Below are positions 1-64,000 of a DNA stretch of 64,000 nucleotides, piece by piece. The notes beneath the pieces are model-generated. The model searched no databases. It was not told where the DNA came from and saw only the letters and a program-made list of their open reading frames with translations. This DNA comes from Streptomyces sp. NBC_01198. GTDB taxonomy: Bacteria > Actinomycetota > Actinomycetes > Streptomycetales > Streptomycetaceae. The first letter of the stretch is position 1. Each line of letters opens with the position of its first letter. The stretch is from assembly GCF_036010485.1 (NCBI RefSeq), contig NZ_CP108568.1:4657001-4721000 (forward strand), read 5' to 3'. The position numbers and the translations under genes were made by a program.

Positions 1-31
1 CGGACGGGAGGAGTTGGGGTGGGGCAGCGGG

Positions 32-1117
32 TCAGGCGGCTCTGCGGTCCACCAGAACGGGGCGTTCCGGCAGGGTGAGCGCGGCCGTGGAGCCGAGCGG
101 CAGGGCGGCGGCGGTCTCGGTCGCCATGTCGGCCTTGACCCCGGTGCCGTCCGGCAGCCGCACGGTGACCCGGGTGATCGCGCCGAGGAAGGAGGCCGCC
201 ACCACTGTCGCACCGCCCCGCGGATCGGGGGTGACGCGGACGGCCTCGGGCCGGAGCAGGGCGTCCAGCTCGCCGTCCGGGGGGAGTTCGCCCTGCACGG
301 GCAGCCTCACACCCAGTACCTCGACCTGCGTGCCGCTCCTGACCGCCGGGATGCGGCTCATGGTGCCCACGAACTCCGCGACGAAGGCCGTGGCGGGGCG
401 GGCGTACAACTCCGCGGGTGCCGCGACCTGTTCCAGCCGGCCGGCGCGCAGCACGGCCACCCGGTCGGCCATCGACAGCGCCTCCTCCTGGTCGTGCGTC
501 ACGAACAACGTGGTGATGCCCAGCTCCTGCTGGAGCCGGCGGATCTCCTCGCGCAGCGTCAGCCGGACCTTGGCGTCGAGTGCGGACAGGGGTTCGTCCA
601 GCAGCAGCACGCGGGGTTCGAGCGCCAGCGCGCGGGCCAGCGCGACCCGCTGCTGCTGCCCGCCGGACATCTGGTGCGGGAAGCGGTCGGCGAGTCCCGC
701 GAGGCCGACCAGGTCCAGCAACTCCGCGGACCTGCGCTGCCGTTCCGCCCTGCCGGCGCCGCGCATGCGCATGCCGAAGGCGACGTTCCCCGCGGCGGTC
801 AGGTGCGGGAAGAGGCTGTACGACTGGAACACCATGCCCGCGCCGCGCCGGTGGGCGGGCACGCCGGTGATGTCCTGGCCGTCGACCAGCACCTCGCCCG
901 CGTCCTGGTGCTCGAAGCCGGCCAGCATGCGCAGCGCGGTGGTCTTGCCGCAGCCGGAGGGGCCGAGCAGCGCGAGCAGTTCACCCGGGTGGGCGGTGAG
1001 GTCCAGGCCGTCCAGCGCGACGGTGGCGCCGAACCTCCGGTACAGCCCGCGGAATTCCACGGTGGCGCTGTCGAGCCCGCGGGCCGGCAGGGACGTTTCT
1101 ACGGTGGTCGCGGTCAT
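32..1117 (-). CDS. ABC transporter ATP-binding protein, organophosphonate/AEP type (PhnT-like)
   Basis: This 361-aa protein is the ATPase of a four-gene importer. It has Walker A GPSGCGKTT, signature MSGGQQQRVALARA, Walker B LLLDEPLSALD, then a C-terminal TOBE-like region of about 110 residues, as in the MalK/PotA group. The ATG at 1117 overlaps the TGA of the upstream permease (ATGA), which implies translational coupling. Its family resembles the PhnT-type ATPases of 2-aminoethylphosphonate importers, and the phosphonate role rests mainly on the nearby TmpA-TmpB fusion and shared operator. The motifs alone would also fit spermidine/putrescine or iron(III) importers. Confidence 0.85.
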   Translation of the reverse strand: MTATTVETSLPARGLDSATVEFRGLYRRFGATVALDGLDLTAHPGELLALLGPSGCGKTTALRMLAGFEHQDAGEVLVDGQDITGVPAHRRGAGMVFQSYSLFPHLTAAGNVAFGMRMRGAGRAERQRRSAELLDLVGLAGLADRFPHQMSGGQQQRVALARALALEPRVLLLDEPLSALDAKVRLTLREEIRRLQQELGITTLFVTHDQEEALSMADRVAVLRAGRLEQVAAPAELYARPATAFVAEFVGTMSRIPAVRSGTQVEVLGVRLPVQGELPPDGELDALLRPEAVRVTPDPRGGATVVAASFLGAITRVTVRLPDGTGVKADMATETAAALPLGSTAALTLPERPVLVDRRAA

Positions 1118-2070
1118 GATTCCTCCTGGACGGTGGGCGCCGGGACGGCGGAACTCCCGCGGGCCCCGCGGGTCCTGCGGTTCTCGCGCGGGGCACGGGT
1201 CGACCGCCCGCGGCCCGCGGCGGCCAGCACCAGCAGCAGGACCCAGGTGAGGACGAGGCTGAGCATCGACACCGAGACCGACATCTGGGCGTTGCTGCCG
1301 CCGATGGAGACGATCCACACCGCGAACGGCTGGTAGCCGAGGATCGATGCGACGGTGTACTCGCCCAGGACCAGGGCCAGGGTGAGGAAACCGGTGTTGA
1401 GCAGGGCGCCGCGCAGGTTGGGCAGCACGGCCTGGACGACGGCCCGCGGCCAGCTCGCACCGCAGTTGCGGGCGGCCTCCATCAGGGTGCTGAGGTCGAT
1501 GGCCCGCAGTCCCGCGTCCAGCGTCCGGTACGCGAGCGGCAGCGCCATCAGTACGTAGGCGAGCAGCAGGACCACCGGGAAGCCGGGCTTCTGGATGGAG
1601 TTGAAGGTCTCGAACAGCGGGGTGCCGGCGAAGTCGTCGGGCCCCCACTGCAGCACCGAGCTGATGCCCGCCGTCAGCGCCACCGCGGGCACCACCAGCG
1701 GCAGCGAGCAGAGCACCTCCACCAGCACCCGCAGCCGGGGGGCGGTGAGCCGTACGGCGATCAGCGCGGGCACCAGCAGCAGCATCGTCACCGCGATGGT
1801 GGCGGCGGCGAGTTCGAGGGTCAGCCGCAGGCTGGGCCAGAATCCCTCGGCGCCGAGGATGCCGCTGTAGGAGCTGAGGGTGAAGCCCTCGCCGGGCACG
1901 TCCACGGTGAAGATCAGCGAGGAGACCATCGGGCCGAGGAAGTACAGCACGGCGATCAGGCCGACGACGCCGCGCCACAGCCGGGGACGGCGGCGCCCGG
2001 CCCGTTCGCGGGCCGGCCGTGCGGCGGTGGCTGCGGGGGCGGTGCCCGCGGGCGGGGTCAGTGCAGCCAT
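1114..2070 (-). CDS. ABC transporter permease 2 (PhnV-like)
   Basis: This 318-aa membrane protein has about six predicted hydrophobic helices. It carries an EAA-type loop near residues 195-215 (MEAARNCGASWPRAV), where a binding-protein-dependent permease contacts its ATPase. The N-terminal 35 residues are Ala/Pro/Arg-rich and cytoplasmic. Its start lies inside the last codons of permease 1 (13-bp overlap) and its stop overlaps the ATPase start, so it belongs to one tightly packed operon. The C-terminus is Arg-rich and poorly conserved in appearance. The substrate is inferred as an organophosphonate from context. Confidence 0.82.
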   Translation of the reverse strand: MAALTPPAGTAPAATAARPARERAGRRRPRLWRGVVGLIAVLYFLGPMVSSLIFTVDVPGEGFTLSSYSGILGAEGFWPSLRLTLELAAATIAVTMLLLVPALIAVRLTAPRLRVLVEVLCSLPLVVPAVALTAGISSVLQWGPDDFAGTPLFETFNSIQKPGFPVVLLLAYVLMALPLAYRTLDAGLRAIDLSTLMEAARNCGASWPRAVVQAVLPNLRGALLNTGFLTLALVLGEYTVASILGYQPFAVWIVSIGGSNAQMSVSVSMLSLVLTWVLLLVLAAAGRGRSTRAPRENRRTRGARGSSAVPAPTVQEES

Positions 2071-3011
2071 CGTGCGCTCCTGCGCTGGAGGGGGATGTAC
2101 AGGGCCATCACCACACCGGCGATCACGATCATGTCGAGGCTCAGCGCCAGCGCGACGTTGCCCTGGCCGGCCAGGACGTTGCCGGACAGCGCGTTGGCGA
2201 TCTGCAGCGTGATCAGCGGTACGGAACTGCCGACGATGGCGGCCGCGGTGGCGTAGGCGGCGAAGGCGCTGCCGAAAAGCAGGACGAACCCGCCGATCAG
2301 CGAGGGGGCGAGGATGGGCAGCGCGACGTGCAGCCAGTACTGGCGGCCGGTCGCCCCGTTGTTCTGCGCCGCCTCCCGCAACTGGGTGCGCAGGCCGTCC
2401 AGCGCCGGGGTGATGGTGAGCACCATCAGCGGCACCAGGAAGTACAGGTAGACGACGGCGAGACCGGTGAAGGAGTAGAGGCTCCACCCGTGTTTGTCGA
2501 GGTCCAGGGCGTGCGTGAGCTCGCCGGAGTTGCCGAGGGTGGCGACGAAGGCGAAGGCCAGCGGCACACCGCCGAAGTTGGCCAGCACGCCGGAGGCGGC
2601 GAGCACCCCTTCGCGCAGCGCGCGGAAGCGCGAGGTCACGACGGCGTGGGCGAGCGGCAGTCCGAGCAGCACGCCGATCGCCGCGGTGAGCGCGGACAGC
2701 TTCACGCTGCCCCACAGCGCGGTGAGGTAGGCGCCGTGCACCGACTGGCTGAGGTTGCCGGTGGTCCAGTGCCGGCCGCCGGGCGAACCCGGTGAGGTCT
2801 TGAAGGCGTTGGTGAGGATCGCGAAGGCGGGCAGTCCGAAGACGACGAGGACGAAGACGATCAGTGGCAGGACGGCGAGCCATCCGGCGGCGCGCGGCCG
2901 GCGGCGGGTTCCGGCCTTGCGCGGTGCGGGTACGGCGGCCACCCCGCCGCGGGCCTTCTCCGAGGAGGGGCCGGCGGCGGGGGAGGGGGCTGCGACGCGA
3001 GCCGTGGTCAT
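2058..3011 (-). CDS. ABC transporter permease 1 (PhnU-like)
   Basis: This 317-aa permease has six hydrophobic segments beginning near residue 44 (LAVLPLIVFVLVVFGLPAF). The EAA loop is visible (LREAAQNNGATGRQYWLHVALPIL). It starts 9 bp downstream of the binding-protein stop and overlaps permease 2 by 13 bp. Paired permeases of about 315-320 residues with one ATPase and one periplasmic protein fit the spermidine/phosphonate importer layout. An N-terminal cytoplasmic extension of about 40 residues is Ala/Pro-rich. The substrate assignment comes from the neighbouring phosphonate oxygenase gene, not from the permease itself. Confidence 0.82.
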   Translation of the reverse strand: MTTARVAAPSPAAGPSSEKARGGVAAVPAPRKAGTRRRPRAAGWLAVLPLIVFVLVVFGLPAFAILTNAFKTSPGSPGGRHWTTGNLSQSVHGAYLTALWGSVKLSALTAAIGVLLGLPLAHAVVTSRFRALREGVLAASGVLANFGGVPLAFAFVATLGNSGELTHALDLDKHGWSLYSFTGLAVVYLYFLVPLMVLTITPALDGLRTQLREAAQNNGATGRQYWLHVALPILAPSLIGGFVLLFGSAFAAYATAAAIVGSSVPLITLQIANALSGNVLAGQGNVALALSLDMIVIAGVVMALYIPLQRRSARWLH

Positions 3012-3019
3012 GGCGCCGG

Positions 3020-4177
3020 TCAGCTCACGGCCTTCGCCCAGCCGGCCACCACGGCCTGCTGGGCGGCGTCGACCTGGGCGGTGGTCGGGAAGGTGGGGCT
3101 GCCGGTGACCGCGGGGAGCTTGGCGGCGGCCGCCTTGTCGACGGTGCCGTTCTGCGTCATGGCCGGCATCTCGGCGGGGCGGGAGAAGCCCTGGAGCCAC
3201 AGGTTCTGGCCCTCGGCGCTGTAGAGGAACTCCTCCCACAGGCGGGCGGCGGCCGGGTGCGGGGCGTACTTGTTGATGGCCTGGCTGTAGTACTGCGCGT
3301 ACTGGCCGTCGGCCGGCACGGTCACCTTCCAGTCCACGCCCTTGCCCGCGAACTCCTTGGCGTAGCCGGCGTTCAGGTAGTCCCAGTCGATGCTGATCGG
3401 CGTCTCGCCCTTCTCGACGGTCGCCGGGGTGGACTCGACCGGGTTGAAGTTGCCGTTCGCCTTCAGCTTGTGGAAGAAGTCCAGGCCGGGCTGGATGTCG
3501 TCCAGCGAGCCGCCGTTGGCCAGCGCGGCCGCGAAGACGCCGCCGAACGCGGAACCCGACTTGGTGGGGTCGCCGTTCATCGCGACCTTGCCCTTGTACT
3601 CGGGCTTGAGCAGGTCGGCGAAGGTGGTCGGGCAGACCTTGACGGCCTTGGCGTCGCAGCCGATCGAGACGTAGCCGCCGTAGTCGTCGTACCGCAGGCC
3701 GCCCGCGTCCTTCTGCGCGTCCGGGATGTCGTCCCACGAGGCGACCTTGTAGGGGGCGAGGATGCCCTGCGCGGCGGCCTTCAGCGCGAAGGAGTTGCCC
3801 AGGTCGACCACGTCGGGGGCGCGGCTCTGGCCCTTGCGGGAGGTGATCGCGGTGATCTCGTCCTGGCTGGCGCCGTCCGGGTTCTCGTCCGCGACCTTGA
3901 TCCCGTACTTCTTCTCGAAGGCGCTGGTGAGGGCGCCGTAGTTGGCCCAGTCCGGCGGAAGGGCGATGGCGTTCAGCGTCCCCTCCTTCTTGGCGGCGGC
4001 GATCAGCGCGGTGATGCCGCCGAAGTCCGTGGCGGAGGTGGCCGTTGCGGCGTTCTTGCCGCCGCCGGCCGATGCCGAGCCGGTGGAGGACGAGGAGGAG
4101 CCGCAGGCGGTCAGGGCGAGCGCGGCGGCGGTGAGCCCGGCAGCCATGGCGGCGACTCGGACACGAGGGACTATCAC
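3020..4177 (-). CDS. Lipoprotein substrate-binding protein of the phosphonate ABC importer
   Basis: This 385-aa lipoprotein has a signal peptide ending in the lipobox LTAC at residues 22-25, then a Ser/Gly-rich linker and an extracellular solute-binding fold of the iron/spermidine/AEP type. GTG at 4177 is chosen because AGGAG lies 6 nt upstream. It is the first gene of the transporter operon, transcribed away from the GntR gene, with a dyad operator candidate about 65 bp upstream. Likely ligands are aminoethylphosphonates such as 2-AEP or its N-trimethyl derivative. That ligand is inferred from the fused TmpA/TmpB-like enzyme encoded nearby. Confidence 0.83.
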   Translation of the reverse strand: MIVPRVRVAAMAAGLTAAALALTACGSSSSSTGSASAGGGKNAATATSATDFGGITALIAAAKKEGTLNAIALPPDWANYGALTSAFEKKYGIKVADENPDGASQDEITAITSRKGQSRAPDVVDLGNSFALKAAAQGILAPYKVASWDDIPDAQKDAGGLRYDDYGGYVSIGCDAKAVKVCPTTFADLLKPEYKGKVAMNGDPTKSGSAFGGVFAAALANGGSLDDIQPGLDFFHKLKANGNFNPVESTPATVEKGETPISIDWDYLNAGYAKEFAGKGVDWKVTVPADGQYAQYYSQAINKYAPHPAAARLWEEFLYSAEGQNLWLQGFSRPAEMPAMTQNGTVDKAAAAKLPAVTGSPTFPTTAQVDAAQQAVVAGWAKAVS

Positions 4178-4241
4178 GGGGTTCTCCTGGAAAGCGACGT
4201 GTGAACGGCGGGCAGTCGGACGGCCCGCCGACGGAGTGCCG

Positions 4242-4259
4242 AGGTTGGCTGTACAACTT
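4242..4259. promoter_or_regulatory. Dyad operator candidate upstream of the phosphonate transporter operon
   Basis: AGGTTG-GCTGTA-CAACTT is a near-perfect inverted repeat (5 of 6 arm positions). The 17 bp GTTGGCTGTACAACTTT at 4244-4260 recur exactly, inverted, upstream of the oxygenase gene near 7.0 kb. It lies between the divergent binding-protein and GntR genes. The likely ligand is the neighbouring GntR/UTRA regulator. Confidence 0.7.
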
Positions 4260-4445
4260 TTGCCAGTACGCCGGGTGCCGGTGTCCGGCAGGTGAACAAT
4301 CCGGCGACTTCAGAGGGATGGCGGCGGAATGTCGTAGTCCGCCTGCGGCTCCCGGTCCACCTGGGACGTCGCCCGGTGCCGGGCAGCGGATAGGGTCCAG
4401 CGGGACGGAGGCACCCGGATCGTGGTGCGGGATCGAGGGGGGACG

Positions 4446-5216
4446 GTGCGGGACGACAGCGCGGAGCCGGCCAGGGGCACGCTCTATCGCACCGTCGCGG
4501 CCGACCTCCGCGAGGCCATAGCCGCCGGCGCGTACGGCTCGGGCGGCAAGCTGCCCGCCGAGAGCGCACTGGCCGAGCGCTACGGCGTCTCCCGCGGCAC
4601 CGTCAGGCAGGCACTCGCGGCCCTGCGCGCCGACGGCCTGGTCACCTCAAGGCGCGGGACCCGGCGCGTGGTGCTCGGCACGACGCGCGTGCAGAGCTTC
4701 TCGGAACTGGTGAGCTTCACCACCTGGGCCCGCTCGGTCGGCGAGGACCCGGGCGGCCGGGTGGAGCGCCTGGAACGGCGTCCTGCGGACGCCAGGGAGA
4801 GCGAGCAACTGCGCCTGGAGCCGGGCGCGGAGGTCGTCGTCGTGCTGCGGGTACGGACGCTGTCCGGCCGGCCGGTGATGGTGGAGCGCAGCGTCTACCC
4901 CCTGTGGGTCGGCGAGCTGGTGGCGCGGATACCGGCGGACGCGGTCTCGCACACCGAGCCGCTCCAGGAGCAGGGCGTGGTCTTCGCCGACGCCGACCAC
5001 ACCATCGACATCGTGCTCGCCGACGCCGACGACGCCCGGCTGCTGGGGTGCCGCGCCGGTGACGCGCTGCTCCGCGAGCGCCGCCGCTCCACCGACCCGG
5101 TGGGAGCACCCGTCGAGTGGTCGGAGGACCGGTATCTGCACGGCACCGTCGCCTTCACGGTGCACAACTCGATCGCCACCTCGGCGCTCTCCCGCCGCCA
5201 CCGCCGCCCGGTCTGA
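4446..5216 (+). CDS. GntR/HutC-family (UTRA) transcriptional regulator
   Basis: This 256-aa protein has an N-terminal winged helix (about residues 10-75, with SGGKLPAESALAERYGVSRGTVRQAL typical of GntR) and a C-terminal UTRA ligand-binding domain (about 90-245). GTG at 4446 is preferred because a strong purine-rich GAGGGGGGA precedes it; an in-frame upstream start at 4422 has no such site. It is divergent from the importer and convergent with the fused oxygenase gene. It probably senses a phosphonate or a breakdown product and binds the shared dyad. Whether it represses or activates cannot be read from sequence. Confidence 0.88.
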   Translation: MRDDSAEPARGTLYRTVAADLREAIAAGAYGSGGKLPAESALAERYGVSRGTVRQALAALRADGLVTSRRGTRRVVLGTTRVQSFSELVSFTTWARSVGEDPGGRVERLERRPADARESEQLRLEPGAEVVVVLRVRTLSGRPVMVERSVYPLWVGELVARIPADAVSHTEPLQEQGVVFADADHTIDIVLADADDARLLGCRAGDALLRERRRSTDPVGAPVEWSEDRYLHGTVAFTVHNSIATSALSRRHRRPV

Positions 5217-5317
5217 GCCGCAGCGCGGCGGGGCACCCGCAGGTCGCGGGAGCGGCGTACGGCCGGTGGGGCGGGGTACGCCGGGCCCGCCGTCGGAGCG
5301 GCCGGGAGCGGCGCCCC

Positions 5318-6973
5318 CTACCCGCGCAGCAGCCGGGTGAGCAGCGGCAGGAAGTGGTCGAACCCAGGCATCGCGGCGCCGGGCTCCTTGGCCTGCTCGT
5401 CCCAGCGCCGGACGGCCACCGCGCCGGCCGCCTGCGGCATCGCGGCGAAAGCCGCCGCCTCCGCCTCGGTCATCGGACCGCCCTGCAGCCGGAGGGTGTG
5501 CTCCGAGGCCGCTGACAGGCCGGCCCGGTAGCCGGGCTCGGCCGTGCACAGGTAGCGCTTCGCGGCGACGTGCAGGCGTACCGGCTCGGTGACCTCGGGA
5601 CCGAACCAGCGGGACAGCAGGTCGGCGCCCGCCTGCCCGTGCCGGTGGTCGCCGTCCCCCGCTTCCTCGGCCGCGTGGCCGCTGAGGTGGCCGACGTCGT
5701 GCAGCAGCGCCGCGGCCACCAGGTGCGCGGGCGCCCCCGCGGCCTCCGCCAGGGCGCCGGCCTGGAGCATGTGCTCGGCCATGGTGACCTCCTCACCCAG
5801 ATACTCCGCGGCGCCGGGGCCGTGGAACAGCCCGGTCAGCGCGTCGAGGTCGTCCGCCCGGCGCAGGACGGCGAGGGAGGAGGCCAGGCCGTCCAGGTCG
5901 GCGTAGGCGCCCTGGAGGTGCCGGCAACCGTCCTGCGCGAAGGCGGTACGGGTGTGCAGCAGCCGGGTGTTGTCGAAGATCAGGCAGTCGCCCGGCGCGA
6001 GCCGGAAGTCCAGCTGGAGCCCGGGCCGGAGCAGCAGCTCGCCGAAGCCGCGGTAGGCGGCGTAGAACTCCTCCAGCGCCGCCGCCGGCAGCCGCAGCGT
6101 GCCGATCGACCGGTTGTTGAACCGCACTTCGCGGATACGCCCGAGCGGGTCCACGTCGATCAGCGGGCGGTCGGCGCGCAGTTCCGTACGGTCGTCGCGG
6201 AAGACGAAGGGGACCGGGGTACGGGTCAGCACCGCGAACGACGCCGGGTCCTCGGCCCGCAGCGCCGCCGCCGCGGCGAAGCCGTCGACGAGCCCGGAGT
6301 CGCCGCCGGTCGCGGAGTTCTCCAGGCAGTGCAGCAGTTGCAGGGTGGGGACCGGGTCGCGGTACGGGTTGTCGGTGTGCGGGGTTATCCGCGCCGAGGT
6401 GAAGGCCAGGTTGTTGGGGTCGGGCTCGACCCTGACGTCGAAGAGCCTGCCGTAGTTGGTCTCCCGGACGTGGCCGAAGGTCTCGGCGACGGCCAGCACC
6501 TGCCCTTCCTGCCGCGGCACTCCGCGCAGCAGCGCGAAGCCCAGCCGCTGCACCGCGTCGAGCACACGGGCCCGCCGTACGGGGCCGGCCAGGTAGTCGT
6601 CCCAGCGGGCCTCCGGCACGCGCCCGGTCAGGTCCGCCGCGGTCCACAGCTCCTTGCCCGTCTCGGTACGCCGGTCACCGGTGAGGGCGGAGTCCGCCGG
6701 CCGGTGGGCGTCCAGCCAGGTGACGGGGAAGGACGAGCGGTGGCCGTCCGGGACCCACCGGACCTCGACCGGGGCTTCCCCGCCGGCGGCCGGCTCCACG
6801 ACCTCGCCCACGGCGAGTCCGTGCGGCAGGTCGGTGATCTGGAAGAGCTTCTGGCCCGAGCGCGGGTCCCGGCACTCGGGGCACGGGCAGTTGTCCCGCA
6901 GCCAGGCCGGCGGCAGCGCCGCGACCCGTGCGGACAGGTGGGAGGCGGCTGCGGCCCCCGGCTGATCTGTCAT
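5318..6973 (-). CDS. Fused TmpA-like 2-oxoglutarate dioxygenase / TmpB-PhnZ-like HD-domain oxygenase
   Basis: This 551-aa protein fuses two phosphonate-oxidising enzymes. Residues 1-95 hold the N-terminal domain of gamma-butyrobetaine-hydroxylase relatives, with a CxCxxC zinc motif at Cys29/31/34. Residues about 130-360 are a TauD/GBBH Fe(II)/2-oxoglutarate dioxygenase with HTD at 199-201 and a distal His at 340. Residues about 380-551 are an HD-domain oxygenase with His425-Asp426 (LLHDVGH) and Glu400-His401. Known TmpA hydroxylates 2-trimethylaminoethylphosphonate and TmpB cleaves the product to glycine betaine and phosphate. The two steps would thus be joined here. The ATG at 6973 has GAGGGA upstream. 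PhnY is unlikely because PhnY lacks the GBBH-type N-terminus. Confidence 0.85.
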   Translation of the reverse strand: MTDQPGAAAASHLSARVAALPPAWLRDNCPCPECRDPRSGQKLFQITDLPHGLAVGEVVEPAAGGEAPVEVRWVPDGHRSSFPVTWLDAHRPADSALTGDRRTETGKELWTAADLTGRVPEARWDDYLAGPVRRARVLDAVQRLGFALLRGVPRQEGQVLAVAETFGHVRETNYGRLFDVRVEPDPNNLAFTSARITPHTDNPYRDPVPTLQLLHCLENSATGGDSGLVDGFAAAAALRAEDPASFAVLTRTPVPFVFRDDRTELRADRPLIDVDPLGRIREVRFNNRSIGTLRLPAAALEEFYAAYRGFGELLLRPGLQLDFRLAPGDCLIFDNTRLLHTRTAFAQDGCRHLQGAYADLDGLASSLAVLRRADDLDALTGLFHGPGAAEYLGEEVTMAEHMLQAGALAEAAGAPAHLVAAALLHDVGHLSGHAAEEAGDGDHRHGQAGADLLSRWFGPEVTEPVRLHVAAKRYLCTAEPGYRAGLSAASEHTLRLQGGPMTEAEAAAFAAMPQAAGAVAVRRWDEQAKEPGAAMPGFDHFLPLLTRLLRG

Positions 6974-7003
6974 GGCGGTTCCCTCGGTGATCCAGGTGGG
7001 CGA

Positions 7004-7021
7004 AAGTTGTACAGCCAACTT
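7004..7021. promoter_or_regulatory. Dyad operator candidate upstream of the fused phosphonate oxygenase
   Basis: AAGTTGTACAGCCAACTT has perfect 6-bp arms around TACAGC. It lies 31 bp upstream of the oxygenase ATG and matches the site near 4.25 kb over 17 consecutive bases in inverted orientation. This is the likely second GntR site. Confidence 0.72.
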
Positions 7022-7111
7022 TGGGCATGCTCGGTGAGGGGAAGGCCATCGGCAGGTGACGGGCGGGCGAAGACGCGGGAAGCGGCGCGCGGCGGGCGGG
7101 GTGGTCAGGCG

Positions 7112-7164
7112 GCAGCCCGGACCCGGGCCGCAGCCCGGACCCAGGCCGCGGCCCGGACCCGGCC
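7112..7164. repeat. Three tandem 18-bp GC-rich repeats
   Basis: Three adjacent units of the form GCAGCCCGGACCC(G/A)GGCC; the last is 17 bp with one substitution. They fill part of the intergenic space between the oxygenase promoter and the end of the next minus-strand gene. No function is evident. Confidence 0.7.
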
Positions 7165-7248
7165 GCGGGCGGGGTGAGCTCGGCCCGGGCGGGGTGGTCC
7201 GGCCGCGGCGCCCGGCTTGCGGGCCGGACGCCGTGACCGTGAACTGCG

Positions 7249-8034
7249 TCAGGCCGACGCGCCGGCTGCCCCGCCGAGGTGCCGGGCGAAGAAGCGGACC
7301 GCGCTGTCCGCCTCGAAGCGGGGCAGCTCCTTGTGCCGCCCCGAGTTCACGTGCAGCGACTTCTCCTTCGAGCCGAAGGCGTCGAACAGCGCGAGGCCCT
7401 GGTCGCGCGTGATGTGCTCGTCGTCCCACTGCAGGTCGAACTCGACCGGGACGGTGATCTGCCGGGCCTTCTCGGCCAGCGCGTCGGGCCAGTGCTGGCC
7501 GAAGACCGCGGCGGTGACCCTGGGTTCGACGGCCACGAACGGCACCCCGATCGCGGTGCCCATGTTGATGCCCCAGAAGCCGACCGGCCCGCCGGCGCCG
7601 ATCTGCGGGAGCCCCTGGAGCGCGTCCAGGGTCGCCCGGTACTCGGGGACGGCGAGCTCCGCGAGGTGGTCGTTGTAGCGCACGACGATCGGGCCCTCCG
7701 GCTCGCCCGCCGCCCTCGCCCGGAACAGCTCGGCGACCTCGCGCTCGTCGTGTGCCGTACGCGGCCGGTCGCCGTGTCCTGGCGCGTCGATGACGGCGAC
7801 GTGGAAACCGCAGGCGGTGACCAGGAGGCGCGCGCGGCCCGCCATGGCCGGATGCTTCTTGTGGTTGCCGCCGCCATGGGCCATCAGGACCAGCGGCGCA
7901 CGGCCGGCCGCGTCGGAGGAGGGGGACCAGAGGACGCCGGGGATGCCGGGCGTTTCCGGGAGGCCGACGACGGTGAAATCGCGTTCGAGCACGCCGTTCG
8001 CGGACGCCTCAGCGGTGAACTGCAAGGAAGACAT
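7249..8034 (-). CDS. Alpha/beta-hydrolase (dienelactone-hydrolase-like) with Asn at the nucleophile position
   Basis: This 261-aa cytoplasmic alpha/beta-hydrolase has an HGGG oxyanion-type motif at residues 53-56 and a DAPGHG segment near 83-88. The nucleophile elbow reads FWGINMG, so residue 157 is Asn (codon AAC) where Ser, Cys or Asp normally sits. A C-terminal His is present (HVNSGRHKELPRF). Loss of the nucleophile suggests altered or absent hydrolase activity unless another residue substitutes. The start has GAAGGG about 10 nt upstream. A tiny ORF with a strong ribosome-binding site precedes it by 57 bp. Confidence 0.75.
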   Translation of the reverse strand: MSSLQFTAEASANGVLERDFTVVGLPETPGIPGVLWSPSSDAAGRAPLVLMAHGGGNHKKHPAMAGRARLLVTACGFHVAVIDAPGHGDRPRTAHDEREVAELFRARAAGEPEGPIVVRYNDHLAELAVPEYRATLDALQGLPQIGAGGPVGFWGINMGTAIGVPFVAVEPRVTAAVFGQHWPDALAEKARQITVPVEFDLQWDDEHITRDQGLALFDAFGSKEKSLHVNSGRHKELPRFEADSAVRFFARHLGGAAGASA

Positions 8035-8090
8035 GGTGTGTTGCCCTTCGGGAGTGCTTCGTTGTCGAGGCGCTCCCGGCGACAGCTACG

Positions 8091-8144
8091 TCAATCGCCG
8101 GCCGTGACGGCAAGGGGGAGCACCCACAGGGATACAGCGGTCAT
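8091..8144 (-). CDS. Possible 17-aa leader peptide upstream of the hydrolase
   Basis: A minus-strand ORF of 17 codons (MTAVSLWVLPLAVTAGD) begins at an ATG preceded by GAGGAGGTGAGACCC, a much better ribosome-binding site than that of the downstream hydrolase. It ends 57 bp before that gene. It could be a regulatory leader or a chance ORF. I know of no homologue. Confidence 0.3.
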   Translation of the reverse strand: MTAVSLWVLPLAVTAGD

Positions 8145-8288
8145 GGGTCTCACCTCCTCGGCGGTGTCACGGTCGACCGGAAACTATCAGAGCGATCAGC
8201 GCGCCTCCAACCCTTTTCCCGCCCGGGGAGCATTACGCCGCGCAGGCCCGGGTGGAACAGATCCGTCACTCATCTCGTTGCTCCCGAT

Positions 8289-8975
8289 ATGGCTACTTTG
8301 GGACTCATCGGCAGTGGAAACATCGGCAGCACTCTGGCCCGGCTGGCGGTCGACAGCGGGCTCGACGTGGTGCTCAGCAACTCGCGGGGACCGGAGACCC
8401 TCGCCGACCTCGTCGCCGAACTCGGCCCGCGCGCCCGGGCGGGCACCCCGGCGGAGGCGGCAGCCGCAGGCGACTGGGTGGTGGTGACCATCCCGCTCAA
8501 GGCCTTCGCGCAGGTCCCGCGCGAGCCGCTGGCCGGGAAGACCGTCATCGACACCGGCAACTACTACCCGCAGCGCGACGGCCAGATCGCCGAGCTCGAC
8601 AGCGGGGAGCGTACGGACAGCGAGCTGCTGCAGGGGCACCTGGGCGGCGGGGCCCACGTGGTGAAGGCGTTCAACAACATCTTCTTCCAGCACCTGGCGG
8701 CGCTGCCGCGCCCCGCCGGAGCCGCCGACCGCACCGTCCTGCCCATCGCCGGCGACGACGCCGGTGCGAAGAAGCACGCGGCGGAGCTCATCGGCCTGCT
8801 CGGCTTCGACACCCTGGACGCCGGCCCGCTCGCCGAGGGCTGGCGCTTCCAGCCCGGCGCCGCGGCCTACGGCATGCCCTACGCGGCCAAGCCCGTCCCG
8901 AACTTCATGGCCGAGCCCGCGGGCCCCGCGTCGGCGGCCGACGTCCAGGCGGCCCTGGCGGCAGCCCAGCGCTGA
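8289..8975 (+). CDS. NADPH-dependent F420 reductase-like Rossmann protein
   Basis: This 228-aa protein has an N-terminal dinucleotide-binding motif GLIGSGNIGS (residues 5-14) and the VKAFNNI segment found in F420:NADP oxidoreductase-like proteins, which use NADPH with deazaflavin F420 or related acceptors. It lacks a signal peptide and transmembrane segments. No clear ribosome-binding site precedes the ATG. It stands alone on the plus strand, and a strong hairpin follows it. Many actinobacterial relatives have unknown substrates, so the F420 link is a family inference. Confidence 0.78.
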   Translation: MATLGLIGSGNIGSTLARLAVDSGLDVVLSNSRGPETLADLVAELGPRARAGTPAEAAAAGDWVVVTIPLKAFAQVPREPLAGKTVIDTGNYYPQRDGQIAELDSGERTDSELLQGHLGGGAHVVKAFNNIFFQHLAALPRPAGAADRTVLPIAGDDAGAKKHAAELIGLLGFDTLDAGPLAEGWRFQPGAAAYGMPYAAKPVPNFMAEPAGPASAADVQAALAAAQR

Positions 8976-9000
8976 CCCCCTCCGACGCTTCCGGGACCGG

Positions 9001-9046
9001 CACCGGCTGAACCCGGCCCCGACACCGGGGCGGGGTTCAGCCGGTG
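9001..9046. terminator. Bidirectional terminator hairpin
   Basis: A 14-bp perfect stem (CACCGGCTGAACCC with GGGTTCAGCCGGTG) extends inward with further GC pairs. It sits between convergent genes and overlaps the last codons of the minus-strand lipoprotein gene. Confidence 0.75.
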
Positions 9047-9555
9047 GGTGAGGCGTGGAAGCAGGGGGACGAGACGTAGAAGGTGATCAGGGGCTCGTGG
9101 CCGTCGAGGCCCTTCATCCAGGTGGCGTCGAGCTGGATCTTCGTGGCCTTGTGGACGGCGAGGATCTCCTGGTTGCGGTTCCTGCTGGAGTCGGGGCCGT
9201 TCTGGACGACCTTCCAGCCGTGCGCGGGGAGGCCGGCGGCCAGGTGGGTCATCGCCTCGGACAACGTGGTGTTGGCCACTCCGTAGAGAGACCACATCTG
9301 CAGCCGCTGGCGGTCCGGGCTGTTGTCGTCGTCCTCGTCGCACGACACGTCCGAAGGGGTGCCGTCCGGGGGAGCGCCCGCGGTCGTCCTGCCTGTGACC
9401 TGGGTCATCTGCCGGACGGCGACGGACTGCGCGCCGACCTCGCTCTCGACCGTCCGCGGGTCGCGCTTCGGCGTGCCTGCGCCGCCGCCGCATCCCGCGG
9501 CAAGGGCGAGGACGCTCGCGAGCGCCACGGCCGGCGGCATGTGGCGCGGCCTCAA
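9037..9555 (-). CDS. Small lipoprotein, paralogue of the adjacent upstream gene product
   Basis: This 172-aa protein has a signal peptide and lipobox (LAAGC, Cys about residue 22). I do not recognise a named domain. It shares NGPDSSRNRNQEILAVH and GLDGHEPLI with the upstream gene product, so the two are tandem paralogues. TTG at 9555 overlaps the TGA of that gene (TTGA) with GGAG upstream; an ATG five codons later is the alternative. It is the last gene of the four-gene DUF1023 operon. A role as immunity or accessory protein for the hydrolase is possible but inferred. Confidence 0.7.
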   Translation of the reverse strand: MRPRHMPPAVALASVLALAAGCGGGAGTPKRDPRTVESEVGAQSVAVRQMTQVTGRTTAGAPPDGTPSDVSCDEDDDNSPDRQRLQMWSLYGVANTTLSEAMTHLAAGLPAHGWKVVQNGPDSSRNRNQEILAVHKATKIQLDATWMKGLDGHEPLITFYVSSPCFHASPTG

Positions 9556-10004
9556 CGGCCGGGCTCCGCTGCGGGGATGAAGAAGCGGGAGTAGACGGAG
9601 AAGGCGATCAGCGGTTCGTGGCCGTCGAGGCCCTGCTTCCAGGTGGCTTCGAGCTGGGCGCGGGTCGGCGTATGGACGGCGAGGATCTCCTGGTTGCGGT
9701 TCCGGCTGGAGTCGGGGCCGTTCTTCACCACCGTCCAGTCACGCGCGGGCAGCTGGTCGGCGAGGAAGGCCATTCCCTGCTCGAGCACCGAGTTGTCCAC
9801 TCCGTAGAGCGACCAGAGGTGCGTGACGTTGTGGAACGCGTCGGGGTCGTCCCCCTCGTCCCACGGCAGCTCCATGGGGCCCGCTTCGGTGATCCTGCCC
9901 TGGACGCGCACCATGTCGAGCACGGCGCTCGACAACGCGGCGACCTCCGCCTTCACTTCACCGGCGGGACGGACCCGCGGCTCGTACCCGAACTCCTCCG
10001 ACAC
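9552..10004 (-). CDS. Small cytosolic protein, paralogue of the adjacent lipoprotein
   Basis: This 150-aa protein has no signal peptide or transmembrane segment, in contrast to its downstream paralogue, with which it shares a core of about 110 residues (WSLYGV, NGPDSSRNRN, GLDGHEPLI). GTG at 10004 has AAAGGAG 6 nt upstream, directly after the stop of the DUF1023 gene. Function unknown. One exported and one cytosolic copy behind a candidate secreted hydrolase suggests paired binding proteins acting in two compartments; this is inference. Confidence 0.7.
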   Translation of the reverse strand: MSEEFGYEPRVRPAGEVKAEVAALSSAVLDMVRVQGRITEAGPMELPWDEGDDPDAFHNVTHLWSLYGVDNSVLEQGMAFLADQLPARDWTVVKNGPDSSRNRNQEILAVHTPTRAQLEATWKQGLDGHEPLIAFSVYSRFFIPAAEPGR

Positions 10005-10019
10005 GTCGCTCCTTTCCCA

Positions 10020-11861
10020 TTACCTCGGTTTCCCCCACGGCGACGCGTGATCGAGCTTGGTGTCACCGTACCGGCCGACGATGACGTCGGCCTGGTTCTG
10101 CAGGCTGACCGACGGCTTGCCGTTGTGCGTGTTCCAGTACGCGCTGTGGTCGCCGGCGTCGGAGCTCATGATGTTGCCGCCGAACTCCTCGTCGGTCGGG
10201 ATGACACCGCCGCCGCCGAGCCCGAAGAGGCGCCCGCCCTCGCGGACGAGGTGGTCGAGGCCGCCGGCTCCCTCGGCCCACATGTGCGTGGGGTCGATGC
10301 CCAGATCCCCGGCGTGCTCGGCCTGCATGCCGGGGCTGCCGAGGGCGATCACGTCGTCGGCGTCCATCCTGTCGCCCCAGTCGCCGTCCCCGTAGGAGAA
10401 CTTGGCGGTGTCGCCGATGAGCGTGCTGCCGTAGCTGTGGCCGATCAGCGTGGTGTGGGCGTGGCCGCCGGTGGCGCTCTGGTGGGCCACCGTGTTGCCG
10501 TCGAGGAAGCCGCGCAGCGCGGGGGCGCCGTCGTGCGCGTACGAGTCGTGGATGGCGGCGGGGATGTTGTCGGGAGCGTTGTAGTCGAACCAGGTGATGG
10601 TGGAGATGTTCGCGGTCGGCGCCTCGGCGTGGCTCGCCTGCCACAGGTTCACCCCCCGGTCGATGTCGCCGCCGATCTTGTCGAGCTTCGACGTCGTCCC
10701 TGGTACGTAGACGGCCGTGTGGTCGGCGGTGTCCGGATTCCCGTTGGCCAGGATGACCTTGCCGTCGCCTCTCCCCTCGGCGTCGAATCCGAGCAGGTAC
10801 GCCTCCGGCAGGCCGTTGGTGCCGGTGGCGTCGAAACGGGCCTGGATGGCGTCCATCCCCTTCAACCGGTCCCGGGCGTGCTGGAGTTCGCGGTACTTGT
10901 CGCCGTACTCGGCGTTCCACACCATCCATTCGGGGGTGTGCACTCCGCGGCCCGAGGGGTCGGCGATGTCGGCCCATTCGGCAGGCGGCGGCGGGACCGC
11001 GTTCACCTGCGTGCGGTAGCTGCCGCGGGTCTCCGCAAGGACCGTGCGGTTGGCCTGGTCGCGGACGGCGGCGGGCAGGCCGTCGAGGGCGCCGACCTGG
11101 GCGGGGTGGGCCCCGAGGTAGTCGGCCTGTTCCTGGGGGGTCAGGCTCCGCCACCAGTCGGCGTCGGCCTGGGGCCGGCCGTTCTTCGGCGGTGGGGTGA
11201 TGCGGTCGAGATAGGCGGCCGCGTCCTTGTCGACCCCTGCCATGTCCTGCTGGGCGTCCGCCCAGTCCGCCGCGGAGACCGTCAGGTCGTCGTCGGCCAT
11301 CAGCTTGCGCAGCTGCGGCGCCCACTTCCCGTCGACCGCGGTGGCCTCCCGCAGCGCGTCGGAGATCCGGTCGGCGATGTCCTGGGCCGCGGTGTGGTGC
11401 GGGTTGGGGTCCTGCTGGGCAGCCTGGTGGGAGATCGCCCGGGCTGTCGGGTCCGCGAGGCCGGTCGCCGTGCCGCCCGCGACGGGCTTGCCCTTGGTCC
11501 CGCCCCCGGCGGGGTAGCTGACCGAACCGTCGGCCGAGACGGTGAACTTGTGGGCGGCCGCGTCCGCGACGGCCGCGTCGAACTTCGCCTTCGCGGGGCC
11601 CACGTCGGAGGCGAAGGCCCGCAACGCCGTGCTGACCAGGCCGCATTCCACCTGGACGTAGTGGAAGTTCTCGGTCAGCTGGCTGAGTTGGGCGTGCGCC
11701 GCGTCCGCGGCGACGCCCTGCAGGGAGCCGCGCATCCTCGCGCTGATGCCGTTCTCGATGTCGCCCCTGCCCTGGTCGGCCATGTCGCTCAGCGCCCGGT
11801 AGCCGTCCGCCAGGCCTTCGAACTGGGCGGTCCTGAGCGCGGTGAGGGCCGGTACGTCCAC
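10020..11861 (-). CDS. DUF1023-type alpha/beta-hydrolase with N-terminal helical (WXG100-like) region
   Basis: This 613-aa protein has a helical N-terminus (about residues 1-110) like proteins handled by type VII secretion, and a C-terminal alpha/beta-hydrolase domain (about 340-600) with nucleophile elbow GHSYGS, Ser476. It lacks a classical signal peptide. GTG at 11861 lies 4 bp after the stop of the small helical-protein gene. DUF1023 proteins are common in actinobacteria and often sit beside WXG100-like genes. A secreted lipase/esterase or toxin role is inferred. The two downstream paralogues could be its partners. Confidence 0.75.
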   Translation of the reverse strand: MDVPALTALRTAQFEGLADGYRALSDMADQGRGDIENGISARMRGSLQGVAADAAHAQLSQLTENFHYVQVECGLVSTALRAFASDVGPAKAKFDAAVADAAAHKFTVSADGSVSYPAGGGTKGKPVAGGTATGLADPTARAISHQAAQQDPNPHHTAAQDIADRISDALREATAVDGKWAPQLRKLMADDDLTVSAADWADAQQDMAGVDKDAAAYLDRITPPPKNGRPQADADWWRSLTPQEQADYLGAHPAQVGALDGLPAAVRDQANRTVLAETRGSYRTQVNAVPPPPAEWADIADPSGRGVHTPEWMVWNAEYGDKYRELQHARDRLKGMDAIQARFDATGTNGLPEAYLLGFDAEGRGDGKVILANGNPDTADHTAVYVPGTTSKLDKIGGDIDRGVNLWQASHAEAPTANISTITWFDYNAPDNIPAAIHDSYAHDGAPALRGFLDGNTVAHQSATGGHAHTTLIGHSYGSTLIGDTAKFSYGDGDWGDRMDADDVIALGSPGMQAEHAGDLGIDPTHMWAEGAGGLDHLVREGGRLFGLGGGGVIPTDEEFGGNIMSSDAGDHSAYWNTHNGKPSVSLQNQADVIVGRYGDTKLDHASPWGKPR

Positions 11862-11864
11862 AGG

Positions 11865-12317
11865 TCAGCCCGCCTGGCTCTGGCCGCCGACGGCGGGCGT
11901 GTCCTGGTAGTCGTCGTCCAGCGCGTCGAACTCGGACTTGACGACGTCGTCGCTCGCGCCCAGGGTCGCACCCGCGGCGGCCAACTGCTGCTTGAGGGCC
12001 GCGCATCGGCCCAGCAGGCTGCTGACGTAGCCGCTCCAGGTGGGGTGCAGCGCGGCCTGCGCCGCCAGCGTCTCGAAGGTGCCAGCGGAGGACTGGTGGC
12101 TGGTGTCCATGCCCTGCTGGGCCTCGTAGAGCTTGCCGCCGGCCTTCGACAGGTTCTCGGCCAGCGTGCCCACGCCTTGCGCCGCCGCCTTCCACGCGGC
12201 CGCGTCCGACGCCACCCCGCCGCTGCCGACGGCGTCCACGTCGGCGTGCGCCAGCGTCGACACCGGCTCGGCGGACACCTCCTGCTTGATCCGGGCCCAT
12301 TCCGCTTCGAACGACAC
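11865..12317 (-). CDS. Small helical protein, WXG100/ESX-associated type
   Basis: This 150-aa, Ala-rich, predominantly helical protein has no signal peptide or membrane segment and an acidic C-terminus ending in a flexible tail. GTG at 12317 is preferred because a GAGGGGTGGGGG tract precedes it. It is the first gene of the operon, immediately before the DUF1023 hydrolase, the usual place of a type VII secretion partner. It lacks a clear WXG motif (an AWKAAAQG segment occupies a similar place), so the assignment rests on size, helicity and context. Confidence 0.6.
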   Translation of the reverse strand: MSFEAEWARIKQEVSAEPVSTLAHADVDAVGSGGVASDAAAWKAAAQGVGTLAENLSKAGGKLYEAQQGMDTSHQSSAGTFETLAAQAALHPTWSGYVSSLLGRCAALKQQLAAAGATLGASDDVVKSEFDALDDDYQDTPAVGGQSQAG

Positions 12318-12398
12318 AGCCCCCCACCCCTCCCGAACCCCCACCGCTCCCGGCGGAACATCGGCATCAGACTACGGTGCATTGTTGGTTCCATGACA

Positions 12399-12414
12399 TG
12401 AGTAGCCCTACTCA
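12399..12414. promoter_or_regulatory. Palindrome TGAGTAG-CC-CTACTCA in a divergent intergenic region
   Basis: Seven-base perfect arms around CC lie in the AT-richer part of the region between the WXG-like operon and the PASTA lipoprotein gene, about 82 bp upstream of the former. This is a likely binding site of an unidentified regulator. Confidence 0.5.
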
Positions 12415-12597
12415 GATCGCCCCGCAGGAAGCTCGCCGGCCGCGCCCGCTCGGCCGGCGTGCCCGGGTCCCCGCTCGACCGGGCGGACCGACCCGCACGC
12501 CGGCGTACCCCCCCGGGGGCGGTGGCGCACCCGTCGCATCCTGGCGCGACACCGCCCAGATCCGGGATGCTGTGCGTGACCGTCCCAAGGGGGACAG

Positions 12598-13218
12598 ATG
12601 CACACACGCGCCGCCACCGTCGCCGTCGCCCTCACCGCCGCGCTGCTTTCCGTTGCCGCGTGCGGACCGACCACCACCGACCCGAAGGACTCAGGAGCGT
12701 CCCACACCAGTGCCGGGACCAGCGCCGGCAGGACCACCGTCAAGGCCGTGCCGGACGTTGTCGGCAAGGGCCTGCAAGCGGCCCAGGACGCCGCGCAGGC
12801 CGCCGGATTCGACGACCTGAGCAGTGACGACTCCCTCGGGCGGGCCCGCCACCAGATCCTCGACCGCGACTGGAAGGTCTGCTTCCAGAGCCCGGCGGCC
12901 GGCACGCGGACCGCCACCGCCACGACGCTGGACTTCGGTGCCGTCAAGGTCGCTGAGACGTGCCCGAAGACCGACGCGCGGCCACCGGCGAAGGCAGGCC
13001 GGACGATGCCGGACTTCGTGGGGAAGGGCCTGGCGGCCGCTCGCGGCAGCCTGCCGGACGACGCCTCGGTCACGTCGAAGGACGCGTTGGGGAAGCACCG
13101 GCTGGTCGTCGTGGAGTCCAACTGGAAGGTGTGCTCGCAGGATCCGAAGGCAGGAGCGCGGTTCACCGGGCAGCCCGTGACCTTCACCGCGGTGAAGACC
13201 GGCGAATCCTGCCCCTGA
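12598..13218 (+). CDS. PASTA-domain lipoprotein
   Basis: This 206-aa exported lipoprotein has a lipobox VAAC (Cys about residue 22), a Thr/Ser linker, and two PASTA-like repeats (about residues 50-120 and 132-205). Each has the P-D-x-V-G-K-G-L opening and a W-K-V-C-x-Q segment. PASTA domains bind peptidoglycan or muropeptides, mostly as parts of Ser/Thr kinases or penicillin-binding proteins; here they stand alone. The ATG has AAGGGGGACAG upstream. It converges with the Clp gene with only 5 bp between stop codons. Confidence 0.8.
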   Translation: MHTRAATVAVALTAALLSVAACGPTTTDPKDSGASHTSAGTSAGRTTVKAVPDVVGKGLQAAQDAAQAAGFDDLSSDDSLGRARHQILDRDWKVCFQSPAAGTRTATATTLDFGAVKVAETCPKTDARPPAKAGRTMPDFVGKGLAAARGSLPDDASVTSKDALGKHRLVVVESNWKVCSQDPKAGARFTGQPVTFTAVKTGESCP

Positions 13219-13223
13219 CGCCG

Positions 13224-15950
<2,727 letters not shown>

Positions 15951-16167
15951 GGCCGTCTCCTCAGGCGTCCGCGCCGGGACGCGTGTCTCAGAGCCTGTGC
16001 AGCCTTCGGGTGCCCATCCTGCGGCCCGGCATACGGCCGAGCCCGGAAAACTTCCGTGACCAGTGGGATACGGGTGGTCCTCGTGGCAGTCGTGACCCCT
16101 GTGGCGGGGAGTGAACAGAGGGCGGAATGTCCGGGCCGGCGACCCCGTACGGGCGGGTACGGGCCCG

Positions 16168-16626
16168 TCACTCCTCCGGCAGGTCCGGCCCCGCCTCCGG
16201 AAGGGACTCGCGGAGCACCGCGAGGAGCTCGAGAAGGACGCCCCGCTGCCCCGCGCTCAGGCTGCCGGTCGCCAGGGCGAGGGCGGCCCGGTCGATCTCC
16301 TCGGCCTTGGCGTGGGTGGTGCGGCCGCGGTCGGTGAGCGCCAGCAGATACGCCCGGCGGTCCGTGGGGTGGGGCAGCCGCACGACCAGGCCCTCCCGCT
16401 CCAGGGCGTCCACCAGTGACGTGACCGTGCGGGCGGCGACGTTCAGGACGTCGCCCAGGTCCCGCATCCGCAGCGGTTCCGCGGCGGTGGCGAGCGCCCG
16501 CAGCAGCCGCAGCCGCGGGACGGACAGGCCGTGCCCGCGCAGCTGGGCGTCGACGTAGGTGCGCAGGCGCACGGTCGTCCTGAAGAGGTCGTCGACCAGT
16601 ACGTCACTGCTCCGGGTGTTCACCAC
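16168..16626 (-). CDS. MarR-family regulator of the divergent MFS transporter
   Basis: This 152-aa winged-helix protein has the MarR core: recognition segment NVAARTVTSLVDALEREGLVVR and wing PHPTDRRAYLLALTDRG. It is divergent from an MFS transporter gene. The 126-bp spacer contains a perfect 12-bp palindrome that could serve as operator. This arrangement usually means ligand-relieved repression of the exporter and of itself. GTG at 16626 or the next GTG could start translation. Confidence 0.88.
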   Translation of the reverse strand: MVNTRSSDVLVDDLFRTTVRLRTYVDAQLRGHGLSVPRLRLLRALATAAEPLRMRDLGDVLNVAARTVTSLVDALEREGLVVRLPHPTDRRAYLLALTDRGRTTHAKAEEIDRAALALATGSLSAGQRGVLLELLAVLRESLPEAGPDLPEE

Positions 16627-16689
16627 CGGGCCCGCCTCGCTTCTTCTGCTCTTCCGCGACCAGAAACACCATTGTGTGCCGACTCATAG

Positions 16690-16701
16690 TGAGTATACTC
16701 A
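16690..16701. promoter_or_regulatory. MarR operator candidate TGAGTATACTCA
   Basis: A perfect 12-bp palindrome in an AT-rich stretch between divergent marR and MFS genes, 51 bp upstream of the MFS start. It likely overlaps one or both promoters. Confidence 0.65.
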
Positions 16702-16752
16702 GCATATCCGCCCACCTGTGCTGAGCCGCGCTCCGGCCCGCGAAGGAGAGAC

Positions 16753-18201
16753 ATGCCCGGCCGCCGCCTCGACCAGCGCCTGGTCGTACCCGTCATGTTC
16801 GTCGCCACGTTCTTCCTCGTGGTGATGGACGGCGCCATCACGACCGTGGCACTGCCCTCCATCGCCCGCCAGTTCGGGGTGTCGGCGGCCGGGAGCGACA
16901 GCGTCGTCGTCGTGTACCCGGTGTGCGTGGGCATCAGCATCCCCGTCTCCGGCTGGCTCGGCGACCGGTTCGGCAGCAAGCCGGTGCTGCTCGCCGCGAT
17001 GGGCCTGTTCACCGCGTCCTCCGTGCTCTGCGGGATGGCCGGCAGCCTCTCCCAACTCGTCGCCTACCGTGGCCTGCAGGGCCTGGCCGGCGGCCTGCTG
17101 ACGCCGGTGGTCGGCGCGATGCTCTTCCGCACCTTCACCCCGGCGGAGCGCGTACGGGCCTCCCGCATCATGACGCTCCCGCAGCAGATAGCCCCCTCGG
17201 TGGCGCCGATGCTCGGCGGCGTCCTGGTCGACGGCTTCTCCTGGCGCTGGGTCTTCTACGTCAACCTGCCCTTCGGCGCGGCCGCCCTGCTCTTCGGGCT
17301 GCTCTTCCTCGACAACCCCCGCCACGGGGAACCGAGCAGGCTCGACATACCCGGCCTGCTGCTGTCAGCGGCGGCGATGTCGCTGCTGATGTACGGGCTG
17401 TGCGAGGGGGCGCAGCAGGGCTGGTCTGACCCGCTGATCACCGGCAGCCTGGCCGGCGGAGCCGCGCTGCTGGCGGCGACCGTGGTGGTCGAACTCCGCA
17501 CCCCCGCACCGATCCTGCGGCTGCGGCTCTTCAAGGACGCGCTCTTCCGCGACACCAAGGTGGTGGGCCTGATCGGCATGGTGCCGTTCATGGGCGCCAT
17601 GTACGCGGCACCGCTGTTCATCCAGGAGGCGCAGGGCAACACCGCGCTCCAGTCCGGCAGCAGCACCTTCACCGAGGCCGTCGGGGTGCTGTTGACCGTC
17701 CAGTTGGTGGCCCGCCTCTACGACCGGGTGGGCCCGCGGCTGATCATCGCCTCCGGACTGGTCGGCGTCGCGGCCGTCCTGGCCGTGATGACCGCCACCG
17801 TGGACGCGGGCACCGGGCCCTGGGCGTTCCGGCTGTACATGTTCCTGCTGGGCCTCGGGATGGGCGCGGTCTTCATGCCCGTCACGGTCGCCTCGTTCAG
17901 CACCATCCCCAAGGCCGACATGGGCCAGGCCTCGACCCTCAGCAGCGTGATCTTCCAGTTCTCCATGGCCGTCGCCCCGGCGCTGGTCGCCACCCTGCTG
18001 ATCGCCGGCACCCCGGCGGCCACGCACATCGCGCCGCCCGCCGCCTACCGCACCGTCTACCTGGTCCTCGCGGTCATGGCCCTCGTCTCGGCCCTCTTCG
18101 CCCTCACCATCCACGACGCCCCCGCCCGCAGCACCCCGTCCGGCCCGCCGGCGCCGCGCCGCAGCCGCCGGAAGGCGGTCGCGCCCTCCAACGGGGCCTG
18201 A
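16753..18201 (+). CDS. MFS drug exporter, DHA2 (14-TM) family
   Basis: This 482-aa transporter has about 14 hydrophobic segments. Motif A is visible after TM2 (GWLGDRFGSKPVLL), an acidic residue lies in TM1 (VVMDGAITTVALPS), and motif C is degenerate around APMLGGVLVD. This is the EmrB/QacA drug:H+ antiporter group. GAAGGAGAG lies 6 nt before the ATG. The C-terminus is a short Arg/Pro/Ser-rich tail. The divergent MarR gene and palindrome suggest induction by its own substrate. Confidence 0.9.
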   Translation: MPGRRLDQRLVVPVMFVATFFLVVMDGAITTVALPSIARQFGVSAAGSDSVVVVYPVCVGISIPVSGWLGDRFGSKPVLLAAMGLFTASSVLCGMAGSLSQLVAYRGLQGLAGGLLTPVVGAMLFRTFTPAERVRASRIMTLPQQIAPSVAPMLGGVLVDGFSWRWVFYVNLPFGAAALLFGLLFLDNPRHGEPSRLDIPGLLLSAAAMSLLMYGLCEGAQQGWSDPLITGSLAGGAALLAATVVVELRTPAPILRLRLFKDALFRDTKVVGLIGMVPFMGAMYAAPLFIQEAQGNTALQSGSSTFTEAVGVLLTVQLVARLYDRVGPRLIIASGLVGVAAVLAVMTATVDAGTGPWAFRLYMFLLGLGMGAVFMPVTVASFSTIPKADMGQASTLSSVIFQFSMAVAPALVATLLIAGTPAATHIAPPAAYRTVYLVLAVMALVSALFALTIHDAPARSTPSGPPAPRRSRRKAVAPSNGA

Positions 18202-18248
18202 GGGCCGCCGCATCGGCGGAAACGGGACGGGTGTGGCCGGAGTGCTTG

Positions 18249-18264
18249 ACAGGTCCAGACCATT
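18249..18264. promoter_or_regulatory. DasR-responsive-element-like site upstream of chitinase
   Basis: ACAGGTCCAGACCATT closely resembles the DasR dre consensus (inverted GGTC..GACC) that controls Streptomyces chitinases in response to amino sugars. It overlaps a TTGACA -35-like hexamer at 18246-18251 and lies 50 bp before the start codon. Confidence 0.7.
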
Positions 18265-18313
18265 GCGTTGGAGTGTGCTCGACCCCACTCAACCCCCATA
18301 AGGAGTGGTCACG

Positions 18314-19420
18314 TTGTCGAGACAGCGTCTCATCGCCTTCCTCGCCGCGCTCGCGGCCGTCGTGGGCCTGGTCGTCCTCGTGCCCCTGTCGTCCCCGGCC
18401 TCGGCGGCGAGCTGCGCCGCCGCCTGGAAGTCGTCCTCGGTCTACACCGGCGGCATGTCCGCCTCGTACAACAGCCACAACTGGTCCGCGAAGTGGTGGA
18501 CGCAGGGCGAGACGCCGGGCGCCGCCGACGTCTGGGCCGACCAGGGCACATGCAGCGGCGGCTCGGGCGGCACCGGCGGCTCCACCGGCGGTACCGGCAG
18601 CTGCAGTTACCCGGCCTGGGCGGCCGGCCACGCGTACGTCACCGGTGACATCGTGCGGTACAGCAACGGCCTCAACTACATCGCCACCCACGACAACCCG
18701 GGCTACGACCCGACGATCAGCACCTGGTACTGGAGCCCCTACACCTGCTCCGGCTCGATCACCGGCGGCACCTCGGGGGGCACCAACCCGCCGCCGAGCA
18801 GCGGATTCGTGGTCAGCGAGGCGCAGTTCAACCAGATGTTCCCGGGCCGGAACTCCTTCTACACCTACGGCGGCCTGACCGCGGCGCTCAGCGCGTACCC
18901 GGGCTTCGCCACCACCGGCAGCGACACGGTGAAGAAGCAGGAGGCCGCGGCCTTCCTCGCCAACGTCAGCCACGAGACCGGCGGACTGGTCTACATCGTG
19001 GAGCAGAACACCGCCAACTACCCGCACTACTGCGACGCGAGCCAGCCCTACGGCTGCCCCGCGGGACAGTCGGCGTACTACGGCCGCGGGCCCATCCAGC
19101 TCAGCTGGAACTTCAACTACAAGGCGGCCGGCGACTCGCTCGGCATCGACCTGCTGGACAGCCCCAACCTCGTCCAGACCGATCCGGCCGTCGCCTGGAA
19201 GACCGGCCTGTGGTACTGGAACACCCAGTCCGGCCCCGGCACAATGACCCCGCACAACGCCATGGTCAACGGCGCCGGGTTCGGCGAGACCATCCGCAGC
19301 ATCAACGGCAGCATCGAGTGCAACGGCGGCAACCCCGGCGAGGTCCAGGACCGCGTGAACGCCTACCAGCGCTTCACGTCCGTCCTGGGCGTGCCGACGG
19401 GCGGCAACCTGTCCTGCTGA
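18314..19420 (+). CDS. Secreted GH19 chitinase with two chitin-binding modules
   Basis: This 368-aa exported enzyme hydrolyses chitin. After a signal peptide (about residues 1-32, ending SPASA) come a short CBM5/12-like module (Cys34 to Cys72 region), a Gly/Ser/Thr linker, a second CBM5/12 (about 97-153, with AWAAGHAYVTGDIV), another Gly/Pro linker, and the GH19 catalytic domain (about 165-368). The catalytic Glu is in SHETGG, and YYGRGPIQLSWNFNY is diagnostic. TTG at 18314 is chosen because AAGGAG ends 8 nt before it; the GTG at 18305 overlaps that site. A dre-like operator lies upstream and a hairpin downstream. Confidence 0.92.
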   Translation: MSRQRLIAFLAALAAVVGLVVLVPLSSPASAASCAAAWKSSSVYTGGMSASYNSHNWSAKWWTQGETPGAADVWADQGTCSGGSGGTGGSTGGTGSCSYPAWAAGHAYVTGDIVRYSNGLNYIATHDNPGYDPTISTWYWSPYTCSGSITGGTSGGTNPPPSSGFVVSEAQFNQMFPGRNSFYTYGGLTAALSAYPGFATTGSDTVKKQEAAAFLANVSHETGGLVYIVEQNTANYPHYCDASQPYGCPAGQSAYYGRGPIQLSWNFNYKAAGDSLGIDLLDSPNLVQTDPAVAWKTGLWYWNTQSGPGTMTPHNAMVNGAGFGETIRSINGSIECNGGNPGEVQDRVNAYQRFTSVLGVPTGGNLSC

Positions 19421-19464
19421 CGGGCTGACCTGAGTTGGTCCGACCTGACCCTGCCTGAACCCAG

Positions 19465-19495
19465 GTGCCCCGTCCCCGGCCAGGGGGCGGGGCAC
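19465..19495. terminator. Terminator hairpin between convergent chitinase and lipoprotein genes
   Basis: A 13-bp GC-rich stem (GTGCCCCGTCCCC with GGGGGCGGGGCAC, one GU pair) with a 5-nt loop, 45 bp after the chitinase stop. Confidence 0.65.
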
Positions 19496-19550
19496 TCGGC
19501 CGTCTCGGCGGTTCAGCTGCCCGGATCCGGCGCCGGGGCACGCGCCGGGG

Positions 19551-20234
19551 TCAGCGGTTGGAGTGCACCGGGCCCACCTGGAGGTTCTGCACGGAGGAGC
19601 CGACGCATTCCTTCTTGTTCCACGGGATGTTCGTGGACTCGGTCTGGTTCGGCGGGTAGACGCGGAGGGTGGGCACGGTGGTCAGGTCGCACTTGCCCGG
19701 GTCGTAGCCGCCCACCCCGTTGACGGTCCGCAGGTCGGCGTAGGCGTGGGCGTTGGGGATCAGCGTGACCGGGGAGGACTTGATGGTGCCGGTCCGCTCG
19801 GCCGCCTTGCCGAGCTGCGTGTTGTGGGCCTTCACGAAGGAGACACCCGGGTAGCCGTGCAGGGTGCAGGGGGCGCTGCCGGTGTTCTGGAAGACCAGCT
19901 GGAGCATGGTGCTGCCCGCACCGCTGTCCGCGGGCCCCGCGGTGACCTTCAGGTGGCTGGTGGCGCAGGACGGTTCGGTCGACCCCGCGGCCCCGCCCGC
20001 GGTGCTGGGCGCTCCGGCCGCCGAGGGGGACGTGGCGGCCGTGCCGGCCGGCGACGAGGGCGTCGAGGCCGGGTCGGTCGGGGAGGACGCGGCCGAGGTG
20101 CCCGCGGTGGAGGGGGTCGGCGACGAGTCGGCAGCCGGGCCCGAGGCGTCCGAGGTGCCGCACGCCGTCAGCGCGAGCCCTGCCGCGACGAACAGAAGTG
20201 CCGGTATTCCACGACCGCTGTTCCTGGTGCCCAT
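19551..20234 (-). CDS. DUF4232-domain lipoprotein
   Basis: This 227-aa lipoprotein has a lipobox LTAC (Cys about residue 25), a Ser/Thr/Ala/Pro-rich linker of about 60 residues, and a C-terminal DUF4232 domain (about 92-225) with SGAGSTMLQLVFQNTGSAPC and GYPGVSFV hallmarks. Function is unknown; the family is widespread as Streptomyces cell-surface lipoproteins. ATG at 20234 follows AGAGGGA. It converges with the chitinase gene. A longer upstream reading frame exists but has no ribosome-binding site. Confidence 0.85.
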   Translation of the reverse strand: MGTRNSGRGIPALLFVAAGLALTACGTSDASGPAADSSPTPSTAGTSAASSPTDPASTPSSPAGTAATSPSAAGAPSTAGGAAGSTEPSCATSHLKVTAGPADSGAGSTMLQLVFQNTGSAPCTLHGYPGVSFVKAHNTQLGKAAERTGTIKSSPVTLIPNAHAYADLRTVNGVGGYDPGKCDLTTVPTLRVYPPNQTESTNIPWNKKECVGSSVQNLQVGPVHSNR

Positions 20235-20510
20235 GGTGTCCCTCTTTCCTGTGTGCCGGCAGTGAAGCCTGCTGCCGTACGTCATCCTGCCCGCGTGACG
20301 TGTCTCTGTGGCATCGCGTTACCGCTCAGGGACAGAACATCCGACCCGTGCGTACATTCGTTTCTCTCCCGCACCCGGACGGGTACACCGAACCCGGCCC
20401 TCGCCTGGGTGTTTCCGGGGTGTGGCCGGGGAAGACGGCAGGCGGGAAGCGGGCGGCAGGCCGGTCGGGCAGAGACATGGTGACGTTCCGTTCACCGGGA
20501 GGAGACATCG

Positions 20511-20924
20511 GTGGCGAAGACCGAGACGCAGGACAGTGACGCGGAGAGCACGGAGAGTGCCGACGAGGTCGAGAAAGGTGCAGAGGCCGCGGGCGCCGAG
20601 GCGTCGGACGGCGCGGACGGGGTGCCGCCCCGTACGACCGCCCCCTACCGGGTGGAGGCCGTGCCCGACGACGGGAAGTGGCACGTGACCGTGCAGAGCC
20701 TGCACGACCACCCGGACCGCGGCGAGGTCGACGCCGTCGTCGTGACGGTGACCCCGGACCGCCCCGCTGCCGGGTTCCCCGCGGCCGAACTGGACCGCAC
20801 GCTGCGGCGCTGCGGCTTCACCCGCGACGGCGACTGGGCCCAGGACGGCGAGCGCTGGTCCACGCCCTGCCGCCAGGCCGACCCCCAGGCCGCCCCGCCG
20901 AACACCCCTCCGCGGGAGGGATGA
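20511..20924 (+). CDS. Small acidic protein of unknown function
   Basis: This 137-aa protein has an Asp/Glu-rich disordered N-terminus (residues 1-45) and a C-terminal region of about 85 residues (VEAVPDDGKWHVTVQSL..LRRCGFTRDGDWAQDG). GTG at 20511 has GGGAGGAGACATC upstream, and codon use is typical. It has no signal peptide or membrane segment. I do not recognise the family. Confidence 0.6.
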   Translation: MAKTETQDSDAESTESADEVEKGAEAAGAEASDGADGVPPRTTAPYRVEAVPDDGKWHVTVQSLHDHPDRGEVDAVVVTVTPDRPAAGFPAAELDRTLRRCGFTRDGDWAQDGERWSTPCRQADPQAAPPNTPPREG

Positions 20925-20960
20925 GCGCCGCCCCCCTCAGGTGGAGCGCGGGGCGCTCGC

Positions 20961-20991
20961 TTGCCTGGAGGGCACTCCAAAGGTCTAGCGT
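20961..20991 (+). promoter_or_regulatory. MerR-type promoter with 19-bp spacer upstream of the aldo/keto reductase
   Basis: TTGCCT and TAGCGT are separated by exactly 19 bp, and the spacer contains the dyad CTGGAG-GGCA-CTCCAA-type inverted repeat. Elongated spacers with a central dyad are the hallmark of MerR/SoxR-activated promoters. No merR gene is present nearby. Confidence 0.6.
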
Positions 20992-21075
20992 GGCAGGCAC
21001 GCCGGTGATCGGCAGTTCCCGAGCACGACTTCCGCGCGGGCGCCCGGCGGGCGCCGGAAAGGCCTGAGAGCCATC

Positions 21076-22107
21076 ATGAGCCACACCATCGAGAAGATCA
21101 GCAAGGTCCAACTGGGCACCGGCGGACCCCTCGTCGGCGTCCAGGGCTTCGGTGCCATGGGCATCAGCGCCGCCTACGGGCAGACGGACGACGCGGCGGC
21201 CCGCGACACCCTGGCGGCCACCGTCGAGGCGGGCGTCACCCTCATCGACACCGCCGACATGTACGGCATCGGCGCCAACGAGGAGTTTCTCGCGCCCTTC
21301 GTCGCCGCGCACCGCGACGAGATCACGCTGGCCACGAAGTTCGCCATCGAGCTGCGCCCCGACGACCCGGCGTACCGTGCCGTCCGCAACGACCCCGGCT
21401 ACGTTAAAGCGGCCGTCGAGGCGAGCCTGCGCCGGCTGAAGGTCGACGTCATCGACCTCTACTACATGCACCGCCGCGACCCCGCCGTCCCGCTCGCCGA
21501 CTCCGTGGGCGCCATGGCCGAGCTGGTGCGCGAGGGCAAGGTCAAGCACCTCGGCCTGAGCGAGGTCACCGGCGCCGAGCTGCGCGAGGCGTACGCCGTG
21601 CACCCCATCGCCGCCCTGCAGTCGGAGTGGTCGCTCTTCAGCCGCGACGTCGAGCAGAGCGCGGTCGGCGCGGCCGCCGAGCTCGGGGTGGCGCTGGTGC
21701 CCTACTCGCCCCTGGGCCGGGGCTTCCTGACCGGGTCCTTCACCGACGCGAGCACGGAGCTGTCAAGCGACGACTTCCGGCAGATGCAGCCGCGCTTCAG
21801 CGGCGACAACGCGAAGACGAACGCGGCGCTGCTCGAACCGCTGCACAAGATCGCGGGCGTCCACGACGCCACCGCGGCGCAGATCGCGCTGGCGTGGGTG
21901 CAGCAGCGGTCCCAGGTGCACGGTCTCGCGGTCGTACCGATCCCCGGAACGCGCAAGCGCAGCCGCCTGCTTGAGAACGCAGCCGCCACCCGGATCACGC
22001 TGACCGCCGACGAGCTGGCGCTGCTGGAGCCGATCGCCGGGCAGGTCGCGGGCGACCGCTACTCGGACATGTCGCAGACCTCGACCGCCCGCGAGGCCCG
22101 GGCCTGA
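21076..22107 (+). CDS. Aldo/keto reductase
   Basis: This 343-aa NADPH-dependent oxidoreductase has the AKR barrel. Catalytic residues are visible as Asp and Tyr in DTADMYGIGANEEF (about 55-68), Lys in LATKFAIE (about 92-99), and His in YYMHRRDP (about 134-141). Further marks are PYSPLGRGFLTG and a C-terminal cofactor loop PIPGTRKRSRL. It resembles the AKR13/YajO-like group. It stands alone behind a MerR-type promoter, which suggests induction by an electrophile, thiol stress or a drug. The ribosome-binding site is weak. Confidence 0.88.
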   Translation: MSHTIEKISKVQLGTGGPLVGVQGFGAMGISAAYGQTDDAAARDTLAATVEAGVTLIDTADMYGIGANEEFLAPFVAAHRDEITLATKFAIELRPDDPAYRAVRNDPGYVKAAVEASLRRLKVDVIDLYYMHRRDPAVPLADSVGAMAELVREGKVKHLGLSEVTGAELREAYAVHPIAALQSEWSLFSRDVEQSAVGAAAELGVALVPYSPLGRGFLTGSFTDASTELSSDDFRQMQPRFSGDNAKTNAALLEPLHKIAGVHDATAAQIALAWVQQRSQVHGLAVVPIPGTRKRSRLLENAAATRITLTADELALLEPIAGQVAGDRYSDMSQTSTAREARA

Positions 22108-22143
22108 CCTGGGCGCCGGCGCCGGTTCGGGCGCCGGGACGGG

Positions 22144-22190
22144 CAACGGCCCCGCCGCAGCGACGTGTTGTCGCTGCGGCGGGGCCGTTG
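22144..22190. terminator. Strong terminator hairpin after the aldo/keto reductase
   Basis: A 21-bp perfect stem (22144-22164 with 22170-22190) and a 5-nt loop lie between convergent genes. This is the longest perfect hairpin I see in the window. Confidence 0.85.
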
Positions 22191-22218
22191 TGCGGTGGCC
22201 TCGGCTGCCTACGGCTTA

Positions 22219-22254
22219 GTGGCCTCGGTGGCCTCGGTGGCCTCAGTGGCAGAG
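22219..22254. repeat. 9-bp tandem repeat GTGGCCTCG, about four copies
   Basis: Two exact units, one with a single change and one degenerate, straddle the stop codon of the downstream minus-strand gene. Confidence 0.65.
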
Positions 22255-24579
22255 GACGGACGCGGTGCGAGCGCCGCCCGCCGCTGCCGGGTCGGTGGAG
22301 ACGGTCACGCCGATGTAGGGCCGGCTCGGGTTGTCCTGGTAGGTGAAGTTGGACGTGAAGATGTAACTCGTGGACCCCTTGGGGAGCTTCGCGGACTGCG
22401 GGGTCATCGTGGTCGCGCCCCGGGACGTGGCCGTGGAGTTGCGCCACCACGTCAGGTGCAGGGTGCCGGATGCCGTGCCGTCGTAGTCCACCCGTACGAC
22501 CGCCTGCGCCTTGTGGCCGCCGGAGCAGGTGAGCTGGGTCGATATGCCGGAGACGCGCGGCCCGCCCGCCGATCCCGCGGGCTTCGTCGGGTCACTGGAC
22601 GGCGACACGGTCGGCGGCGGCGCGGCGCTGGTGGGCGCCTTGGCCGGGCTGGACGTCGTGGGCGGTACGGCAGGCGCGTGCGAGGTGGACGGGCTGGTCG
22701 CAGGCGTGGTCGACGGCGCGCCCGTCGGGGACGGGGCGGTCGTGGCCGGGGCGGCGGCCGGGGCCGAGCTGGGCGCCACGCTGGCCGTAGCGGACGGGGT
22801 CACCGTGGCCGCGACGTCGTCGCTGTTGCCGGTCGCCACGGCGGTGACGGTGACCGCGCCCGCGACGATCACCACGGCTGCGGCGATCGCGAGGAGCTTG
22901 GCCCGGCGGCCGAACCTCCGCCGCGCGGGCGGCTCGTCCTCGGTTCCGACCGCGACGGGTACGGGCGCCGGCGGCACCGGGGGCGCCGGCGGTACCGGCT
23001 CGGCGGGGGCCGGGGCCAGCAACGGGGCTACGAGGAACGCGAGTTCGTGCTGCCCGCGCGCCTCCCAGTCCTCGCCGTAGGCCGCGACGGCGACCGCATC
23101 GACCTCGGCCGCGAAGTCGACGGCACTCGGGGCCTGTTCGGCGGGCTCGCCCGCCAGGCCCCGGGCGATCAGCGGCTGTACGGGCTCCGGCGCGGTGCCT
23201 GCCAGGCAGGCGGAGAAGGTGGCCGTGGCAGCCTGGACGTCGGTGGCCGCCTCCGTGCTGGGGGCCACCGGAGCGCCCCCGGCGAGCTTGATCGCGCCCT
23301 GGGCGGTGACCAGGACGTTCGCGGGCTGGTACCGGCTGTGCGCCTGGCCCGCCGCATGGGCGGCGGCCAGCCCGACCAGCGAGCCCTTCAACACGGCGAG
23401 CGCCGCCTCGGGCCCGGCCTGAAGGCCGTTCTCCCCGAGCAACACGTCGAGGCCGACCCCGCCGACCGGCTCCTCGATGGCCGGGGCGGACCGTTGAGGC
23501 TGAGCCGTCTTGGCGGCGGCGGTGACCTTCGTGGCCTTCGCCGCAGCCGCCTTCTTGCCGGGCACCGCCCGCTTGGCGGGCACGGCCTTCTTCGCGGCGA
23601 CCTTCTTCCGCGCGGCCGCCGGCTTCTTGGCGGCGGGGGCGCTCCCAGCGGCTGCGGCGGCGGGAGTCGCCCCCGCGTCCCCGCCAGACGCGGCGGGAGC
23701 GGCGTTCGCGGCTGCGGGCTTACCTGCGGCCGTCGTTGGGGCTGCGTCCGTGCCGGGGGCGGTCGTCTGGGGAGCGTCCGCGGGCGTACCCGTACCCGCA
23801 GCCTGAGCCGGGGCCGCGTCCGTACCGGCGGCCGGTGCCGCGCCCGCGTTCGTAGCGGCGCCAGCACCCGCAGCCATCGGGCCACCTGCCCGCTTGCGCG
23901 TGGCCGGAGTCGCGCTGCCGGAAGCGGCAGCGGCGCCGGGGCCCGAAGCCTTGGCCGGGCCCGCCTGCGGGTTCCTGGCCGTCGATGACTTCCGGGACTT
24001 CGCCGTCCCGGCCGGGGGCGTCGCGGGCTGCGGCAGTGCGTCGGCGGGCTGTGCGGGAGCTGTCGCCGGTCGTGGCGGTGCACCGGCGGGCAGGCCCGGA
24101 GTTGTCGCGGCACCCGTGGGCTGGGGCGGAGCTGGAGTACCTGTCGAAGCCGGGGGCGTCGCCGGTTGCGGCGGTGCACCGGCGGGCTGCGCCGGAGTTG
24201 CAGCGGCAGTCGAAGTCGGCGCCCCCGGCGCCCCCGGCGCCCCCGACGGCTTCGACGCCCCCGACGGCTTCGACGCCCCCGACGGCTTCGGGGGTGTCGT
24301 GGGCGGCTGGGCCAGAGCCGTCCTCGGGTCCTGGGGGGCGGTGTCGGCCGTCGGCGGCTGCGGGGTCGCGGCCTGGGTGGGTGGGTCCGCCGGGCGGGCC
24401 GGGCTCTGCGCCGGCCGGGCGGCCTTCGCGGGCGGCTGGGCGGACCTGGCGGTCCGTGCGCCGGCCGCCGGCTTCGCCGCCGGAGCCGTGCGGGGTCGCC
24501 GTCCCCGGGGCGGCTTCGCCACCGGGGGTTGCTGCTTGTTCTCGCCGGGTATGCCCGTGCCGTCGTGGTCGTCGTCCAC
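22243..24579 (-). CDS. Membrane-anchored pseudokinase-like protein with Pro/Ala-rich and histone-H1-like regions
   Basis: This 778-aa protein has a disordered Pro/Ala/Thr-rich N-terminus (1-310), a Lys/Ala histone-H1-like stretch (about 315-360), and a region resembling a Ser/Thr-kinase C-lobe (about 365-520). In it the HRD segment reads HSR at 414-416, followed by YQPAN, and the DFG position reads AGG at 433-435. Both catalytic Asp residues are missing, and no N-lobe lysine is evident. A Pro-rich spacer leads to one transmembrane helix (about 559-583). An extracytoplasmic Ser/Thr/Pro-rich stalk follows, then a C-terminal beta-type domain (about 672-778) bounded by two Cys. GTG at 24579 has AGGGA upstream. 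Confidence 0.7.
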   Translation of the reverse strand: MDDDHDGTGIPGENKQQPPVAKPPRGRRPRTAPAAKPAAGARTARSAQPPAKAARPAQSPARPADPPTQAATPQPPTADTAPQDPRTALAQPPTTPPKPSGASKPSGASKPSGAPGAPGAPTSTAAATPAQPAGAPPQPATPPASTGTPAPPQPTGAATTPGLPAGAPPRPATAPAQPADALPQPATPPAGTAKSRKSSTARNPQAGPAKASGPGAAAASGSATPATRKRAGGPMAAGAGAATNAGAAPAAGTDAAPAQAAGTGTPADAPQTTAPGTDAAPTTAAGKPAAANAAPAASGGDAGATPAAAAAGSAPAAKKPAAARKKVAAKKAVPAKRAVPGKKAAAAKATKVTAAAKTAQPQRSAPAIEEPVGGVGLDVLLGENGLQAGPEAALAVLKGSLVGLAAAHAAGQAHSRYQPANVLVTAQGAIKLAGGAPVAPSTEAATDVQAATATFSACLAGTAPEPVQPLIARGLAGEPAEQAPSAVDFAAEVDAVAVAAYGEDWEARGQHELAFLVAPLLAPAPAEPVPPAPPVPPAPVPVAVGTEDEPPARRRFGRRAKLLAIAAAVVIVAGAVTVTAVATGNSDDVAATVTPSATASVAPSSAPAAAPATTAPSPTGAPSTTPATSPSTSHAPAVPPTTSSPAKAPTSAAPPPTVSPSSDPTKPAGSAGGPRVSGISTQLTCSGGHKAQAVVRVDYDGTASGTLHLTWWRNSTATSRGATTMTPQSAKLPKGSTSYIFTSNFTYQDNPSRPYIGVTVSTDPAAAGGARTASVLCH
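24240..24293. repeat. Three tandem 18-bp repeats within a coding region
   Basis: Units of CCCCCGACGGCTTCGACG (the third ends GGGG) encode KPSGAS-type peptide repeats around residues 98-113 of the pseudokinase-like protein. Unit number may vary between strains. Confidence 0.8.
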
Positions 24580-24921
24580 CTGATCCCGTCCCTCGCGCTG
24601 CCCCTTGTGGCGGAGCCGCAGTTCGTAGCCCCTCGACGCCCGGTTCCGTTCTCCGGTTCCACCGGCAGCCGAGCGGATCTGCCGGGGCCCACGGCGTCCG
24701 TCGTCCGTCCCCCGGAAGGGGCTGCGCGTCGAAGACACGGGCAGGGCCCGGGAAATGGTGGAGGGCCGGAGCGGAGGTGCCGTGAGGATCAAGAGGGTAC
24801 TGCCGACCGGCGGAATGCGGGGCCTCGGGGCGCCTTCGGGCGGCCCGGGCGGCCCGATCCGGAATCCGCAGCGCCTCGCCGAGTATGGGCCGCCAGGCCC
24901 ACTCCGATCTAAGCTGGCCTC

Positions 24922-25692
24922 ATGGACACCTCGGCCATACCGGAACGGCGCCCGCCCCACGGCGGCCCCGCCGCACGGGGTGACCTGCCGGAACCCGCCG
25001 CCCCCGAGCGCCGGCTCACCCCGAAGGGCCTGGCCACCCGGGCGCGCATCCTCGACGCCGCGGCGACGCTGATCCACCAGCAGGGCGCCCACCTCACGAA
25101 CAACGAGAACGTCCGGCAGGCGGCGGGAGTGAGCGGGTCCCAGCTGATGCGGCACTTCCCGACCAAGGAGAGCCTGGTCCGAGGGGTGATCGCCTGGCAG
25201 GCGGAGGCCGTTGTCGGCGCGCTTCGCGAACTCGGCGCGTTCGACAGCGTCCCGGCCCTGCGCCGGTGGGCGCGGTCCTACGGCGACCGGGACGATCTGG
25301 CGTGTGGCGGCTGCCCGTTCGGGGCGCTGGCGGCGGAAGTGCTCAAGGTCTACCCGGAGATACGGGACGAGGTGGCCGCGGGGTTCGCCCGCTGGGGCGA
25401 GGTCTTCCGTGCGGGGCTGCAGGCGATGGCGGACCGCGGCGAACTCACCCAGGACGCCGACCCCGTAGGACTCGCCCACCTGCTGATGGCCGCGTTCCAG
25501 GGCGGGATGCTGCTCGACCAGGCCGCCGGCGACACCCGGGCGTCGCGCGCGGCGCTGGACGGCGCCGTCTCGTACATCGCGACCTTCGCGACCACCGCAC
25601 CGACCGACGCCCCCGCACCGGTCGTCCCGACCGCGCCGCCCGCCCGGCCCGGCGGATCCCGCACCGGACAAAATGGGCTTGACAGCCCATAA
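24922..25692 (+). CDS. TetR-family regulator
   Basis: This 256-aa protein has an N-terminal extension of about 35 residues. A TetR helix-turn-helix follows (about 36-85, with TRARILDAAATLI and AGVSGSQLMRHFPTKESLV), then a C-terminal ligand domain with ACGGCPFGALAAEV typical of one TetR subgroup. Next downstream is a small monooxygenase gene. A dyad plus promoter lies over the regulator's own last codons, so it probably controls that monooxygenase. Its own promoter must lie in the 342-bp region it shares with the divergent pseudokinase gene. Confidence 0.88.
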   Translation: MDTSAIPERRPPHGGPAARGDLPEPAAPERRLTPKGLATRARILDAAATLIHQQGAHLTNNENVRQAAGVSGSQLMRHFPTKESLVRGVIAWQAEAVVGALRELGAFDSVPALRRWARSYGDRDDLACGGCPFGALAAEVLKVYPEIRDEVAAGFARWGEVFRAGLQAMADRGELTQDADPVGLAHLLMAAFQGGMLLDQAAGDTRASRAALDGAVSYIATFATTAPTDAPAPVVPTAPPARPGGSRTGQNGLDSP

Positions 25693-25706
25693 AGCAGTGC
25701 TAGCGT
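25673..25706 (+). promoter_or_regulatory. Promoter and TetR operator candidate embedded in the 3' end of the regulator gene
   Basis: The inverted repeat ATGGGCT-TGAC-AGCCCAT (25673-25690) overlaps a TTGACA -35 hexamer (25679-25684). TAGCGT at 25701-25706 follows with a 16-bp spacer. The regulator's stop codon is at 25690-25692, so the operator codes for its final residues. Confidence 0.7.
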
Positions 25707-25783
25707 GGGAATTCAGAGCGGTCCGCGGCCGGAGCGGAAGGCCCCCGGCCAGAGCGCACCGGACAGAACCGACGGAGCTCGAC

Positions 25784-26086
25784 ATGACGCACTACCAGGT
25801 CATCGCCCACCACCACATCGCTCCCGACCAGGACCTGGACGAGGTGCTCGCCCTCTATCCGAAGCTCGCGGAAGCTGCCCGCAAGGAGCCGGGCAATGTC
25901 TCCTTCGAGGTCTTCCGGCAGCTGGACGACGAGCGTTCCGTGGTGATCCTGGAGCGCTACACCTCGCGCGCGGCATTCGCCGAGCACGAGCGGACGGCGC
26001 ATTTCCAGGACGTGCTGATCGGCCAGATCGTGCCGCGCCTGGGCGACAGGTGGCGCGAGGCGTACGACGTCCCGACCGCCGGCTGA
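25784..26086 (+). CDS. Antibiotic biosynthesis monooxygenase (ABM) domain protein
   Basis: This 100-aa protein is one ferredoxin-like ABM domain: YQVIAHHHIAPDQ at the start, then EPGNVSFEVFRQLDD and VILERYTSRAAFAEH. Members are small, often dimeric enzymes acting on quinones or aromatic substrates, or haem-degrading relatives. ATG at 25784 follows CGGAG. It lies 91 bp after the TetR gene under a probable TetR-controlled promoter, and a strong hairpin follows its stop. The substrate is unknown. Confidence 0.85.
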   Translation: MTHYQVIAHHHIAPDQDLDEVLALYPKLAEAARKEPGNVSFEVFRQLDDERSVVILERYTSRAAFAEHERTAHFQDVLIGQIVPRLGDRWREAYDVPTAG

Positions 26087-26102
26087 CCCCGCCCGTTCCG
26101 AG

Positions 26103-26144
26103 GCCCCGCCTCCCGGCGCCGTGCAGGGCGCCGGGAGGCGGGGC
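26103..26144. terminator. Terminator hairpin between convergent genes
   Basis: An 18-bp perfect GC stem with a 6-nt loop, 17 bp after the monooxygenase stop and 22 bp before the stop of the large secreted-protein gene. Confidence 0.8.
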
Positions 26145-26165
26145 AGACCGGTTCGTGGACGAGGG

Positions 26166-28739
26166 TCAGTGGTGCTCGGTCGGCAGCAGGAAGCACAGCA
26201 GCGAGCAGGCCACGGCCGATGACGGGTCCGTGGTCGTCGGGTGGGTGCCCTGCGGGGAGTTGGCGGCGGTGTAGCTCGCCGTCGCCGTGTTCTTCACCGG
26301 GAGCGCCAGCAGGAAGGAGTTGCAGTAGACCTGCCGGCTGGCGCCCGCAGCCAGGGTGAAGGTGCCGGCCGCCTGTGAACAGGACGGCGTCGTCGGATCG
26401 TTGACGGTGACGCCGGTCGCGGCGACCGGTCCCGCGTTGCTGACGGTGATCCGCCAGTAGGCCGTGCCGAGCACCTGCAGCAGCCCGACGGGACTGGACT
26501 TGACCCACGGGCCCGACCCTCCGGGACCGCAGTGCGAGGAACTGCCGGCGCAGATCTCCTTGTTGATCGAGACATGCGGCTGGCACGCCGACCCGGGCTG
26601 CACCGGGACGGTGACGGTGTTGGAGGTCAGCGCGCCGGTGGCGTCGCTGCCGGTGGCGGTGTCGCTGACCTGGCTGGTCGCGCAGTCCGCGGTGACGACC
26701 GTACGCAGGCAGACCTGCGGGTCGTCGCCCTGGAAGGAGGCGGTCAGCGCCGGATGCTTTCCGGCGCCGAAGTCACTGGTGTCGGTGAGGCTGAACTGCG
26801 CGGTGACGGTGATCGAGGGGTGGGCTGCCGCCGAGATGCCGGACAGGTCGACGGTGCCGGACGGCGACAGGGGCGGGGTGGCGATGACCGTTCCGTCGGG
26901 GTCGGTGACCGAGACGGTGGTGGCCGCCGGGTCGGTGTGCGCGAGGTCGAGGCCGGTCAGCCGCGCCTCGGTGTAGGCGGCGACGTGCCCGGTGCCGCCG
27001 TCGCAGTAGAAGTCCGCGGGCTTGAGGGTGACCGAGGCGCCGGTGTGCAGGCAGGGGGAGCTGCCGGTCGCCGGGTCCATGGAGAAGAGGATGCCCGCGT
27101 CACCGAGGCCGACCAGGCAGCGGGTGGTGGCGTCGTAGGCGTAGCCGTAGTCCCGCGTCACACCGCCGTTGACCGCCGGGTGCCCGGCGACCACGGGGAA
27201 GCCGGCGCACGGCTGGGCGTGCGTCCAGCTGTAGCAGACGGTGTCGCCGGGCAGCGGGCCGCCCCAGACGCCGAAGTAACTGCGGTTGTCACCGCCCGCG
27301 TTGACGACCTCGGGATTGAAGATCAGCGTCCCGGCGGGCAGCGCGTCCAGCCCGGTCGCCGGCGCGGCCAGCGGGCCGCCGTCCAGCGCGTAGCAACTGG
27401 TCGACGGCGAACCGCCGGTGCTGTCGGCCGTGCAGACACCGGTCGGCTGGCCGGCGGTGTCGTAGGCCAGGAAGGCGTTGTACGTGTACGCGTTCGCGTT
27501 GGGTCCCGCCGGGTGCGGGGTGGTCCAGCCCGCGCAGACCGCGCCGGTGGCAGGGTCGAAGCAGCCGAGCGCCGGGCGCCCCGGCGCGGTGGAGCCGGAC
27601 GACATCGGCGCCGAGGACGCGTAGACTTTGCCGGCGCCGACCACCATGGAGCCCTGGTAGAGGGCGTTGGTGTTGCCCGGCAGGTCGTGGTTGGGCGGCA
27701 CGATCGCGGCGAACGGCTGCCCCGCGCAGGGGGACTGGGACGCGATGTCCAGGCACAGCACCTGGCCCGTGCTGGCGACGCCGTAGAGCTTGCCGCCCTG
27801 GGCGACGAGTCCGGCGAGCCCGTTGGCGCTGCTCGGGGAGCCCGACGCGGCGGCCAGCGGGAAGAAGCCGCAGTCGGCGCGGGCGCCCATGTCCAGGCAG
27901 CCGGCACCGACCGAACCGGCAGCGACGGCCGGGTAGTAGACGACGCCGGGCCGGCCCGGGTCCTGCACGTACTGCGGGGTGAGCGTCGTGAAGACGTTGC
28001 CGGTGTTGCCCGAACCGAGCGGCCCCGGCGCGGTGTTGAGCGGTCGTGGCCACGGGCCGCCGGGGCAGGGCTGGCCGGAGGACAGGTCGTTGCAGACCAC
28101 CAGGGGGGCGGCGGGCCCGCTGTGGTGGTAGATGTTCCACGCCTCGACGTCCCCGGACGGCGCCCGGAAGAGGATCGGCGTGAAGCCGTCACCGCCGGTG
28201 GTGCGGGTGGCGGCCTGGACCGGCGGCAGCAGGTCACTGCTCACGCCGGTGCCCGGGCCGGTCGCCGACGGATCGGTGGCCCGCACGGCGGTGGTCGCGG
28301 CGCCCTGGTCGGTGCCGGTGAAGGTGCTGCCGTCGGTGGACCACTGCGGAGTCCAGCCGGGCGGCACGTGCAGCGAGCCGGGTACGTACGACTGCCCGGT
28401 GCCAGCGCCGCTGATCGGGTCGGTGACGGTCGCCGCGGCCGGGTCGCCGGTGGCCGCGCTGTGGTAGGCGACGGCCCAGTTGAGGGTGTCCGCGTGCTGG
28501 GCCTGGGCGGCGCCGGGGCTGGTGGTGTTCTGCGCGGTCTTGACCAGCGTCGAGCCGCCGCTCAGCGGAGCGGCCGCCGGGGCCTGCGTCCCGGCCGCGC
28601 CCTGGGCGACGACCGGGGAGAGCGAAGCGGCCGCCGTCGCGAGCAGCGCCGCCGACACGGCGACGGCGGCCCGCGCGGCTAACCGGCGCGGTCTCGGGGC
28701 CGGAGGGTGCGCGGAAAGGGAGAGTAGGAGCCGGAGCAT
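26166..28739 (-). CDS. Large secreted protein with DUF11-like domains, function unknown
   Basis: This 857-aa protein begins with an Arg-rich n-region and a hydrophobic core (about 20-45), a Sec-type signal. An N-terminal beta-rich domain (about 60-150) is followed by a central region (about 160-560) with many Cys and Gly/Asn-rich loops that may form a propeller-like fold. C-terminal DUF11/CARDB-like beta domains follow (ITVSNAGPVAATGVTVNDP is diagnostic). The end is a short hydrophobic Cys-containing tail (ACSLLCFLLP). ATG at 28739 has AGGTGGGG upstream. It looks like a cell-surface or matrix protein; no enzymatic motif was seen. Confidence 0.75.
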   Translation of the reverse strand: MLRLLLSLSAHPPAPRPRRLAARAAVAVSAALLATAAASLSPVVAQGAAGTQAPAAAPLSGGSTLVKTAQNTTSPGAAQAQHADTLNWAVAYHSAATGDPAAATVTDPISGAGTGQSYVPGSLHVPPGWTPQWSTDGSTFTGTDQGAATTAVRATDPSATGPGTGVSSDLLPPVQAATRTTGGDGFTPILFRAPSGDVEAWNIYHHSGPAAPLVVCNDLSSGQPCPGGPWPRPLNTAPGPLGSGNTGNVFTTLTPQYVQDPGRPGVVYYPAVAAGSVGAGCLDMGARADCGFFPLAAASGSPSSANGLAGLVAQGGKLYGVASTGQVLCLDIASQSPCAGQPFAAIVPPNHDLPGNTNALYQGSMVVGAGKVYASSAPMSSGSTAPGRPALGCFDPATGAVCAGWTTPHPAGPNANAYTYNAFLAYDTAGQPTGVCTADSTGGSPSTSCYALDGGPLAAPATGLDALPAGTLIFNPEVVNAGGDNRSYFGVWGGPLPGDTVCYSWTHAQPCAGFPVVAGHPAVNGGVTRDYGYAYDATTRCLVGLGDAGILFSMDPATGSSPCLHTGASVTLKPADFYCDGGTGHVAAYTEARLTGLDLAHTDPAATTVSVTDPDGTVIATPPLSPSGTVDLSGISAAAHPSITVTAQFSLTDTSDFGAGKHPALTASFQGDDPQVCLRTVVTADCATSQVSDTATGSDATGALTSNTVTVPVQPGSACQPHVSINKEICAGSSSHCGPGGSGPWVKSSPVGLLQVLGTAYWRITVSNAGPVAATGVTVNDPTTPSCSQAAGTFTLAAGASRQVYCNSFLLALPVKNTATASYTAANSPQGTHPTTTDPSSAVACSLLCFLLPTEHH

Positions 28740-29308
28740 GAATGTCCCCACCTTCGTCTCGGTACGCGCGGGCGCCCGTCACGGGGGCCCCGCGCCGCCG
28801 AACAAGGTGACAGGAAAAAGCCGGTGAGTCACCCGAACGGGCCAAAGGAAAGGAGCGATGAAAGCAATACGTCAGATGTTTTCGCGAAGGCACGGAAAGG
28901 CGCTGATTTCGCGGCGCGTTTCCGACCGGGAATGCTCGGCGGGAGTATTGCCGAGCCGGGCGCGCGACCCGCGCGTGTGCAGCACAAGTATGCGCTTCCG
29001 GTGGATGTTTGGCGGTGCCAATGATGGTTCACGTGTCGTGGGCGGGCGGCAGCGGCGGCCTCGTGGGCGGGCGTCGGGCGCGGGGCGGCCGGGACAGGCG
29101 GGCCGGACGGGGCGCGGGAGCAGCGAGCGACGCCACGCGGCAGGCGGGTCGGCGGGTGCGCCACGGCGGCCCGGCACCCCGCGGTCCGGCCGTCCGGTCC
29201 CGGCATCCGGCGCCCGGCCGGCGATCGCACCCGGCGCCCCTGTCCAACAACTGGGCTTTCCGGCCCGGGAATTGGCGCGATCAGGCGCCCCTGGCATAGT
29301 CAGCAGCC
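28740..29308. other. 570-bp intergenic region without a convincing gene
   Basis: The stretch at 28840-29030 is AT-richer than its surroundings. A plus-strand ORF begins at 28858 behind AAAGGAG, but its codon use lacks third-position GC bias. I read this region as upstream control DNA for the two divergent genes. Confidence 0.5.
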
Positions 29309-29950
29309 ATGGACACCGACTCCTTCTGGGCCCTCCTTGAGGACTCCCGGCGGCATGGATTCGGCGGTGACAAGCGTGATGCCTGGCTCCGCCAAGCGCT
29401 CGCGTGCCTGTCCGCCGGGGAGATCGTGGGCTTTCAGGCCTGCCTCGACCGGATGACCGACGAGGCCTTCACCTGGAATCTGTGGGGTGCCGCCGACCGG
29501 ATCTTCGGCGGCTGGTGTTCCGACGACGATTTCCGCGCCTTCCAGCACTGGATGATGGGCCTGGGCCGGGCCGCGTTCGAGGCGGCGGTCAACGACGCCG
29601 ACGTCCTGGCCTACGCCCCCGAGGTCCTGCGGCTCGCCGGCCGCCCCAGGTCCGCCTGGCCCGCCGAGGACCGGCCCGGCTGGCCGACCCTCGACAGGCT
29701 CGGGCTGGAGGCGTACGAGCTGGCGACCGGGCCGTCCGACGACTTCGGCGACGCCTTCTACGCCGCCGTACGCCGCGCCGCCGGCCCCTCCGGGCACGGC
29801 GGCGCCCCACCGGTCCCGTACGGCAGCCGCGACCCGTCAGGGAGCCGCTGGACGGCCCGTGACGAGGAGGAGGCGGCCAGGCGGCTGCCCCGGCTCAGCG
29901 TCATGTTCCCGCTGGACGGGCCCACCGGCACCGGCTCCGATCCGCGTTGA
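29309..29950 (+). CDS. DUF4240 domain protein
   Basis: This 213-aa cytoplasmic protein has an N-terminal DUF4240 domain (about residues 1-140) with the usual opening MDTDSFWALLE and central WGAADRIFGGWCSDDDFRAF and AAVNDADVLA signatures. Function is unknown. The C-terminal 60 residues are Arg/Pro/Gly-rich and probably disordered. It converges with the amidase gene, 17 bp away. No strong ribosome-binding site is visible. Confidence 0.8.
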   Translation: MDTDSFWALLEDSRRHGFGGDKRDAWLRQALACLSAGEIVGFQACLDRMTDEAFTWNLWGAADRIFGGWCSDDDFRAFQHWMMGLGRAAFEAAVNDADVLAYAPEVLRLAGRPRSAWPAEDRPGWPTLDRLGLEAYELATGPSDDFGDAFYAAVRRAAGPSGHGGAPPVPYGSRDPSGSRWTARDEEEAARRLPRLSVMFPLDGPTGTGSDPR

Positions 29951-29967
29951 GCCGGCGGCCGCGGGCC

Positions 29968-30669
29968 TCAGACGCCGTTGACCAGGCGGATGTAGCGCAC
30001 CCAGTCCCAGTTGGGCCCCGGGTCGGTGTGGTCGGTGCCGGGGACCTGGGAGTGGCCGATGATGTGGTTGCGGTCCTTGGGGATGCCGTACTTGTCGCAG
30101 ATCTCCGCCGTGAGCGCCGCCGAGGCGTGGTAGAGCGCGGTGGTGAAGTAGGACGGCTGGTCCACCCAGCCCTCGTGCTCGATGCCGATGCTGCGCGTGT
30201 TGTAGTCCCAGTTCCCCGCGTGCCAGGCGACGTCGTGCTCGCGGACGCACTGGTCGATGGCGCCGTCGGCGGACCGGACCACGTAATGCGCCGAGGCGGC
30301 GTGGGCCGGGTCCTTGAAGAGCGTGATCGTGTCGGCGAAGGTCTCCTGGGTGACGTGGATGACCACCATCTGGATCGGATACGTGGTCGGCCTGCTGGCG
30401 GCGGTGTAGTTGGCGGTGCTGGCCGCCGCCCAGGTGGCTGACGGGTAGTCCACCGTCCCGGCGCGGAGGGCGGCGGGTCGGTCGACCGCCCGCACGGCGT
30501 CGGCGGGTCCGTCGGCTGTCAGCGCGGCACCTGCGGGTCCGTCGGCTGCCTGCGCGGCTCCGGCGGGCCAGAGGCCGGCGGTGAGGCCCGCGGTGGCGGC
30601 GGCACCGAGGCCGAGGCCGCCGCGCAGCAGCGAACGGCGGCTGGGCACGGCGGGATTGGGGCGTTCCAT
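29968..30669 (-). CDS. Tat-exported N-acetylmuramoyl-L-alanine amidase (Amidase_2/PGRP type)
   Basis: This 233-aa enzyme cleaves the amide between MurNAc and L-Ala in peptidoglycan. Its leader has a twin-arginine motif SRRSLLRGG (residues 10-18) and a hydrophobic core ending AQA. The catalytic domain (about 75-233) shows the zinc-ligand regions VVIHVTQET and HSQVPGTDHTDPGPNWDW, and HYVVRSADGAIDQCV typical of the T7-lysozyme/PGRP fold. The ATG follows AGGGAG. A dre-like DasR site lies about 105 bp upstream, hinting at control by amino sugars released from cell wall or chitin. Confidence 0.9.
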   Translation of the reverse strand: MERPNPAVPSRRSLLRGGLGLGAAATAGLTAGLWPAGAAQAADGPAGAALTADGPADAVRAVDRPAALRAGTVDYPSATWAAASTANYTAASRPTTYPIQMVVIHVTQETFADTITLFKDPAHAASAHYVVRSADGAIDQCVREHDVAWHAGNWDYNTRSIGIEHEGWVDQPSYFTTALYHASAALTAEICDKYGIPKDRNHIIGHSQVPGTDHTDPGPNWDWVRYIRLVNGV

Positions 30670-30774
30670 CGAAGGCTCCCTGAGGCGTCATGATGAGGGC
30701 GGGTGCATGACAAGAACGGGCCCGCCCATCGTGCGGCCCGCGCCCCTGGCATGCCAAGTGGTTCGCGAATTGGC

Positions 30775-30790
30775 ACAGGTCCAGACCACT
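30775..30790. promoter_or_regulatory. DasR-responsive-element-like site upstream of the amidase gene
   Basis: ACAGGTCCAGACCACT matches the site before the chitinase gene at 14 of 16 positions (all but the last T/C pair region) and fits the dre consensus well. It lies about 105 bp upstream of the amidase start codon. Confidence 0.65.
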
Positions 30791-31059
30791 GGTACCGCGC
30801 CGGTCAGGCGGATATCTGCGCCCGCACGCCGCTGCGCCCCGCCGTCACCCGCTCACCGCCCGTAGCCATGTCGGCCTCTCCGATAACAACTGACGCACAC
30901 TCACATCACTGCCCGGCCACGCCACCTGTCCGGTTCCTCCACTCTACGTATACCTTGCCCGATTGGTTCCCGTCCCCAACTCTCCCATTCGGCTTGGAAA
31001 ACCTCTCCGGCTCTATTAACGTTCGATAACGCAGCGCGGTCGTCACCGCCGCCGACAGG

Positions 31060-31215
31060 CGGCACCGTGCGCTTGCCGAATCCCGTCCGCGGGAACCGGG
31101 GACCCGCCCTTCCGCTACCGCGGGAGGGGTCCAATGGGGTGAATCGGGCAGCCGTCAGGCCCGTAGGAGACCTTCCTGCTCCGAACCCGTCAGCTAACCC
31201 GGTAGGCGAGAAGGA
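31060..31215 (+). ncRNA. ydaO/yuaA-type cyclic-di-AMP riboswitch
   Basis: The region has conserved blocks of Streptomyces ydaO aptamers in order: CCGAATCCCGTCCGCGGGAA, CCGGGGACCCGC, GGGGTGAATCGGGCAGCC, GTAGGAGACCTTCCTGCTCC, then GAACCCGTCAGCTAACCCGG and TAGGCGAGAAGGA. Such switches bind c-di-AMP and commonly precede cell-wall hydrolase genes in actinobacteria. It precedes an M23 peptidase gene, and the ribosome-binding site begins only a few bases after the aptamer. Ends are approximate. Confidence 0.9.
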
Positions 31216-31234
31216 AGGAAAGGAGTGCGCCCCC

Positions 31235-32440
31235 GTGGCGTCCAACCAGCCTGCCTACGCTCCTGCCCCGGTAGCAGAACCGACCGGGGAGTGGCCCTTC
31301 GGGGAGCGGGACGAGCCCCTGCCGTCCGGCGCCCCCTCCGACGGCTCCGCCGCCACCCCTTCCTCGTCCTCGCCGGCGTCGTCCGCGCCGTCCCACGACG
31401 GCTACGACTACGGTTCGGAGCCCGCCGGCCTGCGCAGCCAGCTGCGCCTGCCGCGGCAGCGCACCGGCCTGCCCGCCCGTGGCGCGGCGGTCGGCAGCGC
31501 CGTGCTGGGCATGGCGGCCATGGCCGCGGTCGGTGCCGGTGGAGTGGCCGAGGCGGCCGACGCGCCGCCCGCCGGGCCGCCGATATCGCTGCCGGACTCG
31601 CCCGGCTTCCCCGACGCACTGCCCGCACAGGCGGTCCCGGCCCCGCAGCCCGAGGTCTCGGTCGGCACACCGTCGTACGACCCCTCCGCCGTCGTCCAGG
31701 CGACCGGCACGGCGGACGCCCCACACCCGGCCGTTACGGCGGCTGCTAATGACGCCGCCCAGGACGCGCACGGCGAGGAGGACGTGGCCGCCGCCGCGAC
31801 CCCCGTCGACCCCGGCGAGGCGCTGCGCACCCGCATCGTCGACCAGGTCACCCGGCAGCGCGACGCCGCCGCCCGCGCCGAGCGCGAGGCCGCCGAGAAG
31901 TCCGCCGCCGAGCAGGCGGCCAAGGAGGCCGCCGCCCGCAAGGTGCGCGAGCAGGCCGCAGCCGCGAAGGCCGAGGCCGAGGCGAAGGCCAAGGCGGCCG
32001 CGGACGCCGCCGCGCGGGCGGAGGCCGAACGGCTCGCCCGGCTCGCCGTCTCCTACGTCAAGCCGGTCGCCTCCTACACCCTCACCACCGCCTTCGGCGA
32101 GTCCGGCAACATGTGGGCGACCCACACCGGCCAGGACTTCGCCGCCCCCACCGGCACCCCGGTGCACGCCGTCCACAGCGGCACGGTCACCTCGGCCGGC
32201 TGGGCGGGCTCGTTCGGCTACCGGGTGGTCCTCCGCCTCGATGACGGCACCGAGCTGTGGTACTGCCACCTGTCGACGATGGTCGCCACGTCCGGCGAGG
32301 TCGTCACCGGCGACACCATCGGCCGGGTCGGCGCGACCGGCAACGTACCGGGGCCGCACCTGCACCTCGAAGTACGACCCGGTGGTGGCGCGCCCGTCGA
32401 TCCGGTGCCGTGGCTGTACGGTCATGATGTCGCGGTCTGA
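31235..32440 (+). CDS. M23 family metallopeptidase (LytM-type cell-wall endopeptidase)
   Basis: This 401-aa protein has a disordered N-terminus (1-75), one hydrophobic export/anchor segment (about 88-110), a Pro/Ala region, a charged Ala/Glu/Lys/Arg coiled coil (about 200-270), and a C-terminal M23 domain (about 275-395). Zinc ligands appear in HTGQDFAAP (HxxxD) and HLHLEV. It likely cleaves peptidoglycan cross-bridges outside the membrane. GTG at 31235 is chosen because AAGGAAAGGAG lies about 9 nt before it and directly after the riboswitch; earlier in-frame starts lie inside the aptamer. Expression is therefore probably lowered or raised with c-di-AMP. Confidence 0.92.
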   Translation: MASNQPAYAPAPVAEPTGEWPFGERDEPLPSGAPSDGSAATPSSSSPASSAPSHDGYDYGSEPAGLRSQLRLPRQRTGLPARGAAVGSAVLGMAAMAAVGAGGVAEAADAPPAGPPISLPDSPGFPDALPAQAVPAPQPEVSVGTPSYDPSAVVQATGTADAPHPAVTAAANDAAQDAHGEEDVAAAATPVDPGEALRTRIVDQVTRQRDAAARAEREAAEKSAAEQAAKEAAARKVREQAAAAKAEAEAKAKAAADAAARAEAERLARLAVSYVKPVASYTLTTAFGESGNMWATHTGQDFAAPTGTPVHAVHSGTVTSAGWAGSFGYRVVLRLDDGTELWYCHLSTMVATSGEVVTGDTIGRVGATGNVPGPHLHLEVRPGGGAPVDPVPWLYGHDVAV

Positions 32441-32532
32441 GGTGCAGGGCCGGCCGTAGGCCGCTCCGCACCGCCTTCCGCGGCACCCTCCGCCCGCAGG
32501 CCCCCTGGCCCGCCGCCCCGAGAACAGCCGGC

Positions 32533-32566
32533 GGCCCCGGCGTACACCCCCCCCGACGCCGGGGCC
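32533..32566. terminator. Terminator hairpin between M23 and MBL genes
   Basis: An 11-bp perfect stem (GGCCCCGGCGT with ACGCCGGGGCC) and a 12-nt C-rich loop between convergent genes. Confidence 0.65.
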
Positions 32567-32616
32567 GTCGGCATGTCCGCCCGGCCGGGTCGCCCCGGCC
32601 GGGCTGCCTGCGTCGG

Positions 32617-33693
32617 TCAGCCGCCGGTCCTGACGCTCCCGGCGGCCACGCTGTCCGCTCCGGCGCCGAGGCGGGCGTCGGGTCCGGGGTCCTGTCCGAG
32701 GCCCCGTGCGGTCTCCTGGCGGTGCGCGAACTCGGCGGCCAGGCCCACCAGGCCGACCAGATCGGCGCGCCCGGTCTCGCCGTCCAGCGCGCGGTACTCG
32801 ACCGCCGCGAGGATCGCCATCCGCTCGTTCAGCCCCCAGTGCGGGTACGGGTCGCCGGCGATCAGCTCGGCGGCCAGCACCGGCAGCGGGCGGCCCGCCG
32901 CGTGCCCGCGGTGCACCGCCGCGCGCAGCTCCAGCAGGTAGTCGGCGTAGCCGCGGACGTCCGCGGGCGTCATCACGGGGCCGTGCCCGGGCACCACCAC
33001 CCGCGGGCCGCAGTCCAGGATGCGCCGGCAGGCGCGCTCCACCGACTCCAACGGCCCGGCCCAGTGCACCGGGTGGTCCTCGTTGAAGACGACGTCGCCC
33101 GCACAGACGACGCCCTCCTCCGGCAGGTGGACGATCAGGTCGCCCGCGGTGTGCGCGGGACCCACCTCGATCAGCCGCACCGCCACCCCGTCGACGTCCA
33201 GTTCCACCTCGCCGCTGAAGGTACGGGTCGGGTGGACGGTGCTGACGCCGCCGAAGTCGCCGTAGCGGCCGAAGTGCTGCCGCACGTAAGCCCCGAGGGC
33301 GGAGTCCGGGTCGCTCCCGGCGACCAGGCCGGCCAGCTCGGCGGGCGACGGCTCGGCGCACAGATGCTCGGCGTTGGCCTCGGTGGCGATGATCTCGGCG
33401 CCGGGGAAGAGGCCGTTGCCGTACGAGTGGTCCCCGTTGCCGTGGGTGTTGATCACCGTGCGGACCTCGGGTCCGCCTGCGGGTCGGTCACCGAGCCCGG
33501 CGATCAGCCGCCGCAACCGCCGGGTCATGTCGGCGGTGTACGGGGTGTCGACCAGGAGCGCGGCGCCGGACCCCGGGCTCCGCCCGGTCACGACCACGCA
33601 GTTGGCCATGCCCCAGGTGGCGTGGCCGTCAGGCAGCCATGCGTGGACGTTCGGAGTCAGCGCCTGGAGCGCGTGCGGCAGAGGGAAGCTCAT
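32617..33693 (-). CDS. MBL-fold metallohydrolase
   Basis: This 358-aa metallo-beta-lactamase-fold protein has a metal motif NTHGNGDHSYGN (HxxxDH, with Gly where the second His of HxHxDH usually lies), HTAGDLIVHLP, AGDVVF and VPGHGP. The C-terminal third (about 255-358) is an extra helical and disordered region. Its ATG overlaps the TGA of the upstream regulator gene (ATGA), so the two are co-translated. The substrate is unknown; relatives act on esters, lactones or thioesters. Confidence 0.82.
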   Translation of the reverse strand: MSFPLPHALQALTPNVHAWLPDGHATWGMANCVVVTGRSPGSGAALLVDTPYTADMTRRLRRLIAGLGDRPAGGPEVRTVINTHGNGDHSYGNGLFPGAEIIATEANAEHLCAEPSPAELAGLVAGSDPDSALGAYVRQHFGRYGDFGGVSTVHPTRTFSGEVELDVDGVAVRLIEVGPAHTAGDLIVHLPEEGVVCAGDVVFNEDHPVHWAGPLESVERACRRILDCGPRVVVPGHGPVMTPADVRGYADYLLELRAAVHRGHAAGRPLPVLAAELIAGDPYPHWGLNERMAILAAVEYRALDGETGRADLVGLVGLAAEFAHRQETARGLGQDPGPDARLGAGADSVAAGSVRTGG

Positions 33694-34610
33694 GGTGCCT
33701 CATTGTGCTGCCCGGCAGAACACGCGGCCGTATGGGTGTGCCCGCAGGGGAGTTCGGGCCACGTCGGGTCCACGGACCCGGTCGCCGGGGCGCAGAGGGC
33801 GGGTTCGTGGCACGGCGGCTCGCCCTGGTCGAACAACACGAACATCAGCCGCCCGCCGGGCACCCCGAACGGCCCCGCGGTGCACAGCGTGGCCCAGCCC
33901 GGGCCGAGTTCGGCGTGCACGACCGGCAGGGCGTTCTCCGCCCGCGGCCCGATGTACTCGGTCGTCGGCGTCCGCAGATACCGGGCCACCACCGGATCGC
34001 ACCCGGCGTCCGCCTGCAGTTGCGCCAGCGTCCTGTTGTGCGGGTTGGCGACCACCGCGGCCCGCAACTGCGGTACGAGCAGCGGCAGCCAGCTGCGTTC
34101 CCAGTCCCCGAGGGTGACCCGGGCCTCCGGGTCGAGCAGCATCCAGCGCATCACGTTGCCCGGCACCTCGCGCCGCCGGAAGAGCCGGGAGAAGGCCGAG
34201 TTGTACGCGACCAGGTCCCAGGCGGCGTCGTTCACGTACGCCATCTCGCGCGAGCCGCGCAGCACCCGCTCCCAGGGGCTCGGCACCGCCCGCCCCAGCT
34301 GCGGATCGAGCCGGTAGGCGGGCGGCAGCCCGGTGGCGTAGAGGACCAGCGCCTCCCACTCGTGGTCGGACAGGTGCAGGATGCGGGCGATGGGTTCGAG
34401 CAACTCCGTCTCGATGCCCGCGAGCCGGCCGCGCTCGACGTAGCCGTACTTGTGCTCGGGCCAGCCGAGCAGCCGCGTCATGTGCTCGTGCGTGAGCCCC
34501 GCGACCTTGCGCCCCCGCGGGTCGCCGCGCGGCGCGAGCCCGAACTCCCCCGGGTCGACGCGCGCGCGGGCACGGGCGAGCAGGGTCTGCATCGCCTCGC
34601 GGTCGCGCAT
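33690..34610 (-). CDS. XRE-family regulator with MmyB-like ligand-binding domain
   Basis: This 306-aa protein has an N-terminal helix-turn-helix (about 20-85, with THEHMTRLLGWPEHKYGYVERGR) and a MmyB/MltR-like C-terminal domain (about 120-265, with WDLVAYNSAFSRLF and LLDPEAR). MmyB-type domains are thought to bind small hydrophobic ligands. ATG at 34610 follows AAGGGAG. The Cys/His-rich tail (about 270-306) is unusual. It is translationally coupled to the MBL hydrolase and probably regulates it. Confidence 0.85.
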   Translation of the reverse strand: MRDREAMQTLLARARARVDPGEFGLAPRGDPRGRKVAGLTHEHMTRLLGWPEHKYGYVERGRLAGIETELLEPIARILHLSDHEWEALVLYATGLPPAYRLDPQLGRAVPSPWERVLRGSREMAYVNDAAWDLVAYNSAFSRLFRRREVPGNVMRWMLLDPEARVTLGDWERSWLPLLVPQLRAAVVANPHNRTLAQLQADAGCDPVVARYLRTPTTEYIGPRAENALPVVHAELGPGWATLCTAGPFGVPGGRLMFVLFDQGEPPCHEPALCAPATGSVDPTWPELPCGHTHTAACSAGQHNEAP

Positions 34611-34705
34611 GCCCGCTCCCTTCCGCCCCCAGACGGTCCTCGCCGTACCGGCCGTCGTCGCCGTACCCGCTGTCGCCCTTGATGCGGTGGTCGTTGCCGC
34701 GGCGG

Positions 34706-35497
34706 TCACAGGTCCCGCGGGTCGACCTCGCGGGCGAGCTTGTACCCGGCCTCGAAACGGCTGCCTGCGTCCAGCCGTTCCATCAGCGCCGTCATCACCG
34801 CCTGCACGTCCGGGGTGGTGATGCCGAGCCTCCTGGCGATCCTGTCATCGCTGTAGCCGTTGGTCATCAGCCGTATCACCGCCTTCTCCCGGGTGCCGAG
34901 TTGGGCGTGGTGCGGCCCGGCGGACGTACGCGACAGCGGGGTGGCCCGCTGCCAGTACGACTCGTAGATCGCCACGAAGGACGCGGCCAGCAGCGGCTCC
35001 CTGATCCGTACCAGTGGAGCCGGGCCCCCCGCACCCGGCTCCACCGCCCCCTCGGCGGTCAGGCACGCCGTCTGCCGGTCGCAGACCAGCAGGTCGTGCG
35101 GCACGTGGTCGAGGACGCGGACACTCACCCCGGCGTCCGACACCTGCCGCAGATGCGCGGCATACCGCGGCACCGCGAGCAGCGCCCGCGGATACACCGC
35201 CCTGACCCGCACCCCGCGCCTGGCCATCGCGGCGTCCAGCGCGAGCGCCACCTCCAGCCCGGCCGCCCCCGTCCACCCTCCCCCCTGCCGCAGGGCGTCC
35301 GCCGACTCCCTTACGCCGCCGGTCAGTTCGCGCAGCACCTGCTCGTGCTGCTGCGGCAGCGGATACTCCTCCACCACCACCCGGGGCGCCCGGTCCGGCC
35401 CCCCGGCCACCACCGCCCCCGTCTCGAACACCGCACCGGGCACCCGGCAGAACCACCCCGCGCCCGCCATCCTCCCGGCCCTCGCATCTGGCTGCAC
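34706..35497 (-). CDS. LuxR-type HTH regulator with N-terminal PLD/TrmB-like domain
   Basis: This 263-aa protein has a C-terminal LuxR/GerE helix-turn-helix (about 190-255, with LGTREKAVIRLMTNGYSDDRIARRLGIT). The N-terminal part (about 60-175) has the form VRVRAVYPRALLAVPRYAAHL, seen in Streptomyces TrmB/PLD-like sensors without catalytic residues. GTG at 35497 is preferred because GAGGAGG lies 8 nt upstream; an in-frame GTG at 35530 is possible. It precedes the MmyB-like regulator gene by 95 bp on the same strand. Confidence 0.8.
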   Translation of the reverse strand: MQPDARAGRMAGAGWFCRVPGAVFETGAVVAGGPDRAPRVVVEEYPLPQQHEQVLRELTGGVRESADALRQGGGWTGAAGLEVALALDAAMARRGVRVRAVYPRALLAVPRYAAHLRQVSDAGVSVRVLDHVPHDLLVCDRQTACLTAEGAVEPGAGGPAPLVRIREPLLAASFVAIYESYWQRATPLSRTSAGPHHAQLGTREKAVIRLMTNGYSDDRIARRLGITTPDVQAVMTALMERLDAGSRFEAGYKLAREVDPRDL

Positions 35498-35965
35498 TGC
35501 CCGGTCCTCCTCGCTCGCATCCGCGTCCACCAGGCGGCCGGCCGCACACCGCCCGGGCGCGTACGAGCTCCCGGTGCGGTGCTGTCGACCCGTCAGATAC
35601 AGAGTGTTACAGGGGTGTCACGCGTTTTCCAGGGCGAATCCGTCGAGGAAATCAACCGGCGTAAACCATGGAATTGCGGACACTGCGCTGGTCGCCCGCA
35701 CGGCTCCCACGAGCCGGAACGTCCAGTGGCATATGCCAATTTCCCTCCCATGGCTTCGATGAGCCCGGCACGCCACTCCTGCGCCGGTTCTCCACCGACC
35801 GTCGTCCCGATATTCCGTCTCCCGGACGATCAACCCTCCCCGCACCGTCCAGAACGAAGCGGCCCGAAAGACCCCCGACACCTCATGCGGCACCTCGACC
35901 TCGGAGACGACCTGCTCCCCGTCCCCACCTCCTCTGACACCCCCGGGACGCCCGGCCCCGGGCGC
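35498..35965. other. 470-bp intergenic region without a convincing gene
   Basis: It holds the likely promoter of the LuxR-type gene (AT-richer stretch 35590-35680) and the 3' flank of the DUF397 gene. ORFs here lack codon bias. I saw no repeats or hairpins of note. Confidence 0.45.
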
Positions 35966-36175
35966 TCAGCTCCGTCCGAACTCCCCGTCGCCCCGTCCTA
36001 CCTCCCGGAGGAACGCGTCCCACTCGCCGGCAGAGAAGGCGAGGACGGTCCCGCCGGGATCCTTGGAGTCCCGAACCCGTATGGGCTCGGAAGCATGCGA
36101 CACCTCGACGCAGTTGCCGCCGGAGCCGTTGCTGTAGCTGCTCTTGAGCCATTCGTCTCGTGTGCGGTCGGTCAT
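35966..36175 (-). CDS. DUF397 domain protein
   Basis: This 69-aa protein consists of one DUF397 domain: WLKSSYSNGSGGNCVEVSH, IRVRDSKDPGG, LAFSAGEWDAFL. Its ATG overlaps the stop of the upstream DUF5753 regulator gene (ATGA). This is the classic streptomycete pair in which a Scr1-type HTH protein and a BldB-like DUF397 partner form an antitoxin-like or developmental switch. No enzymatic role is expected. Confidence 0.92.
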   Translation of the reverse strand: MTDRTRDEWLKSSYSNGSGGNCVEVSHASEPIRVRDSKDPGGTVLAFSAGEWDAFLREVGRGDGEFGRS

Positions 36176-37020
36176 GAAGCAAGTCCTCGGATCGTGGCTT
36201 TGATCAGGTCAATGGATCGCTGCGGGCTCAGCGAGAGGGCCCGCAGGTTGTCGAAGGCCTTCGTGTACTGCGCGATGTCATGCGGACGTTCAAGGTAGAC
36301 GGCGTCCGTCAGGCCGTCGCGGTAGACCACATCTGGATCCTCCTGCTCGGGGAAGCCCAGAACGGTGAAGGAGCCGGTGGCCGGATAGCTTCCTGCGTCA
36401 AAGGGCAGGACCTGCACAGTGACGTTGGCCAAACCGCCTGATTCCAGTATGCGTTCGAGCTGGCCGCGCATCACCTGACGGTCGCCGATGGTGTGGCGAA
36501 GAACGCTCTCGTGCACCACTGCCCACAAATCCAGCGGCCGCGGGCCGGTGAGCAGCGCTTGCCGCTCCATCCGTACGGCGATGACACGCTGCGTTTCCTC
36601 GTCGCTCAGGCTGGCCGTTGCTCGATGCAGTTCCCTCGCGTAGTCGGCGGTCTGGAGCAGGCCGGGTACGAACTCGCTCTCGTATGTGCGCAGGCCGGAA
36701 GCTGCTTGTTCAAGTCCGACGTAGACCGAGAACCACGCCGGGACGGCGTCACCGTGGGCATGCCACCAACCTCGCGTCTTCGAGTCCTTGGCCAGCCCCA
36801 TCAGCAGCAGCCGCAGTTCGTCAGCGGCTCCATAATGCCTGCACAGCGCGTCAACATCCGAGGGCTGCACGCGCCCCTGGCCGGTCTCCATACGGTTGAC
36901 CTTCGACCCGCTCCAGTCCAGCGCCTCCCCGACCTGCGCACACGTGAGCTTGCTGTCCTCGCGGAGCTTCTTGAGCTCGATCGCCAGCCGACGGCGACGA
37001 GCAGTGGGTGAACCGGCCAC
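36172..37020 (-). CDS. XRE-family regulator with DUF5753 (Scr1-type)
   Basis: This 282-aa protein has an N-terminal helix-turn-helix (about 12-68, LTCAQVGEALDWSGSKVNRMETGQG) and a C-terminal DUF5753 domain (about 95-275, with EFVPGLLQTADYARE, RQALLT, LPFDAGSYPATGSFTVLGFP). It is coupled by ATGA to the DUF397 gene. A GGCAGG-like site precedes the GTG. The promoter region is divergent with the small gene at 37228. Confidence 0.92.
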   Translation of the reverse strand: MAGSPTARRRRLAIELKKLREDSKLTCAQVGEALDWSGSKVNRMETGQGRVQPSDVDALCRHYGAADELRLLLMGLAKDSKTRGWWHAHGDAVPAWFSVYVGLEQAASGLRTYESEFVPGLLQTADYARELHRATASLSDEETQRVIAVRMERQALLTGPRPLDLWAVVHESVLRHTIGDRQVMRGQLERILESGGLANVTVQVLPFDAGSYPATGSFTVLGFPEQEDPDVVYRDGLTDAVYLERPHDIAQYTKAFDNLRALSLSPQRSIDLIKATIRGLAS

Positions 37021-37227
37021 TTCTGCCTGCCTTTCGGGTGTTGCGGTGGATCAGTCCCCCGAGATCCGTGCGACGGCAGCAAGCCGAGCCCTACCAAGCC
37101 GCAACCGCTCAGTGCAAATTCTTCCGTGCATATTGCATGACGGGATGTCAGCTGTCATCCTCAGTGCTCCGGTCACGACACGTGCCGACGTGACCGCAGT
37201 GCGTACTGAACGTGAAGGACTGACCTC

Positions 37228-37641
37228 ATGCCTGTCCCGGCCCGCGGTCGTGGACTCGCCCTTGTCGCCGCCGGCTCGGGCGGCTGGGTGGCCACCCCTA
37301 CCCTCAGCGGTAAGGCGGTCTGCTGCGAGTTCGCTGTGAGAACCGATGACCACCTGCGGCGCTTCGGCCACCGTGTCGCCCGCGCCTCGGAGCTCATCGA
37401 GAGCTACGGCTTCAGCCCGCAGGTCCCCCTGGCCCACAGCCCCACCGGCCATGCGGTGCCGGATGCGGTAGCCGTCACCCTGATCACCGACCTGCTGCAC
37501 TGGCTCGCCGCGAACGGCCGCGACCCGGACACCGTCCTGGACCAAGCCCAGACCCACTTCGAGGCAGAGACTGACGCCCTCCATAGCGACGTGCCGAGCG
37601 TAATGGTCTCCTCACTCGCTGATTCCGTTGGCGCGCGGTAA
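37228..37641 (+). CDS. Small protein of unknown function beside the Scr1/DUF397 pair
   Basis: This 137-aa protein has no recognised domain. Its middle part has alternating hydrophobic and charged segments (FAVRTDDHLRRFGHRVARASELIESYG; DAVAVTLITDLLHWLAANG), suggesting a small alpha/beta or helical fold. It has no signal peptide. AAGGA precedes the ATG. Its TAA overlaps the next start (TAATG), so the pair is co-translated. Confidence 0.6.
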   Translation: MPVPARGRGLALVAAGSGGWVATPTLSGKAVCCEFAVRTDDHLRRFGHRVARASELIESYGFSPQVPLAHSPTGHAVPDAVAVTLITDLLHWLAANGRDPDTVLDQAQTHFEAETDALHSDVPSVMVSSLADSVGAR

Positions 37642-37997
37642 TGGTGTCCGAGGCGCAGATCCTTGCCATTCGCGTCGAATGCGGCGACGCCGTCGAGACC
37701 CTCTCCGGCTGGACCGACTCGTCGTGCCTGGATCATCTACTTGTCGCAGCCCGGTCGTTCGGCGTCTTGCTGGACGTGGATGTCTTCCAACTCCTGGATG
37801 AGGACGAACGTGACATCGTCCTCGTGTCCGTTGAGCTCCGCCCGGGCGTGTTCGCTCACGCGCCTCCTGCGAAGTGGGATGAGATCCGCCCCGCGTCGGA
37901 CGTGCTGGGCGTGCGGGCCGTCCGGCATGTCCTGGGACGGCTTCGCGACATCGCCGGCCGGGTCCGGGCGGACCACGGTGAACGGCGCCGGGCGTGA
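37641..37997 (+). CDS. Small acidic protein of unknown function, coupled to the preceding gene
   Basis: This 118-aa protein starts within TAATG shared with the upstream stop. It is rich in Val/Asp/Glu (LLDVDVFQLLDEDERDIVLVSVELRPG) and ends in a helical Arg-rich segment. No known domain was recognised. It converges with the helicase gene, whose stop is 5 bp away. Confidence 0.6.
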   Translation: MVSEAQILAIRVECGDAVETLSGWTDSSCLDHLLVAARSFGVLLDVDVFQLLDEDERDIVLVSVELRPGVFAHAPPAKWDEIRPASDVLGVRAVRHVLGRLRDIAGRVRADHGERRRA

Positions 37998-38002
37998 GGT
38001 GT

Positions 38003-41000
38003 TCAGCCCGCCGCGATGGCGGAGTAGGTCCAGACGTCGGCCGGCAGGCGGTGGCGGAGGTCCCAGACGATGCCCATCGGCTTGCTGCCGCGGTGGTCGA
38101 CGAAGCGGGCGGGGCCGAGCAGCATCCAGGGCTGGGGGCCGCCGATGTCGGTGCGCTTGAAGCGCCGGACGAACAGCAGGACGTGGGTGCCCCGCTCGGC
38201 GTGGGTGCGGTAGCGCAGGCCGGTCGGCGAGGTGTCGGAGGTCCGGCCCTGGCTCTCCCAGTGGAATCGGGTCTCGCTCATCGCGTAGTCGCGATAGCGG
38301 GTCTGCGGGGAGAAGTCCTTCGCGTCCTTCTCCAGCGTGACGAACAGCGCGTCGGTCGCGATGTCCGGGCACCACCGGGCGCCCTCCTGGAACGTGACGG
38401 GTGTGTAGCCGCCGAGCGCCGTCTGGCCGAGGGCGGTCAGGATCTCCTCGCGGTTGTAGGAGCCGTGCACGGTCAGCGGAAGTCCGGCATGGTCGCCGAG
38501 CAGCGGGACGGGGACGTGCTCGGTGCGCGCGAGGTTGTACGCGAGGATCTGCCGCACCTCGTCGCGGAAGGCGTCCTGCACCGCCAACGACCCCAAGGCC
38601 GCGGCATATCCGGGGAAGCCGCCGCCGCTCGGCCAGAGCGTGAAGACCAGCATGCGGGCGTAGGCCTGGAGTTGCGGGTCGAGGGTGTCGTAGTCCGCGG
38701 CGTCGTCGGCGAGCAGGACGGAATAGGCGTGGATCCGTACCGGGTCGTCGACGTGGTGGAAGGCGGGTGTCCGCCGCAGGAGTCCGTCCTCCCCGGCCGG
38801 TGCGTTCTCCGGGAGCAGACGTGCGCGCCGCAGCAGCGCGGTCCAGGAGTTGCCGCCACGGTAGAGCTGCTTGAGGTCGCGGCCGCTCTCGGCAAGGTAG
38901 TCGGCGAGGGCCGGCCGGGCGTAGAAGGCGATCTCCCGTGCCAGTTGCGGGGCGTTGATGCTGATCCGGTCGCGGATGTTCTTGAGGACGCGCTCCTTGG
39001 CCTTGCGCTCCAGGATGATCTGGCACCCGGACGGCAGGTGCGGGAAGTCCTGCTCGACGCCTGCGACCAGCCGATTCCTGCGCAGGTCGGTCAGGGCGCC
39101 GAACTGCTCCTCGAAGCGGAAGTCGGCCCGGTGCTGGCCGATGAAGTCCAGCACCGTGAGCACCGCTTTGCTCTCGGTCCGGCGCAGCCCGCGGCCCAGC
39201 TGCTGGAGGAAGACCGTGGCGCTGGACGTCGGACGCAGCAGGAGCAGGGTGTCGACGTCGGGGATGTCCACCCCCTCGTTGAGCAGGTCGACGGAGAAGA
39301 TCACCTGGATCTCGCCGGCGGCCAGCCCCGCAAGTGCCGCGTGGCGCTCGGCCTTCGGCGTCTCGGCGGACAGCGCGACGGCCGCCAGATTCGCCTCCCG
39401 GAAGCAGGCGGCCATGTAGCGGGCGTGCTCGACGGAGACGCAGAAGCCGAGAGCCCGCATCGCGCCCGGGTCGGCGATCTTGTCCCGGACGGCGCGCAGG
39501 ACGAGCCGGGCGCGGGCGCTGTCGCCGGTGAAGAGGGCGGTCAGTTCCGCCCGGTCGTACCCCTGGGAGCTCCGCCGCCAGGTGACCCCGGTCAGGTCGG
39601 TGTTGTCGGTGATGCCGAAGTAGTGGAACGGGCTGAGCAGGTCGTTCTCCAGCGCCTCCCACAGGCGCAGTTCGGCGGCGATCCTGCCGTCGAAGAACTC
39701 GTCCTGGACGGTTGCGCCCTCGGTGCGTTCGGGCGTCGCGGTGAGGCCGAGGAGTTCGAGCGGTGCGAAGTGCTCGATGATGCGGCGGTAGGTCTTCGCC
39801 GTAGCGTGGTGGAACTCGTCGATCACGACGACGTCGAAGTGCCGCGGGTCGAGCCGCCGCAGCCGCTCGGCATTGAGCGACTGCACGCTGGCGAAGACAT
39901 GCGTCCAACTCGCCGGGATGTCACCGGAGTGCAGGGCCTCGCCGAGATTCGCGTCCCCGACCACATCCTGGTAGGTGCGCATCGACTGGTCCAGGATCTC
40001 CCGGCGGTGCGCCACGAACAGCAGCCGCAGGTCCCGCCCGAGCTTCCGGCGCAGCGCGCGGTAGTCCAGCGCTGCCATGACCGTCTTCCCGGTACCGGTC
40101 GCCGCGACGAGCAGATTGCGGTGCCGGTCGTGCACCTCGCGCTCGACCTCCAGGCGTTCCAGCATGTCCCGCTGGTACGGATAGGGCCGCACCTCAAGAC
40201 CGGAGAGTCTCAGCGTGGACCGGCCGCCCGCCGTACCGCCGCCGGCCGCCGAGAGCGCCCGGGAGAGGCGGTCACCGTCGCGTGCCGGGTCGTACGACTC
40301 GAAGGCCGGTTCGCTCCAGTACGAGTCGAAGGTCGCCTCGAACTTCCGCATCACCGCGGGGGTGGCCACCGACGACAGGCGTACGTTCCACTCGAGACCG
40401 TCCAGGAGCGCCGCCTTGGACAGGTTCGAACTGCCCACGTACGCGGTGTCGTAGCCGGTCCTGCGGCGGAAGAGCCACGCCTTCGCGTGCAGGCGGGTCG
40501 AGCGCGTCTCGTAGTTGACCTTCACCTCGGCGCCGAAGTCCCGCACCAGGCGGTCGAGGGCCCGGCGCTCGGTGGCGCCGATATACGTCGTGGTGATGAC
40601 CCTGATCCTGGCGCCGCGCTCGCGCGCGGCCTTGAGCGGCCGTTCCAGCACCCGCAGGCCGTGCCACTTCACGAACGCGCACAGCAGGTCGATGCTGTCG
40701 GCGGTGGCCAGCTCGGCACGCAACTCGGAGCCGAGATTGGGGTCTTCCGGGGCGTTGGTGATCAAGGCGGTCTCGGACAGCGGTGTCGCCGGCCGGTGGA
40801 TCTCGTACACGCCGGGTGCCTTCTGCTCCGCGACGGCCATCAGCCGGCGCGGACCCTCCACCACGGCGCTGATCCACTCCTCGGCGCCGCGTACCGTCCC
40901 GACCGACGCCAGGATCCGGTTGGCTGCGGCCACTTGCTCGTCCGGCGGCAGGCCCTGCAGCACGCGGTGCACGGTCTCGCCGACATGTCGCGCGAGGACG

Positions 41001-41161
41001 TGCGGCGAGGACTCCGTACCCACCAGCTCGTCGATCGCCAGCAGCCCCGCGGCGTCGAGTTCCCGGATCCGCTCGGCCAGCCGGCGGGTGATCAGCTCCT
41101 CGTAGATCCCGGTCACCGGCTCGCCGGTCCCCAACCCGACGCCACCCACGATGTCCGCCAT
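38003..41161 (-). CDS. PLD-like nuclease / SF2 helicase / DUF3427 protein
   Basis: This 1052-aa multidomain protein has an N-terminal helical region (1-140) and a phospholipase-D-like domain (about 145-285) with an HAK motif at 225-227 and YVGSSNLSK. A DEAD/DEAH helicase core (about 320-690) shows Walker A AATGTGKT at 353-360, DEFHH at 448-452, LTATPERT, and motif VI QQLGRGLRR. A C-terminal DUF3427 domain (about 740-1052) follows. ATG at 41161 has GGGGGGAC upstream. Such fusions probably process DNA and occur sporadically in bacteria; a role in defence against phage or plasmids is plausible but not established by sequence. Confidence 0.87.
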   Translation of the reverse strand: MADIVGGVGLGTGEPVTGIYEELITRRLAERIRELDAAGLLAIDELVGTESSPHVLARHVGETVHRVLQGLPPDEQVAAANRILASVGTVRGAEEWISAVVEGPRRLMAVAEQKAPGVYEIHRPATPLSETALITNAPEDPNLGSELRAELATADSIDLLCAFVKWHGLRVLERPLKAARERGARIRVITTTYIGATERRALDRLVRDFGAEVKVNYETRSTRLHAKAWLFRRRTGYDTAYVGSSNLSKAALLDGLEWNVRLSSVATPAVMRKFEATFDSYWSEPAFESYDPARDGDRLSRALSAAGGGTAGGRSTLRLSGLEVRPYPYQRDMLERLEVEREVHDRHRNLLVAATGTGKTVMAALDYRALRRKLGRDLRLLFVAHRREILDQSMRTYQDVVGDANLGEALHSGDIPASWTHVFASVQSLNAERLRRLDPRHFDVVVIDEFHHATAKTYRRIIEHFAPLELLGLTATPERTEGATVQDEFFDGRIAAELRLWEALENDLLSPFHYFGITDNTDLTGVTWRRSSQGYDRAELTALFTGDSARARLVLRAVRDKIADPGAMRALGFCVSVEHARYMAACFREANLAAVALSAETPKAERHAALAGLAAGEIQVIFSVDLLNEGVDIPDVDTLLLLRPTSSATVFLQQLGRGLRRTESKAVLTVLDFIGQHRADFRFEEQFGALTDLRRNRLVAGVEQDFPHLPSGCQIILERKAKERVLKNIRDRISINAPQLAREIAFYARPALADYLAESGRDLKQLYRGGNSWTALLRRARLLPENAPAGEDGLLRRTPAFHHVDDPVRIHAYSVLLADDAADYDTLDPQLQAYARMLVFTLWPSGGGFPGYAAALGSLAVQDAFRDEVRQILAYNLARTEHVPVPLLGDHAGLPLTVHGSYNREEILTALGQTALGGYTPVTFQEGARWCPDIATDALFVTLEKDAKDFSPQTRYRDYAMSETRFHWESQGRTSDTSPTGLRYRTHAERGTHVLLFVRRFKRTDIGGPQPWMLLGPARFVDHRGSKPMGIVWDLRHRLPADVWTYSAIAAG

Positions 41162-41261
41162 CGAAACGTCCCCCCTGTGCCGCCAAGATCCCGCCCCCAT
41201 ATGTAACAGCAGGGGCTGACACCCGGGACACCACGTCAGGCGGTCGGCGGATCCGGGGGGC

Positions 41262-42701
41262 CTAGCGCTGCTTCGGACCGGGTGGCCCGTACGCGGGTGG
41301 CGCGTACGCGGACGGTGCGTAGGTAGAGGGCCCGAACGCCTGGGGGACGCACGTGGTTGGTGGGTGCGTCGGGGGTGTGGGGGAGTGCTGGTGCCAGTAC
41401 GGGTACGGGCGGGGGCCCGGGACGGGTGGGGGCCAGGGGAGGGGGGCGGAGTGGAGGAGGGCGGGCTGCGCCAGGGGGCGGTCGCGCCAGAGGTGGTGCA
41501 GCAGTTCGGACTCGCGGGCCGCGAAGTCGGGTGGTGCCAGGCCCCGGGTGGCGGCGGCGCGCAGGAAGGCGAGGTGGGTGGCGTAACCGGCGTAGTCGCG
41601 TACGGCGCGGGCACCGGCGTCGCCGTGGTGGCGGCGGGCCGCGTCGCGGGCGTCACCGCGGATCCGCATGGAGCCCAGGGCGACCGGCTCGCGCGGGTGC
41701 AGCCAGCCGGCGGTGGCGTAGACGGCCAGGTGGGTGCGGATGGTGCGCAGTTCGCCCGCGCGGGCCCAGAAGGCGAGCCAGACGACCAGGCCGAAGACCG
41801 GGATCATCACGGCCACGTAGACGGCGAAGAAGCCCACCGGGGACAGCTGCGAGGAGCCGTTCCAGGAGCCGTGCAGCACCATCGCGAGCAGCCAGCCGCC
41901 GATCGGCGCGAGCCAGCGCCAGGGGCGGCCGGGGCGGGTGGTGGCGGCGATCGCGAACCCGATGCCGGTCATGGATGTGAAGAGCGGGTGCGCGAAGGGC
42001 GTCATGAGCACCCGGACGAAGAAGGTCGCCGCGGTGGTGGAGTCCAGGACGCCGGCGCCCACCGCCTTGTCCTCGCCGAAGGCCGAGCCGAGGTAGAGGA
42101 CGTTCTCGGTGAAGGCGAAGCCGGTGGCGACCAGGCCACTGAGCACGATGCCGTCGAGCAGTGACTCGATGTGGCGCCGCCGGAAGAGGAAGAGCAGCAG
42201 GATCGCGGTGCCCTTGGCGGTCTCCTCGACGAGCGGCGCGACGAAGATCGCACCCCACCGGTCAGACTGGGTCGGGCTCGCGGACAGCGTCGTGGCCAGG
42301 AGTTTGGCGCCGTACTCGTTGGCGAAGATCGCAACGAGGGTGGCGGCGCAGGCGCCCCACGAGAACGCGAACACGACGTTCTTCCACGGGCTCGGCGCGA
42401 CCCGGTCCAGCCACAGGAAGGCCCACAGCAGCAGCGGCACCGGCAGCACCGCCAGGGCCATGCCGACCAGGAACGGCTCGGTGCCTATGTGCTGCCGCAC
42501 CACCGCGAGGATGACGACCCCGCACACCGCGAGCGCGGTGAACAGCGCACCGGTGCGCACCGCCCGGCTCTCCCAGAACGGCCGTCGGGGGCCGTAGTGC
42601 CAGGAGGTGGAGGGCGCCGGTACGTACATCTGCTCGTCTGACCGCGGGCTGCCGGACGGCGAGCCGGGCTCGGGTGAGGACGAGTACGAGTACGTGGCCA
42701 C
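41262..42701 (-). CDS. PrsW-family intramembrane metalloprotease
   Basis: This 479-aa membrane protein has about eight hydrophobic helices (about 50-315) and the PrsW motif set: EETAKG in PLVEETAKGTAILL, FTENVLYL, AHPLFTSMTGIGF and LHGSWNGSS, which supply the Glu and His ligands. The C-terminal 160 residues are cytoplasmic and end in a Pro/Tyr/Ala-rich tail with PSAYAPPAYGPP repeats. Relatives cleave anti-sigma factors or act in membrane homeostasis. GTG at 42701 has a weak ribosome-binding site, and Met25 is an alternative. It lies downstream of trmB and lhgO on the same strand, 224 bp from trmB. Confidence 0.88.
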   Translation of the reverse strand: MATYSYSSSPEPGSPSGSPRSDEQMYVPAPSTSWHYGPRRPFWESRAVRTGALFTALAVCGVVILAVVRQHIGTEPFLVGMALAVLPVPLLLWAFLWLDRVAPSPWKNVVFAFSWGACAATLVAIFANEYGAKLLATTLSASPTQSDRWGAIFVAPLVEETAKGTAILLLFLFRRRHIESLLDGIVLSGLVATGFAFTENVLYLGSAFGEDKAVGAGVLDSTTAATFFVRVLMTPFAHPLFTSMTGIGFAIAATTRPGRPWRWLAPIGGWLLAMVLHGSWNGSSQLSPVGFFAVYVAVMIPVFGLVVWLAFWARAGELRTIRTHLAVYATAGWLHPREPVALGSMRIRGDARDAARRHHGDAGARAVRDYAGYATHLAFLRAAATRGLAPPDFAARESELLHHLWRDRPLAQPALLHSAPLPWPPPVPGPRPYPYWHQHSPTPPTHPPTTCVPQAFGPSTYAPSAYAPPAYGPPGPKQR

Positions 42702-42837
42702 CAGTCGACAGTACGGGGGGACTGCCCTGCTCCGCGAGGGTACGGGGGAGGTGGATACGTGTGCCGCCGCCTGCGCCGGGGAGCGTGCTCCGGGGCGCGG
42801 GCGGGGGGCGCTCAGGCCGGGCGGGGCGGCGCGGCGC

Positions 42838-42920
42838 TCGTACGGGAGTCGTACGGGAGGGGGGACGGGCGAGGGACGGGAGTCCTAAGGGAGGTCCTAC
42901 GGGAGTCGTACGGGCGGGCC
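42838..42920. repeat. Degenerate (TACGGGAGTCG)-type repeats
   Basis: The motif CGTACGGGAG or a close variant recurs about five times between the PrsW and trmB genes. No hairpin terminator is obvious. Confidence 0.5.
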
Positions 42921-42925
42921 GGGGG

Positions 42926-43846
42926 TCAGACCCGCGTGAAGAGCAGGTCGCGCACCACGTGCCCCTTGGCGAGGCCCTGCCGCTCGAACTTCGTCATCGG
43001 CCGGAAGTCCGGCCGCGGCGCGAAACCCTCCGCCGGGTGGATGTTGGCCAGATCCGGCGCCGCGCTCAGCACCTCCAGCATCTGCTCGGCGTACGGCTCC
43101 CAGTCCGTCGCGCAGTGCACGACCGCGCCGGGCCGCAGCAGCGGGGTGACCAGGGCGAGGAAGGACGGCTGGATCAGCCGGCGCTTGTGGTGCTTGGCCT
43201 TGGGCCAGGGGTCGGGGAAGTACACCCGCAGCCCGGACAGCGACGCTGGCGGCAGCATGTCGCGCAGCAGGACGATGGCGTCGCCGTTGGCCACCCTGAC
43301 GTTGGTCAGGCCCGCCCGGTCGGCCAGCGCCAGCAGATTGCCCTGGCCGGGGGTGTGGACGTCGACGGCGAGTATCCCGGTGCCCGGGTCGGCGGCGGCC
43401 ATCTGCGCGGTCGCGTCGCCCATGCCGAAGCCGATCTCCAGCACGACGGGCATGCCCGGGCGGCCCGGCCCTGCGCCCGCCCCGTCCGGTCCTGCGCCGG
43501 CCCCGTAGAGCGCGGGGAGGTCCAGCGGGCTGCCGTCCAGCTCGACGCCCCAGGTGTCCCAGTGCCGGTCGATCGCGGCGGCCTGCGCCTGCGTGATACG
43601 GCCGCGGCGGGCGTGGAAGGAGCGGATGCGGCGCTCACCGCGTGAACCGGCCGGGTCGGCGGCGGGCCCCTCGGGGAAGCGGGCGCCGGGCACGGCGGGG
43701 GCGGAGGCACCGGCGGCGGGCGCGGCGGGGGCGGGCGCCCCGGAGGGGGACGCCTCGGCGGCGGGCGCGGTGGATCGCGCGTCGGCTTTCGCGCCAGCGG
43801 ATGCATTGGCGGACGCGACGGTGGGGGCGAGGGGTGACGTGGACAC
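42926..43846 (-). CDS. trmB: tRNA (guanine-N7-)-methyltransferase TrmB
   Basis: This enzyme methylates G46 of tRNA with S-adenosylmethionine. It shows the SAM motif LEIGFGMGD, the acidic loop AVDVHTPGQGN, and the diagnostic YFPDPWPKAKHHKRRL segment, with TKFERQG near the C-terminus. The first ~75 residues are an Ala/Pro-rich extension before RSFHARRGRIT. GTG at 43846 is used here. A GTG at 43894 overlaps the stop of lhgO (GTGA) and would add 16 residues, so the start is uncertain. The gene is co-directional with lhgO. Confidence 0.92.
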   Translation of the reverse strand: MSTSPLAPTVASANASAGAKADARSTAPAAEASPSGAPAPAAPAAGASAPAVPGARFPEGPAADPAGSRGERRIRSFHARRGRITQAQAAAIDRHWDTWGVELDGSPLDLPALYGAGAGPDGAGAGPGRPGMPVVLEIGFGMGDATAQMAAADPGTGILAVDVHTPGQGNLLALADRAGLTNVRVANGDAIVLLRDMLPPASLSGLRVYFPDPWPKAKHHKRRLIQPSFLALVTPLLRPGAVVHCATDWEPYAEQMLEVLSAAPDLANIHPAEGFAPRPDFRPMTKFERQGLAKGHVVRDLLFTRV

Positions 43847-43890
43847 AGTGGCACCGATTCTACGGGAACGCTCCGGTGGCCCGCCGCAGG

Positions 43891-45135
43891 TCACAGCGCC
43901 GCCAGCACCCGCCGGGCCACCTCGCGGCCGATCGGCAGGGCGGCGGTCGCGGCGGGGGAGGGGGCGTTGAGCACGTGCACGAACGGGGGCGAGCCGGCGA
44001 AGCGGAAGTCGTCCACGAGGGTGCCGTCGGGCAGCACGGCCTGGGCGCGGACGCCCGCGGGGGCCGGGCGCAGGTCGGAGGAGCGCAGGGCGGGCAGCAG
44101 GCGGCGGGCGTTCGCGGTGAAGGCCCGCTTGGACAGCGAGCGCAGCACCTCGCCCGCCTCCTGCCGCCAGTGCCTGCGGGCGATCCGCCAGGCGCCCGGG
44201 TACGCGGCGGTGCCCGCCAGGTCGCGCGGGCGTACGGTCCAGCGGCCGTAGCCCTCCCTGGCCAGCGCGGGCACCGCGTTCGGGCCGAGGTGGACGCCGC
44301 CGTGGACGTCCCGGGTGAGGTGCACGCCGAGGAAGGGGAAGTCGGGGTCGGGCACCGGGTAGACCAGGCCGCGGACGAGGCCGCGGCGGGCCGGCGCCAG
44401 CTCGTAGAACTCCCCGCGGAAGGGCACGATGCGCATCCCGGGGTCGTCGCCCGCGAGCCGCGCGACGCGGTCGCTGTACAGGCCGGCGCAGTTGACCAGC
44501 ACCTTGGTGCGCAGCGCCGGCGTGGCACCCGCGGAGACGGTGACCGTGCCGTCCGCGGCCCGGCCGATGGCGGTGACCCGGACGCCGTAGCGGATCGTGC
44601 AGCCCGCGTCCGCCGCGAGGCCGGCCAGCGCGGCGGCGACGGCGCCGAAGTCGCAGATGCCGGTGGAGCCGACGTGGATCGCCGCGAGGCCGGCGACCTC
44701 GGGCTCGCGCGCCGCGATCTGCGCGGGACCCAACTCCCGTACGGTGATGCCGTTTTCACGGCCGCGCTGGGCGAGCGCGTGCAGCCGGGGGAGTTCGGCC
44801 TGCTCGGTGGCGACGATGAGCTTGCCGGTGACCTCGTACGGGACGCCGTGCTTCGCGCAGAACTCCGGCGTCTCCGCGCAACCGGCCATCGCGTAACGGG
44901 CCTTGAGCGAGCCGGGGCGGTAGTAGATGCCGCTGTGGATGACACCGCTGTTGTGGCCGGTCTGGTGCCGCCCGGGACCGGCCTCCTTCTCGACCACCGC
45001 GACCCGGAGCGCGGGCGCGGCCCGGGTGAGGGCGTAGGCGGTGGAGAGGCCGACGATGCCGGCGCCGACGACGGTGACGTCGTACGGCTCGGACCGAGCC
45101 GCGCTGGTCGCGGCGGTGCCGCCGGTCGCGGTCAT
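43891..45135 (-). CDS. lhgO: L-2-hydroxyglutarate oxidase (LhgO-like FAD enzyme)
   Basis: This 414-aa FAD-dependent DAO-family oxidoreductase has an N-terminal dinucleotide motif VVGAGIVGLSTAYAL, the LhgO signature HNSGVIHSGIYYRPGSLKA, ELGPAQIAAREPEV, and PDPDFPFLGVHLTRDVHGGVHLGPNAV. The reaction converts L-2-hydroxyglutarate to 2-oxoglutarate and removes a metabolic by-product. GGGAGGAGGCGCGCC precedes the ATG. Its end overlaps an alternative trmB start, consistent with one transcript. Confidence 0.9.
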   Translation of the reverse strand: MTATGGTAATSAARSEPYDVTVVGAGIVGLSTAYALTRAAPALRVAVVEKEAGPGRHQTGHNSGVIHSGIYYRPGSLKARYAMAGCAETPEFCAKHGVPYEVTGKLIVATEQAELPRLHALAQRGRENGITVRELGPAQIAAREPEVAGLAAIHVGSTGICDFGAVAAALAGLAADAGCTIRYGVRVTAIGRAADGTVTVSAGATPALRTKVLVNCAGLYSDRVARLAGDDPGMRIVPFRGEFYELAPARRGLVRGLVYPVPDPDFPFLGVHLTRDVHGGVHLGPNAVPALAREGYGRWTVRPRDLAGTAAYPGAWRIARRHWRQEAGEVLRSLSKRAFTANARRLLPALRSSDLRPAPAGVRAQAVLPDGTLVDDFRFAGSPPFVHVLNAPSPAATAALPIGREVARRVLAAL

Positions 45136-45267
45136 GGCGCGCCTCCTCCCGGGTGCTGGTGATCAACTTAACGGGGCGTCGGCTGTCGCGGTGCGTACGG
45201 TGCCCGCCGCGCCGCACACCTCGCGTGCCCGCTGCGGAGGAGGGCACCCCTGCGGGGCGCCGCGACG

Positions 45268-45443
45268 CCGAAGGCGCGCGACGGACTGCGCGCCCGGCCC
45301 CGGACCGGGCGGCGGATGCCCACTGTCCGAATGCGGCAGGTACGTTCGGGAAGCGTGGGGCGTCACGGCCACGTCGAAGGGGCGCGACGGACTGCGCGCC
45401 CAGCCCGGACCGGGAGGCGTGTGCTCACCGTCCGAAAGCGGCA
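45268..45443. repeat. Two imperfect 71-bp direct repeats
   Basis: Copies at 45268-45338 and 45373-45443 share GCGCGACGGACTGCGCGCCC, a CCCGGACCGGG block and CGTCCGAA-like ends. The core resembles another repeat near 52.3 kb. They separate lhgO from the next minus-strand gene. Confidence 0.7.
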
Positions 45444-45468
45444 TCCTCGTCCGGGGGTTGCGGAACAC

Positions 45469-46884
45469 CTACGCTGGTGCCGCCAGCAACGGCCGCGCCC
45501 GCTCCCGCAGTTCGAGCACCCGCGGCTCGTCGTTGTACGGCTCAAGGCGGTGCAGCAGGTCGCGGACGTATTCCGTGGTGCGGGCCGAGGAGATGCGGCC
45601 CGCGACCTCGACCGCCTTCACCCCCGCGGCGCACGCGGCGTCCAGATTGCCCGACTCCAGCTCGGCGACGGCCGACACGACGAGCCGCAGCCCGTGGGAG
45701 CGGACGAACTCCTCCGTCGGCTTGGCCAGCGCGTGTTCGGTGAAGCGCTGCACCTGGCGGGGTATGCGCAGGTCGCGGTAGCACTCGGCGGCGTCGGCGG
45801 CGAGCCGGTCGTAGGAGTAGAAGCCGAGCCAGCTCGGGTCCGCGTCGCCTTCCCTGGCCCGTTCGAGCAGCGCCTCCGCGGCGGCGAGCGATGCCCCGCA
45901 GGCCGCGGCTTCGCCGGCCTTGGCGTGGGCGCGCGCCTCGACCAGGTGGAAGAAGCTCATGGTGCGGGCGGTCGCCAGGCCCCGGTTGCGCTCCAGCGCG
46001 GCCTGCGCCAGGTCGACGCCCTCGTCGGCGAAGTTGCGGTAGGTGGCCTGCAGCGACATCGACGCGAGCACGTAGCCGCCGAGCGGAACGTCCGCGGCGG
46101 CGCGGGCCAGCCGCAGCGCCTGGATGTAGTACCGCTGCGCGGCCTCCTGCTGGCCGGTGTCGAAGGCCATCCACCCGGCCAGCCTGGTCAGTTCGGCGGT
46201 GGCGCCGAAGAGCGCGCGGCCGACGTCGTCGCTGTACGAGCCGAGCAGCAGCGGCGCCGCCTCGACCCGCAGGCACTCCGGCACCATGCCCGAACGCCAG
46301 TCGCCGCCGCCGTACTTGGAGTCCCAGCGGCGGGCGTCCTCGGCGGCCTCGCGGAGCTTGGAGACATCGGTGTGCCCGACGTGCGCCATGCCCGGTGCGG
46401 GCGCGTCCCGGGCGACTGTCGCGTCCGCGGGGGTGATCAGCCAGCGCGACGCGGGGGTCACGTAAGCGCTCACTGCGAAAGATCCAGCCAAACTCTGCCA
46501 GATACCGGATCCGCCCGGCCCGCGCCGCCCCGCGAGGTCCAACCGCCACAGATCGGTGGCCGATTTCACCGCCTCGCCGACGTCGCGCGGGAAGGCGAGA
46601 CCGACCTCCGGGGCGGGATCGGCGTCCGCGAGCCCTATCTCGTGCAGCGGCACCGGGCGGCCGAGCTTGCTGCCGATCGCGGCGGCGATCAGATGCGGCG
46701 CGGCGCCCTGCGGGACCATGCCCTTGGCGACCCAGCGGGCGACCGACGTCTTGTCATAACGCAGCGTCAGACCGCGTTGCGCGCCCAGGTCGTTGACCCG
46801 GCGGGCGAGTCCGGCGTTGCTGATGCCGGCCAGACCGAGAAGGGTGCCGAGTTTCTCGTTCGGCCCGCGGTGTTCTCTGTTCAC
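45469..46884 (-). CDS. TPR-like developmental regulator (NsdA/ORF1590 sporulation-associated type)
   Basis: This 471-aa protein has an N-terminal HTH-like region (about 8-75, with [18 protein letters not shown] and [15 protein letters not shown]) and a long alpha-helical repeat region (about 215-460) resembling tetratricopeptide repeats ([29 protein letters not shown]). This layout is typical of streptomycete regulators such as NsdA/NsdB. From memory it also fits the S. griseus ORF1590 sporulation-associated protein in size (about 49.5 kDa). That identity is not verified. It is probably a cytoplasmic regulator of differentiation. About 1.2 kb of noncoding DNA lies upstream. Confidence 0.8.
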
Positions 46885-48052
46885 TGCGGTTCACCTCGTG
46901 ATGCCGCTGGGGCAGGCCGGCGGGCCTGGTCGGTCGTCGGGGCTGTGGGGGCCACCCTCCCCTGGAACCCGATTCAGCCACCGCGGGGGCCTGTTGGCGG
47001 CGACCGCGGTGCCTGTGCCGGAATACCGAGCCGCACGTACGGGTGCGAACCGGATGCACCCAGCGTAGTTCGCCGCCTCCCGACCGTTAAGGGTCTCGTG
47101 TCGGATGGCGCGAATCCAGCCCCTTACTCGAACGCCGTGATGGCGCGGAAAGTGCCCCTGCCGAAGATCCCGCGGCCATCCGATGATTGGCGGTCCCGAC
47201 CACTCGAACGGGCGCGGGCGGAGGGCCGCCGGCGGCGTGCGGCGCGTGCTCCCGGTATATGTGGCCGTGCGCCCGGCTGTGCGCTCTGTGCCGGAATGGC
47301 CGCGAGGGGTTGCATGGTGATCCGTGGGTCGGCCCGCGCTTCCGTCAGGCGGCTATGGCGGGGTGCGGCGGGCCAGCAAGTTCCGCTGCCACAATCCCCG
47401 CGGGTGGCGGACCGGCCCGGGGGGCGTTGAGTCGCTTCCCGGGCCGTGTGTTGTGCGCGGGCCGCCCACCCGGCAGGGGGCCGGCGGCCCTATTTCGGTT
47501 GCTACGGACGGCAGTTGGCGGCGAGGAAGGACGTACCGCCGAGTACGCAGGGTAGTTGTACGGCGCACCCGAGGTCGCTCACGGTGGCGGCCGCGGTCGG
47601 TCCCGGGTGGCGGGCGGGGCGTTCCGCAACGTCCAGGACGAAGATCCGCGGCGGAAAACGATCGTCGCGAGCGGTCCCGGTTACCCGGCATATCACCCCC
47701 GGCATGTGCCGCAGCCGCGCCAAAACTTTGGCGCGAACCCGACGTTTCGGCCGAGCGGTGACTTCCGGATCGCGTCGCTGTCCGCAACGCCCCGATTACG
47801 CACCACCGGTGGCCGCCGGCCGACGCCGATCCGCCGGGATCCACGTCGATCCGTGTCCCGTACGTCACACCCGGCCGGTGTCCGGCGCACGAACCGGCGC
47901 ACCTGGGAGCCCTCATGCGCCTCTCTGCGCGCGTCCACGTGGCAGCATGGTCTTTCGGACGTCAGACGTGGCGGCACGGCGGGGCGAGGCGCGCGCGAGG
48001 GAGCGGTGGGTCTTACCTTCGCATCGGCTGTCCACAGCCTGTGGAGGCGACG
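46885..48052. other. 1.2-kb noncoding region between divergent genes
   Basis: No reading frame here has streptomycete codon bias; several long ORFs are rich in Arg/Pro/Gly and look like frame noise. The region presumably contains promoters of the TPR-type regulator and the asparagine-synthase-like gene. Its length suggests complex control or an unannotated RNA. Confidence 0.5.
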
Positions 48053-50332
48053 ATGCGGTGGTTGGTGGGGTGGAGCAGTGCCACCGCGGGTCCCGTTCCC
48101 GGCGATGGCGGCGCGACCTTGCGGCCGGTCGGTGCCCAACTGCTGTGGGGCGACCTCGATCCGCTGTGGGCGGTGGGCGACTGGCGGCCCGACGAGGTCC
48201 GGGTGGTGCAGGCGGATTCCGCGCATGCCGCGGGCGCCGGCGGCACGTACGGCTCCTCGTCCTACGGTGCTTACGGTTCCGGCGCGAACGGCAGCGCCTA
48301 CGGCGGCGGTTACGGGTCGCGGGCGAACGGCGGCCCGAGCGGCGGCCCGCAGGGGATCGCCCGGCTCGCGGTGCTCGGGCGCTGCGGGGCCAGCGACGCG
48401 CAGCTCAGGCTCGGCCTGGTCGCCGCCCGCGGCGGCGCGCTGCGCCACGTGACCGCCTGGCCGGGCAGTTACACCGCCGTCCTGCAACTGGGCCGCCGCA
48501 TCACCGTGCTGGGCGACCTCGCCGGCGCCAGGCCGGTCTTCCACACCCGCTTCTCCCGCGGTACGGCCTACGCCACCGCCGCGTTGCCGCTCGCCGACCT
48601 CATCGAGGCCGGGCTCGACGTCACCCACCTCGCCGCGATGCTCGCCTGCCCGGACGCGCCCGAAGCCCTCGGCGACGGGACCCCGTACCTCGGGGTGCGG
48701 CGGGTCCCGCCGGGCCACGCGCTGACCCTGCGCGACGGCGCCCCCGAGATCACCGGCTACGAACCGACCGCCTCGCTCGCCGTCGGCCACCAGCCCGCCA
48801 CCGCGGCCGACGCGGACGCGGCCATCGCCGCCATACGCGACGCGCTGGTCGAGTCGGTACGGGCCCGGCTGGCGCAGCCGCGGTTCGTGCCGGACGGGAC
48901 CGCGATGCCCGGCCAGGAAGAGGCGGACGGCCACGGCGGCGGCCCGATGCCCGCGCCCGGCATCGGGGCCGACCTGTCCGGTGGCAGCGCATCCGCCACG
49001 CTGGCGCTGCTCGCCGCCGGCCTGCCCGGGATGCCCGGCATGCTGCCGGGCGCACCCGGCTCGCTGGCCGGCGAACGTCTCCTCGCCGTCACCTTCAACG
49101 ACCTCACCGCCGGCGGACTGCCGCTGCGGGACGGCGAGTTGGCCCGGGCGGGCGAACTCGCCGCGGACCCGCGGCTGCGGCACGTCGTCGTCCCCGGCGG
49201 CGAAGAAGCCCTGCCCTACGCCGACTTGACCGGCGGCCCGGCCGTACCGCTCACCGACGAGCCAGGCCCGTCGCTGATCGTCGCAGAACGCCACCGGCGC
49301 AGGCTCGCCGCGGGCGGCGCCGACCACCTCATCGGCTTCGGCGCCCGGCAGGTCCTCGACGCGCACCCCGCACGGCTCGCCGACCTGCTCATGGACCGGC
49401 GCCGGCGCCACCTCGTACGGCCCGTCGCCGCGTTGACCCGGGCGGGCGGCCCGGCCGCGGGCCCCGCGGTGCTGGTCCCCTTCACCGTGCCCATCACCGT
49501 CTACCGGGCCGCGCGGCGGCTGGCCCGCACTCCCTATCAACAGGGTGTGGAGGACGCGGCGGCCCGGCTGCTGCGGTACGCCTCCGGCGGGGTGTCGGGC
49601 GGTTCGTTCGGTTCTTTCGGTTCTTTCGGCTCCGTGGGCGGCTCCGACGGGCCCATCGGCGCGTCGCTCGCCGCGATGGCCTGGGTGCGGCCCGGGCCCG
49701 CCGCCCGGTGGCTCACCGGGGAGGCGCTGGCCGAGGTGTCGGTCCGCCTGCAGGACGCCGCCAGGCGGCCGTGGCCGATGGAGCGCCCCGGCGAGCGGCG
49801 CGCCCGGGCCGCGCTCGCCCGGCACGCGGCCGACTTCCGCGTCCTGGAGCAGGCCGCCGCCGTCCCCAGCCAGCGGCTGCACGCGCCCTACCTCGACAAC
49901 GCCGTCGTCCGCGCCGCCCGCGCCCTCCCCGGCGCCCTGCGCGTACGGCCCGGCGCCCGCGCCGACATCCTGCGCGACGTCCTCGCCAGCGCCGGAGTAC
50001 GCGAGCTGCCGGCCGGCTGGGGCGTCGCGTCCCACTCCTCGGCCGCGGCGGCCGCCGCCAGGGCCGGGATGCGGTGCGCGATCGACCCGCTGGTCGAGCT
50101 CTTCGAGGCGCCGCTCCTCGCGGACGCGGGTCTGGTGGACGCGCGGGTCGTACGCGATGCCCTGCGGGCGGCGGTGGACACGCCTGGGGCGCCGCTGGAG
50201 GGGTTGGGGGAGGTGGTTGCCGTGGAGCTGTGGCTGCGGCGGTTGCTGGCGCGGCGGGGGTCTTGCTGGACCGGGACGGAGTCGCCTCGGCGGCGGGCGG
50301 TTGCGAGTGGGGTGCAGCGGCTTTCTCTGTGA
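48053..50332 (+). CDS. Asparagine-synthase-like protein lacking the glutaminase cysteine
   Basis: This 759-aa protein resembles class B asparagine synthetases. A degenerate N-terminal Ntn-like domain begins MRWLVGW (no Cys2), and a C-terminal synthase domain (about 250-740) follows. The PP-loop reads SGGSAS at 309-314, so the Asp of SGGxDS is replaced by Ala. A Gly/Tyr/Ser repeat insert lies at about 62-100. GTGGAGGCGACG precedes the ATG. Without the glutaminase Cys it cannot use glutamine ammonia in the usual way. Relatives include beta-lactam and lasso-peptide synthetases, but no precursor gene is near. Confidence 0.78.
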   Translation: MRWLVGWSSATAGPVPGDGGATLRPVGAQLLWGDLDPLWAVGDWRPDEVRVVQADSAHAAGAGGTYGSSSYGAYGSGANGSAYGGGYGSRANGGPSGGPQGIARLAVLGRCGASDAQLRLGLVAARGGALRHVTAWPGSYTAVLQLGRRITVLGDLAGARPVFHTRFSRGTAYATAALPLADLIEAGLDVTHLAAMLACPDAPEALGDGTPYLGVRRVPPGHALTLRDGAPEITGYEPTASLAVGHQPATAADADAAIAAIRDALVESVRARLAQPRFVPDGTAMPGQEEADGHGGGPMPAPGIGADLSGGSASATLALLAAGLPGMPGMLPGAPGSLAGERLLAVTFNDLTAGGLPLRDGELARAGELAADPRLRHVVVPGGEEALPYADLTGGPAVPLTDEPGPSLIVAERHRRRLAAGGADHLIGFGARQVLDAHPARLADLLMDRRRRHLVRPVAALTRAGGPAAGPAVLVPFTVPITVYRAARRLARTPYQQGVEDAAARLLRYASGGVSGGSFGSFGSFGSVGGSDGPIGASLAAMAWVRPGPAARWLTGEALAEVSVRLQDAARRPWPMERPGERRARAALARHAADFRVLEQAAAVPSQRLHAPYLDNAVVRAARALPGALRVRPGARADILRDVLASAGVRELPAGWGVASHSSAAAAAARAGMRCAIDPLVELFEAPLLADAGLVDARVVRDALRAAVDTPGAPLEGLGEVVAVELWLRRLLARRGSCWTGTESPRRRAVASGVQRLSL

Positions 50333-50951
50333 GGGGTGGTGTGTTGCCCGCCCGCCCACCCGTGCGGGTGTTTGGTCGGGTGCGGGTGCTGCTGGTGGGT
50401 GGGTCGGTGCCGCCCCGGGGGTATCTCCTCGGCCTGCGCACCTCTGCTCTGACCGTTCCTTCCAGCGGGAGTTGTGCGCATGCCTGCGGGGACACCCCCG
50501 GACCGTCCCCTCCCCGCCGCCGGCGGCTCCCTGCCGACACTGGCTGAGGAGGAGGGGGTCCGGACGGGGGCACCCCCTCCCGCACCTTCCCCCGGGGGCG
50601 TTGGATGTCTCCCCGGGGGCGCCATCCGTGCCCACGGCACACCGTCACGCACGGGCGGAACAGCCGCCGATGGTGGGCCACTCCCACAAGAAGACCTGCA
50701 GACGACGTCGTATCCGCACGGGTCTGGGGGCACCCCCACGCGGAGCCGTGGGGGAGGGTGGGAAACACCCCGCGCCGCCAGGCGCGGGAAACCCCCACGG
50801 ACGTGCACCCGCCGGCGGTGGCGGCCCGCACCCGGGACCGCCGCCGCGAGGCACCCCGCACGGACGTGCACCCGTCACCGCTGGGTGGGCGGGCGTTCAG
50901 CCCGCACCATGCGTGCCGCAGAATGGAAGCTGGCGGCGAAAGGAGTACGCG
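50333..50951. repeat. 600-bp intergenic region rich in short repeats and GC hairpins
   Basis: It contains repeated GGGGGCACCCCC and CCCCGGGGGCG blocks and a 15-bp repeat ACGGACGTGCACCCG at 50797-50811 and 50860-50874. Such repeats are frequent between Streptomyces genes. The promoter of the next gene should lie near its 3' end. Confidence 0.55.
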
Positions 50952-52145
50952 GTGACCGTATGGGACGACGTGGTCGGCCAGCCTCACGTGGTGGCCGAGC
51001 TCTCCGCGGCTGCGACCGACGCCGACGCGGTCGTGACGTCCGGTGGTGCCGGGTCGCGTATGACCCACGCCTGGCTCTTCACCGGCCCCCCCGGCTCCGG
51101 CTGCTCGACCGCCGCCCGCGCCTTCGCCGCGGCGCTGCAGTGTGTGAGCCCGGACCGCGCGCTGGGCGCCGATCCCGGGTGCGGATTCTGCGACGGCTGC
51201 CATACGACGCTGGTCGGCACGCACGCCGACGTCGAATTCGTCCGCACCGACCTGCTGTCCATCGGCGTCAAGGACACCCGTGACCTGGTGCGGCGGGCGT
51301 CGCTGTCGCCGGCGGGCGGCCGCTGGCAGGTGATCGTCCTGGAGGACGTCGACCGGCTGACCGAGGGCGCGGCCAACGTGCTGCTCAAGGCGGTCGAGGA
51401 GCCCGCACCCCGTACGGTCTGGCTGCTGTGCGCGCCCTCGGTGGAGGACGCCCTGCCGACGATCCGTTCGCGCTGTCGGCTGCTCAGCCTGCGTACGCCG
51501 TCCGCCGGGGCCGTCGCGGACGTGCTGACCCGGCGGGACGGTGTCGACCCGCGGCTGGCGGCGGAGGTCGCACGGGCCACCCAGGGCCACATCGGGCGGG
51601 CCAGGCGGCTGGCCACCGACGAGTCGGCGCGCGAGCGCCGGGCGGCGGTGCTGCGGCTGCCGCTGCGGGTCGCCGATATCGGCGGCTGCCTGCGGGCGGC
51701 GCAGGAACTCGTCGACGCGGCGGCCGAGGACGCCAAGGCGGTGGCCGACGACGTCGACGCCAAGGAGACCGAGGAGCTGCGCGCCGCCCTCGGCGCCTCG
51801 GCCGGCGCGGGCAGCCGGATGCCGCGCGGCACGGCGGGCGTCATGAAGGACCTCGCCGACCGCCAGAAGCGCCGCTCCACCCGGACCCAGCGCGACACCC
51901 TCGACCTCGCTCTCACCGACCTCGCCTCCTTCTATCGCGATGTGCTCACCGTCCAGTTCGGTACGGGCGAGCGCATCGCCAATACCGAGGTCGGCGACGG
52001 CATCCGCCAGATCGCCGCCACCTCCCGCCCCGAGCACAGCCTGCGCCGCATCGAGGCCGTGCTCGCCTGCCGCGAGGCCCTCGACCGCAACGTCGCCCCC
52101 CTCCTGGCCGTCGAGGCCATGACCCTCGCCCTTCGCACCGGCTGA
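50952..52145 (+). CDS. holB: DNA polymerase III subunit delta' (clamp loader)
   Basis: This 397-aa clamp-loader subunit has an N-terminal AAA+ fold (WDDVVGQPHVVAEL; a P-loop relic GPPGSGCST in which the Lys is replaced, as expected for a non-hydrolysing delta'), a four-Cys zinc module (about 63-82, ending CGFCDGCH), VIVLEDVDRLTEGAANVLLKAVEEP and the RSRC arginine-finger segment. GTG at 50952 follows AAAGGAG. The gene precedes a membrane protein and a secreted hydrolase, an order I recall from S. coelicolor around SCO3540-3542 (unverified). Confidence 0.88.
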   Translation: MTVWDDVVGQPHVVAELSAAATDADAVVTSGGAGSRMTHAWLFTGPPGSGCSTAARAFAAALQCVSPDRALGADPGCGFCDGCHTTLVGTHADVEFVRTDLLSIGVKDTRDLVRRASLSPAGGRWQVIVLEDVDRLTEGAANVLLKAVEEPAPRTVWLLCAPSVEDALPTIRSRCRLLSLRTPSAGAVADVLTRRDGVDPRLAAEVARATQGHIGRARRLATDESARERRAAVLRLPLRVADIGGCLRAAQELVDAAAEDAKAVADDVDAKETEELRAALGASAGAGSRMPRGTAGVMKDLADRQKRRSTRTQRDTLDLALTDLASFYRDVLTVQFGTGERIANTEVGDGIRQIAATSRPEHSLRRIEAVLACREALDRNVAPLLAVEAMTLALRTG

Positions 52146-52785
52146 CCCCACCCCCCAACCCGAGCCAACCCCCCGCCCGCCCGAGACCCTGAAACGTGAA
52201 AACCGCCCCCTGATCCGTCGCGTCGAGGCCACGCGCCGCGGCCGTCCCCCGTCCTCCTCCCCCCCCCCGGGTCGGCAGTCCCCGGCCCCCCCTCGCGGCA
52301 GGCCCGAGCTCTCAGGGGCGCGGGGAACTGCGCGCCCAGCCCCCACCGGCGCGCGGGTCGTCACTCACCCCGACAGGCAGTTGCGGTCGGAGTCAGACCA
52401 CCGGCGGATGATCCCCTCCTCCGCAGCCCCGAGCCCCGCCAGGGGCCGCCACCTCCGGGGCGAACCGGCCCCCGTGCCCGCGGCGTCCCCAGCCCGGGGG
52501 CACGGGCGCCCAGGCCGCCTGCCCCGCCCCCGCGCGAAGCGCGAAGCGCGAACACACCCCAGGCCGCCTGGCCCGCGCCCCCGCGCGAAGCGCGAACCCG
52601 CCCGCGCGGCGGCGCAAACCAGACCGTGCTGCGGCCTCAGGCCGCCCGCGATGTGGCGTTCGGGTGATCGCGGCCCCGCGAACGTAACGGCAGCCGGAGC
52701 TGGGCCGGTCGCCGTTGCAAGGTGCTGGCAGTGGTCCTGCCCGCCGTGTCCCCCGCGGGGCCGCAGCCGTCCCGAAGGGGTTGCC
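52146..52785. repeat. 640-bp intergenic region with direct repeats
   Basis: A ~37-bp unit (CCAGGCCGCCTG...CCCCGCGCGAAGCGCGAA) occurs at about 52510-52546 and 52559-52596, with an extra GCGCGAA copy in the first. A separate GGGGCGCGGGGAACTGCGCG-type element lies near 52315-52345, a repeat common in Streptomyces intergenic DNA. No gene is supported here. Confidence 0.6.
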
Positions 52786-53874
52786 GTGGCTGACGTCGTG
52801 CGGTCCGTAACGATGGTGGTGGCCGCTGCCGCCGCCGTACTGCTCGGGCATCGCGCGTTGCGGCACTGGTGGGCCGAGCGCGCCGGGCGGGCGTACGAGC
52901 TGCCGGAGGACCGTACCGGCACCGCCCTGCGCGCGGGCGCCGCCGGGGCCGCTGCCCTGCTGGCCGCGGGGATGGCCGTACCACTGTTCGCCGGTGGCCG
53001 CGGGCAGGCCGAAGCCGGTATGAGCGCACCCGCACCCGCACCCGTCGTCGCACCGGCGCCGCCGGCCCGTACGCCCGAACCCGCCCCCCCGCCGCCCGAG
53101 GTCCACACCCTCGGGCATCCCGCGGGCGGCACCCTCGACGCGTTGCGCGACGGCACCCGGGTGTGGCTCCCGCCGAAGTACGCCACCGCGAAGGCGGCCC
53201 GGATCGGCTTCCCGGTCGTCGTCGCGCACCTGCCCGCCGGCGCGGACGCGGACCTCTACGAGGGCTTCGCCCGGGCCGCGAAACGCGGGCTCGCCGACGC
53301 CTTCGTCCTCGTGCTGCCCACCGGCTGCACCCAGGACCCCGCCGTCATCGCCGAGGTCGCGCGCCGCTACCGCGTGCTGCCCGCCCGTACCGCCGCCGGC
53401 GTCATCGGGGCCGGCGCCGACGCCCCTTGCGCCGTACGCGAAGCACTTGCCACCACTGGCCGCTTCGGCGCCGCCGTCGGGATCTCCGGTCTGTATCCAC
53501 GTCTCGTCCCCTCTCGCTCACCGCACCCCTCCTTGCTGCTCGCCACCGCCCCCGGTGAGACCGCCGCCCAGGCCGCAGCCCTGCGTTTGCGCGACGCCCT
53601 GCACCCGCACGGCGACCAGGTACGCGTCATCGACGCCCTCGCTGCCCACCGCGACCGCTTCGCTCTGATCGCCGGCTACCTGACGGAGAAGCTCGACGGC
53701 CCCGCAACGGCCGTCACCCCGCCGCCGGCCTCCGTATCCCCCACCGTTCCCGCATCCCCCGCACCTCCCCGATCCCGCTTGTCCCCCGCCACCCACACCT
53801 CCTCGGCGACCCCACCGACTGCCTACCCACCCCACAGCGCACCGCAATCCCGCAAACCGGCCCAAAGCCAGTAA
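52786..53874 (+). CDS. Membrane-anchored protein with esterase/lipase-like fold, function unknown
   Basis: This 362-aa protein has two N-terminal hydrophobic segments (about 5-22 and 48-68), a Pro/Ala-rich linker (about 75-110), a globular domain (about 115-300) and a Pro/Ser/Thr-rich tail. The globular part (LPTGCTQDPAVIAEV, GAAVGISGLYP) hints at a degenerate alpha/beta-hydrolase without a clear nucleophile. GTG at 52786 follows AAGGGG. It lies between holB and a secreted hydrolase. Confidence 0.65.
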   Translation: MADVVRSVTMVVAAAAAVLLGHRALRHWWAERAGRAYELPEDRTGTALRAGAAGAAALLAAGMAVPLFAGGRGQAEAGMSAPAPAPVVAPAPPARTPEPAPPPPEVHTLGHPAGGTLDALRDGTRVWLPPKYATAKAARIGFPVVVAHLPAGADADLYEGFARAAKRGLADAFVLVLPTGCTQDPAVIAEVARRYRVLPARTAAGVIGAGADAPCAVREALATTGRFGAAVGISGLYPRLVPSRSPHPSLLLATAPGETAAQAAALRLRDALHPHGDQVRVIDALAAHRDRFALIAGYLTEKLDGPATAVTPPPASVSPTVPASPAPPRSRLSPATHTSSATPPTAYPPHSAPQSRKPAQSQ

Positions 53875-53961
53875 TCACTCATTAGGGGACACCGTTCCCG
53901 GTGGACCCCCCTCGCCGCCAGCTACGCTCGCATTCATCCGACGGGAGGACCTGAGCCGCCG

Positions 53962-55593
53962 ATGCACCCCACGCACCCCACGCGCCCGCTCCGCCTCCCG
54001 GCCACCGTCATCGCGGTGACCGGGTTGCTGCTGCTGTCCGCCTGTTCCAGCGGCGCAGGCCACCGGGCCGCCGCGTCCGTCTCGACCCAGGCCCCGGCCG
54101 CCCAGGACGCGACGGGCGCCCCGGCCCCGTCCGACACGGCGTCGACCGGCACGGCCACGCTCGCCCCGCTGCCGGCCGCCACCCCCGCCGACCTGGCGCC
54201 GTACTACAAGCAGAAGCTGTCCTGGCGCTCCTGCGGCGTCCCGGACTTCCAGTGCGCCGCCATGAAGGTGCCGCTCGACTACAGCCACCCCGTCGCCGCG
54301 GACGACCTCAAGCTCGCCGTCGCCCGCAAGAAGGCGCCCGGCCCCGGCAAGCGCCTCGGCTCGCTGCTCGTCAACCCCGGCGGCCCCGGCGGCTCCGCCA
54401 TCGACTACCTGCAGTACGCGGCCACCGGCTACCCCGCAGCCGTCACCGGCCGCTACGACATGGCCGCCGTCGACCCGCGCGGCGTCGCCCGCAGCGAGCC
54501 CGTGAAGTGCCTCAGCGACAAGCAGATGGACGCGTACACCGCCGTCGACTCCACCCCGGACACCACCGCGGAGGCCGACAAGCTGGCCACCGCCGACCGC
54601 TCCTTCGCCGCCGGCTGCAAGAAGACGTCCGCCGACCTCATCGGCCACGTCTCGACCGTCGACTCGGCCCGCGACATGGACGTCCTGCGCCAGCTGCTCG
54701 GCGACACCAAACTCAACTACGTCGGCAAGTCCTACGGCACCTTCCTCGGCGCCACCTACGCCGGCCTGTTCCCGCAGCGCGTCGGGCGGCTGGTGCTCGA
54801 CGGCGCCATGGACCCCTCGGTGAACGCGCTGCAGAGCAGCCGCACCCAGGCCGGCGGCTTCGAGATCGCCTTCAACGCCTTCGCCCGCGACTGCGTCACC
54901 CGCTCCGACTGCCCCCTCGGCCGCACCTCCGCCGCCGACGCGGGCACCCGCCTCGACGCCCTCTTCGCTGGCCTCGACAAGCACCCGCTGCCCACCGGCA
55001 CCAAGCGCCCGCTCACCGAGGCCCTCGGCACCACCGGCGTGATCGCCGCCATGTACGACCAGGAGGCCTGGCCGGCCCTACGCGGCGCCCTGATCGCCGC
55101 CAACAAGGGCAACGGCGCCGCGCTCCTCCAGCTCTCCGACAGCTACTACGAGCGGGACGACTCCGGCAAGTACAGCAATCTGATGTACGCCAACGCCGCC
55201 GTGAACTGCCTCGACCTCCCCCCGGCCTTCCACTCCCCGGCCGACGTCACCAAGGCGCTGGCCGGCTTCCGCGCCGCCTCCCCGCACTTCGGCGCCGCCC
55301 TGGCCTGGTCCTCGCTGATCTGCGGCTACTGGCCGCTGCACGCCACCGGCCACCCCGAACGCATCCCCGCCAAGGGCGCCGCCCCGATCCTGGTCGTCGG
55401 CACCACCCGCGACCCGGCCACCCCCTACGCCTGGGCCCAGTCCCTCGCCTCCCAGCTCTCCTCCGGCCACCTGCTCACCTACGACGGCGACGGCCACACC
55501 GCCTACGCCCGCGGCTCCACCTGCATCGACTCCGCCGTCAACGCCTACCTCCTGTCCGGCACGGTCCCCCCGCCCCACCAGAAGTGCACCTGA
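53962..55593 (+). CDS. Secreted alpha/beta-hydrolase, tripeptidyl aminopeptidase-like (SlpD/SlpE group)
   Basis: This 543-aa exported lipoprotein has a lipobox LSAC (Cys about 29) and a Ser/Thr/Ala linker. A peptidase S33-type alpha/beta-hydrolase fold has oxyanion segment NPGGPGGSA, nucleophile elbow GKSYGT, Asp in VGTTRDPATPYAWA and His in DGDGHTAY. It ends with the TAP C-terminal domain. This matches Streptomyces mycelium-associated proteinases of the Slp/tripeptidyl aminopeptidase family. It likely trims peptides at the cell surface. tRNA-Thr follows 102 bp downstream. Confidence 0.9.
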   Translation: MHPTHPTRPLRLPATVIAVTGLLLLSACSSGAGHRAAASVSTQAPAAQDATGAPAPSDTASTGTATLAPLPAATPADLAPYYKQKLSWRSCGVPDFQCAAMKVPLDYSHPVAADDLKLAVARKKAPGPGKRLGSLLVNPGGPGGSAIDYLQYAATGYPAAVTGRYDMAAVDPRGVARSEPVKCLSDKQMDAYTAVDSTPDTTAEADKLATADRSFAAGCKKTSADLIGHVSTVDSARDMDVLRQLLGDTKLNYVGKSYGTFLGATYAGLFPQRVGRLVLDGAMDPSVNALQSSRTQAGGFEIAFNAFARDCVTRSDCPLGRTSAADAGTRLDALFAGLDKHPLPTGTKRPLTEALGTTGVIAAMYDQEAWPALRGALIAANKGNGAALLQLSDSYYERDDSGKYSNLMYANAAVNCLDLPPAFHSPADVTKALAGFRAASPHFGAALAWSSLICGYWPLHATGHPERIPAKGAAPILVVGTTRDPATPYAWAQSLASQLSSGHLLTYDGDGHTAYARGSTCIDSAVNAYLLSGTVPPPHQKCT

Positions 55594-55695
55594 CCTGCAC
55601 CCTTCCAAGATCCCCACCTGGTCGGAACCACCCCCCACAACCCTGTAGACTTGGCGCCGCTGCGCCTGCCACCCTTGGCCCCGAGCGCGCGGCAT

Positions 55696-55769
55696 GCCGC
55701 CTTAGCTCAGTTGGCCAGAGCAACGCACTCGTAATGCGTAGGTCTCGGGTTCGAATCCCGAAGGCGGCT
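55696..55769 (+). tRNA. tRNA-Thr (anticodon CGT)
   Basis: A 74-nt cloverleaf: acceptor GCCGCCT pairs with AGGCGGC, the anticodon stem ACGCA/TGCGT encloses CTCGTAA (anticodon CGT, codon ACG), and the T-arm reads CGGGTTCGAATCCCG. CCA is not encoded. It marks the left edge of an island-like region. Confidence 0.97.
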
Positions 55770-55777
55770 CCACGGTG

Positions 55778-55807
55778 AACCCCAGGTCAGGCCTCTGACC
55801 TGGGGTT
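55778..55807 (+). terminator. Terminator after tRNA-Thr
   Basis: A 13-bp perfect stem (AACCCCAGGTCAG with CTGACCTGGGGTT), a GCCT loop, and a following T-rich run (TTCTTGTTTTCGTT): a classical intrinsic terminator. Confidence 0.92.
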
Positions 55808-56012
55808 TCTTGTTTTCGTTGACCTTGGAATCCGGCCTAATCGGACACGTGTGGTCTATGCATCGCAATGCGCGGGTCGCAGGTTTGGTTTCCGTGACCG
55901 CATAGACGACTAGGGCTTCTGACCTGGTCTTTTGTGCATTTGGGAGGGGTGAGGCGGGCGCACGCAGTGGGTCTCGGTGGACAACCGGTGGACAGGTGTG
56001 CATGACGCTTCA

Positions 56013-56582
56013 TCAGGGTCTGTCGCTGTCCCTGAACGGACGGGTGAGTATGCGGCCATCCTCGATGGAGGGTCGGCGGCGCCGGGACTGTCCGGTGCCG
56101 ACAGATCTCACGCAGCCGCTTCGATTCCGACGATGATCACATACCTGACGTTCGGGCGGTGGCCGATCGCGCAGTGCCGGCAGCGAGCGGTGCGGGTCGA
56201 TGAAGGCGAGCGTCCCGATCGCGTACGGGGCGTCGAACGGCTGGGCTCCGGCCAGGTACTCGGCCACGTCTCCTCGGACGAACTCCACGCCGCCGATGTC
56301 TGCGTGGGTGGAGACGGCGCGCTCGTGCCGGGTCGGGGACAGCTCGATACCGGTGACGCGGGCTCCATGAGCGTGGGCGAGGTGGACGGCGTGGTGGCCG
56401 GCCCCGGATCCGATATCCAGGATGCGGCGGCCGGTGATGTCACCGAGCACTTCTGCTCCCGGTCCGATCCCTTCCCAGGGCGTCCAGCCGAGCCGGTCGG
56501 GGATGGGCGGGGTGAAGGCGCGAGCTAGTTGGCGCTGGCCGTAGATCTGCCAGGCCCGGGTGTCGGTGTCCTCGGCGGGCAC
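56013..56582 (-). pseudogene. C-terminally truncated SAM-dependent methyltransferase
   Basis: The first ~140 residues are a good class I methyltransferase: WQIYGQRQL..., SAM motif ILDIGSGAGHHAVHLA, GIELSP, FVRGDVAEYL, GTLAFIDPHRSLPAL. After that (about position 56165 in DNA) the frame continues into Arg/Pro-rich sequence with no family character, so the last third of the fold is missing. GTG at 56582 has a strong AGGAGG. The break faces the tRNA-Thr gene, consistent with a deletion or integration junction. The product may be inactive. Confidence 0.7.
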
Positions 56583-56617
56583 CGGTTGCCTCCTGGTGGG
56601 CGGGCGGGTTCGGGGGG

Positions 56618-57520
56618 TCAGGTGTGCGTGATCAGGTAGGCGGGGCCCTCGCCGTGCCGAGCCCGTTCGACGGCGTCGAGGCGGGCGAAGGCGCGCGCCC
56701 CCATCAGTTCCTGCCAGGTCGCGAGGTCGTGGACGGCCCACATGTCGTGCTCAGCGGGATCGAGGTGGATCCGGCCGAGCTGGTCGGCGGTCAGATGCCC
56801 TCCGTCGAAGATGAGCCCTACCTTGTTCAGCGGCAGGCGCGGCCCGGCGTGCAGGAAGTGCGTCAGGAGCAGCTTCGGCGTGTCCAGACCGAGTTCGAGG
56901 CCCGTCTCCTCGACCGTCTCGCGCTGTGCGGTCTGCAGAGGGTCCTCGCCAGGGGCGTCGAGATCGCCGCCCGGGAACTGCCAGAGCCGCGAGCCGTAGA
57001 CCGAGCGCAGTTGGACCGGCCGGTCGTGCTCGTCGCGGATGTACAGGCAGCCGTAAACCGTGTGGTGGGGGACGGTCTGCGCGTACTGCGTGGGCGTCAT
57101 CGGCATGGGGCGGCCCGGCCGGGCAGGGCGGTGATCGAACGCGAGGGCGAGAACGCCTAGCGCCTCTCTGGCCGGCGGGTAGATGCTGTGGAGGTTGGCG
57201 AGTTGCTCTTCGGGCAACCCGTCCGGGTCGACGCGTGCGGGGTCCTCGGAGGTGAGCAGATCCTCGAAGGAGTGGTACCGGGTGATCCGCTGCACGGTGA
57301 CGTCGAGTTCCCGTGCGGTGTCCCGGTCGTGGAAGACGACCGTGTCCCCGGCGGCGACAGCGCGCTTGTTCGGGGTTGCGACCCTCACTTCGATCGTCTT
57401 GCGGCCGGCTTCAATTTGGCGGTAGTACCGCCCGAGCAGGTGCATGTGGTGCTCTTGGGGTTCGTATCCGGCCGTCGGACCCGGGACGGCCGGGATCGAC
57501 TGCTGGGTGTCGTCAGGCAT
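56618..57520 (-). CDS. ASCH-Nudix fusion protein
   Basis: This 300-aa protein joins an N-terminal ASCH domain (about 25-120: LLGRYYRQIEAGRKTIEVRV, GDTVVFHDR), an RNA-binding beta-barrel fold, to a C-terminal Nudix hydrolase (about 150-300) with WQFPGGDLDAPGEDPLQTAQRETVEETG. The G-to-E spacing of the Nudix box is two residues longer than usual, but the REXXEE core is intact. Nudix enzymes cleave nucleoside diphosphates linked to other groups. GGAGG precedes the ATG. It lies between the kinase-dipeptidase and the truncated methyltransferase genes. Confidence 0.85.
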   Translation of the reverse strand: MPDDTQQSIPAVPGPTAGYEPQEHHMHLLGRYYRQIEAGRKTIEVRVATPNKRAVAAGDTVVFHDRDTARELDVTVQRITRYHSFEDLLTSEDPARVDPDGLPEEQLANLHSIYPPAREALGVLALAFDHRPARPGRPMPMTPTQYAQTVPHHTVYGCLYIRDEHDRPVQLRSVYGSRLWQFPGGDLDAPGEDPLQTAQRETVEETGLELGLDTPKLLLTHFLHAGPRLPLNKVGLIFDGGHLTADQLGRIHLDPAEHDMWAVHDLATWQELMGARAFARLDAVERARHGEGPAYLITHT

Positions 57521-57648
57521 ACGTGCCTCCGTTCGATGCGTTCCGTCCGTTGCGGTCTTGGGATCGCAACAGGGCCGGGGGCGATGTCCACACTCCTGTG
57601 CCCGCGGCTCGGCACGGGTGGCGAGGAAGCGGCCGACGCTGCAAGGTG

Positions 57649-58917
57649 CTAAGCCAGTTCGATCGGCCCATACCGCGCGTGCGGCTCCTGCCGCATCAGC
57701 GCGTCGTACCGGTCCGCTACCGAGAAGTGCCAGAACTCGGTTCCGTAGTTCGTAAAGCCGGCGGTCTCCATGGCGTTGAGCAGCAGCGCGCGGTAGTGGC
57801 GTGCGTAATGGCTGAGGTTCGTGGCGTGAGTGAAGCAGGCGCCGTCGCTCTCCTCGGGGGAGGCGTTGACGCGGGTGCCGAGGTCGATTTCGTGGCCGTC
57901 CTGGTCGACGAGGGTGACGTCCACCGCCGCGCCCGCGGAGTGGGGCGCGATCTGCGGTGGCGATACGTAGCGGCCGGCGGCCTGGTGCAGCTGTTCAGCG
58001 GTCCAGCCGGGGTGGGCGGCGGCCAGCTCGTCCCGGTATTCGGTGAAGTAGCGCTGCTGGAGGGCGAGCGGCCGGTAGCCCTCGATGAACAGCAGGTCGG
58101 TGCCGGCGGGCAGGAGCGAGCGGGCGTGCTCCAGCCGGGCCAGGACGCCCTCGCGGACGAGGGTGAACGCGCCGAGCGGGTCCTGCTTACGGGGATCGAC
58201 GCGGAAGCTGTGGCCCCGCATGTCGACGAGTGGCTCCCCGCACTCGCGCACCGGGATCGCGGCGACCTGCGGATCGGACATCAGCACCAGAGCGTTCATC
58301 GAGTCTCCCTGTGACGGCTCGCACTGCGGCGGCGGGATGGGGGAGGCAGCGGCCAGGCCGGTTTCGCGCACGATTCGCGCGAGGGTTTCCCGCAGTGTGC
58401 TGTCGGCCGGGATCACGGTCTCCAGACCGCCGGGCAGCAGATCCAGCTCGCGGTACCAGGAGGCGAGGTGGCTGTCGGTGACTTGCGCCAGGTAAGCGGC
58501 ATCCGCCTTCGACGCGTGCCGGGCGAATGTCGTTTCCAACGGCACGTCCAGGTAGTAGCAGCTGGAGACGCCGCGGTGGTCCCGCACCAGAGACGTGATC
58601 ATGTGGCCGTAGCGGTCGGCGTACAGGATCCCTTCGAGCACCACGTGAAAGCCGGCGTTCAGTGCTTCGCGGGCGATCCGGGCCAGCAAGGCGATGTTGG
58701 CGCCGCGCGCGGTGTCGTGTTCCCTGAGCACGTTCCGGCGGATCACGTCCTGCCCCACGATCGCGATACCGCGGCCGTAGTGATCTCGCAGGCTCTGGGC
58801 CACGCTTGACTTGCCTGAAGCCGAGTTGCCGCGGATCACCACAAGGCGGGTGTCCTCGCGGCCGGCCGCGGTTGCAGTGGACAGGCGACGGTGTGCGCCA
58901 CTCGGCGTGCCGGTCAT
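57649..58917 (-). CDS. P-loop kinase fused to VanX-like D-Ala-D-Ala dipeptidase
   Basis: This 422-aa protein begins with a small kinase (about 22-190; Walker A GNSASGKSS at 30-38, then VGQDVIRRNVLREHD) of the zeta-toxin/AAA_33 type. From residue 207 a complete M15D dipeptidase follows: GYRP (Arg of the active site), HSAGAAVD (zinc His and Asp), and EFWHF (catalytic Glu and zinc His). The ATG overlaps the upstream TGA (ATGA). An internal ATG at 58299 is preceded by GGGAGA, so a free dipeptidase may also be made. The dipeptidase family hydrolyses D,D-dipeptides in the cytoplasm. Confidence 0.85.
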   Translation of the reverse strand: MTGTPSGAHRRLSTATAAGREDTRLVVIRGNSASGKSSVAQSLRDHYGRGIAIVGQDVIRRNVLREHDTARGANIALLARIAREALNAGFHVVLEGILYADRYGHMITSLVRDHRGVSSCYYLDVPLETTFARHASKADAAYLAQVTDSHLASWYRELDLLPGGLETVIPADSTLRETLARIVRETGLAAASPIPPPQCEPSQGDSMNALVLMSDPQVAAIPVRECGEPLVDMRGHSFRVDPRKQDPLGAFTLVREGVLARLEHARSLLPAGTDLLFIEGYRPLALQQRYFTEYRDELAAAHPGWTAEQLHQAAGRYVSPPQIAPHSAGAAVDVTLVDQDGHEIDLGTRVNASPEESDGACFTHATNLSHYARHYRALLLNAMETAGFTNYGTEFWHFSVADRYDALMRQEPHARYGPIELA

Positions 58918-60395
58918 GTGGGCCAGCCCGTCTCGCTGTACAGCTCCCCGTTCTGGATCTTTGCGATGGCCACCCGGGTGTAGGGGACGAGGTCGTCGGG
59001 GAGCGCGGTCGGGTCCCAGAATTTCCACTGGGTGCACTTGTCAGGCTCGCGCAGTTCCGGCTCGCCGCTCCAGGCGCGGGCGCGGAAGAACAAGCCCATG
59101 CGGGGCCGGTCCCCGGCCTTGTCGATGTGGTGGATGACGTGGACGAGTTCGACGTCTTGGGGCTCGATGTGCAGGCCGGCTTCCTCTTGCGCCTCCCGGA
59201 TCAGGCAGGTGATGGCGCTCTCCTGCTCGCAGTGGCCGGCCAGGACATGCCAGGCGGACGGCGCGAATGCGGAGTCGGGGTGACGCAGCCCGAGCAGCAC
59301 CGTCCCGTCGGGCCGCTCCAGGTAGAGATGGACGCCGATGACGTTGAGGACCGTGCCGAGCGGCGAAGCTCGGCGCTCCTCCTGCGGTGCGAGCCCGTCC
59401 TGGGGCGCGGTACTGGCCGGGCGGCTGGCGGCGTGGCGCCGTACGAGGTCGCTGGTCGTGTCTGTGATACGGAGACGGTGCAGGTCGTCGGGGGCGAACC
59501 AGGCCAGCATCACCCCTTCTGTGAGGTGGAGTTCGCGGGGATCGCCGTTCCAGCGGCCGGCGTGGATGGCGATGGGCACGGTAGCGCCGGCGTCGTCGGC
59601 GGCGTACTCGGTGCCGAAGGGAATCAGGTCGGCGATGTGGAGGCCGGCCTCCTCGGCCAGTTCACGCCGGACGGTGTGTTCCATGGTGGCGTCCTGGGGT
59701 TCGCGGCCGCCGCCCAGCAGGGACCACATGCCAGGCTCCCGGATCCGGCTGGGGAAGTAGTCACGCAGGTGGAGCAGGTACTCGCCGCGGTCGTTGTAGA
59801 TCAGGGCGGAGGCGTTGCCGGCCTCCGGTTCGGCTTCGGGCGTGAGCTTGAGCAGCTTCTCGCGCAGGGAGGGTGAGGTCACCTTGTCCATGGGCCGCCA
59901 CTCGACACCGCCGACCTCGTCTTCCTGCAGCACCACCGGCACCTCTGCCGCGGTGTGCAGACGGAAGAGGAACCGGAGGTCGAAGTGCTGGTGACCGGGT
60001 TCGCCTTTGCTCGGGCGGGCGTCGATGGTGTGGATGTCGATGTCGAACGGCACGGTCTCGTAGCCGGGCCACGGTGCCACGGCCTGGGGCGGGATCCCGG
60101 TCTCCTCGTGCAGTTCCCGCAGCGCCGCCCCTACCAGGGACTCGTCGGCGGGCTCGGGGTGTCCGCCGGGGGCGAGGACCTTCCCGCTCGCAAGGTGCAG
60201 CACGTGCAGGACGCGGCCGAGCGGATCGACGACGATCGCGCCGCAGGTGACGTGTCCGGTGAAGGTGGAGCGGCTGGCGATGTCGGTGGGACGGTCGAGG
60301 GCGTCCAGGAGTATGCCGAGCTGCTCGCGCTCCTGAGGCTGGCGAGCGAGATAGGTGGCGACGGCCGTGCGGATGTGGTCGTGCGACAACGGCAT
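58914..60395 (-). CDS. Triple-Nudix hydrolase
   Basis: This 493-aa protein contains three consecutive Nudix domains with cores RELHEE (93-98), RELAEE (244-249) and REAQEE (400-405). Domain boundaries are about 45-180, 190-320 and 345-485. Each retains the metal-binding REXXEE, so all three may be active, perhaps on different nucleotide conjugates. The glycine/first-Glu part of box 2 (GGGREPQDA) deviates from consensus. Its stop overlaps the kinase-dipeptidase start (ATGA). The start at 60395 follows GAGG about 10 nt upstream. Confidence 0.87.
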   Translation of the reverse strand: MPLSHDHIRTAVATYLARQPQEREQLGILLDALDRPTDIASRSTFTGHVTCGAIVVDPLGRVLHVLHLASGKVLAPGGHPEPADESLVGAALRELHEETGIPPQAVAPWPGYETVPFDIDIHTIDARPSKGEPGHQHFDLRFLFRLHTAAEVPVVLQEDEVGGVEWRPMDKVTSPSLREKLLKLTPEAEPEAGNASALIYNDRGEYLLHLRDYFPSRIREPGMWSLLGGGREPQDATMEHTVRRELAEEAGLHIADLIPFGTEYAADDAGATVPIAIHAGRWNGDPRELHLTEGVMLAWFAPDDLHRLRITDTTSDLVRRHAASRPASTAPQDGLAPQEERRASPLGTVLNVIGVHLYLERPDGTVLLGLRHPDSAFAPSAWHVLAGHCEQESAITCLIREAQEEAGLHIEPQDVELVHVIHHIDKAGDRPRMGLFFRARAWSGEPELREPDKCTQWKFWDPTALPDDLVPYTRVAIAKIQNGELYSETGWPT

Positions 60396-60453
60396 GGGAC
60401 GACCTCGGAGGTAGGCGGGGTGGGACGAGTCGGAGGCGGGGTGGGCGTTCGTG

Positions 60454-60663
60454 TCAGCTCAGCCGCATCCCCTCCGCAGGGATCTCCTCGACGGCGGCGG
60501 CGCGAGCGGTGGGCAGGCCCCACTGCTCGCGTGCCGTCTCCGCCGCGGGCGGTGATGACCGCGGCGGCGCCGAGCCACGCCGCATGCCGGGGGACGGCAT
60601 ACCGCGCCGCGGGCAGAGCAGAACGCGGGCGACGCGATCCGAAGGGGAGACGGGAGAGGTCAC
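60454..60663 (-). CDS. Small ORF between methyltransferase and triple-Nudix genes
   Basis: This 69-codon ORF starts at GTG 60663 with GGAAGG about 8 nt upstream and ends 58 bp before the triple-Nudix gene. The product is Arg/Pro/Ser-rich in the middle with a single Cys and an amphipathic C-terminal third (EQWGLPTARAAAVEEIP). It lacks the FxLD motif and Cys cluster of FxLD lanthipeptides. It could be a modified peptide, a small partner protein or non-coding; codon bias is modest. Confidence 0.4.
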   Translation of the reverse strand: MTSPVSPSDRVARVLLCPRRGMPSPGMRRGSAPPRSSPPAAETAREQWGLPTARAAAVEEIPAEGMRLS

Positions 60664-60741
60664 GTGGCTCTGCCTTCCGAGACGGTAGGGGGGCGAATGT
60701 GCAGCGAGGCCCGGCGAACGGTGATCAGGAAGCACCGCCGT

Positions 60742-62064
60742 TCATCCGGCGCCGCAGCTCCCAGAGTCGGTGAGCAGGGCAGCGCTGCCGGGCACGATCG
60801 GCCAGTCCACGGTGATACGGGTGTGCTTCTTGGCGAACACATGCGGTTCGTGGTCCGTGCCCGCCGGGGCACAGCCGGCTGCCGGGCGGGCGGTGATGAG
60901 GGGGCAGCGGGCGCTGCGGTGGTTGCGGTGCCAGTGCTCGACCTGCTCGGCCATCTCTTGCGCGGCGAGGTGTCCTTGGGTGCCGTGGCCGTGGACGACG
61001 AACTCGTACAGGCCCTTGCCGTCGGTCCCGTCGCCGATGCGTTCGGTGGCCAGCCGGGCGAGGGAGGCTCCGCGGACGATGGCGGCGCCGGGCCAGTGCC
61101 GGGGCGGCGGGTTCAGGATCCCGTTGTCGGCGTCGGGGTCGACCGAGAGGCGGCAGAAGCCGGGCAGGGCGCCGGCGAGGTGGAGGGTGAGGGTGTCGAA
61201 GGGTTCCTGCCCGCCGACGGTGATGTGGGTGCGGGTCACGGTCGGCTCGCGGGTGAGGGCGGGGGCGAGCTGGTCGACGGGCAGCGGGGTGCCGTCTTCC
61301 CATGAGAGGTGGACGCCGGTGCCGGGGACGGTGCGGCGGTTCGTGTTCCAGACGCCGTCGCCCTGCATGGCGACGAAGCCGCAGACGACGAGGGGCTCGT
61401 CGCTGTGCAGGGCTCCCTTGTCCTTGGTGAAGCCGATGGCCCAGTGGTAGCCGTGCAGACGCAAGGGTGCGACGAGACGGCCGCCCTCGGCCAGGGCGTC
61501 GATCCAGGGCAGGTCCCAGGTGTCGACGGTGACCACGATGGCGTCAAATCCGCCGTCGGGCACCACACCGGCGGGCAGGTGCTCGGCGTCCGCGGTGACC
61601 ACGCGGACCTGGTCGTATCCGGTCTGGCGCAGGAATCGGGTGGCCCGGTCGGTGACGGCGGGATCGATATCGAGGGTGGTGACCTGGCCGTTCGGGCCGG
61701 CGAGTTCGGCGATGAGCGCGGCGTTGTAGCCGCCGGAGCCGATCTCCAGAACGCGGTGGCCTGGCTGGATCCGGGCTGCTTCGAGCATGTCGGCCTGCAG
61801 CCAGGGCGCGGAGATGGAGCTGGTGACGGTGCCGTCGTCGCTGTGGCGGGTGGCGACGATGTCGTCGGCGTACGCGGTGTGGAGGGGGACCTCGGGGGCG
61901 AAGGCGTGACGGGGCACGGTGCGCAGGGCGTGGTCGACCGCGGGGGTGCGGATGTGTCCTGCGGCGGCGAGCTGGTCGGCCAGCCCGTGGCGCAGGGCGG
62001 TGGGGTCGTCGAGGTCCGTGGTGGGCGACGTGGTCACGGCGGGCCTTTCGGTCGAGCGGGTCAT
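60742..62064 (-). CDS. PIMT-like methyltransferase of the 'FxLD system' type
   Basis: This 440-aa protein has an N-terminal protein-isoaspartate-methyltransferase-like domain (about 25-240). It shows RHAFAP, the SAM motif VLEIGSGGYNAAL at 105-117, and TLDIDPAVTDRATRFL. A C-terminal extension of about 190 residues (LTLHLAGALPGFCRLSVD, EQVEHWHRNH) follows, typical of methyltransferases that accompany actinobacterial peptide maturation. Its ATG overlaps the stop of the ABC transporter gene (ATGA). The target is unknown because no precursor or dehydratase gene is in the window. Confidence 0.85.
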   Translation of the reverse strand: MTRSTERPAVTTSPTTDLDDPTALRHGLADQLAAAGHIRTPAVDHALRTVPRHAFAPEVPLHTAYADDIVATRHSDDGTVTSSISAPWLQADMLEAARIQPGHRVLEIGSGGYNAALIAELAGPNGQVTTLDIDPAVTDRATRFLRQTGYDQVRVVTADAEHLPAGVVPDGGFDAIVVTVDTWDLPWIDALAEGGRLVAPLRLHGYHWAIGFTKDKGALHSDEPLVVCGFVAMQGDGVWNTNRRTVPGTGVHLSWEDGTPLPVDQLAPALTREPTVTRTHITVGGQEPFDTLTLHLAGALPGFCRLSVDPDADNGILNPPPRHWPGAAIVRGASLARLATERIGDGTDGKGLYEFVVHGHGTQGHLAAQEMAEQVEHWHRNHRSARCPLITARPAAGCAPAGTDHEPHVFAKKHTRITVDWPIVPGSAALLTDSGSCGAG

Positions 62065-64000
62065 ACCTGGTCCGAGACGGCGGGCGGGGCGGGGTGGGGG
62101 ATGGCCGCGGTCGGGGTGTACTGGGCGGCCTGGGCGTCGAACATGGCGGCGTACCGGCCGCGGGCGGCCATGAGTTCGTCGTGGGTGCCGTGCTCGGCGA
62201 GGTGCCCGCCTGCGAGGACGTATATGTGGTCGGCGTGGCGGACGCCGGACATGCGGTGGGTGACCAGGACGACAGCCCGGTTCGGGGCGGCGAGGCGGTG
62301 GATGCGGTCGAAGGCTTCGATCTCGGCTTCGGGGTCGAGGGCGGAGGTCGGCTCGTCGACGATGAGGACACCGTCTGCCTGTGATGTCGAACTGCGCCAG
62401 TGCGTGCGGGCCAGGCCGACTTTCTGCCATTCGCCGCCGGACAGTTCTATGGCGCCGCGGAACATGCGGGCCAGCAGGCTGCGCAGGCCGTCGGGGAGTT
62501 TGGCGATGACGGGGCCGGCGGCGGCGTAGTCGACCGAGGGCCCCAGGTCCTGGTCTGTTGCGGGGTGGTCGGGGCGCCCGAGGCGGATGTTCATCGCGGC
62601 GGTCACGGGCCAGCGCTGGAAGTCCTGGGTCAGCAGGGAGACCCGCTCGAAGACCTGGGCGCGGTCGAGGCCGGTGAGGTCCGCCTCGCCCCAGCGCAGC
62701 GCGCCGGAGGCGGGCAGCAGCATGCCGGAGAGGACCTTCATCAGGGTGCTCTTGCCGGAGCCGTTCTCGCCCACCACCGCGGTCACCGACCCCATCGGCA
62801 GGGTCAGGGACACCCCGTCCAGGGCAGCGGTGTCCCGGTCGGGGTAGCGGTAGGTGACCTGGTCCAGAACGATCTCCTTGACCCGTTCCGGTACGGGCGC
62901 CCCGCCGGACGGCAGTGTCCGCCGCCCGGCCTGGGCGAGGAAGCGGCCGTGGTCGCGGACGTAGAGGCTCTCCTCGTGGAGCTGGTTGATGTTCATGACC
63001 AGTGCGCCCAGGCTCGCCGAGCCGGTGCGCACGGCGATGACAGCGGTCCCGGCGACGGCGAGGCTCATGTGCCCGGCCGTGACCAGCCAGAACATGGCGC
63101 CGTAGGTCGCGGCCATGGCCAGGCCGGACAGCGCTGAGGCGACCCATTCGGTCAGGGCCTTGCTGGAGGCGAGGCGTTCTTGTTCGGCCTCCGCGCTCTC
63201 GGCCATGCGCTCGTAGCGGCTGAGGAGGAAGGGGCCGACGGCGTGGAGTCGGACCTCCTGGGCGGCGGTGCGTTCGGTGAGCAGGTTGCCGATCAGGCGG
63301 CTGGCCCGTACGTGCTCGATCCAGCTCATCACCGACACGTACCGCTCCTGGGCCACGCGCATGGCCCCCCAGCCGCGCGGGGCGGCGATGAGGATCAGCA
63401 GGGGCAGCAGCAGCGGGTGCAGTACGGCCAGGACACCGGCGGTGGTGATCAGCGAGATGAGGCCGTTCAGCGCCGCGACGCAGGCGCTGATCATGCGGCG
63501 GGCGGAGCCGGGGCCGTGCTGGGCGATGTCGACGAGGCGACGGAAGTCGGGGTCGTCGATGGCCTCCAGTTCGACTTTGGCTGCCGCGGCCAGGTACTGG
63601 GTGGTGGCGATCCGCTCCACCTTGGGCTCCAGCCGCCCGGCACGGGAGGTGGACCAGGCGGACAGGGCGGAGTTGACGACACCGACGACCGCGGCGGCCA
63701 GGAGACCGGGCAGCAGCGCGTGCAGCCGCTCGGGGGCGCTACCGGTGCCGGCGAGCAGCGCGTGCATGACGGCGTTGACGGCCAGCAGCCCGGCGGCTGC
63801 GGCGATGCCCTGGCAGATCTCGCTGACGCCGACCGAGAGCAGGGCACGCCGGTCGGCCTGCCACGCCATGCGCAGCGTGGCGCCGACGAGTGAGGGCATG
63901 GAGCGCAGCGCGGACATCATCGTCAGGTCCAGGCTCGCGTGCTCGTGCTGGGACCAGCCCATGTCGTAGCGCAGGGGCCCGCCGAACAGCTCGTGTTCGG
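62061..64000 (-). CDS. ABC transporter, fused permease-ATPase (5' end outside the window)
   Basis: The gene is open to the right edge; the visible part starts in-frame with EHELFGGPLRYDMGW. The protein is an ABC half-transporter: a membrane domain of about six helices (about 30-330 of the visible part), then an ATPase with Walker A VVGENGSGKSTLM, signature LSGGEWQK and Walker B VLIVDEPTSALD. Such fused exporters often move peptides or lipids. The stop overlaps the methyltransferase start (ATGA). Export of a product of this operon is the likely role, by context. Confidence 0.87.
   Translation of the reverse strand, partial: EHELFGGPLRYDMGWSQHEHASLDLTMMSALRSMPSLVGATLRMAWQADRRALLSVGVSEICQGIAAAAGLLAVNAVMHALLAGTGSAPERLHALLPGLLAAAVVGVVNSALSAWSTSRAGRLEPKVERIATTQYLAAAAKVELEAIDDPDFRRLVDIAQHGPGSARRMISACVAALNGLISLITTAGVLAVLHPLLLPLLILIAAPRGWGAMRVAQERYVSVMSWIEHVRASRLIGNLLTERTAAQEVRLHAVGPFLLSRYERMAESAEAEQERLASSKALTEWVASALSGLAMAATYGAMFWLVTAGHMSLAVAGTAVIAVRTGSASLGALVMNINQLHEESLYVRDHGRFLAQAGRRTLPSGGAPVPERVKEIVLDQVTYRYPDRDTAALDGVSLTLPMGSVTAVVGENGSGKSTLMKVLSGMLLPASGALRWGEADLTGLDRAQVFERVSLLTQDFQRWPVTAAMNIRLGRPDHPATDQDLGPSVDYAAAGPVIAKLPDGLRSLLARMFRGAIELSGGEWQKVGLARTHWRSSTSQADGVLIVDEPTSALDPEAEIEAFDRIHRLAAPNRAVVLVTHRMSGVRHADHIYVLAGGHLAEHGTHDELMAARGRYAAMFDAQAAQYTPTAAIPHPAPPAVSDQV

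Follow-up and report, generated by a model that had tools for sequence, protein, structure and literature searches.

The genes at the end of the window, by which we mean the whole 64,000-nucleotide stretch of DNA that was analyzed, are best explained as a mobile module accessory to FxLD class I lanthipeptide (lanthimiditide) clusters, from which the LanABC half has been lost here; we give this explanation about an even chance of being right. The mechanism in detail, with a modified Asp in a small peptide, export by an ABC protein, and accessory Nudix, kinase and dipeptidase enzymes, we infer with distinctly less than even confidence.

Gene content of the island

According to the ORF list, Pfam and NCBIfam, all genes of the island lie in a single minus-strand run (Table 1). 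Pfam and NCBIfam bear out the gene content of the original prediction: an ABC gene, a PIMT-like methyltransferase, a triple-Nudix protein, a kinase-dipeptidase and an ASCH-Nudix protein, the last with a marginal ASCH match (21.3 bits against a Pfam cut-off of 21.2). Its other structural claims were recovered when the sequence was read back, namely the minus-strand run, the ATGA overlaps at the ABC/methyltransferase and triple-Nudix/kinase junctions, and four Nudix domains in two proteins, each with a RExxEExG core. The FxLD hint was also correct, with the methyltransferase scoring 387.6 bits against TIGR04364 (methyltran_FxLD; cut-off 320). The PCMT match of this protein spans residues 27-232 of the 439 scanned, which leaves a C-terminal extension. 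The ABC gene runs past the end of the window and starts with GTG at window-equivalent position 64052.

Table 1. Features of the island and its left border (positions above 64,000 are window-equivalent; the window ends at 64,000)
Feature	Position	Strand	Basis
tRNA-Thr (CGT), left border of island	55696..55772	+	ARAGORN
Island	55886..64670	.	Flank comparison with G063 and G006
Truncated class I methyltransferase	56013..~56582	-	Pfam; comparison with relatives
ASCH-Nudix protein	56618..57520	-	Pfam ASCH and NUDIX
P-loop kinase (AAA_33) fused to VanX-like M15 D,D-dipeptidase	57649..58917	-	Pfam AAA_33 and Peptidase_M15; 1r44 alignment
Triple-Nudix protein	58914..60395	-	Pfam NUDIX, three matched stretches
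Remnant of double-Nudix gene	~60454..60735	-	blastn colinearity; double-Nudix proteins of relatives
PIMT-type methyltransferase, FxLD family (TIGR04364)	60742..62064	-	NCBIfam; PCMT (Pfam)
ABC exporter, transmembrane part and ATPase	62061..64000, running past window end	-	ABC_tran (Pfam)
47-aa peptide ORF, upstream of ABC gene	64105-64245 (L005 10106-10246)	-	Beyond window
Stub of 381-aa gene of FxLD cluster	Beyond window, to 64670		Read past window end

The kinase-M15 protein contains HxxGxAxD and ExWH (found by reading the sequence and by alignment with VanX 1r44), which we take to be the VanX-like Zn-binding and catalytic motifs; its scores fall short of the NCBIfam equivalog cut-offs for VanX (34.8 versus 320 bits for NF033115, 59.4 versus 176 bits for NF007557). 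Some Nudix domains of the module need not be enzymes, because in one related locus (L013) a fused methyltransferase-Nudix-methyltransferase protein lacks the RExxEExG box and the double-Nudix protein has it in just one of its two domains.

Compared with orthologues in a related locus (L041), the intact genes of the island look constrained: dN/dS is 0.15 for the ABC gene, 0.20 for the kinase-M15 gene, 0.25 for the triple-Nudix gene, 0.26 for the ASCH-Nudix gene and 0.39 for the PIMT-type methyltransferase. The truncated methyltransferase was left out, the comparison there being out of frame.

Borders and insertion site

The left flank is shared with G063 up to position 55817 and with G006 up to 55885, and identity with G063 (93-94%) starts again at 64671; in place of the island, G063 has approximately 6.2 kb of unrelated sequence with an integrase. 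In relatives, the tRNA-Thr is an insertion hotspot. Phage_integrase genes (PF00589) adjoin it in three of the eight related loci (L109, L112 and L116), one of the eight (L114) being covered by only 2.4 kb of sequence.

This tRNA location, together with 121 plasmid records that match the triple-Nudix protein, would suit a role in conjugal immunity or other maintenance of a mobile element, similar to that of Pif, a protein with a Nudix domain that functions in the immunity of pSAM2 (PMC3218068). Because the ORF list and Pfam reveal no integrase or transfer gene among the island's ORFs, and such a role leaves the exporter, methyltransferase and dipeptidase with no obvious part to play, we regard it as very improbable.

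Descent from an FxLD lanthipeptide locus

A telling clue to the island's origin lies at its far edge. The stub there matches residues 291-357 of the 381-aa protein that closes an FxLD cluster (67% identity, E=6e-21), and DNA identity of 84% to L041 extends from the peptide region into the 381-aa gene of that locus, with the junction at 64670/64671. Because this stub of a cluster-closing gene is kept at its edge, the island is, as judged from sequence comparison, a deletion derivative in which LanABC has been lost, two Nudix genes mostly deleted and the last gene cut. Colinearity by blastn indicates that approximately 926 bp of the double-Nudix gene are gone at 60550/60551 relative to L041. The last gene, which in relatives encodes a methyltransferase plus Nudix, is considered truncated because homology with L041 stops at 56167.

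In both of the loci that we studied closely, the module comes after an FxLD lanthipeptide cluster. The annotated order in L105 is FxLD lanthipeptide, LanB, LanC, fxlM, hypothetical, endonuclease/phosphatase, ABC and NUDIX, continuing with phosphotransferase, MFS, methyltransferase, HIT, phosphotransferase and fxlM. In NRRL S-37 (L099, L041), an FxLD-type precursor (called by eye), LanB and LanC (called by Pfam) and a lyase-methyltransferase stand before the module. The window genome has no LanB beside the module; its five PF04738 matches fall at 4.54, 1.78 and 0.51 Mb, versus approximately 4.71 Mb for the island. The FxLD precursor (TIGR04363) is likewise absent from the island, and the one match that the genome gives at E<=1, at 4.544 Mb, belongs to a separate FxLD cluster approximately 167 kb away. 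FxLD clusters carry a fused methyltransferase of their own, which counts against the explanation favored here.

The sequence beyond 64 kb, where the original prediction proposed to look for LanB-like or precursor genes, holds a 47-aa peptide ORF and the 381-aa stub; LanB is not there, and in support of the prediction it is found upstream in 7 of 59 related loci. The view of the locus as a complete operon and an undescribed system is not supported as written, because the locus arose by deletion from one linked to an FxLD lanthipeptide and so has known relatives and does not stand alone. Two further proposals of the original prediction, nucleotidyl-peptide chemistry and conflict functions, are conjectural.

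With LanABC absent, the double-Nudix and single-Nudix genes largely deleted and the last methyltransferase truncated, the copy in the window genome might be a remnant in decay that no longer functions. We judge this improbable, since five large genes are still open at the dN/dS values given above, although that constraint may partly predate the deletions, and since the peptide ORF is intact.

Recurrence of the gene set

The genes of the island recur as a set in many Streptomycetaceae loci, so that the lack of co-occurrence that would have refuted the original prediction is not seen. A genome scan gave at least 49 loci. Among 59 tabulated loci, many of them divergent and matching only partly, and one place having been entered twice (L012 and L042), we counted ABC type a in 25, ABC type b in 13, a stand-alone FxLD methyltransferase in 20 and the fused form in 19; M15 occurred in 18, the kinase in 15, LanB in 7, LanC and the lyase in 8 each, and the 381-aa protein in 12. 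Neither the 381-aa protein nor a 428-aa protein that some loci encode upstream of the peptide has a Pfam or NCBIfam match. None of 20 random regions of 20 kb gave a match to LanB, LanC, lyase, kinase or M15. FxLD methyltransferase loci are not generally marked by Nudix genes, which counts against the favored explanation: these genes occurred in 8 of 41 regions versus 1 of 20 random regions (p=0.25), the 41 regions holding 43 of the 59 FxLD methyltransferase matches over the cut-off after exclusion of 7 at known triple-Nudix loci and 9 others.

Related modules also carry phosphotransferase, MFS, HIT, GNAT and M15 genes, and some have no LanABC within the stretches examined. These features, and the TDDGC core of the one separate FxLD precursor in the host, would fit a self-protection or detoxification island without a peptide of its own, in which ABC and MFS pumps, phosphotransferases, HIT, Nudix and acetyltransferase proteins and the VanX-like dipeptidase defend against the lanthipeptide or other antibiotics, and whose methyltransferase acts on an FxLD peptide in trans. 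We consider this possible, if somewhat unlikely; it leaves unexplained both the peptide ORF kept before the ABC genes and the invariance of its Asp alongside the methyltransferase.

A small peptide encoded before the ABC genes

Sequence similarity places the 47-aa ORF in front of the ABC gene in an unannotated family of 36-50-aa peptides, for which 26 of 394 genomes gave 27 matches, 8 of them known before and 19 new. We examined 18 of these 19, one match having been dropped for internal stops; the match in G349 is not among the 18. Of the 18, 17 precede an ABC gene, 14 directly and 3 one gene away. A match inside a larger protein (L188) is counted as spurious, and another (L183, in G193) represents a decayed copy that is joined to a Nudix frame; in one earlier search, where matches with E above 6e-7 were taken as chance, this decayed copy was among them. 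Modules with the methyltransferase and no detectable peptide also exist (L055, L049) and count against the favored explanation.

Because the 3' end of the peptide ORF overlaps the ribosome-binding region of the next gene, its conservation is partly at the DNA level. The stop codon overlaps an ATGA or GTGA start in the earlier-listed loci and in 17 of the 18 new ones, the upstream DNA is strongly conserved, and over the whole peptide pN nearly equals pS (0.226 versus 0.266, and 0.285 versus 0.335 in the second subfamily), with two close pairs of sequences exceeding 1 in a dN/dS comparison. Such observations are what one would expect of a regulatory leader peptide, that is, a translation-coupled or stalling uORF for the ABC/phosphotransferase operon. 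We find this rather unlikely: protein-level constraint shows most clearly in the N-terminal part (pN/pS of 0.48-0.49 in both subfamilies), where a stalling peptide would have no need of it, and a conserved RNA structure was rejected, with no Rfam match, a covariation term of +0.82 for the consensus fold, and end-joining pairs that break uncompensated in some loci.

Two further peptide candidates were rejected. An upstream 26-aa frame ('MSDRT...') has pN above pS (0.147 versus 0.103), carries a frameshift in the window genome and has no ATG in L037; a supposed third type of peptide, in front of other ABC genes, proved to be a conserved stretch read in differing frames between loci.

The C-terminal Asp and a possible pathway

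All 14 loci that have a PIMT-type methyltransferase downstream keep the Asp near the C-terminus of the peptide, as do 11 of 18 without the enzyme (Fisher p=0.010, ignoring kinship; p=0.024 once near-copies are dropped), where second records of one place (L036, L041, L099) were entered once only and the decayed copy was excluded. On the tree of the ABC proteins, in which L187 forms a very long branch of unsure placement, the association rests on about five independent losses by our count, with an estimated probability of about 0.06 by chance. The Asp may have another role, since it is retained in 11 of the 18 loci in which no methyltransferase was detected.

In the proposed pathway, the substrate would be the ribosomally made peptide whose ORF comes right before the ABC gene or, less likely, an FxLD peptide supplied in trans. 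The PIMT-like enzyme would methylate the conserved C-terminal Asp (in PDT), leading to aspartimide or isoaspartate, and the ABC protein would carry the modified peptide out of the cell. The Nudix, kinase and D,D-dipeptidase proteins may be accessory or self-protection enzymes, with phosphorylated, nucleotidylated or cell-wall precursor molecules as putative substrates. There is published precedent: in lanthipeptides, and also in linear imiditides/pamtides, a conserved Asp is modified by homologues of PIMT (PMC13001092).

A broader proposal, which we put forward as doubtful, is that these peptides form an undescribed class of short ribosomal peptides in Streptomycetaceae, of the form M[NH]P...H.P..[FI]E...variable...RPDT.[YW].A, with export by a dedicated ABC protein, modification of the Asp where a PIMT enzyme is present, and multi-Nudix/kinase/dipeptidase accessory enzymes, with or without a lanthipeptide cluster. 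The analysis links RiPP clusters to a recurrent and hitherto unexplained set of multi-Nudix, kinase-VanX and ASCH-Nudix proteins. PMC10787088 counts 3653 PIMT-type methyltransferases that gave no hint of a part in RiPP biosynthesis or in protein modification, and for such orphan enzymes the family of 36-50-aa peptides, each with a single conserved Asp toward the C-terminus, offers a candidate substrate.

Comparison with known systems

Pif-type conjugal-immunity proteins of AICEs are likewise encoded by a Nudix gene at a tRNA-linked actinomycete locus, as described in PMC3218068, whereas the island protein has three Nudix domains and other neighbors, with no transfer genes seen. The Peptidase_M15 domain appears to share its Zn and catalytic motifs with VanX-type D-Ala-D-Ala dipeptidases but is fused to an AAA_33 kinase, lies in a peptide-export module and scores below the NCBIfam cut-off for VanX. 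Imiditides and pamtides consist of a precursor and a PIMT only, and the island similarly has a small linear peptide with a conserved Asp and a PIMT-like gene nearby. Set against the account in PMC13001092, however, its peptide does not look rich in Gly, Pro, Asp and Lys; peptides of this type also occur without a detectable methyltransferase; and the island's methyltransferase, as read in the sequence, lacks the WXXXGXP motif of imiditide, lasso and graspetide enzymes, which in imiditide-type PIMT homologues lies in the extra C-terminal domain.

The closest likeness is to FxLD class I lanthipeptide clusters with a PIMT-type methyltransferase (LanS_A; lanthimiditides, for example, OlvA/OlvS_A). 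The island lacks their LanA, LanB and LanC and has an extra set of Nudix, kinase-VanX and ASCH-Nudix proteins, of which we found no description in the portion of the open-licence full-text literature covered, this being weak evidence of absence. It shares with them the TIGR04364 methyltransferase, the ABC gene and the 381-aa stub, and in several relatives such clusters stand directly upstream of the module.

Gene content of the minus-strand run

The window is a section of a single 7.9-Mb contig, and the minus-strand genes at its end had been predicted to form a Nudix-rich operon with a kinase-dipeptidase fusion, a methyltransferase and an ABC exporter. That anatomy is sound, as Pfam- and NCBIfam-type domain matches and motifs agree with it (see table); the ABC exporter gene is interrupted by the window end. 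The methyltransferase matches TIGR04364 ('methyltransferase, FxLD system') at 387.6 bits, above the curated cut-off of 320. The M15 part of the kinase fusion can be aligned with VanX (1r44), retains both the HxxGxAxD and the ExWH motif, and scored under the cut-offs of the NCBIfam VanX models. The RExxEExG core is kept in all four Nudix boxes of the run.

Features of the island and of related places (window coordinates unless a locus is named; L005 is a stretch of the window genome that reaches beyond the window, and numbers above 64000 are window-equivalent)
Feature	Position	Strand	Remarks
Minus-strand run	56013-64000	-	In transcription order: ABC exporter, PIMT-like methyltransferase, triple-Nudix protein, kinase/M15 dipeptidase fusion, ASCH-Nudix protein, methyltransferase fragment
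Colinear block 1	56167-60550		87% identity to L041
Colinear block 2	60551-64102		89% identity to L041
Colinear block 3	64085-64670		84% identity to L041
47-aa ORF	L005 10106-10246 (64105-64245)	-	Outside window, just upstream of ABC gene
Conserved DNA	L005 ~10250-10440	-	Upstream of 47-aa ORF
428-aa protein	L046 3193-4479		Directly upstream of peptide; no Pfam/NCBIfam match
NsdA-family TPR-like regulator	L005 12929-14314	-	Far side of island; NF053720, 374 bits (cut-off 75)
tRNA-Thr(CGT)	55696-55772		Insertion hotspot
Kin of albusnodin/ikarugamycin macrolactam cyclases	47915-50332	+	NF033561, 176 bits, under cut-off of 300
Separate FxLD cluster	G000:C1 ~4544430-4551020 (L100 3428-10023)		TIGR04363 precursor, LanB, lyase-methyltransferase fusion, then ORF with Nudix-type match near its end

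Recurrence of the module

Matches to the triple-Nudix protein at E<=1e-60 occur in 20 of 150 family genomes (counting the window genome itself), in at least 49 stretches of the species-genome scan, where among the matches listed L038-L067 are Streptomycetaceae, and in 121 plasmid records, 26 of which cover at least 80% of the protein. The genes that the original prediction grouped together do co-occur, because the set recurs across 59 tabulated loci (L012 and L042 are two entries for one place, and a number of divergent loci match only partly) and neither kinase nor M15, nor LanB, LanC or the lyase, had a match in 20 random 20-kb control regions, which gave weak ABC and regulator matches. Among the 59, the kinase occurs in 15, M15 in 18, the double-Nudix protein in 23, the FxLD methyltransferase in 20 (stand-alone) and 19 (Nudix-fused), ABC type a in 25 and type b in 13, the 381-aa protein that closes the FxLD lanthipeptide cluster in relatives in 12, LanB in 7, and LanC and the lyase in 8 each.

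Two annotated plasmids show a wider module. One (L104) reads ABC-NUDIX-HIT-phosphotransferase-MFS-PIMT-methyltransferase-phosphotransferase-GNAT-M15-fxlM; the other (L105) has an FxLD precursor, LanB, LanC and fxlM ahead of such a module. As a general trait of FxLD methyltransferase loci, Nudix was rejected (8/41 loci vs 1/20 random regions, p=0.25, not significant).

Descent and insertion site

Colinearity of the island with L041, from Streptomyces sp. NRRL S-37, extends over three blocks. Between the first two, 926 bp comprising most of the double-Nudix gene are lost; a second loss, of about 460 bp, falls where L041 carries a single-Nudix gene. Block 3 reaches the end of L041's 381-aa gene, the last of its FxLD lanthipeptide cluster, leaving a stub (67% protein identity, residues 291-357, E=6e-21), and from 64671 onward the sequence is as in genome G063 (94% identity). 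Upstream in L041 lie an FxLD-type precursor (recognized by eye), LanB and LanC (by Pfam), a lyase-methyltransferase fusion and the 381-aa gene. Given this colinearity, the stub and the junction into G063-like sequence, the window's copy is, judged from its sequence, the distal part of an FxLD-linked locus whose LanABC half is gone.

The two losses fit a rival reading, that the window's copy is a decaying remnant. The dN/dS values against L041 (ABC 0.15, kinase-M15 0.20, triple-Nudix 0.25, ASCH-Nudix 0.26, methyltransferase 0.39), by which the intact genes look constrained, speak against it.

The island's left end is at a tRNA-Thr. A Phage_integrase gene adjoins this tRNA in 3 of 8 related loci fetched (L109, L112, L116), which with the window mark it as an insertion hotspot; in genome G059 the same tRNA-Thr is followed by an integrase and, further on, by a LanB gene (Lant_dehydr_N and _C) with an FxLD methyltransferase. 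The sole other FxLD cluster of the window genome lies about 167 kb off the module, at ~4.544-4.551 Mb, and holds the genome's single TIGR04363 precursor match (47.3 bits vs a cut-off of 30).

A peptide family ahead of ABC genes

The 47-aa ORF has a homologue in locus L013 (57% identity), and peptide searches gave 8 clear places in 297 genomes; divergent homologues precede other ABC types. An alignment-based search of 394 genomes returned 27 matches, spread over 26 of them; 8 of the matches were previously known. Of the 19 new ones, one was left out for internal stops and 18 were fetched: 14 sit immediately ahead of an ABC gene, 3 are separated from one by a single gene, and 1 is spurious. In 17 of these 18 the stop codon of the peptide overlaps with an ATGA/GTGA start. 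The 27 rows begin with ATG or GTG, save one with ATT, and wherever gaps fall inside the ORF in two DNA alignments their length is a multiple of three. The ABC partners are highly divergent on the ABC tree. Thirteen aligned members matched no NCBIfam family, and against Pfam gave one chance-level match only (E=0.25).

The N-terminus has a pN/pS of about 0.48 in two subfamilies, the middle 1.2 and the C-terminus 0.6-0.85, so overall constraint on the peptide is, by this measure, weak. The ORF may alternatively be a regulatory leader peptide, a less probable reading that this weak overall constraint favours and the clearer constraint at the N-terminus speaks against. The DNA upstream is strongly conserved over about 200 bp and contains an imperfect inverted repeat around TTCTAGATTTCG, possibly a promoter/operator; several loci have an orthologue of the 428-aa protein directly ahead of the peptide.

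Every one of the 14 peptide loci with a downstream PIMT-type methyltransferase has the C-terminal Asp (RPDTR[YW].A), against 11/18 with no such gene in the sequence examined (p=0.010; 0.024 without near-copies; 0.021 at >=10 kb of sequence per locus), statistics that take loci as independent of kinship. The Asp is thus still kept in most loci without the methyltransferase, and by our count the exceptions represent about 5 independent losses on the ABC tree. The pattern is suggestive of a link between the peptide Asp and the METHYLTRANSFERASE.

Proposed function and relation to known systems

We propose that the methyltransferase would convert the peptide's Asp and that the peptide would be processed and exported. 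The Nudix, kinase and D,D-dipeptidase enzymes may serve in producer protection, or in tailoring a phosphorylated or nucleotide-linked intermediate. A rival reading takes the module for a pure protection island; it would leave the peptide-ABC linkage unexplained.

The literature searched with Nudix yielded, in the parts covered, no account tying a Nudix module to PIMT-modified RiPPs or FxLD clusters, and the parts covered of PMC3218068, PMC10787088, PMC7268733, PMC13001092 and PMC13118837 do not show the module. PIMT-modified RiPPs and FxLD clusters themselves are already known: in the portions covered of three of these papers, PIMT homologues modify lanthipeptides at a conserved Asp and also act on linear imiditide/pamtide precursors (PMC13001092; PMC10787088; PMC7268733).
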